From positions 1-26,887 of the IMG/VR virus record IMGVR_UViG_3300025085_000152: DNA of 26,887 nt; one strand, written 5' to 3'. Within the stretch, counting starts at the first letter, position 1, and each line of letters starts with the position of its first letter. Both the position numbers and the translations under genes were made by a program. Origin of the DNA: a virus. Shown one piece after another: positions 1 to 26,887 of the stretch. The notes under the pieces are model-generated. The model had not been told where the DNA came from. It was given only the letters and a program-made list of their open reading frames with translations, and did not search any database.

Positions 1-20
1 ATACGTTAGATTGGTCCTCT

Positions 21-200
21 TCAGTTTGACAGTAGATTTTCAGATTGTTCAATTTCATAGGTACATGGGTGAAGACTACAATATTCGTTAAAAGTGATTT
101 TCATCTCTTTATCAGTCAATCCTGCGTTTCTTGCTGCTTTTGGAAGATTCCATTTTGCTGAAAATAACATTTCCATAGAATGTCGGGTTTCTGGTCTCAT
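21..200 (-). CDS. Small hypothetical protein (59 aa)
   Basis: Reading the minus strand from an ATG at 200 gives 59 codons ending in TGA at 21-23. The protein starts MRPETRHSME and has a basic, amphipathic N-terminal half with the stretch LPKAARNAGLTDKEMK, which resembles a small helix-turn-helix, and a C-terminal CSLHPC pair of cysteines. I do not recognise a named family. The opposite strand offers nothing better and the residue composition looks like real protein. A sigma70-like promoter ends at 202, two bases before the ATG, so a transcript from it would begin inside the frame; the internal methionine codons at 176 and 170 are then possible starts, though neither has a clear ribosome site. 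It lies downstream of the 60-aa gene at 325-507 in the same orientation. A DNA-binding role is only a guess. Confidence 0.7.
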   Translation of the reverse strand: MRPETRHSMEMLFSAKWNLPKAARNAGLTDKEMKITFNEYCSLHPCTYEIEQSENLLSN

Positions 201-201
201 A

Positions 202-230
202 ATTATAGCAAATTAAGATTTCTTTGTAAA
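202..230 (-). promoter_or_regulatory. Sigma70-like early promoter
   Basis: On the minus strand TTTACA (225-230) lies 17 bp from TATAAT (202-207), one mismatch from the host sigma70 consensus. It would start transcription near 195, just inside the ORF that begins at 200. Confidence 0.6.
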
Positions 231-248
231 ATGATGGATTGTAAAAAT

Positions 249-313
249 TCATAAAAAGGTAATAGGGCAAAAATTTTGGGGAATTTTTTTACCCCCCTTT
301 TTGGAATTAAAAG
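249..313 (-). repeat. Dispersed intergenic element, copy A
   Basis: This AT-rich segment matches 21881-21945 without gaps. By hand the first 49 positions share 38 identical bases, and the similarity continues more weakly for about 16 more. On the minus strand both copies carry a run of six G and then CCCTATTAC(C/T)TTTT(T/C)ATGA at identical spacing. Copy A also has a weak GGGG/CCCC stem followed by A and T runs. It sits between two small genes. Confidence 0.65.
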
Positions 314-324
314 TTGATTTTCCC

Positions 325-507
325 TCAGAGTGGAGATGCATACGCAAGTATGTCTTCATCAAGCACAGCACGACACAATTCTAGCACACTCATGAACTGG
401 TCTACGGTTTCGCAGTCAAGAACTCTCTCATCACCTTGCTCAGAGTACAGATAGAACTTACGCTTTACGGGGTCTACGACGCATCGTGTGAGGTAGTCGT
501 CTTGCAT
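325..507 (-). CDS. Small hypothetical protein (60 aa)
   Basis: The gene encodes a 60-aa acidic protein, start MQDDYLTRCV, with no signal peptide or membrane segment. I recognise no domain. The segment FYLYSEQGDERVLDCETVDQ looks like a beta hairpin followed by a helix. The ATG at 507 has an AGGA ribosome site seven bases upstream and is preceded by a full-consensus sigma70 promoter at 531-559, so it is almost certainly expressed from the first minutes of infection by host RNA polymerase. It lies just beyond the end of the late structural block. Early expression of a small acidic protein suggests a role in host takeover, but nothing in the sequence specifies it. Confidence 0.75.
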   Translation of the reverse strand: MQDDYLTRCVVDPVKRKFYLYSEQGDERVLDCETVDQFMSVLELCRAVLDEDILAYASPL

Positions 508-530
508 GGGGGTGTCCTGCTTACCTAGGT

Positions 531-559
531 ATTATAGGGCATTTGGGCATCCTTGTCAA
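531..559 (-). promoter_or_regulatory. Consensus sigma70 early promoter
   Basis: TTGACA (554-559) and TATAAT (531-536) on the minus strand are separated by exactly 17 bp, a perfect match to consensus. A 10-bp palindrome, TACCTAGGTA, at 522-531 overlaps the predicted start point near 525. It drives the 60-aa gene starting at 507. Confidence 0.85.
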
Positions 560-561
560 CC

Positions 562-1233
562 CTATCGATTGATGCTGTAAATTGAATTGTCTCCAGGATA
601 ATCATCGGATGACTTTCCTTCATATTCTACAATGAGTTTCTCACCATCACTTCGTTCACCATAAACTACATAATAGCAATCAATTCCAACTGCACCACCA
701 GACTTAACTTTTATGAATTTATCTTCCCAAGAAATTTCATCAACAATCAAGTCTTGCGAAGTTCTAATTTGAGTTAGATTTACAGTGATTGTATTTGGAT
801 CAACCAAGCCATCCCAATACTCCGGAATCTTAATTTTATTTGAGTTTAATAACCTACCACGATAATAAACACCAGACTCAGGACCCTCTAAGCATACATG
901 ACGAAGACGATATCCTTCTTTAGTTGGGTGTGGAATATCAAAAGGTTTTCTTGAAGTTAATGTAATACCATCAGCAGTAACTTCGGATGCAACGACTTCA
1001 CCTGTAATGTTAATATCACAAGCACCAGTAATGGATGAATTTACTTGAAAGTCATCAATCTGTGCAGATAAATGGTAGTATGGTCTACATGCTTCTTCTG
1101 GATAATCATCCTCTCCTTTATTACTAAACCAAATATACTCATAATCGGCCATTGGTACACCCCAACCACCTGGCTTTTTGGTACAATCTTTACTTCTGGG
1201 GGATGGAATAAACTCTTTTGCTGGTTCTGCCAT
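562..1233 (-). CDS. Virion structural protein, fibre/tip-like C-terminal domain
   Basis: The product is 223 aa. Its N-terminal 90 residues are unlike its neighbours, while residues about 92-223 are clearly paralogous to the C-terminal half of the protein encoded just upstream (1246-2007). Shared blocks are FDIPHPTK, RLRHV, VYYRGR or VYVRGR, LVD..TITVNLT, YGER, EYEG and DDYPGDNS or EDYPGDNS. This module, starting with a HPTK or HPLK motif and an EGPE motif, recurs in phage fibre and adhesin-like proteins; that is recollection rather than a search result. It is the last gene of the late baseplate and tail operon, 12 bp after its paralogue, so a role as a small fibre, tip or baseplate decoration is inferred. 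No enzymatic residues are evident. Confidence 0.7.
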   Translation of the reverse strand: MAEPAKEFIPSPRSKDCTKKPGGWGVPMADYEYIWFSNKGEDDYPEEACRPYYHLSAQIDDFQVNSSITGACDINITGEVVASEVTADGITLTSRKPFDIPHPTKEGYRLRHVCLEGPESGVYYRGRLLNSNKIKIPEYWDGLVDPNTITVNLTQIRTSQDLIVDEISWEDKFIKVKSGGAVGIDCYYVVYGERSDGEKLIVEYEGKSSDDYPGDNSIYSINR

Positions 1234-1245
1234 AATTAAATCTCT

Positions 1246-2007
1246 TTAAACTTTTCCTGATTGTAAATATTGACTATTATCTCCTGGATAATCTTCGGGA
1301 GATGTTCCTTCATACTCTGCTATGTTTCTTTCACAGTCCTGCCTTTCTCCATAGATGTGGTAGAAGCAATTGATTGGCATACCTCCATGTGCTTGGAGAT
1401 ATACTTTCTCTTCATCAATTCTCTTTACAATTACATTCTGGTGTGCTCCAATTGGAGTTAGATTGACTGTAATTGTTGTCCAATCAACTAATCCTTTCCA
1501 ATATGTAGGGAGGATAATTTCAGTTTTATTTGCTACTCTCCCTCTGACATATACATCTGCTGTTGGTGCCTCTGGTGCAACATGTCGCAGTCTCCAACTA
1601 TCTTTAGTTGGGTGTGGAATATCAAAGTCTTTCTTTGCTGCTAAAACATTACCCCTATAATCTGCGACAGAAAGACCAAAAACTGGACCACCTGCTTGAA
1701 TTCTAAAATTGACATCTAGATTGCCAAGAACTCCACAGTTTGGAGACACCATCAATGAATATGGATTACTCAATCCAAGTGGCAATGCTCCTGGTGCAAA
1801 TGGAGGAAGTGCATCACTATTAGTGAGAGGTCCAATATTTGTTCCTGCAAACGCAGTTGGAAAATGTGTTGGTGATCCAATAACAACAGGTCCTTCTATT
1901 CCTGCAGAACCATTAATTCTAGCAACACCTTCACCAATAGCAGGAAAGATACCAGTACCACATTTCATTTGTCCGCCAACATTGGCATCGTCTAAATTAA
2001 ATGACAT
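1246..2007 (-). CDS. Virion structural protein, paralogue of the 223-aa neighbour
   Basis: This 253-aa protein has a glycine- and proline-rich N-terminal half, with stretches such as IEGPVVIGSPTHFP, typical of extended beta structure. Its C-terminal module, residues about 127-253, shares FDIPHPTK, RLRHV, LVD..TITVNLTPI, YGER, EYEG and EDYPGDNS with the next gene. The ATG at 2007 has a strong AAGGAG ribosome site. It lies 9 bp after the beta-helix-like gene and 12 bp before its paralogue, so the three are co-translated late genes. The conserved module with a different N-terminal half suggests a shared trimerisation or tip domain attached to different docking parts. Function is inferred from position only. 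Confidence 0.7.
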   Translation of the reverse strand: MSFNLDDANVGGQMKCGTGIFPAIGEGVARINGSAGIEGPVVIGSPTHFPTAFAGTNIGPLTNSDALPPFAPGALPLGLSNPYSLMVSPNCGVLGNLDVNFRIQAGGPVFGLSVADYRGNVLAAKKDFDIPHPTKDSWRLRHVAPEAPTADVYVRGRVANKTEIILPTYWKGLVDWTTITVNLTPIGAHQNVIVKRIDEEKVYLQAHGGMPINCFYHIYGERQDCERNIAEYEGTSPEDYPGDNSQYLQSGKV

Positions 2008-2016
2008 CTTTACTCC

Positions 2017-2634
2017 TTATACTATGTTTTGTTGTTGTTGATATCTTTGACCACCAACCTTAGAATCTTTAACTGCAACTGCATCACTTACACCACTAAT
2101 AATAGATCCATACATCTTAAGACAACTATTTGCAATTACTTCAGTAATACCAGACGACATAACTTTAGTATTAACCTTTGAGTTAACAATAACTTTAGTG
2201 CCAAATATACTAGCAGTTTCTGTAGCAACTATCTGCACATTACCTTCATCACCAGCACCACATGCAAACATTTCAATGCTGTCTGCTTGCAATCTTATTT
2301 TACCATTAGTTGCTATAATGTCAATATTACCATTCTTTGCATTGATCATGCAAGTATCATCTGCTTTAGCCCTATTACTTCCACACTCAACTTGGAAGTT
2401 TCCAGGACACATTGATGTCGTCCATCCCTTTCTAGGACCATCTTTATCCATAGAAAAGAAGTGCTCGCCATCAGATGCTTGGAGCATAATATCTGATGTT
2501 ACATCTGCTCTTTTATGAATTGATCCAAAAGAAATCGCACCATGATCATTCCCCCATGTAATAGCAGTGTAATTACTTTTTACATTGTTACCACCACCAG
2601 ACTTATCAAGATTTACATTACCTGCGGTCGCCAT
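2017..2634 (-). CDS. Beta-helix-like baseplate spike protein
   Basis: The 205-aa product is built from short repeated beta strands, for example GNIDIIATNGKIRLQADSI and the following VQIVATETASIFGTKVIV, a pattern typical of the beta-helical needle of T4 gp5 and VgrG spikes. The upstream gp5-like gene (7112-8767) has the OB domain but no needle, so this gene could supply it as a separate polypeptide. A late promoter motif lies 24 bp upstream of the ATG at 2634. The C-terminus is glutamine-rich (YQQQQ). Alternative: an unrelated fibre with beta-helix fold. No catalytic residues are visible. Confidence 0.6.
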   Translation of the reverse strand: MATAGNVNLDKSGGGNNVKSNYTAITWGNDHGAISFGSIHKRADVTSDIMLQASDGEHFFSMDKDGPRKGWTTSMCPGNFQVECGSNRAKADDTCMINAKNGNIDIIATNGKIRLQADSIEMFACGAGDEGNVQIVATETASIFGTKVIVNSKVNTKVMSSGITEVIANSCLKMYGSIISGVSDAVAVKDSKVGGQRYQQQQNIV

Positions 2635-2657
2635 TTTTTCCCACTAAAGTGTATGAA

Positions 2658-2665
2658 CTATTTAA
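2658..2665 (-). promoter_or_regulatory. T4-type late promoter motif
   Basis: TTAAATAG on the minus strand (GTTAAATAG in context) lies 23 bp before the ATG at 2634 and close to the end of the upstream gene. It resembles the T4 late box TATAAATA and the variants used in cyanophages. Confidence 0.5.
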
Positions 2666-2669
2666 CACC

Positions 2670-5600
2670 CTAGATGAGATTATCTGGAGTATTTGGTATG
2701 TTAAGTCGTGGATCATTACTGGTGACATCAGAACCCTGTCTAAGGATTGCAGATGCCCTTGTAGTGACCTGATTATCAACACTCTCTTGAAGAGTTGCAT
2801 AGACCTGAATAAGGTCTCCTGTGGTCTTGTAGACGCCAGCATAAAGAATTCCATCCTGAGAGAATGTAGAACCATAGTATGGTCTTCCATTCACATATCC
2901 AGTCTGTTTAAGTCCAACCAAATCTGTGACCTGGAGGAGTTGATCGTCTGGTATTACAAGTTCAGGAACAATCACTGGTTCAAATACTGGTCTTCCCCTA
3001 AATCCAACACCAGTATTAGATGGCATTGTTATATTTGGATACTCTGTAATTCCATAGTAAGGTCTATCTGATCGCTCAACTCCATCTACAGTTCCAAAAG
3101 GTCCAAGTATTGGTTTGAGTGGGTTTCCATTTACAAAAATTAAATCATCTGGTCCATAATTAATTCCAGGAGAGGTTGGTATAACATCTTTAAGAACAAG
3201 AGTAACTGGAGGACCACCACTCAGAGGGGTTGGATATCCATTGCCTGGTTCTTCTGCAATGATGTCTGTAACAACACCAGTTCCTTCAATTACTTTGGGG
3301 CATGGTGGTGGAATAATAATTGCAGATGCACAGAGTGGATTAGTTGTCCATGGTGGAGTTGAAATTACTTTGACAACATCTTTAACAATCTTAAGAGCAA
3401 ATCCTGTTGGATTATAGTTGGCAAATATATTTTTAGGTAGTTGAATGTTTGTCAGTGTCACTCTTAATTCATATTTTCCTGCACTCAAATCAACAAACTG
3501 AGTGAATGGTTCACCACTAAAACTTTTAGATTCAGCAACTTTTTGACCATTAATAAACAATGTAGCTACATCATCTGATTGCAATTTCAATTCATATCTA
3601 CCACTTTCAAAGAAATCTACATTAGACCAAGTAAAAGTTCTTAGTCCGACAATATCTGGGTTATCAGAATTAAGTGGGGGGAGGAATGGAGATACATTAT
3701 TTTTGTTCATAAAGTCACTCCAAACATTCTTTCTAGTATCAATATACCTAAAGACTTCAGGTCCAGAATATGTTACACCATTTTGAGTTGGTGATGCCTG
3801 AACTGCTGTAGTTTTAGTTTCACCAGTAACAACATACTTACACTTATTACCATTTAAATCATAGAATTTTCCCTTACTTGCACTAATGATAATATCAGTA
3901 TAATCATTATCTGTAAGATCTTCCATCTCAACTACACCTTCACCGGCAGTTCTGAGTTTAACTTTAGCGTTTTGTCCGCTACTATTAAAAACAACGTCAT
4001 ATACTTTTCCAGATTCTAATTTTTTAGATGTGCTCTCATTTAATTGAGATCCACCATATTCTTTAGAAAATGAAAACGCACCACCAAAACTAACAGAGTT
4101 TGCATATTTTGCATCCGATGTGACTCTAAAATTGACATCAACATCAGTGGCTGCAGCAGAAGAAAGTTTTTTTGCCCAGTCTTGCGTACTAAAAATTTTC
4201 TTCTTAATTATTTTTGTATTCTCTTGTCTAAAGTTTTCGACCTCAACTTTAATTGTGTGACTTCCTTCAGTCAGTTTTACCTTTTCAATTTTAGGTGAAG
4301 AGTTTTTAAATCCTTTAAATTTATAAACTTCTCTACCATCAACTAAAATTCTTCCTGCATTATCAGCAGTTCCTTTGAATCCATAAAATCCATCATAAGG
4401 AATTTCAAGTGGCCATGTATTGGAATAAGTAACTCCTCCACCACCATCACTATTAAGAGTGCTGAGTGGAGGTAGAGGTGACAATGCAAATCTATTAGTA
4501 AATCTACTCCATGCAGGATGAGTTACAGGCCACCATTTACTTGATCCACCAGGAAATCTTGTAGTCCAAATTGGATTTTTAGGACATCTTCCTTCACCAA
4601 CAGGAATAGGTGATTCTGGAATTGGAGGTAGAGGTGCATCAATTGTTAATGCAGCACCCATCGGATTCTCATTCCAAGATTTTGGAGAAATTCTTTCAAC
4701 CTCTGCAGAATCTAATTGAACATTAATAGCAAGTGCCATCGGATTAATGCCCTTTACCGATGAAGGTTGTTGATTCTTTATTTTGATGATAGAAAGTTCA
4801 CCATTTCTATCAAATCCATTGCCAATATTATCATCATACCCAATAGAGTTTCCATTATTTTGTATTCTAGATCCTGTACCAGATGAAGATCCAATAGTCT
4901 GTATAAGATACTCTCTCCCTGCCTCGAATGTATCAGACCCAGTAATTGTTTCTCTTTCTTTATATCCACTCCCAGATCTACTTCTAGATAGAAGAACATA
5001 ATCATTTGGAGGAAGACCAATTTTAACTTTAGATGCAAAAATTCCAGAAGTTCTAAAGTTGTCATCAACCTTTAAACGAAAACCAATTTCTGCTGATCCA
5101 GATCCATCAACTTTGAGATAGTTTTTACCATCGCGATTTACAAATCGTGCAGTAATCCTATTCGACTTTGAATTACCATCACCATCAAATGCAAATCTAC
5201 CTCCAGGTTTCTGATACAATTCTGCTATGATTTTATATTTTCCTTTCTTTAAAAATTTTACATAGGTGGTCTTTCCAGTTCCTTTATTAGAATCACCAAC
5301 AAATCCATTCTTTTCAATTTCAACTCTGTCACCACCTTTAATGAAGGACAACTTCACCCGGTCGTCAACTTCAACATCAATCTTATAATTGCCATCTGCT
5401 GGAACATTAACATCATTCCAGCGAATTCTATGTGTTCCGGAATATGGATTATCATTTAATGATTGTCTAGTATTAAATGGACATACCCCAAAGTCATTAA
5501 TGAACCCACCACGACCATAAACATTTGTTCTCCAAAGTTTTCTATCTGCCTTGTTGATATAATCTATCGTATTAAAGATTGTATCTGAAGAAGATGTTAC

Positions 5601-7073
5601 ATTGGATGCAGATGCCGTATTAGGTGGTGCATCAAATATTAGTTTACATTTGTTGCCATTTATTTTAATAAATCTACCACCACTTATAGTACAAACTAAA
5701 TCTTGCCAATCATTATCAGATGTTTCTTCCATCTGAAGAACATTTTGTCCAGAAGTTCTAAGTTTAATCCTACCTTTTCCACCACTCGTAGTGGTTACAT
5801 CATATTCTATGCCATAATTAATGTCACGATTAAACGATTCATTTAGTTGCTTTCCCTTATATTGCTTGCTAACATTGATACCGAGTCCAGGAATCCTAAT
5901 TCCATTTGCGAATTCTGCGGATGTTGTGACTCTAAAATTAATATTAGTGGAATCTCCTTTGGGAGCTTTGACTATTACTTTTTCTTTGATTGGTATATTA
6001 TATAAATCTATTTTGATTCTATGGACACCCTCTTGAATAGTCTTCTTTACAATATTTTTAGGAAGAGGGCCTACTTTAAAATTTCTTGCTTCAGTTATAA
6101 GTTCATTGTCTAGGTAACATTTAGAAATGTTATCACCCATACCCCTAAAAGTATATTCTCCCGTATAAGGAAAGTTTTCCTCCCATTCCATAGTTGCTAT
6201 GTATCCAGCATAGTCACTACCACGAGCACTTGAACTTGGTACAGGAGAAACCGCATACTTATCCATAAAGTTATCATCCCAGGCAGGATGAGAAACATAA
6301 TGAAGAACACGAGATGTCTTATCTCTAAAGGTGACTGAAATTGGACTTTCTTTTCTTGTATGCCAGAAAGGATTGATGCCTTGCCTTAAAAAATCTTGAT
6401 ACCTTTGAATTTCATCTCTAATAGGATCTTGTGCAAGTGTGGCAAATAAATTAGGATCCCATTCTCCTAAGACTTCACCATCTACACCATATCTAAGTCC
6501 GTATCCAGAAAGTTCTGTTCCATCTGGAGTTAAATCATATATTTCAAAGTCTTCTTCTTGATCAAAATATTCTGTGGTCGGCGGTAGTTCACCTATGATA
6601 GTTCTTATAACAGCACCAGACCCTCTCTTGCATGAGTCTACTAGTTTTGCTTTGGGTGGATACTTATATCCAAATCCACCACTTACAACTCTAATTGCAA
6701 GAAGAGATCCATCTCTACCAAAAATAGGAGATCCTACTGCACCTACACCACCACCTCCACTAAGAAATAATCTTCCTTTACATCCAGCGTCATTATCATC
6801 AAAGGGTGCTCTTTCTCCTGGTCTTAATCCTCGAATTCCATCACAAACATTACTATCAACATCTAATACATCAGGAGTTAGTGCATTTACTTCATTAAGT
6901 GTTAAATATCTGGTTGCATCTCTGGTTTTAAGTATGAATATCGTGCCTGGATTTAATGCAGCATACTTATTTGCTTCAAGAATACTTATATTCTGCACAT
7001 ATCCTGTGTCGGGATCAATATACCCAACACGGATGTCTTTTTTAGTAGCAGGTCCGAAGATATTAAACGACAT
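2670..7073 (-). CDS. Giant multidomain structural protein (1467 aa)
   Basis: The largest protein in the window is modular. An N-terminal region (about 1-190) ends with glycine-rich strands around GGFGYKYPPKA. About four PA14-like beta-sandwich units follow, each with a G.Y.f......D....l..... strand pattern and a linked motif such as HPAWDDNFMDKYAVSP (near residue 264) or HPAWSRFTNRFALSP (near 854). A second module starting VNFRVT and ending NGNKCK occurs twice (about 379-475 and 983-1080). The C-terminal third has glycine- and proline-rich strands with PYYG motifs. PA14-type sandwiches often bind carbohydrate, so attachment to the host envelope is plausible. A late motif precedes it. I believe homologues occur in most marine T4-like phages, some possibly under the label VrlC, but I am unsure of that name. 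No signal peptide or enzyme motif is seen. Confidence 0.75.
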   Translation of the reverse strand: MSFNIFGPATKKDIRVGYIDPDTGYVQNISILEANKYAALNPGTIFILKTRDATRYLTLNEVNALTPDVLDVDSNVCDGIRGLRPGERAPFDDNDAGCKGRLFLSGGGGVGAVGSPIFGRDGSLLAIRVVSGGFGYKYPPKAKLVDSCKRGSGAVIRTIIGELPPTTEYFDQEEDFEIYDLTPDGTELSGYGLRYGVDGEVLGEWDPNLFATLAQDPIRDEIQRYQDFLRQGINPFWHTRKESPISVTFRDKTSRVLHYVSHPAWDDNFMDKYAVSPVPSSSARGSDYAGYIATMEWEENFPYTGEYTFRGMGDNISKCYLDNELITEARNFKVGPLPKNIVKKTIQEGVHRIKIDLYNIPIKEKVIVKAPKGDSTNINFRVTTSAEFANGIRIPGLGINVSKQYKGKQLNESFNRDINYGIEYDVTTTSGGKGRIKLRTSGQNVLQMEETSDNDWQDLVCTISGGRFIKINGNKCKLIFDAPPNTASASNVTSSSDTIFNTIDYINKADRKLWRTNVYGRGGFINDFGVCPFNTRQSLNDNPYSGTHRIRWNDVNVPADGNYKIDVEVDDRVKLSFIKGGDRVEIEKNGFVGDSNKGTGKTTYVKFLKKGKYKIIAELYQKPGGRFAFDGDGNSKSNRITARFVNRDGKNYLKVDGSGSAEIGFRLKVDDNFRTSGIFASKVKIGLPPNDYVLLSRSRSGSGYKERETITGSDTFEAGREYLIQTIGSSSGTGSRIQNNGNSIGYDDNIGNGFDRNGELSIIKIKNQQPSSVKGINPMALAINVQLDSAEVERISPKSWNENPMGAALTIDAPLPPIPESPIPVGEGRCPKNPIWTTRFPGGSSKWWPVTHPAWSRFTNRFALSPLPPLSTLNSDGGGGVTYSNTWPLEIPYDGFYGFKGTADNAGRILVDGREVYKFKGFKNSSPKIEKVKLTEGSHTIKVEVENFRQENTKIIKKKIFSTQDWAKKLSSAAATDVDVNFRVTSDAKYANSVSFGGAFSFSKEYGGSQLNESTSKKLESGKVYDVVFNSSGQNAKVKLRTAGEGVVEMEDLTDNDYTDIIISASKGKFYDLNGNKCKYVVTGETKTTAVQASPTQNGVTYSGPEVFRYIDTRKNVWSDFMNKNNVSPFLPPLNSDNPDIVGLRTFTWSNVDFFESGRYELKLQSDDVATLFINGQKVAESKSFSGEPFTQFVDLSAGKYELRVTLTNIQLPKNIFANYNPTGFALKIVKDVVKVISTPPWTTNPLCASAIIIPPPCPKVIEGTGVVTDIIAEEPGNGYPTPLSGGPPVTLVLKDVIPTSPGINYGPDDLIFVNGNPLKPILGPFGTVDGVERSDRPYYGITEYPNITMPSNTGVGFRGRPVFEPVIVPELVIPDDQLLQVTDLVGLKQTGYVNGRPYYGSTFSQDGILYAGVYKTTGDLIQVYATLQESVDNQVTTRASAILRQGSDVTSNDPRLNIPNTPDNLI

Positions 7074-7105
7074 CCGGGATTATACTTTATTGTTCATCAT
7101 AATCA

Positions 7106-7113
7106 TATTTATT
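7106..7113 (-). promoter_or_regulatory. T4-type late promoter motif
   Basis: AATAAATA (ATAATAAATA in context) on the minus strand overlaps the stop codon of the gp5-like gene and lies 32 bp upstream of the ATG of the 1467-aa gene. Confidence 0.6.
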
Positions 7114-8767
7114 ATGCCACTGCAGAATTAATTTGTCTTAATTCTTGTTGAGTTCCAGCACCAACAGTCGTATTATCTACATTTGGTGTTGCTTTAGTAG
7201 GTTCAACCATTTTTGCAGATTCTTTTCCTTGAACACCGCCTTCATTTTTAGACATCTCTTCAGTTTTTGCATCAACAGATTTTTCACTTGGTGTCTCTCC
7301 CTCGGTCTGTGCATCACCACCCTGACAGAATGTATAGAAATCAGAAGCAGCAATAGTTGGTGTTACTTCACAACCAAAAACATTTAATTTGATGTTTGTA
7401 AAAGAAAGAGCTGACGTAAGACTTCCACCAATGTCTGGAATTAAATTTTTAATATCCCCAATAATTCCTGTGATTCCAGCAAGAATTTCATTTACATCTT
7501 CCAGATATGAATTTAAATTGTCTAATAAATTATTGTTGGCAGCATCTATTTCGGGTCTTGATCCTGCTAATACTTGAGCAGTGATTGTTTCTGCGGTACA
7601 CATTGGAACATATGGATTTGTAGTTGCTCCTGAAGGATATCCATTTTCATCCTCACCCTTTGTTGCTCTATCAGTTGCTTCTTTAATAAGTCCTGGTATA
7701 TCTATGGCACCGGCAAGAGCTTCTGCAACTTTATCGCAAAGGTTAGCAGTCATTTTCGAATATAAGCAACGAATCAAATCAGTAAATACTTGCTTCATAT
7801 CAGAGAATTGAGCTCTGAAACTTGAAGGAAGTGCTGCTACAACTTTTGCCAGTTCTTTATTTAACGTCTTCATTACATATTCCATTATCTTATCAAAGAT
7901 AATTTTCATATATTTTGCAATCTCACATGCAAAATTTCTCATCAGTTTTTGTATATCACTAATCACATTAGTAACAGCATCAACATAACTCTGAATTGCT
8001 TGGAGATATGAATCAATCGTAGTAGTTACATTATCAATCGCAGTTTGAATACCTTTAAGTGCAGAAGCAATATGTTCTTGGACATCTGGTTTTAAAAGAA
8101 CAATCTTCTGATCACACTTTGCTTGACGCTTAGTATCTGCAGCAGTTGTTTGATGTGCTCCATCTGCGTTTTCATTTGTTGCACCAGCTGCTGGTGCAGC
8201 TCCAGGTCCTGCTTCTTTTGAGGAATCTTCTGGTTTTTTTGCTGGTTGTTTAACTCCCTTATCATTATCGGGTGGAACTTCTCTTGCACTACCTTTTTTC
8301 TCAACTGCACCATCGGCATATCCAGATGTTGCTAAAGTTCCTGGTTGAGAATTTGTAACTCTATTAGTACCAATTTTTTGATTCAGTACTGTCTGTGAAT
8401 TGTTACCAAGAACTCCCATGATGACAGGAACTTGCTGATCCTGTCCATCAAGGAAGAACCCAAACACCATATTCCCCTGTCGGAGATTTGATGTTGCTTT
8501 AGATGCAGCCTGACCACCACCTGCCGTAACAGGATACATGATTTGAGCCCAAGGCAATTGATCATCGGGGATTGTTTCTTGTCCCTGATCATGAAGACCA
8601 ATAATTCTTATCTTATATCTTCTGCCCCATCCAGGAATACTATTTTTGTCTGGATATTTTCCTGCATTAATATTATCTCTCCAGGTAGAGTCGTCAGCAA
8701 TCTGTCCGACCCACCATAAAAAAGATGCCCCAAGAAAACCAGAATTAAATAGAGATCCTCCTTCCAT
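7112..8767 (-). CDS. 5: Baseplate hub protein, gp5-like OB domain without lysozyme
   Basis: Residues about 10-130 resemble the N-terminal OB domain of T4 gp5: WWVGQIAD, then YKIRIIGLHDQGQ, LPWAQIMYPVTA and GFFLDGQDQQVPVIMGVLG correspond to the gp5 strands that contact gp27. After this comes a low-complexity linker rich in Ala, Pro and Lys (about 165-215) and a long helical region to about residue 470, with a polar tail. The T4 lysozyme domain and beta-helix needle are absent. The ATG at 8767 overlaps the cp12 stop by one base (TGATG), so translation is coupled. The gp27-like hub gene lies one gene upstream, matching the gp27-gp5 partnership. It likely caps the tail tube as the hub centre. The OB assignment is good; the role of the helical half is unknown. 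Confidence 0.7.
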   Translation of the reverse strand: MEGGSLFNSGFLGASFLWWVGQIADDSTWRDNINAGKYPDKNSIPGWGRRYKIRIIGLHDQGQETIPDDQLPWAQIMYPVTAGGGQAASKATSNLRQGNMVFGFFLDGQDQQVPVIMGVLGNNSQTVLNQKIGTNRVTNSQPGTLATSGYADGAVEKKGSAREVPPDNDKGVKQPAKKPEDSSKEAGPGAAPAAGATNENADGAHQTTAADTKRQAKCDQKIVLLKPDVQEHIASALKGIQTAIDNVTTTIDSYLQAIQSYVDAVTNVISDIQKLMRNFACEIAKYMKIIFDKIMEYVMKTLNKELAKVVAALPSSFRAQFSDMKQVFTDLIRCLYSKMTANLCDKVAEALAGAIDIPGLIKEATDRATKGEDENGYPSGATTNPYVPMCTAETITAQVLAGSRPEIDAANNNLLDNLNSYLEDVNEILAGITGIIGDIKNLIPDIGGSLTSALSFTNIKLNVFGCEVTPTIAASDFYTFCQGGDAQTEGETPSEKSVDAKTEEMSKNEGGVQGKESAKMVEPTKATPNVDNTTVGAGTQQELRQINSAVA

Positions 8768-8994
8768 CAGTCCTCGTATACTCTACATTCGTCAGCATCA
8801 GGTTCCATCTCACAGAAAAGTTCTAGTGCTGTAGGATCATGATGATCTCCTGCAGCAATTTCTTCCTTATGATTTTCTGCATAAATTTCTAGTTCATGTA
8901 GTTCACCTTCAATATGGCGACGTTGTTGTGGAGATATAGATGAGTTATCTAAAATCTCTTTATCAACTTTGATATGCTTTTCTATACTTTCCAT
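8767..8994 (-). CDS. cp12: CP12-like Calvin cycle regulator
   Basis: This 75-aa acidic protein ends with the CP12 signature: CEMEPDADECRVYED, in which C61 and C70 are separated by eight residues, as in the cyanobacterial and plant GAPDH-binding module. The helical segment before it (residues about 20-45) fits the CP12 helical hairpin. The N-terminal cysteine pair of host CP12, used to hold phosphoribulokinase, is absent. CP12 shuts down GAPDH and PRK, and phage CP12 is known from cyanophages, where it is thought to move carbon flux from the Calvin cycle to the pentose phosphate pathway for nucleotide synthesis. Its ATG directly follows the stop of the hub gene and its stop overlaps the gp5-like start, so it is embedded in the late baseplate operon. 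Confidence 0.85.
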   Translation of the reverse strand: MESIEKHIKVDKEILDNSSISPQQRRHIEGELHELEIYAENHKEEIAAGDHHDPTALELFCEMEPDADECRVYED

Positions 8995-10356
8995 TTAATT
9001 TGCTATACTAGTTTTACTTGCTGTTCCTGTTTTTCCGAAAGAGTCTCTTGCTAAAGATAGTTTTGTAAAAGTACCATCTCTTACATGAATATAATGGGTT
9101 AGTCCCGCTATAATATATAGACCACTATTTTGCTTGCTTACATCAGTTGTATCTCCTCCTTCCAATTCAGGTACATCTAAGTATACCATATTTCCAGCAT
9201 GAAGGGAGAAATCTCCTGGAATCGTGACACTAGACGTGGCAGAAAAGAATTGATTGAATCTCATAATAGATTGATTCAAGATTTGTTTATATTCAAAGTT
9301 CTCTTCATCTGATTTTTCTATCTGTTGTTTTGAGTCTCCCGTTGGTAGCGTCCCTTTGTCGAGAAGATAATAACTTGTTCGTGTAAATTCTTTATTTACT
9401 CCATCATTATTGAATTCATCATTAAGTTTGGGTAGTTTTTTACCGGCAAGTTTTAAACTATCTTCATCTTCTGCTGCATTAGGAGTCAATACCTCATAAA
9501 ATGTAGTGAATGGGTCAAATAATATTGTTCTTGTAGAATATGCACCCATCTTCAGTTTATCTTGAACATTGACATTATTATCTTTATCATATTCAAGTGC
9601 CTTTAAATCATATCCAGAAGGTGTTCCTGGAGTCTCATTAAAAATGATTGATTTTTTTTGTTTTTGTGAGAATAAACTATCAATTGATTTAAAATGAAAT
9701 CCATCAGCAGTTTCATAAAAGAAATATCCAGCACTCTTTCCCAACTTTTGATTTTCTGCAGATACAGATCTTCTTGATAACCAATTGATAATATAAAATG
9801 GTTTCTTATTATTTCCAATAAAATTATAATTGTTTAATGTTTGGTCTATATCACTTATATCTTTGATACTTTTAAGTCCAATACTATTTCCTTCAGTTAA
9901 AATTTGTTTAATAGTATCAGATATTTTTCCATCATATCTTTTTGTAATTCTAGATTTTTCATTTCTTATATATTCTGCAGAAACCAGATCAATTTTCATT
10001 TGACTTTTTCTAGTATCATCTGAGAGTGTAGTAATCTTATTCACATACATTATAAGTTCAGGTTTTTTTCCTAAGAAAACTTTATTATTATCTTCAAATT
10101 TTAATATAACTTTTTCCTGCCCTACAATAGGAAGACCTTCTACAATACTTGTCTTAACTTTATCAGAATCATTGACTCCAGAATCAACAAATGTGACTGT
10201 AGCCCTAAGAGTATCACTTAATAGACTTTCAAAATATGCAATAGATATTAGTCCACCAACTAAGTTAATTTCCTTACTAGGATCTTCGTTAGATATAACC
10301 CGTATATCTGTTGGGATAGACGGTGTAGATGATCTTAATGTTACTGCGTCTGACAT
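8995..10356 (-). CDS. Baseplate hub protein, gp27-like
   Basis: A 453-aa protein with the features of tail hub proteins of the gp27 and phage Mu gp44 type: an N-terminal half of tube-like beta barrel strands (ISIAYFESLLSDTLRATVTFVDSG), a central domain with INWLSRRSV...GYFFYETADGFHFKSIDSL, which is typical of hub proteins, and a C-terminal domain with SVTIPGDFSLHAGNMVYLDVPE and GLYIIAGLTHYIH. The latter matches the pattern of a fluctuating beta barrel ending in a receptor for the spike. A late motif and a GAGG ribosome site precede the ATG at 10356. The gp5-like gene follows after cp12. Assigned by pattern and position rather than by close identity to T4 gp27. Confidence 0.65.
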   Translation of the reverse strand: MSDAVTLRSSTPSIPTDIRVISNEDPSKEINLVGGLISIAYFESLLSDTLRATVTFVDSGVNDSDKVKTSIVEGLPIVGQEKVILKFEDNNKVFLGKKPELIMYVNKITTLSDDTRKSQMKIDLVSAEYIRNEKSRITKRYDGKISDTIKQILTEGNSIGLKSIKDISDIDQTLNNYNFIGNNKKPFYIINWLSRRSVSAENQKLGKSAGYFFYETADGFHFKSIDSLFSQKQKKSIIFNETPGTPSGYDLKALEYDKDNNVNVQDKLKMGAYSTRTILFDPFTTFYEVLTPNAAEDEDSLKLAGKKLPKLNDEFNNDGVNKEFTRTSYYLLDKGTLPTGDSKQQIEKSDEENFEYKQILNQSIMRFNQFFSATSSVTIPGDFSLHAGNMVYLDVPELEGGDTTDVSKQNSGLYIIAGLTHYIHVRDGTFTKLSLARDSFGKTGTASKTSIAN

Positions 10357-10375
10357 TTTATATTACCTCGTACAT

Positions 10376-10383
10376 CTATTTAA
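10376..10383 (-). promoter_or_regulatory. T4-type late promoter motif
   Basis: TTAAATAG on the minus strand (GGTTAAATAG) lies 19 bp upstream of the hub gene start at 10356 and next to the stop of the preceding gene at 10385. It shares the GTTAAATAG form with the motif at 2658. Confidence 0.5.
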
Positions 10384-10384
10384 C

Positions 10385-13108
10385 CTATGTCGCATAAAGA
10401 ATATCTGTTTGATTGACGCCAGCACCCATAGGAATAAACACAGGTACTGATGATGATTGTTCCTGTTGCATGGCGCTAACAGGAAGTTGATTTTGATTTA
10501 TAATGACAGTTGATGCACCACCTTGTTCATATGATGCATATGCTTCTAATACCTTTAAAGCTCCTGCACCATCTGCAGCATTTAATGCAGCAAGGAATCC
10601 TGGATACTTCATTTTGATTGATGTATAAGAATCATTATCTAAAACAAATTCCTGACCTTCTTCACCCAGTACATATGGTCCCATTCCTTTTGTGGGTCCA
10701 CCTGATTTCATAAATCCTTTAATTCTATTACGCATCTCATCACCACCACTTCCATACTTATCACCTTTCTTCATAATATCTAAATCCCAACGCTCAAAAG
10801 GAGCAATCGAACCTTTTGCTAATTTTTCTTTTTCTGGTTGAACTCTACTATCACCTCTACCAAATAAACCATAATTTGTGGTAGCATTAACTCCATCCAA
10901 ATTAGATCCTGCCTCACCATGAGTTAAAACTTTATTTAAATTAATATCACTAGCAGACCATCCCCATCCCTTCGCAATACGTGCTCCCTCTTTTGCCATT
11001 GCAACTTTCTGCTTCTCTGTTGGCCACTGATTTATATCAGGATTAGCAGCAAGTGACAATCCAACAGAATTAGTATTTCTACCTTCTGTATGCCCAGAAC
11101 GTTGAGTATATTCAGTTTTTCTATGCATTGTACCATCACCAGTGAATACTGTATGGTAGGGTCCAGCAGTACTATTATAATTTCCAGCAGTCCAATGAAG
11201 ATAGATTGCATTTCCACGTTTGCCAGTTTCTCCAGATGCATTTCCCGTCCGTGATACTGATTTGGGTTCACCTACACGAGGTTCTGTTCCACCACTACCA
11301 GTGGTTTTAATGTCTTTATTCTTATTCTCATCATTATCTGATGCTTTAGTATCTCCAAATGCAGTTCCACCTGATCCAAAAATAGCAGGTAAGAATGATG
11401 CTGCAGCATGGGGTATTAATTTAGTAATTATTTTAAGTGGATCAAATAATATACTGAGATCTGGCATCTTTCCAACTTTTCCATCTTTATCTTTATCAAG
11501 GAATGGGAATATTCCTGCCATTGCTTTTTGAATAGCATCAAACGGTAGAAAGTTTGGAACATCAACTGTTGGGAAGTCCTTAAAGAATCTACCAAATCCT
11601 TCCTTAAAGAAGTTTACAATAAGACCACCAATATCGAGAGCAGTCTTCAGTGCAGTCATAAACTTCTTGCCTGCATTTGCAACTCCCTCTTTCCCTTCGA
11701 AAAGTAAAGAGTACATCATATCACCGACGAGAACACCTATTGTTTCGCCAAGGATTGTTCCAATCACAGGAATTGGAATAAATGATCCAAGTAATCCACC
11801 AAGAGCAGCACCTATTCCTTTAAATACTGCTTGCCCCATTGGTTCCCCTGAAAGCAATGATGCAACAGCAACAATTAGAGGACCCATTACAGGTATTTTG
11901 CCAAAAGTTTTTGAGACTAACTTGACTCCTTGTTTGCCAAAAAGTTTTAATCCAACTCGTTTACCTATCTTTTGTGATCCACCTTTCCTAATACTACTTC
12001 CTTTATCGGTGCCACCAAGAGATCCTGTTTGAGGTTTAGAAACTATCTTCTTATTATCAATTGCTTTCTTTACAGAAGCATTTGCACTCTTTGCTGCTGC
12101 TAGATTAGTCTTTCCGTTTTTAATTCCCTTTTCATAAGCCTGTTCGTATAATCCTCTAGCAGCAGTTCCATGTCTTCTTTGTATATTTCTTGCATTGCCA
12201 CGAGGATCTAATCGAGATCCTGGTTTTCTAATTAAAGGTTTGGTTGGTTTTGCCCCTGGTTTTGCTCCAGGTTTTACCCCTGGTTTTGCTCCAGGTTTTG
12301 CTCCAGGTTTTGAACCAGGTCTTGCTCCAAGTCTTGCGGCAAGACTGCCAACAATTATTGTTGCATTAAGGAGATTACCTAATGAACCTATTAGTTCATT
12401 AAATCTTCCTACTGCTTCATCACCACGATTATTTTTTAACCAATCTTTTGAACCATCAATTGCATCCTGTCCCCATTTTAGGAAAGTTCCTAATCCATCT
12501 ATAACTCCAATGATTAATTTTACAGTAGTATCAAGCCCACTATTAATTGCTAATATAATTCCTTCTAATTTTTCTGGACCAAGATCAATCAGTTTCTGTA
12601 AAATAAATCCAGTGATGATACTAGTGACAAATTGTTTTATCCTATCAAAGAAACTCAACTTTGGAGTAGATAATCCCTTTTCTTTTTTTTCTTCCTTAGT
12701 TTTTTTCTTCTCTAATTTACCTTCTTTTTCATCACGAATACTTTTTTTTCTATTTTTAGTCTCAACATTTGCAAGTGCTTTTTCTTCTGCAAGAGTTCCC
12801 TTCAGTAACTTATCAATCTCAACAACTTTTTTATAAATTGTGACAAGTATACCATCAGATCCAACACTAGTAGTTTTAGTATCTGATGCCTTTATTACAG
12901 ATGCTGGAATTAAAGTTGTCTTTGGTCTTATTGATAGGGCACCACTCTTCTTACCCTCTTGCTTCTGTTGTGCTGATCCTCCACTAACAGATTTTTTTTG
13001 CTTCTTATCACCACGATTCATCACTTTTTTTGCCATAGCCTTACCACTAGACTTGGCTATTTGTCCACCCACTGCTCTTGCTGCTCCTCCTAGTAGTGCT
13101 AATGCCAT
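10385..13108 (-). CDS. Tape-measure-like protein with amidase domain (907 aa)
   Basis: The N-terminal third is basic, with a charged KKK/EKK-rich stretch followed by helical hydrophobic segments (about 150-260, and again 405-480 with glycine-rich GAALGGLLGSFIPIPVIGT). Seven GxKP units sit near residues 261-290. Residues about 630-780 form an N-acetylmuramoyl-L-alanine amidase (Amidase_2/PGRP type): YLHWTAG (first zinc His), GRNTNSVGLSL, LTHGE (second His) and RWDLD (Asp ligand). It then ends with GEEGQEFVLDND, a C-terminal pattern common in tape measure proteins. Such proteins set tail length and are ejected first, so a cell-wall amidase would open the host peptidoglycan. It follows the 742-aa gene by 6 bp. 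Alternative: a hub protein rather than a true tape measure. The catalytic domain is a confident call. Confidence 0.7.
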   Translation of the reverse strand: MALALLGGAARAVGGQIAKSSGKAMAKKVMNRGDKKQKKSVSGGSAQQKQEGKKSGALSIRPKTTLIPASVIKASDTKTTSVGSDGILVTIYKKVVEIDKLLKGTLAEEKALANVETKNRKKSIRDEKEGKLEKKKTKEEKKEKGLSTPKLSFFDRIKQFVTSIITGFILQKLIDLGPEKLEGIILAINSGLDTTVKLIIGVIDGLGTFLKWGQDAIDGSKDWLKNNRGDEAVGRFNELIGSLGNLLNATIIVGSLAARLGARPGSKPGAKPGAKPGVKPGAKPGAKPTKPLIRKPGSRLDPRGNARNIQRRHGTAARGLYEQAYEKGIKNGKTNLAAAKSANASVKKAIDNKKIVSKPQTGSLGGTDKGSSIRKGGSQKIGKRVGLKLFGKQGVKLVSKTFGKIPVMGPLIVAVASLLSGEPMGQAVFKGIGAALGGLLGSFIPIPVIGTILGETIGVLVGDMMYSLLFEGKEGVANAGKKFMTALKTALDIGGLIVNFFKEGFGRFFKDFPTVDVPNFLPFDAIQKAMAGIFPFLDKDKDGKVGKMPDLSILFDPLKIITKLIPHAAASFLPAIFGSGGTAFGDTKASDNDENKNKDIKTTGSGGTEPRVGEPKSVSRTGNASGETGKRGNAIYLHWTAGNYNSTAGPYHTVFTGDGTMHRKTEYTQRSGHTEGRNTNSVGLSLAANPDINQWPTEKQKVAMAKEGARIAKGWGWSASDINLNKVLTHGEAGSNLDGVNATTNYGLFGRGDSRVQPEKEKLAKGSIAPFERWDLDIMKKGDKYGSGGDEMRNRIKGFMKSGGPTKGMGPYVLGEEGQEFVLDNDSYTSIKMKYPGFLAALNAADGAGALKVLEAYASYEQGGASTVIINQNQLPVSAMQQEQSSSVPVFIPMGAGVNQTDILYAT
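12246..12329 (-). repeat. Seven 12-bp coding repeats (GxKP)
   Basis: Seven tandem 12-bp units, consensus GGTTTTGCTCCA on the plus strand, encode GARP, GSKP, GAKP, GAKP, GVKP, GAKP and GAKP. This is a flexible, basic linker in the 907-aa protein and a likely spot for slippage. Confidence 0.85.
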
Positions 13109-13114
13109 ATCTTA

Positions 13115-15343
13115 TTACACCGGTATCCCTAGAACTAAACATTTAGTTGAGTCTTTAGGTGGTGATGGTATAGTAGCATTAACGTTCGCACCAGAATCTA
13201 ATTTTGGCACTTCCTGATTGCTATCACCAGAGGATTGACTACTATCCAAGACAGAAACTTTTGGTGTTTGTTTAACTGGTGGCGGTGGAGGTGATTTTGG
13301 TGCTGTTTTTGATCCTATAGTTGCACTGGATGTGCTGGATGAAGACGAAGGACCAATAGTTGCCAATTTCGAAAGTGTTAAAAGTCCTTCAAAACCACCT
13401 CCACCACTTTTATTTTCATTGGTTTCACTATTAGAACTAATACTGGAAGAACCGCGATATGTAGATGCAGTTGTGCCAGCAAGAGTTACAGAAGGTCCAC
13501 CAGTCCCAATAAACTTTTTATAGTAAGATGGAAGTGGTGTTGGTGCCGGATCAGTTTTTCCTACTTGTTCTTTATAATGATAGAAGTTGCCCCCATTTGA
13601 GAATTTTACATCACCGGCACCCATATTTCCATATTGACTTGTTCCTTTAAAGTCAGTTCTGCCTTTCAGCATTTTCATTGCTTCTACAATTCTTGCCTGT
13701 CCATCAGCAGATGCAAATTTTTTTGCTAACTCTTCATCATCATATGCTTTACCAGTATATACTGCCTCAAATTGACCTGCTTGAGATCCAACTGCTTTTA
13801 CCGTATTTGGCCATGCAGGATCAGCAACTCTATTCAAAACTGCTGCAGCAACTCCGTACTCATCATCAGTTCCCCTCTGTGCCTCTGCACTAACAATATA
13901 TGCTAAGTCTCTAAAATCTTGTCCCTTAAGATTTTTTAAACTTCCTCCACTACCTTTTTTTGGTTTTTCTGGTTTAGCAGTAGAACGTGGTTCTGTGTCT
14001 GGTATGACAGATGGCATTGGACCTAAAATACTTCCACCTCCCTTGGCATAAGTGGTGCCATCTTTAATCATTGGACGATTTGTTCCACCACCCATAGCAT
14101 TCATTGATGCTAAAGTGCCCACACCATATTCTTTTACTGCACCTTTACTCATCACAAACTCACCAGGAGTAAGCATTGCTGGAACAGTATCACTATTACC
14201 TGACCCAGGAACTTTTCCTCCACCAGCATATCTTGCAGTCTTACCAGATTCTAAAAATTCAATTTGATCATCAATTTCTAAACCAACTCCTTGCATCTTT
14301 TCAAAAAGACTTAAGTTTTTTTTCTGCTCTTTGAGTTTTGTAATTTTTTCTTCTTTAGTTCCAGGTGCTTCTTCAGTTTTTCTTTCTTGCTCATCAACTG
14401 TTCCTGGCAATAATTTGGGGACAACAGCACCAGTAACAAATAAACCAGCACCAGCAATTGCAGCAGCAACAAGAGGATTTGATGCTGCCAATCTTAATAT
14501 TGTTGCTGCAATCCTTGGAATAAATCTTGCAACCAGTGCAATTAATCCAGTTATAACACCACCAAAACCTGTTGAAAATGCAAGGAATGCTCCCAATATA
14601 CCAGGCCATGTTACTTCCAAAAATTTACCAATTGCTTCAAGTTTTCCTTCATTTTTAGGGTCACTTATCCAAGTAACTATTGCTTGAAGAAGTTTTCCTA
14701 TTAAGATTGTTCCAATAAATTTAAGAATACGACTTAACAATCCCTCTACTGGTTTAAGGATTTTACTAGCAGCTTTTGCTAGTCCTTTAAATATACCACT
14801 CTCAAGTTTATCTTCTTTTCCCTTTCTTTTTTTCTTTTCTAATTGTCTTCTTTCTGTGTTTGCTATCTTCTTCTTTTGGTTCTGATTTTCTTTTAATGTA
14901 CCGAGAATTGAGGTTACACCTGCTAAAATTTTCTCTAATATACTCTGATCTCCTTCTCCATCACCAATAGTTTTTTTAATAGAAGAACCTACCTTAGTTT
15001 TTTTTGGAACTATTGGCGTACCTCTACCAGTTCCTGGAAGTGCTTTTTGATTAGAACGAGCACGAAGAGATGGTGTGTTCTTTTGAAACGAGTCTGCTGA
15101 TATTTTTGTCTTCTTTACTTTAAATGTACTTTGTGTATCTTTTTTTATTCTTTTAAATTCATCAGTGAGAATCTCAGTCTCTTCTGATGACAATTTGCTG
15201 CTAGACATTCTACCAGCCATCATCTTCTCTTTAAGAAGAGAAATATAATCTTCGCGATCTAAGTCGGCAGTAAAGTCTAACCCAAGCAACTCTGCTATCT
15301 GTGGATCTATACCAGTGTCAGTTTGAGTTGCCCTAGATGCCAT
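13115..15343 (-). CDS. Tape-measure-like protein with SleB-type hydrolase domain (742 aa)
   Basis: The N-terminal 200 residues are charged and helical. Residues about 205-310 are strongly hydrophobic, with segments such as ILKFIGTILIGKLLQAIVTW and AAIAGAGLFVTGAVVPKLL, as in tape measure proteins. Near residue 395 is the SDTVPAMLTPGEFVMSKGAV block that recurs in tape measure C-termini. Residues about 480-590 match a cell wall hydrolase of the SleB family (Hydrolase_2): LAYIVSAEAQRG contains the expected catalytic Glu, followed by AAAVLNRVADPAWPNTV and AGQFEAV. The tail is Ser- and Pro-rich. Its first codons overlap the 56-aa ORF by 11 bp, and that ORF follows gp26. The order chaperone-like genes then tape measure matches tail modules of many phages. 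Confidence 0.7.
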   Translation of the reverse strand: MASRATQTDTGIDPQIAELLGLDFTADLDREDYISLLKEKMMAGRMSSSKLSSEETEILTDEFKRIKKDTQSTFKVKKTKISADSFQKNTPSLRARSNQKALPGTGRGTPIVPKKTKVGSSIKKTIGDGEGDQSILEKILAGVTSILGTLKENQNQKKKIANTERRQLEKKKRKGKEDKLESGIFKGLAKAASKILKPVEGLLSRILKFIGTILIGKLLQAIVTWISDPKNEGKLEAIGKFLEVTWPGILGAFLAFSTGFGGVITGLIALVARFIPRIAATILRLAASNPLVAAAIAGAGLFVTGAVVPKLLPGTVDEQERKTEEAPGTKEEKITKLKEQKKNLSLFEKMQGVGLEIDDQIEFLESGKTARYAGGGKVPGSGNSDTVPAMLTPGEFVMSKGAVKEYGVGTLASMNAMGGGTNRPMIKDGTTYAKGGGSILGPMPSVIPDTEPRSTAKPEKPKKGSGGSLKNLKGQDFRDLAYIVSAEAQRGTDDEYGVAAAVLNRVADPAWPNTVKAVGSQAGQFEAVYTGKAYDDEELAKKFASADGQARIVEAMKMLKGRTDFKGTSQYGNMGAGDVKFSNGGNFYHYKEQVGKTDPAPTPLPSYYKKFIGTGGPSVTLAGTTASTYRGSSSISSNSETNENKSGGGGFEGLLTLSKLATIGPSSSSSTSSATIGSKTAPKSPPPPPVKQTPKVSVLDSSQSSGDSNQEVPKLDSGANVNATIPSPPKDSTKCLVLGIPV

Positions 15344-15503
15344 TCGCTTGCTGTTGTTTTAGTTTTTCTTCCTCAAGATGCTGCTCCAATAACGAAACAT
15401 AAATGTCTCGTTCCCATGGTATCATATTTTCAATCTCAGTTAATGAGTATTTATGATACTGCATCAAGGCAAAGTTTAATTTAAAATAACTAACAAGACT
15501 CAT
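15333..15503 (-). CDS. Small tail assembly protein, possible gp26 frameshift extension (56 aa)
   Basis: A 56-codon ORF starts MSLVSYFKLNFALMQYHKYS and contains TEIENMIPWERDIYVSLLEQ, ending in a Glu- and Gln-rich helix. A hydrophobic, LPWER-like helix followed by a charged tail is typical of the C-terminal part of tail assembly chaperones, and a small gene at this position is sometimes called gp51, which I cannot confirm by sequence. The ATG at 15503 has no good ribosome site. The frame is open upstream through the end of gp26, in the -1 register, to a TTTTTTC slip site. It could therefore be made as a 300-aa gp26 fusion, alone, or both. It overlaps the following gene by 11 bp. Confidence 0.75.
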   Translation of the reverse strand: MSLVSYFKLNFALMQYHKYSLTEIENMIPWERDIYVSLLEQHLEEEKLKQQQANGI

Positions 15504-15514
15504 ATGTACCAGGG

Positions 15515-16234
15515 CTATGCGAAAAAACTTGCTAGTCCTTCCAATACAACTTCACTTTCAACTTTTGTATTTGGATTTGTCACTTTAATTTTATGTGACA
15601 ACTTCGGCATAGTCTCAAAGAATGTTTCAATTGACTTGAACTGAGATGAATTCATTTGATCTAAGAAATCTTTAAGTTCTTTCTTAGTGCAATCATCTGC
15701 TGCCCATACATCATCTTCAGAATAAATTTTATCAACACAAGATGCAATCAAATCAAATGATTGGTCCATTACATTTTTATCTTCAAAGTCAAAATTATTT
15801 TTAATAAACTGATCAAGAGATGGATACTTCATCTCCATCATCAAGGCGTCATCAATTTTAATTTGTCTAGTATGATCATCATTTGTTTGAACACGAATTT
15901 CATCAAGGTCAATAGTTACAGGCACCTCTGTAGTCTCATCGTCAGGACAAATAATATTTACTTCAATGTTTTCACCAACAGATTTTCCTCTAATATTAAG
16001 AAACAAAAATTCAATATCAAATGTAGGAAGTGCTTCAACTTTGATTCCTTTTGTTTGAATACAATTCTTGATAACAGATTTGATTGCATTAGTGATTTGT
16101 TTTGTATCTTCACTTTCTAATGCAAGAACAAGAAGTTTCTCTTCCTTAACTAAGAAAGGTCTAAACTTAATTGTTTCTCCTGTTGATGGCAATTCAAGTT
16201 CATATATTGGTGTAGCAATCTTTGGTAAAGGCAT
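15515..16234 (-). CDS. 26: Baseplate hub assembly protein gp26
   Basis: The 239-aa product matches the T4 gp26 family (T4 baseplate protein): it begins MPLPKIATPIYELELPSTG, with IKFRPFLVKEEKLLVLALES, the family's most characteristic block, followed by an acidic helical C-terminal half. T4 gp26 is 208 aa. In T4 it is needed for the central hub, and this family behaves more like a tail assembly chaperone than a lasting virion part in recent structural views. An AGGA ribosome site precedes the ATG at 16234 and a late motif lies upstream. The last codons contain a -1 slippery heptamer, and the next ORF is open in that register. Identity as gp26 is firm; the chaperone role is inferred. Confidence 0.85.
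   Translation of the reverse strand: MPLPKIATPIYELELPSTGETIKFRPFLVKEEKLLVLALESEDTKQITNAIKSVIKNCIQTKGIKVEALPTFDIEFLFLNIRGKSVGENIEVNIICPDDETTEVPVTIDLDEIRVQTNDDHTRQIKIDDALMMEMKYPSLDQFIKNNFDFEDKNVMDQSFDLIASCVDKIYSEDDVWAADDCTKKELKDFLDQMNSSQFKSIETFFETMPKLSHKIKVTNPNTKVESEVVLEGLASFFA
15521..15527 (-). promoter_or_regulatory. Candidate programmed -1 frameshift site
   Basis: In the gp26 frame the minus strand reads T TTT TTC, a canonical X XXY YYZ heptamer, one codon (GCA) before the TAG stop. A GGAAGGA Shine-Dalgarno-like sequence ends 8 bases upstream, comparable to the stimulator of E. coli dnaX frameshifting. The -1 frame remains open for 62 more codons, through the 56-aa ORF. Confidence 0.6.
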
Positions 16235-16263
16235 AATATCCTAAAGAGTTTTTTCAGTATGAT

Positions 16264-16271
16264 TATTTATT
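16264..16271 (-). promoter_or_regulatory. T4-type late promoter motif
   Basis: AATAAATA in the context CATAATAAATAATC on the minus strand lies 29 bp upstream of the gp26 ATG and overlaps the stop codon of the gp54-like gene. It is nearly the same as the motif at 7106. Confidence 0.6.
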
Positions 16272-17067
16272 ATGTTATGTTGAATGCGGATTTAAGCAAA
16301 TCATCAGCACCAGCTTTAAGAAAGTTTGCAGCACTATTTAAAATTGAATTAGATCCGCCAAATAATCCAGAACCATCAAATGCATCATCAAGTGCTGTAG
16401 GTCCAGTTTGAATATATCTAATATATGACATAGAAACAGTACACTTCAATAAATCATTACCACTATAAGATACTGGCATTGATGCAACACTTAAAGGAAA
16501 TGCCCTATAAAATTCGTAAGTTAAAACTGATTTATAATCTCTTTCAAATTTTAAAATCTTAAGTCCTTGATCTGCCATGTATGTGTCTGGATAGGATGCT
16601 TTATAATGATACTGTTTTGATTTTGGAGAACTTTTTGTATTTACTACAGGACCAATACCACCAGAAAATGGATCATCGCTTTCATTCATAATACCTTTCA
16701 TCCAAGTTTCAAAAAATAAAATGGGAAGATACTTATCTGCATCAACATAAAAAGTAAAATCAACACTATCATCAAACATTCTACGATATGCGTGCTTCTC
16801 TGTCACACCTGTTCTATCATTATTAATATCCATCGTTGTCAATCTGGAACCTGGCAAAGAACTATCTGTGCAAAGTAAGTTTAACTTTCTTTGATCCTGC
16901 CCCAAAACTTTTTTCAATTGATCATTCAATTTTCCACTATTGGGTAGAGGTATTTCAACAGCAAAATATGATGTTAATGATGGTCTTAAGAGATTAGCCT
17001 TAATCTCATCAACATTTACTCTTTTTGCTTGATCTTTATTAGACTGATTATTGGCGGACTTTGCCAT
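16270..17067 (-). CDS. 54: Baseplate tail tube initiator, gp54-like
   Basis: A 265-aa protein with the layout of tail tube fold proteins. LLRPSLTSYFAVEIPLP starts the first sheet, SSLPGSRLTTMDIN and the following VDFTFYVDADKYLPILFFETWM resemble the tube and initiator family loops, and FPLSVASMPVSYSGNDLLKCTVSMSYIRY provides the C-terminal strands. T4 gp54 (320 aa) starts tube polymerisation on the baseplate beside gp48, and gp48 is encoded 840 bp away on the other strand. It could instead be a second tube protein related to gp19, so the number is given with reserve. The gene is divergent from gp4, with 31 bp between starts, and no strong ribosome site is visible before its ATG. Confidence 0.6.
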   Translation of the reverse strand: MAKSANNQSNKDQAKRVNVDEIKANLLRPSLTSYFAVEIPLPNSGKLNDQLKKVLGQDQRKLNLLCTDSSLPGSRLTTMDINNDRTGVTEKHAYRRMFDDSVDFTFYVDADKYLPILFFETWMKGIMNESDDPFSGGIGPVVNTKSSPKSKQYHYKASYPDTYMADQGLKILKFERDYKSVLTYEFYRAFPLSVASMPVSYSGNDLLKCTVSMSYIRYIQTGPTALDDAFDGSGLFGGSNSILNSAANFLKAGADDLLKSAFNIT

Positions 17068-17068
17068 C

Positions 17069-17076
17069 TATAAATA
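17069..17076 (+). promoter_or_regulatory. Exact T4 late promoter box
   Basis: TATAAATA on the plus strand is identical to the T4 late promoter consensus and lies 22 bp before the gp4 ATG. It abuts the divergent gp54-like start codon at 17067. Confidence 0.75.
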
Positions 17077-17098
17077 ATTTTAACCTTATATATTATGT

Positions 17099-17542
17099 AT
17101 GGCAGAAAGTATTAAAAGTAAATACAAACCATCATTTCCAAAGAAATATAAAGGCAATCCAAATAATATCATATGTCGTAGTAGTTGGGAGCGTAAGTTC
17201 TGTCACTACTGCGATCTAAATGAAAATGTTCTTGAGTGGGGTAGTGAAGAATTTCATATTCCTTACATCTCACCACTTGATAATAGAGTCCATAGATATT
17301 TTCCAGATTTTATCATGAAAGTGAAGGAAAGTACAGGTCATATTAAGACATATGTAATTGAAGTAAAACCAAAAAGACAAACATTAGAACCTAAGAAAAA
17401 GTCAAGAGTTACTAAGTCATACATTTATGAGTGTAAGACTTATGCAGTCAATCAAGCAAAGTGGAAGGCTGCAGTTGAGTTTTGTGAAGACAGAAGAATT
17501 AATTTTAAAATCATCACAGAAGACGAACTCGGGATCAAATGA
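17099..17542 (+). CDS. 4: Head completion protein gp4 (nuclease fold)
   Basis: The 147-aa protein aligns along its length with T4 gp4 (150 aa): IICRSSWERKFCHYCD, VLEWGSEEFHIPY, RYFPDFIMK, YVIEVKPK and the final WKAA..........FKIITEDELG. The residues PD69-70, E88 and K90 form a PD-(D/E)XK nuclease-type active site. T4 gp4 completes packaged heads before tail joining, possibly by trimming DNA ends. Gene 17539-17889 overlaps its last four bases (ATGA). It heads the plus-strand block behind an exact late box. An earlier ATG at 17095 runs into a stop after six codons, so 17099 is the start. Confidence 0.9.
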   Translation: MAESIKSKYKPSFPKKYKGNPNNIICRSSWERKFCHYCDLNENVLEWGSEEFHIPYISPLDNRVHRYFPDFIMKVKESTGHIKTYVIEVKPKRQTLEPKKKSRVTKSYIYECKTYAVNQAKWKAAVEFCEDRRINFKIITEDELGIK

Positions 17543-17889
17543 ACCGCATCGAACCCATAAAAAGTGACCTTCAGTCTGAGAAAGATCTTGGAGATAGAAT
17601 GGAATTAATAATGTATGCACTGAATGATACTGTAGAACCAATACCAGAAGAAGGAAACGTATGTACCTTCAAATACTTTGCAAAGACACCTAACATAAAA
17701 TATGATCAACACCCGCTAGTTGCAGTGACTGAATTATTTCAGTGGGGGTTTCGTGGAATTAATTTTCATCTTAGAGAATATAGGCAATACACATGGGAAG
17801 AACTAGGGACTCAAGTCTACATCGTTCATCAGGAGGAACTTGATGACTTACTATCATTACAATATGGAAAATTTGTGCTAAATAGATAA
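17539..17889 (+). CDS. Conserved-looking hypothetical protein between gp4 and gp48
   Basis: A 116-aa protein, mixed alpha and beta, with a strand-rich core TFKYFAKTPNIKYDQHPLVA, then VTELFQWGFRGINFHLREYR and a C-terminal YGKFVLN. The HPLV...GF.GINFH pattern recurs, to my memory, in small phage proteins from several T4-like groups, but I cannot give it a function. It overlaps gp4 by four bases and precedes gp48 by 15 bp, so it is late, and by company it may act in neck or baseplate-tube assembly. No catalytic motif, signal or membrane segment is visible. Confidence 0.7.
   Translation: MNRIEPIKSDLQSEKDLGDRMELIMYALNDTVEPIPEEGNVCTFKYFAKTPNIKYDQHPLVAVTELFQWGFRGINFHLREYRQYTWEELGTQVYIVHQEELDDLLSLQYGKFVLNR
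17878..17885 (+). promoter_or_regulatory. T4-type late promoter motif
   Basis: CTAAATAG lies across the stop codon of the preceding gene, 19 bp before the gp48 ATG. It fits the CTAAATA-like late motif seen in cyanophages. Confidence 0.5.
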
Positions 17890-17904
17890 AAAAGATAGTC
17901 TATA

Positions 17905-19290
17905 ATGGCGAACAATCCTAAAGCTGCCAATACATATCAAACTGGAAAAGTTCCTAGTAGATTGGAAGTGGATTTGAAGACCGGTGGCGCAACTTTATAT
18001 GGAGAAGAAGGTATTTTTAATGCCTTTGGTAGACCAATAATAGCAACTTCTCAACCTGGTTCTCCAAATAAATGGACAATCACTGATGCATATGTAAAAA
18101 AATATAATAATCTAAACGGAACAAAACTATCTAAACAAGAAGTACAAAAAGTTTTTACTAAAGATTTGGCAAAGCAAAATAATGTTCAAAGAGCAGCAAT
18201 AATTAACAACAATGCTACAGAAGAAGATAAAATAAGGTTGAGTAAAGAATCAAAAATTCCTGGAGTTATTGATCCAAAAACCAAGAAAACACCAAAAGAT
18301 ACAACAAAGACACCAACTATTGCAAAGACTGAAGAACAAACAGGAGATACTTCATCTCCTTCATCTACTTCAACACCAAGTAATAACCTTGATAAAATTG
18401 AGAATATTAAAGAAACATCTAGAACAAGAAATGATTTTGGAAATTTTAATTATCCAATAACTAGAGATCCTACACAAGATATTATAAAATTTGATATATT
18501 GAAGTATGAGAAGAGACAGGTTCAGGGAGCAACATTTAAAGATAGAAGTTCTTTAGATTCAAGAAAATCAATTGGTTCAGTTATACTACCAATTCCAGGT
18601 GGAATCTCTGATACTAACTCATGTGGTTGGGGTGATGATAAAATGGATCCTCTCAAACTTGCTGCTGCTTCACTTGCTCTTTCAGCATTGGGAGAAAACG
18701 ATACAAATGGAGGACTTAAAGGTGCTCTTGGAGATATATTCAGTCAAGTAAAATCAAATAATGAATCTATAAAATCAGTAATTGCAAAGCAAACTGCGGC
18801 GGCCGCCATCGGTGCTGATGCAAATGCTTTGATGAGTAGAGTTGGTGGAATGATTATGAATCCAAACCTCGAACTTTTATTTCAAGGTCCATCTCTAAGA
18901 CCTTTTAGTTTTCAATTTAAAATGTCTCCAAGAAGTGCTGATGAATCAGAAATGATTTTAAAAATAATTAGATTTTTTAAACAAGGTATGGCACCAATTA
19001 GAGATGAATCAAGACTCTTCTTGAGAACTCCACATACTTTCAGAATTAAATATATTCAAATGGGTAAAGATTCTGAAAATCCTGACAACAAAAGTAAATT
19101 TTTAAATGAATTTAAAGAGTGTGCTCTGATGGGATGTAGTGTCTCATATACACCTGAAGGAAATTATGCACCTTATGAAGATGGTGCTATGTCATCATAT
19201 CAAATGACTCTTCAGTTTAAAGAACTTACTCCAATATATAACGATGACTATGGTAAAGATGGTGATCTTCCCGCAGCAATAGGTTTCTAA
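17905..19290 (+). CDS. 48: Baseplate tail tube cap gp48
   Basis: A 461-aa protein, about 100 residues longer than T4 gp48. The N-terminal 130 residues and the linker (about 125-160, rich in Lys, Thr, Ser and Pro) are specific to this group. The C-terminal half carries the family core: SLRPFSFQFKMSPRSADE, IIRFFKQGMAP, and a final region with GCSVSYTPEGNYAPYEDGAM and SYQMTLQFKELTPIYNDDY. This matches the T4 pattern of tube-like strands that end in a growth site for the tail tube. gp53 follows with one base between stop and ATG. No ribosome site is obvious. An alanine run (AAAAIG) is encoded by an unusually GC-rich stretch near 18800. Confidence 0.85.
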   Translation: MANNPKAANTYQTGKVPSRLEVDLKTGGATLYGEEGIFNAFGRPIIATSQPGSPNKWTITDAYVKKYNNLNGTKLSKQEVQKVFTKDLAKQNNVQRAAIINNNATEEDKIRLSKESKIPGVIDPKTKKTPKDTTKTPTIAKTEEQTGDTSSPSSTSTPSNNLDKIENIKETSRTRNDFGNFNYPITRDPTQDIIKFDILKYEKRQVQGATFKDRSSLDSRKSIGSVILPIPGGISDTNSCGWGDDKMDPLKLAAASLALSALGENDTNGGLKGALGDIFSQVKSNNESIKSVIAKQTAAAAIGADANALMSRVGGMIMNPNLELLFQGPSLRPFSFQFKMSPRSADESEMILKIIRFFKQGMAPIRDESRLFLRTPHTFRIKYIQMGKDSENPDNKSKFLNEFKECALMGCSVSYTPEGNYAPYEDGAMSSYQMTLQFKELTPIYNDDYGKDGDLPAAIGF

Positions 19291-19291
19291 G

Positions 19292-19945
19292 ATGTCAAAT
19301 TACTTTAACAAGGTTCCAAATTTTGAATACGTCAGTAGATTACCTGATGCTAACATATCAGATTATATTAATGTAAAAAATTTATTTAAAAGAATAACCC
19401 TCAGACAAGACATTTATCAAGACCTATCATTTTTTACTAAGTATAAAATTATTGGTGATGATAGACCTGATAATGTTGCATTTGATGTGTATGGTAGATC
19501 TGATTTGGATTGGATTATTTTAACTAGCAATAATATCATCAATATCCAATCCGAATGGCCTATGCCACAACTTAATTTTGATGCTTATCTACTAGAAAAG
19601 TATGGTACATATGAAAATTTAAATAACACTCATCATTATGAGACAACAGAGATTAAGAATAGTGATGATGTTATCATAGTTCAAAAAGGATTGAGAGTGG
19701 AATCAGACTACTCAATTACATACTTTGATGAATCTGGAATGGTTACTGAAAATCCGGTTAAAGAAATAACAAATTATCAATATGAGAATCAATTAAATGA
19801 TGATAAAAGAAATATTTTTGTATTAAAAACTTTATATTTAAATGTTATTATTGATGATCTTGATGAACTTATGATATACAAAAAAGGTTCCAGTCAATAT
19901 AAGACTGAAACCTTGAAGACTGCTGATAATATCAGACTATTTTAA
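19292..19945 (+). CDS. 53: Baseplate wedge protein gp53
   Basis: The 217-aa product matches gp53: it begins MSNYFNKVPNFEYVSRLPDA, with the N-terminal region KNLFKRITLRQDIYQDLSFF and YKIIGDDRPDNVAFDVYGRSDLDW, and IILTSNNIINIQSEWPM as the hallmark of the family, in which a LysM-like fold clamps wedge proteins together. gp48 lies one base upstream. The 3' end holds a stem-loop that works as a terminator for the opposite strand (gp32), and the two stop codons are only two bases apart. It ends the plus-strand block. Confidence 0.9.
   Translation: MSNYFNKVPNFEYVSRLPDANISDYINVKNLFKRITLRQDIYQDLSFFTKYKIIGDDRPDNVAFDVYGRSDLDWIILTSNNIINIQSEWPMPQLNFDAYLLEKYGTYENLNNTHHYETTEIKNSDDVIIVQKGLRVESDYSITYFDESGMVTENPVKEITNYQYENQLNDDKRNIFVLKTLYLNVIIDDLDELMIYKKGSSQYKTETLKTADNIRLF
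19880..19914 (-). terminator. Intrinsic terminator of gp32, inside gp53
   Basis: On the minus strand, arms AAGGTT-T-CAGTC and GACTG-G-AACCTT (11 pairs, one mismatch, 7-base loop) are followed by TTTT, with two further T in the stem base. It begins about 33 bases after the gp32 stop codon and lies wholly within the gp53 coding sequence. The plus strand has no T run after the stem, so it acts in one direction. Confidence 0.7.
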
Positions 19946-19947
19946 TT

Positions 19948-20895
19948 TCACTCTTCAGCAAGTTTCTGGAAGTATGACAGAGCATCATCTTCATCAGAGT
20001 CTGCAGACTTTAATGCTTCGGTACGATGATGACCGGCAGTGATGTCTGGTGCATTGAAGTCTGCTGTCGGGGTGCGACTTGCTGCCCAGTCGGGAGCAAA
20101 GTTACCACGAGAGTTATCTTCGTTATCAGTCTCTTCATCATAACGAGCAGGTGCAGACTTCTGACCCAGAACCATCTTCAAACGTGTTTGTAGTTGTTCA
20201 TAGGACTTGAATTGATCTGCTGCAACAAGTGATGAGAGCGAGTATTGCTTTTGCCACAGGGCTTCAAGAGCATCGTCATCATCCAGGAGTGGTGAAGGGC
20301 GATCAAATTCTGATGAGTCATAGTTCCAATAACCAGCAACTTTTTTCAGTTTCAGTTTGAAGTTAGCACCCTGCCAGAAGTCAAAGGGATTGATTGGAGT
20401 TTCGTCTTCGAACTCAGGTTGCATTGCTTCCATGACCTTATCAAAGATCTTCTTACCAAACTTATACAGGAAGACACGACCTTCATTTTGAGGGTTTGCT
20501 TTGTCTTGCACAACATAGATGTTGGCATAGTAAGAGAGTTTGCGCTTCTGCTTACGAACAGTATCTTTGTCTGCTTCGTTACCGCTGTTCCATAATTCAC
20601 GATTGTATTCTGATACAGGGTCTTTACCACCCGTTGTAGTCAGAGAGTTTTCAATGTACCAACCACCAGGGCCTTGGAAGGCATGGGAGTACATCTTTGC
20701 CCAGGGAAGGTCTTCTCCATCAGGGGCAGGGAGGAAACGGATTACGGCATAACCATTGCCGGTCTTATCCATTTCGGGTTTCCAGAGACGCTCATCTGCG
20801 CCACCGGATGTATTGTTCATCTTCTCTACTTCTTTTACCAGTTTAGAGGTAAGAGAACCCAGAGAGGATTGCTTCTTAAGATCTGAAAATGACAT
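19948..20895 (-). CDS. 32: Single-stranded DNA binding protein gp32
   Basis: The 315-aa protein follows T4 gp32: a basic N-terminal segment (LKKQSSLGSLTSKLVKEV) for cooperative binding, a core with GNGYAVIRFLPAPDGEDLPW, SHAFQGPGGWYIEN, RVFLYKFGKKIFDKVMEAM, GANFKLKLKKVAGYWNYD and KSYEQLQTRLKMVLG, and an acidic tail (SDEDDALSYFQKLAEE) for partner binding. The zinc site of T4 is degenerate: the His is kept (H71) but the three Cys positions read as S84, D92 and S95. gp32 coats ssDNA in replication, recombination and repair and interacts with gp59, encoded two genes upstream. A strong sigma70 promoter at 20942-20970 and an AAGGTAA ribosome site precede it. The sequence looks more GC-rich than the tail genes. 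Confidence 0.95.
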   Translation of the reverse strand: MSFSDLKKQSSLGSLTSKLVKEVEKMNNTSGGADERLWKPEMDKTGNGYAVIRFLPAPDGEDLPWAKMYSHAFQGPGGWYIENSLTTTGGKDPVSEYNRELWNSGNEADKDTVRKQKRKLSYYANIYVVQDKANPQNEGRVFLYKFGKKIFDKVMEAMQPEFEDETPINPFDFWQGANFKLKLKKVAGYWNYDSSEFDRPSPLLDDDDALEALWQKQYSLSSLVAADQFKSYEQLQTRLKMVLGQKSAPARYDEETDNEDNSRGNFAPDWAASRTPTADFNAPDITAGHHRTEALKSADSDEDDALSYFQKLAEE

Positions 20896-20941
20896 TCGGA
20901 TTACCTTAGATTAATTAGATTTGGCTTGTGTGTACCTTGCT

Positions 20942-20970
20942 ATTCTACAGGTCAGAACCTGTAGTGTCAA
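20942..20970 (-). promoter_or_regulatory. Sigma70 promoter of gp32 with inverted repeat in the spacer
   Basis: TTGACA (20965-20970) and TAGAAT (20942-20947) lie 17 bp apart on the minus strand. The spacer and the -10 edge are an inverted repeat at 20945-20964: arms CTACAGGT and ACCTGTAG around TCTG. It overlaps the 3' end of the DUF1825-like gene, whose stop codon is in the second arm. As DNA it could be an operator; in read-through RNA it forms an 8-bp hairpin 49 bases before the gp32 start. Confidence 0.75.
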
Positions 20971-21289
20971 GTTGTTTTTTCATTATGTCCAGCATCTTGG
21001 ACATATTACCAAAAACAGCATTTAAATCTGAACCTTCGGGAAGGCCCATCATCTTTGCTGACTCGATAATTTTATCTTTCATTTGTTTTGCTTCGGGATC
21101 ATCCGATAAACTCAGGCGAGCATAGAGAACTTTTTGTTTATCAAGAAGTTTTTCTAATAACGCGACATGAAAGAGTTTTTCTTCATTATCCATTGAAGAA
21201 AATTTAAAGACGTTGCGATAAACATCGTCTTGCAATTCACTAATTTCGGTCATCTCAGCGCGGACAACATCAGAATCGAAAAAACTCAT
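20945..21289 (-). CDS. DUF1825-like protein of cyanobacterial type (114 aa)
   Basis: The protein opens MSFFDSDVVRAEMTEISELQ and continues with helices MDNEEKLFHVALLEKLLDKQ, LYARLSLSDDPEAKQ and NMSKMLDIMKKQL. This matches my memory of DUF1825, a small all-helical family conserved in cyanobacteria (usual start M.FFDS.IV..E, then a YxxxxxRxxLSDD-like stretch), whose function is unknown. It is flanked by gp59 (1 bp upstream) and gp32, so it is made with the replication genes. T4 has no such gene between 59 and 32. Transfer from a cyanobacterial host is the likely origin. Its 3' end carries the gp32 promoter. Confidence 0.75.
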   Translation of the reverse strand: MSFFDSDVVRAEMTEISELQDDVYRNVFKFSSMDNEEKLFHVALLEKLLDKQKVLYARLSLSDDPEAKQMKDKIIESAKMMGLPEGSDLNAVFGNMSKMLDIMKKQLDTTGSDL

Positions 21290-21290
21290 C

Positions 21291-21884
21291 TTACTTTAAA
21301 ACGATCTCCTTTAAAACTTTTTTATAGCGTGATACTTCAATATTTAGAAACGGAGAATACTTTCTCATTCTCATACTGACAGTTTCCCACACAGGGTCTT
21401 GTAGTTTCTTGTCCCAGTCTTTTCTGAACCCAAGAATCCTATCAAGTATTACTAGAGTTTCGATAGAGATACTATCTCTTAGATACTCTTTAAGAATTTG
21501 TGGATGGCTAGATCCTTCCATGGAGAACATACCATCAAAATTGTTATCTGCAAACATTAACCCTGCTTCTTCCTTAAACAAATAAGTCAATGATTGGGTT
21601 CGCTTCTTCCACGATGTATATCTACCCTCACCTTCACGTATCATTTCTCCTATCCAAAGTTTACTTGGATCCGTACAGGTGATAAAGTTAGATACAAAAA
21701 AGTCAATCATTTCCTGATCAGACTTCTTCCTTGATACTTTCTCAAACCAAAATCTATCTTTCCTTTTGTAGAAAGACTGCACAGTGGCACGACTTTTACC
21801 ACAATACTTATGGTAGTCATACTTTTCTTTCGTGAAGTGATTCTTCAACGAAAGGTATTGCTTGTAGGCATCAAACGGCATCAT
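21291..21884 (-). CDS. 59: Helicase loader gp59
   Basis: The 197-aa protein is all helical and matches T4 gp59 (217 aa) in order: AYKQYLSLKNHFTKEKYDYHKY, then KRKDRFWFEKVS, FFVSNFITCTDPSKLWIGEM, and near the C-terminus SIETLVILDRILGF and DPVWETVSMRMRKYSPFL. gp59 binds fork DNA and gp32 and loads the gp41 helicase, coupling leading and lagging synthesis. A second ATG immediately follows the first, so the start could be 21881. The start overlaps a repeated intergenic element (copy B). gp33 lies upstream, as in T4. Confidence 0.9.
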   Translation of the reverse strand: MMPFDAYKQYLSLKNHFTKEKYDYHKYCGKSRATVQSFYKRKDRFWFEKVSRKKSDQEMIDFFVSNFITCTDPSKLWIGEMIREGEGRYTSWKKRTQSLTYLFKEEAGLMFADNNFDGMFSMEGSSHPQILKEYLRDSISIETLVILDRILGFRKDWDKKLQDPVWETVSMRMRKYSPFLNIEVSRYKKVLKEIVLK

Positions 21885-21945
21885 GAAAAAGTAATAGGGT
21901 CAATTTTTTGCCGAAAATTTTTTCCCCCCTAAATGGATTTAAAGG
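21881..21945 (-). repeat. Dispersed intergenic element, copy B
   Basis: Second copy of the element at 249-313, here filling the space between the gp33 stop and the gp59 start. The six-G run and the CCCTATTACTTTTTCATGA block are at the same spacing as in copy A. In this copy the ATG of the block is the gp59 start codon. Confidence 0.65.
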
Positions 21946-22196
21946 GGCAATTTGGCACGGGAACTTCTCTTTAAGAAATTAAGTTCTAATGCTTCGCACT
22001 TTAACTTTTCTTTAAGTGGTTTAGAAATCAGTTTCGGAACTGACTCCACATCAATACTATTGTTATCACAAAAGTGAACAACAGCATCAATATAACTCAT
22101 CCCGTCGCCGGTATGAACAAGAGACTCAATCTCTTGCGCGAATCGAGAGGGGCAGAAGAATTTACTTTCTAGTGCTTTTTCTAGTTCATTCTCCAT
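21939..22196 (-). CDS. 33: Late transcription coactivator gp33
   Basis: Translation from the ATG at 22196 gives an 85-aa protein that matches the core of T4 gp33 (112 aa): IESLVHTGDGMSYIDAVVHF, CDNNSIDVESVPKLI, then KLKCEALELNFL, and a hydrophobic C-terminal LPL in place of the T4 clamp-binding end. gp33 binds the RNA polymerase flap and the sliding clamp gp45 so that late promoters are used when DNA is replicating. A longer frame reaches 22298 but would sit inside the exonuclease gene; the chosen start has an AGGA-type site and overlaps that gene by 11 bases. An internal sigma70-like promoter lies about 55 bp upstream. Confidence 0.85.
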   Translation of the reverse strand: MENELEKALESKFFCPSRFAQEIESLVHTGDGMSYIDAVVHFCDNNSIDVESVPKLISKPLKEKLKCEALELNFLKRSSRAKLPL

Positions 22197-22869
22197 TCTC
22201 TGTCCTAAGATTGTGAGATACAAATTCTTTAATATAGCGAACCAATAACTTAATATAATCCCCTTTGTTTCTTTTGTCAAATACCTTAACCTCACCACCA
22301 GGTGTAACCATAATGGTGATAAGTTTTTTGACAGGGATACCAGTCAGTTCGTAATATGCAGCTGCATAAAAAGTTTCTTGAACGAAATAGTTTTCCAACC
22401 ATTTCTCAGGTTTAATTTTTTCAGAAGTCTTAAAGTCAATGACTGCAAGTTCTCCTTCGTATTCTGCAATGCAATCAACTCTACCAGCTAATCCAAGGTA
22501 CTCAGAGTACAGAGTTCTTTCGATAGCGTGTATGTTATTTATCTTATCCAAATATGGTTTGGCATGATGAAACATAAACTGGGTGAGTGGACGAAAGTCA
22601 TTCCAGTTTATTTCATTGTTCCGCATGTATACTTCAACTGCTTCATGAAAATCAGTACCACGAGTAGTTGCTTTCTTTGTAATTTTATTTGCTTCTTCGA
22701 CACCAATTCTCTTTCGCCAGTTAATAAAAATCTGTCGATTATAGAAAGATGTCACAGAAGTAATAGAAGGCACCCAGTCTCCATTAGGTAAATTATAGAG
22801 ACGGATGCCAGTTGTTTCTTTCTTGTTTAGTTCAAGGTCACCGAGATAATTACAATGCTCAAAAATCAT
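22186..22869 (-). CDS. PD-(D/E)XK exonuclease
   Basis: The 227-aa protein has the RecB or Cas4-like PD-(D/E)XK layout also seen in mitochondrial MGME1: RGTDFHEAVEVYM with H75, GLAGRVDCIAEYEG with D132, then VIDFKTSE with D145 and K147, and a downstream QETFYAAAYYELTG helix containing the motif Q. These are the metal and DNA-handling residues of the family. The start overlaps the phoH stop by four bases (ATGA), so the two are co-translated. It probably processes DNA ends in recombination or degrades host DNA; the exact substrate cannot be told from sequence. Confidence 0.8.
   Translation of the reverse strand: MIFEHCNYLGDLELNKKETTGIRLYNLPNGDWVPSITSVTSFYNRQIFINWRKRIGVEEANKITKKATTRGTDFHEAVEVYMRNNEINWNDFRPLTQFMFHHAKPYLDKINNIHAIERTLYSEYLGLAGRVDCIAEYEGELAVIDFKTSEKIKPEKWLENYFVQETFYAAAYYELTGIPVKKLITIMVTPGGEVKVFDKRNKGDYIKLLVRYIKEFVSHNLRTENGE
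22252..22280 (-). promoter_or_regulatory. Candidate sigma70 promoter inside the exonuclease gene
   Basis: TTGACA (22275-22280), a 17-bp spacer and TATATT (22252-22257) on the minus strand could start a transcript near 22245, about 50 bases before the gp33 ATG. The bases also encode protein, so chance cannot be excluded. Confidence 0.4.
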
Positions 22870-23621
22870 AAATTCAAATCCATTTTAGCAATTAGATATT
22901 CTTTACAGAGACCAGATCTAACAATATCCTCGACACCAAATTCAATAATGTCCATAGATGGCATTGTTCTAAGAACTCTCATAAAATCAGCAATACCAGT
23001 TTTCTCAGAAGACTTAACAAGATCAGATTGAGTGGCATCACCACAGAACATGATCTTACTATTCTCTCCAACCCTTGTGATTATACTATCAAGTTCATGA
23101 AAATTCAAGTTCTGAAATTCATCAACAATAATGATTGCATTATCAAGAGTTGTACCACGAATGAATGAGGTAGACCAAAAACTGATTGTTCCTTGGTTCT
23201 TGAGATTGCCATACAACATTTCAAAGTCTGTATCAGTAGGCATCTCAAACATAAACTTCACCATATTCTTATAAGGAATTTGGTAAAGTGATGATTTGTC
23301 CTCATGATCTCCAGGTAAGAATCCAATCTCTCTGGTCGCTACAAGGGACCTGACGATGTAGATCTTCTCATAAGGTGACCTAGGGTCAAGAACATCTCTA
23401 AGAGCATTGTAGAGGGTTACAAAGGTCTTTCCTGTACCAGCACAACCATATGCAACAATGTTTTGATTGTTCTCATAACAGCGGAAAAGTTCTTTCTGAT
23501 TCTCTGTTAGTGGCTCGATGGGTTTCATCAAGTCTGCATTGATTGGTTTCTTTCTTTTCATGTTTTTGTTGCTCATCCCAAATGGGACTACTGGAATTTG
23601 AGACTTTCTTTTTGAAGGCAT
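22866..23621 (-). CDS. phoH: PhoH-like ATPase
   Basis: A 251-aa PhoH family P-loop protein. Walker A is GCAGTGKT at residues 59-66, Walker B is IIIVDEFQN near 163-171, and the sensor-like FCGDATQSD follows. A Lys- and Arg-rich N-terminus (about 1-35) precedes the ATPase core. The family has an ATPase related to helicase superfamily 1; some members are joined to RNase domains, but none is present here. The gene is a common marker in cyanophages. Its tie to phosphate stress is not established, and I see no convincing Pho box upstream. It precedes the exonuclease with a four-base overlap. Confidence 0.95.
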   Translation of the reverse strand: MPSKRKSQIPVVPFGMSNKNMKRKKPINADLMKPIEPLTENQKELFRCYENNQNIVAYGCAGTGKTFVTLYNALRDVLDPRSPYEKIYIVRSLVATREIGFLPGDHEDKSSLYQIPYKNMVKFMFEMPTDTDFEMLYGNLKNQGTISFWSTSFIRGTTLDNAIIIVDEFQNLNFHELDSIITRVGENSKIMFCGDATQSDLVKSSEKTGIADFMRVLRTMPSMDIIEFGVEDIVRSGLCKEYLIAKMDLNL

Positions 23622-23641
23622 ACACTATAAGAAGTAAAGGA

Positions 23642-23890
23642 TTAACCGTAGTAGCGGTTTTTGCTGACCGTTGCACCTGGTTGTTTAGATGCACGATCTA
23701 AGACCTCATTCCATCCATTGGAATTGGCCTCACCACTCCACTTAAATTCAGTGGATTGACCTGCACAACCTTCTGACCAGTCTTTATCCCATCCTGGATT
23801 CTCTTTTCTCCACTCATCGTATGCTTTCATTGTCATACTAAGTGTCTTCTTCTCTTTTGTTTCTAAATTAATAACAGGGTATGTTGGCAT
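23642..23890 (-). CDS. Hypothetical protein (82 aa)
   Basis: The protein starts MPTYPVINLETKEKKTLSMT and contains DEWRKENPGWDKDWSEG and a basic C-terminal KNRYYG. The opening resembles the FmdB-type zinc ribbon (MPTY...), but the cysteine pairs of that family are missing, leaving only one Cys in WSEGCAGQ. Related short proteins seem common in cyanophages, to my memory. A late-type motif overlaps the end of thyX just upstream, so late expression is possible. It precedes phoH by 20 bp. No function can be assigned. Confidence 0.7.
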   Translation of the reverse strand: MPTYPVINLETKEKKTLSMTMKAYDEWRKENPGWDKDWSEGCAGQSTEFKWSGEANSNGWNEVLDRASKQPGATVSKNRYYG

Positions 23891-23910
23891 AACTCAATTG
23901 TTGGTGTAAA

Positions 23911-23918
23911 TATTTATG
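23911..23918 (-). promoter_or_regulatory. T4-type late promoter motif
   Basis: CATAAATA on the minus strand overlaps the thyX stop codon and lies 20 bp before the 82-aa gene start, one base from the T4 late consensus. Confidence 0.5.
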
Positions 23919-24564
23919 AAACCCATTCCATTGCTTCAGCAACAGCAGGGAATTGTTCGCAGAAGATTTCTTTTGCACCTAGTGCAAGATCCATATGCTC
24001 CTTCTGTGTACCATTTGCAGAACGCAAATCAATGTAATGAATCCATGAGCGAACTGAGCCCGTCATGTAAATTTTTGTGGGACATGCCAAAGGAAGCACA
24101 AAACGAGCACACTCCTTTGCAATCGATGCATCAAGCATCTCTTTGTAGAGATTCATTCCTTCTTCAAAGTGTCGCTGCATTTTGATCTGGAATTCCTGGC
24201 GGACAAACGGGTCAATATTATCAATAGAATTCTGACGATTCTTGGTGTCTTGTCTGCGTAGTTCAGGTAGAGGGATCTTCTCCGCGAGTAAGGAAGAATC
24301 AGCATAGCGTTGTGAAAATTCTTGATATGTAAATGAACGATGTCGAAGCACTTGAGCTGCGATTCCTCTAGTAGTGTTCAACTCCAGAGTCATATATGCT
24401 TGCTCAAAAATACTCCAGTGTTGGTGCTTTACACAATACTTAAGCAATCCAGAGAACTTTTCATTCTCTTGGTTATTGGGGTTTGACACACGAGCACAAT
24501 ATGCCATGTGTTTCTCTGCATCAGGAGTTACGCTGATTAATTTTACGTTGTTCTCGTTCATCAA
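23914..24564 (-). CDS. thyX: Flavin-dependent thymidylate synthase ThyX
   Basis: A 216-aa protein with the ThyX signature RHRx7S: RHRSFTYQEFS at residues 74-84, followed by QRYAD. Other family blocks are AYCARVSNPN, WSIFEQAYMTLEL and a C-terminal RSWIHYIDLRSANGTQKEH containing the active-site Arg and Ser region. The enzyme makes dTMP from dUMP using FAD, NADPH and methylenetetrahydrofolate, supplying thymidine for phage DNA. Two ATGs stand in tandem at the start (24564 and 24561). The 5' end overlaps the upstream small gene by 44 bases. It is a typical cyanophage nucleotide gene. Confidence 0.97.
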   Translation of the reverse strand: MMNENNVKLISVTPDAEKHMAYCARVSNPNNQENEKFSGLLKYCVKHQHWSIFEQAYMTLELNTTRGIAAQVLRHRSFTYQEFSQRYADSSLLAEKIPLPELRRQDTKNRQNSIDNIDPFVRQEFQIKMQRHFEEGMNLYKEMLDASIAKECARFVLPLACPTKIYMTGSVRSWIHYIDLRSANGTQKEHMDLALGAKEIFCEQFPAVAEAMEWVS

Positions 24565-24712
24565 GTGTCTCGTTAATAATGTCCTTTAGTTCTTGTCTTT
24601 CTAGGTCTGAAAAGACATTTCTTTTTGGTATCACCAATGGTGGATAGGATTTCTTTGGTGATGTTTTACCACTCCCAGAAATACTCATCCCTTGTGTATC
24701 TATCTTATCCAT
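24521..24712 (-). CDS. Small hypothetical protein (63 aa)
   Basis: I take the ATG at 24712, which has GAGG six bases upstream, over the ATGs at 24715 and 24724. The protein begins MDKIDTQGMSISGSGKTSPK, a flexible Ser- and Gly-rich segment, and ends in a charged helix FSDLERQELKDIINETLDER. It is basic overall and has no known domain. It overlaps the upstream gene by 8 bases and thyX by 44 bases in another frame. The length, strong ribosome site and position between coding genes support it as real; its function is unknown. Confidence 0.7.
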   Translation of the reverse strand: MDKIDTQGMSISGSGKTSPKKSYPPLVIPKRNVFSDLERQELKDIINETLDEREQRKINQRNS

Positions 24713-24881
24713 CATCGTCCTCAAATACTTCGTCGTAATCTAAAATGTAATTGGTACTAGGATCGTCAAAGTTTTCCTGCTTGGTTGTGTATGAATCAGT
24801 GTCAGAATACACTTCGGACTCAAGAGCATCAACCAGCAGTTTTAGATTCCTTACTATCAGTTTTAGTTTATCTCTTTCCAT
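24705..24881 (-). CDS. Small acidic hypothetical protein (58 aa)
   Basis: The frame is open further upstream, but those codons run through a terminator hairpin; the ATG at 24881 directly after its T run is the sensible start. The product begins MERDKLKLIVRNLKLLVDAL, a single amphipathic helix, and ends in an acidic tail, DYDEVFEDDDG. No family is recognised. Since the terminator sits just before the start codon, expression needs read-through or an unrecognised promoter. It overlaps the next small gene by 8 bases. Confidence 0.7.
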   Translation of the reverse strand: MERDKLKLIVRNLKLLVDALESEVYSDTDSYTTKQENFDDPSTNYILDYDEVFEDDDG

Positions 24882-24906
24882 AAAAAATGGGAGGTTTCCC
24901 TCCCAT
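24881..24906 (-). terminator. Intrinsic terminator with GAAA tetraloop
   Basis: On the minus strand ATGGGAGG, GAAA and CCTCCCAT form an 8-bp GC-rich stem closed by a GNRA loop, followed by TTTTTTA. It is the strongest terminator in the window. It follows the 55-aa DUF4278-like gene by 27 bp and ends right at the start codon of the next gene. Confidence 0.85.
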
Positions 24907-24933
24907 CTTAACACTATTCAATTGATTTGGCAA

Positions 24934-25101
24934 TCACTTAGTGTAAGTGCGTCCACGATAGCAGAAAGTCCCATGAGACTCTTTGCTTTCTACACAACGA
25001 GTAGAATACTCAACACCACGATATGAGGTGTGGGTAATCTGTGCGTCATGAATAGCAGATGCTTTGTTGATCTGCTTCTTGATCATGTTTAGCGTATTCA
25101 T
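24934..25101 (-). CDS. Small DUF4278-like protein (55 aa)
   Basis: A 55-aa ORF from the ATG at 25101 with a good ribosome site (TAGGAG, 8 bases upstream). After a basic helix (MNTLNMIKKQINKASAIHD) it has THTSYRGVEYSTRCV and GTFCYRGRTYTK, a double YRG..Y pattern typical of DUF4278, a small family common in cyanobacteria and cyanophages with no known function. It is the second gene of an early cassette, between the strong promoter at 25380 and the terminator at 24881. Two cysteines flank the YRG motifs. Confidence 0.8.
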   Translation of the reverse strand: MNTLNMIKKQINKASAIHDAQITHTSYRGVEYSTRCVESKESHGTFCYRGRTYTK

Positions 25102-25132
25102 TGTAGGTACTCCTAAAGTAGTTGGATTTTTA

Positions 25133-25161
25133 GGTCCGTTCCTTTAGTCGTTTGCGTCCCA
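25133..25161 (-). repeat. Direct repeat, downstream copy (3' end of the 55-aa gene)
   Basis: On the plus strand TCCGTTCC, nine variable bases and TTGCGTCCCA recur 190 bp away at 25323-25351, with 21 of 29 positions equal by hand. This copy covers the last codons (WDAND) and stop of the 55-aa gene. Confidence 0.7.
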
Positions 25162-25311
25162 ATACCAATCACATTCTGGTGCTGAGTCCTTGAGGGTCTC
25201 AACTAACTCAACCTTAAGCAAATTACTAAGGTTTTCATTTGCCTCAATCTTCAACATAATAGCATCAGTTTGAGTACATGTGAGTGTTGTGTAGAATAGT
25301 ATCTCTAGCAT
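25144..25311 (-). CDS. Small hypothetical protein (55 aa)
   Basis: A 55-aa ORF starting MLEILFYTTLTCTQTDAIML: the first 20 residues are hydrophobic with a cysteine, followed by a helix (ANENLSNLLKVELVETLKDS) and a CDWYWDAND end. The N-terminus could be read as a weak membrane or signal segment, but it is short and polar at its end. I recall similar small proteins in cyanophages, often in several paralogous copies. It is the first gene behind a strong early promoter. A degenerate repeat of its own 3' end lies just upstream of its start. Function unknown. Confidence 0.8.
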   Translation of the reverse strand: MLEILFYTTLTCTQTDAIMLKIEANENLSNLLKVELVETLKDSAPECDWYWDAND

Positions 25312-25312
25312 T

Positions 25313-25370
25313 GGGATGAACGGCTCCGTTCCGCGACTTACTTGCGTCCCACCCGAGAGCGGGATGAACG
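25313..25370 (-). repeat. Collapsed tandem-copy remnant upstream of the 55-aa gene
   Basis: The segment is bounded by two identical 10-bp sequences (CGTTCATCCC on the minus strand, at 25313-25322 and 25361-25370). Between them lies the second copy of the TGGGACGCAA...GGAACGGA gene-end repeat (25323-25351). It looks like the leader plus the last codons of a former gene copy with its body deleted. Alternatively it is a duplicated leader element. Confidence 0.55.
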
Positions 25371-25379
25371 TCAGGTCTT

Positions 25380-25408
25380 ATTATAGACCTCATACATTAT
25401 TTAGTCAA
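25380..25408 (-). promoter_or_regulatory. Strong sigma70 early promoter with palindrome over the -10
   Basis: TTGACT (25403-25408), a 17-bp spacer and TATAAT (25380-25385) on the minus strand. The -10 box is enclosed by an inverted repeat, AGGTCT and AGACCT, at 25373-25390. Transcription would start near 25373 and run into the 55-aa genes. Confidence 0.8.
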
Positions 25409-25419
25409 GTGTCTTCGTA

Positions 25420-25662
25420 TCAACACGAACATATGTAATTATGCTTATTCAAATAATGCAGAGTCTCCTTCAGATCTCCGCGATGCTTGAGTCCAATAGC
25501 AATCTGTGGATACTCAGCATTGTCACCAAACTCTGCATGGAATTGATTATTAGTAAAATCTTTATTCAAAAAGTATTCATGGAAGTCCTCATGAATACTT
25601 TTCAAGAGCATACCAGCCCTTTCACATTCTTGACTGCCGTTGCTGTAAATTACTGCTTGCAT
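25420..25662 (-). CDS. Glutaredoxin-like protein without CxxC
   Basis: An 80-aa protein with the thioredoxin fold order of a glutaredoxin: a first strand MQAVIYSNGS, an active-site turn and helix QECERAGMLLKSI, a second strand FHEYFLN, and YPQIAIG containing the cis-proline loop (P52). The CPYC or CxxC active site is reduced to a single cysteine (C13, in SQEC), while a CxC-like pair (C78, C80) is at the extreme C-terminus. Monothiol glutaredoxins keep the first Cys of the motif; whether C13 fills that place is uncertain. T4 NrdC serves ribonucleotide reductase, but no such partner is in this window. It starts inside the upstream gene, overlapping 41 bases. Confidence 0.75.
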   Translation of the reverse strand: MQAVIYSNGSQECERAGMLLKSIHEDFHEYFLNKDFTNNQFHAEFGDNAEYPQIAIGLKHRGDLKETLHYLNKHNYICSC

Positions 25663-25795
25663 TTTCGTATACTTCTTCGAATGGAAATAAATTTTTTACT
25701 TCTTCTACTGGATTGGGAGAAGATTTGTGGACATAATGATATCTAGTACATTGGAATTGTTCATCCCATGATGTAATACAAACATAATCAGTCAC
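25622..25795 (-). CDS. Small hypothetical protein with GTG start (57 aa)
   Basis: The frame extends to 25894 but the upstream part lies within the 105-aa gene. The GTG at 25795, with GGAGG four bases before it and an 8-base overlap with the upstream stop, is the best start and gives (M)TDYVCITSWDEQFQCTRYH and a C-terminal half EVKNLFPFEEVYENASSNLQ. It has two cysteines and an aromatic-rich first half; no domain is recognised. An ATG at 25822 is the alternative. Its 3' end overlaps the glutaredoxin-like start by 41 bases. Function unknown. Confidence 0.65.
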   Translation of the reverse strand: MTDYVCITSWDEQFQCTRYHYVHKSSPNPVEEVKNLFPFEEVYENASSNLQQRQSRM

Positions 25796-26105
25796 GTTGC
25801 CTCCAGTCGTCTGTTTTTTCATGAGAAAACCAGTCTGCAATGTCATCAGCACTACCGAACCCTGATGAATGATTAGATGGATCAGGGTCCCCAAGGTCCA
25901 TCTGGTTCATAAAATCATCAAGACTACCCTCTTGCATGTTAGGATTTCTTGCTTGTCTACGTGCTCTTCTCAATATTGATGATGCACTCTGATTAGACTT
26001 TGCCAATTTGTTTGCCCAGATCATATCAGGCAAAGATACTTCCTCACCTGAAATTATCTTTTCGCAGATTGCTTCGAGACGCAACCTGTATTGGGTAGAA
26101 AGCAT
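25788..26105 (-). CDS. Hypothetical protein (105 aa)
   Basis: The protein has a helical N-terminal half: MLSTQYRLRLEAICEKIISG, then DMIWANKLAKSNQSASSILR with a very basic RRARRQARNP segment, and an acidic C-terminal half rich in Asp, Ser and Gly that ends DWRQRD. The opposite charges of the halves suggest nucleic-acid or partner binding but no known domain. A late-type motif and an AGGA ribosome site precede the ATG at 26105. It is the first of three overlapping genes ending in the glutaredoxin-like gene. I cannot name it. Confidence 0.75.
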   Translation of the reverse strand: MLSTQYRLRLEAICEKIISGEEVSLPDMIWANKLAKSNQSASSILRRARRQARNPNMQEGSLDDFMNQMDLGDPDPSNHSSGFGSADDIADWFSHEKTDDWRQRD

Positions 26106-26124
26106 ACTTGTTTTCCTGCTGGTG

Positions 26125-26132
26125 TATTTATT
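26125..26132 (-). promoter_or_regulatory. T4-type late promoter motif
   Basis: AATAAATA (AAAATAAATAC in context) on the minus strand, 19 bp before the 105-aa gene. A TTGACA at 26151-26156 lies only 15 bp from TAAAAT, a poor spacing, so the late motif is the better reading. Confidence 0.5.
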
Positions 26133-26406
26133 TTAAAGGGTTTCCATGTTTGTCAACCAATCCAAGTTTCCTGACTTGAGATAAATTAGATTTCTTACTC
26201 TTCTTTATTTTTTTATACTCTTTGATAAGTTTATCAATCTCATTTTGAGATACATTAACTTTCAGTTCCTTCTCATCGTCACCCAATATAAATCCAACAC
26301 CAGCCTTACTTGTTTCTTCTTTGGCATCAACATAATCATTAATGACATCTTGGATTTCGTCTTTGATCAATGCATTGATTTGATCCCTAAGATTCTCGTC
26401 ACTCAT
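26128..26406 (-). CDS. Hypothetical protein (92 aa)
   Basis: A mostly helical protein, start MSDENLRDQINALIKDEIQD, with a lysine-rich stretch EYKKIKKSKKSNLSQ and the C-terminal KLGLVDKHGNPLK. The ATG at 26406 overlaps the preceding stop codon by four bases (ATGA), showing translational coupling. No signal, membrane segment or catalytic motif is seen and I do not recognise the family. The first 60 residues could form a coiled coil. Confidence 0.7.
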   Translation of the reverse strand: MSDENLRDQINALIKDEIQDVINDYVDAKEETSKAGVGFILGDDEKELKVNVSQNEIDKLIKEYKKIKKSKKSNLSQVRKLGLVDKHGNPLK

Positions 26407-26711
26407 TTTCTTTTCTTTTCTTTCTTTGGTTTGTTGCCCCAGAGTTTTGGATTGATAGATCCATATCCAAAATCAATTCTTTGTACAGAATCTTTACCAT
26501 ATCTATCATAATACATATCAAACATCTTTGATACCTTATTACAACGAGTAAGGTCTACGTACTTTACACCATCAACAATATACCAGATGAGTCTGGCGTC
26601 TGTAGGAAAAGACTTATCATTTGCATCTTCAATTGTTGTCTTCTCAAGAAGAATCTGGCAATCATAATCAGATGGATTAATCTTATTTTCCTCTGACCCA
26701 TAATTGGCCAT
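26403..26711 (-). CDS. Hypothetical protein (102 aa)
   Basis: I place the start at the ATG at 26711 (MANYGSEENKINPSDYD), which has GAGGAG seven bases upstream. A second candidate ATG at 26759 overlaps the upstream stop (TGATG) and also has a GGGGAGG site, giving 16 extra residues. The body has LLEKTTIEDANDKSF, RLIWYIVDGVKYVDLTRC and KMFDMYYDRYG, then a GYGSINPKLWG segment and a lysine-rich C-terminus. It reads as a small alpha/beta protein that may bind nucleic acid through the basic tail. Similar proteins occur in cyanophages to my memory; function unknown. Confidence 0.7.
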   Translation of the reverse strand: MANYGSEENKINPSDYDCQILLEKTTIEDANDKSFPTDARLIWYIVDGVKYVDLTRCNKVSKMFDMYYDRYGKDSVQRIDFGYGSINPKLWGNKPKKEKKRK

Positions 26712-26758
26712 TTCTTTCTCCTCTATTTTGTTGGGACGTTCTTCTAGTTGATTTGTCA

Positions 26759-26887
26759 TCAGGAGCGACCTCCCCATTGGATGTCTGGATATGCTTGCGA
26801 CACTACTTCGTATGTGAGTTTATATTTTGTTTGCAATGCTTTATCTTTTACTAGACAAAGAATTTCTGCTTCTTCAGGATGCAATCC
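26759..26887 (-). CDS. C-terminal part of a gene cut by the window edge
   Basis: The minus strand is open from the edge to TGA at 26759-26761 and gives 42 residues ending in LTYEVVSQAYPDIQWGGRS, preceded by HPEEAEILCLVKDKALQTKY. The residue pattern is protein-like. The stop overlaps the alternative ATG of the next gene. The N-terminus is outside the window, and no family is recognised. Confidence 0.65.
   Translation of the reverse strand, partial: GLHPEEAEILCLVKDKALQTKYKLTYEVVSQAYPDIQWGGRS

Follow-up and report, generated by a model that had tools for sequence, protein, structure and literature searches.

The locus raises the question of whether a gp26 gene and the short open reading frame (ORF) behind it, which lies in the -1 frame, are two genes or one. 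The DNA comes from a marine T4-like virus (IMGVR_UViG_3300025085_000152, positions 1-26,887), whose record is a 26.9-kb fragment; this whole stretch of 26,887 nucleotides is the window analysed here, and all features discussed lie on its minus strand. It is very probable that the two frames form one gene, in which a programmed -1 ribosomal frameshift makes a tail assembly chaperone pair of the G/GT type. The properties computed here are the slippery site, its conservation, a coding constraint on the -1 frame, a selection of codons in a Shine-Dalgarno (SD)-like element and the homology of the fusion to T4 gp51.

In the mechanism that we infer for the slip, its rate and the role of its products, ribosomes would pause near the end of gp26, and the SD-like element would bind the 16S tail. 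The two tRNA-Phe on UUU UUC would slip back by one base on U UUU UUC to UUU UUU, and the slipped ribosomes would pass the UAG and add 62 residues. The outcome would be an abundant short product, gp26 (G-like), and a rarer long product, gp26-gp51 (GT-like). Both forms would chaperone the tape measure protein in the assembly of tail and baseplate hub and would not be kept in the virion.

Gene order and the role of gp26

The gp26 gene (15515-16234; 239 aa), the candidate short tail assembly chaperone (G or TAC-N), starts with an ATG that has an AGGA 4 nt ahead of it. In the profile search, its product was placed in the T4 gp26/PF12322 family with 255.7 bits against a curated cut-off of 24.5 (PF12322, 4.8e-76; phrog_150, 1.3e-81). 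PF12322 matches once in the 26.9-kb fragment, and no second full-length gp51 was found there. Just upstream of gp26 lies the gene of a tail tube-like protein (16270-17067; phrog_45, 7e-36; PF23849). The region from 10385 to 15343 encodes, one directly after the other, two large putative tape-measure-like proteins with a Hydrolase_2 and an Amidase_2 domain, respectively. The first (13115-15343; 742 aa; Hydrolase_2) is a putative tape measure protein according to its position, its resemblance and weak profile matches. The second (10385-13108; 907 aa; Amidase_2) is a putative tape measure or tail protein that, apart from its profile matches, is placed by position only. The preliminary description of the sequence had called both genes tape-measure-like, with which their length, hydrophobic stretches, muralytic domains and position agree, while their identity as tape measures stays putative; the Pfam model of the T4 tape measure matches neither. 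In HTVC008M, a gene a short distance downstream of gp51 has matches to tape measure families (8e-12), and a nearby long gene has weaker ones in phiM7 (1.8e-5) and Vibrio 6E35.1a (1.1e-6).

The gp26 gene and its -1 frame thus sit between a tail-tube gene and putative tape-measure genes, which is the position of G/GT, and the short and long forms share their N-terminal part according to phrog_150 and the comparison with T4 gp51. The AlphaFold2 model of gp26, for which only the window and the fetched viral contigs entered the alignment, reached a pLDDT of 86.7. Its best PDB match by probability, and the sole one above 0.8, is the HK97 tail assembly chaperone 2ob9_A (probability 0.85, TM 0.55 on the target), but with a non-significant E-value of 0.86, so that the predicted fold weakly resembles that chaperone. 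The gp26 sequence itself gave no meaningful match when compared with solved structures.

Another possibility is that the fusion is made, and that gp26 and gp26-51 are structural components of the baseplate hub instead of chaperones of the tape measure. This would fit the common annotation as baseplate hub subunit and the genetic studies, cited in PMC3004832, in favor of gp26 and gp28 being part of the hub. However, that article itself gives T4 gp26 and gp51 as hub assembly chaperones and describes gp51 as an essential protein whose function is unknown and which does not occur in the particle. The gene order of tail tube, G/GT and tape measure also speaks against a structural role, as does the HK97 chaperone being the best fold match by probability, despite its E-value. 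A structural role is therefore considered improbable. The proposal in the preliminary description, with gp26 as the G part and the 56-aa frame as the T part of a G/GT pair, is supported by phrog_150, T4 gp51, gene order and conservation.

The slippery site and the -1 frame

The 3' end of gp26 reads AGT TTT TTC GCA TAG, and the minus strand from 15560 to 15501 reads ...GTTGTATTGGAAGGACTAGCAAGTTTTTTCGCATAGCCCTGGTACATATG. The slippery heptamer T TTT TTC (15521-15527) lies in the gp26 frame, a single codon (GCA) ahead of the stop TAG (15515-15517) that the proposed slip would bypass. The SD-like GGAAGGA (15536-15542) lies 8 nt 5' of the heptamer. Past the slip, the -1 frame (15333-15520) is open for 62 codons, RIALVHM...NGI, followed by a stop; it consists of RIALVH and then the 56-aa ORF (15333-15503) that an annotator would call from its own ATG (15503-15501), before which there is no Shine-Dalgarno sequence. 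All these features, including the lack of a good ribosome site, had been named in the preliminary description and were recovered to the base.

Homologues from viral contigs and isolates were selected solely by their similarity to gp26, which resulted in 120 sequences after dereplication; a Vibrio gp26 used as a seed yielded no viral contigs. A loss of the heptamer and of the -1 register in close relatives was sought, but none was found. The analysed locus and its 80 nearest relatives all carry T TTT TTC one codon ahead of the stop, and T TTT TTN is present in the gp26 phase in 120/120 dereplicated homologues, with C (92), T (25) or G (3) as the last base. The gap between heptamer and stop is zero to two codons in 119 of the 120. 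Among distant isolates, T TTT TTC occurs in Aeh1, Vibrio 6E35.1a, Mendera, Cronobacter S13, OLIVR5 and S-N03, T TTT TTT in HTVC008M, phiM7 and pf16, and T TTT TTG in phiM9. The in-phase heptamer is conserved beyond the need for its amino acids: other Phe-Phe pairs in the same gp26 genes are coded as TTCTTT (74), TTTTTT (24) and TTCTTC (6), and TTTTTC was counted 0 times. A chance origin is excluded because the site is kept in all 120 homologues, and a sequencing error was rejected since 120 independent copies carry the heptamer.

In three homologues (L159, L160 and L162), the slip site T TTT TTT is found eight sense codons upstream of the gp26 stop, which gives a short form with extra residues. 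Two tested outliers, which were left out of the 120-sequence set, are without T TTT TTN. Serratia phage Kevin (L090, Ackermannviridae; 3565-3620) has G GTT TTC before the stop, presumably the same heptamer as the T7 gene 10 slip site, and Vibrio phage K351 (L089; 3540-3600) has A CTT TTC. The -1 frame is nonetheless open through a gp51-like tail in both.

Past the heptamer, the -1 frame is open in 120/120 homologues, ending within the contig at 58-70 codons in 118 and running off the contig in two. The residues after the slip match phrog_634 (gp51, 'baseplate hub assembly catalyst'; 1.1e-29). They also match phrog_150 at positions 232-281, exactly at the point at which the gp26 match ends. Since phrog_150 takes up the tail right after gp26, this family profile already joins both parts. 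By sequence comparison, the 56-aa ORF is a gp51 homologue reduced to its C-terminal tail.

The -1 frame is under coding constraint from the slip onwards, and thus upstream of the ORF's ATG. In 75 close dereplicated sequences, third-position-like variability moves from the gp26 frame to the -1 frame at the slip, and the mean entropies by -1 codon position between the gp26 stop and this ATG are 0.83, 0.36 and 1.02, whereby the codon statistics, here and below, treat related sequences as independent. This constraint bears on an alternative in which gp51 is a separate short gene, translated by re-initiation at its own ATG 11 bases past the gp26 stop (translational coupling), with the T-run as a by-product of a conserved Phe-Phe. 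Such a gene would agree with the ATG found shortly past the stop in most close relatives and with the separate gp51 entries in database records. However, L041, L059 and L062 do not have this ATG, L049 has a TTG in its place, an early start is missing in many lineages, and no ATG occurs within the first 16 codons of the -1 frame in 22 of the 120 homologues. The mean anti-SD energy across 96 homologues is -1.1 kcal/mol before the gp51 ATG versus -4.0 before gp26. The coding of Phe-Phe as TTT TTC at the slip and never elsewhere in gp26, and T4 gp51 being one full-length chain that matches the fusion, also argue against re-initiation. A separate gp51 start, with an ATG that is neither conserved nor preceded by an SD and with coding constraint upstream of it, was therefore rejected, and re-initiation is regarded as very unlikely.

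Elements flanking the slippery site

Upstream of the heptamer, Glu is encoded by GAG in 78/103 cases compared to 32 % elsewhere (Fisher 9e-19; 6e-9 when compared with other Glu-Gly pairs), and Gly by GGG in 30/118 compared to 42/753 elsewhere (Fisher 4e-10), again with related sequences counted as independent. Anti-SD pairing at the slip amounts to -6.9 kcal/mol versus -5.9 kcal/mol for the synonymous expectation (Wilcoxon 1.4e-7). Five control positions showed no comparable strengthening, and at one of them the difference ran the other way. This supports that the upstream Glu-Gly codons are chosen to strengthen the SD-like element, which is partly fixed by the conserved Glu-Gly peptide. The element is absent in S-RSM4 and phiM7. 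A fusion by slippage of RNA polymerase on the T-run instead of ribosomal slippage would be favored by the homopolymer, which reaches 8 T in HTVC008M-like relatives, but there is hardly any chance of it, given that the run has only 6 T here and in most relatives, which is short for transcriptional slippage, that it is held in the exact X XXY YYZ phase and that codon choice strengthens the SD element at the distance of a ribosomal stimulator.

Downstream of the site at which ribosomes would slip, a hairpin position about ten bases past the heptamer (15497-15510) overlaps the gp51 ATG and carries the stem GGTCC/GGACC in relatives. It pairs in 85.6 % of cells, compared to 78.9 % in shuffles and 10-53 % in slid versions, and double changes occur in all five pairs across relatives. 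When the tree was taken into account, co-change above expectation was limited to the pair at offsets 19 and 26, and the hairpin of the analysed virus is weak, with an A-A mismatch and two G-U pairs. A strong downstream hairpin as a general feature is thus not upheld except for one pair, and the hairpin is proposed only tentatively as a new detail of the recoding. The gp51 frame and the putative tape measure gene overlap at 15333-15343, where the ATG of the latter falls on the last gp51 codons and has little Shine-Dalgarno sequence; such overlaps are common in relatives, and translational coupling of the tape measure to the long form is possible. A more far-reaching and rather doubtful proposal is a three-part recoding signal that would combine the SD-like element, U UUU UUC and a covarying hairpin, GGTCC-ATAT-GGACC, with the gp51 AUG in its loop and stem. 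This hairpin would promote the slip and hide the AUG from independent initiation, and the overlapping start would tie the synthesis of the tape measure to slipped ribosomes.

T4 gp51, annotation and known systems

T4 gp26 (208 aa) matches only the short part of phrog_150, whereas the match of T4 gp51 (249 aa) extends over positions 13-280 of 282 and includes the tail. We also built a profile of the T tail, which matches each of the five T4-type gp51 tested (3e-7 to 7e-13) but none of the gp26. T4 gp51 thus corresponds to the complete fusion and T4 gp26 to the short form alone, which means that the pair is encoded by two genes in T4. These lie on opposite strands, and T4 gp26 ends in GLKEFF and three further residues, coded with GAG TTC TTT, so that the slip site is gone. 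The simplest reading would be that the frameshift was lost in T4 after a duplication. Related phages appear to make the pair either by frameshift or from two genes, and the ratio of short to long form can be tested in T4 against a frameshifting relative.

The annotation of gp51 appears to be affected by a wide error, as the examined records either give it as a gene of its own, with start positions that vary, or do not have it. In Aeh1, Cronobacter S13, ACG-2014b and S-CAM1, gp51 is unannotated yet present in the -1 frame after gp26. It was reported that cyanophage gp51 has about 20 % of the usual length and that gp51 is missing in Aeh1 (PMC3037559). The former is due to the first ~200 residues being gp26, reached by the frameshift, and Aeh1 is not without gp51, because it is unannotated in the -1 frame.

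Among known systems, T4 gp26 and gp51 are direct homologues: the gp26 described here is in PF12322, and the profile of the fusion extends across T4 gp51 including the tail. They differ in that the short and long forms are separate paralogous genes on opposite strands without a slip site. In the lambda G/GT system, as here, one gene before the tape measure gene has a -1 slip near the end of its short ORF, and a small C-terminal addition without a good start of its own results in a short and a long product. Lambda slips at G GGA AAG, while U UUU UUN and an SD-like element are found here, in a T4-type myovirus. This tail assembly chaperone frameshift and its relatives were reportedly described by Xu, Hendrix and Duda in 2004. 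The family searches gave no indication of a relationship to lambda gpG at the sequence level. In E. coli dnaX, a -1 frameshift makes tau and gamma; its homopolymeric heptamer has an SD-like stimulator about 10 nt upstream and is followed by a hairpin. The stimulator, the heptamer and the position of the hairpin are shared with the locus, but dnaX is an unrelated gene, its shifted product is the short one, and the hairpin is weak in the analysed virus.

Another parallel in phages is the chaperone of Pakpunavirus Adele and of the Vandenendeviridae and Andersonviridae (PMC12846349). Its short form ends with a T-rich motif (GTTTTT) at which a -1 slip takes place, and the C-terminal part is annotated as a separate hypothetical gene; family and slip motif are different. 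In a passage of the same article, Vladimirov, Gautam and Davidson (2022, Virology 566:9-15) are credited with poly-T slippery sequences in TAC-N genes of T4-like phages. That paper reportedly named the T4-like tail assembly chaperone genes, although the mechanism emphasised in its title is not frameshifting. The core finding has thus probably been published already in kind. For T4-like Klebsiella phages, a paper of 2026 lists mass-spectrometry peptides 'that suggest frameshifts' in a supplementary table (PMC13119998). The 2022 identification and the assignment of the 56-aa ORF to gp51 both go beyond the preliminary description. What is added to these systems is that the 56-aa frame is gp51, that the site is near-universal in the sampled homologues, the codon choice in the SD-like element and the two-gene version in T4. 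The signal is very strongly conserved, but it belongs to a mode of tail building that is well known from long-tailed phages.
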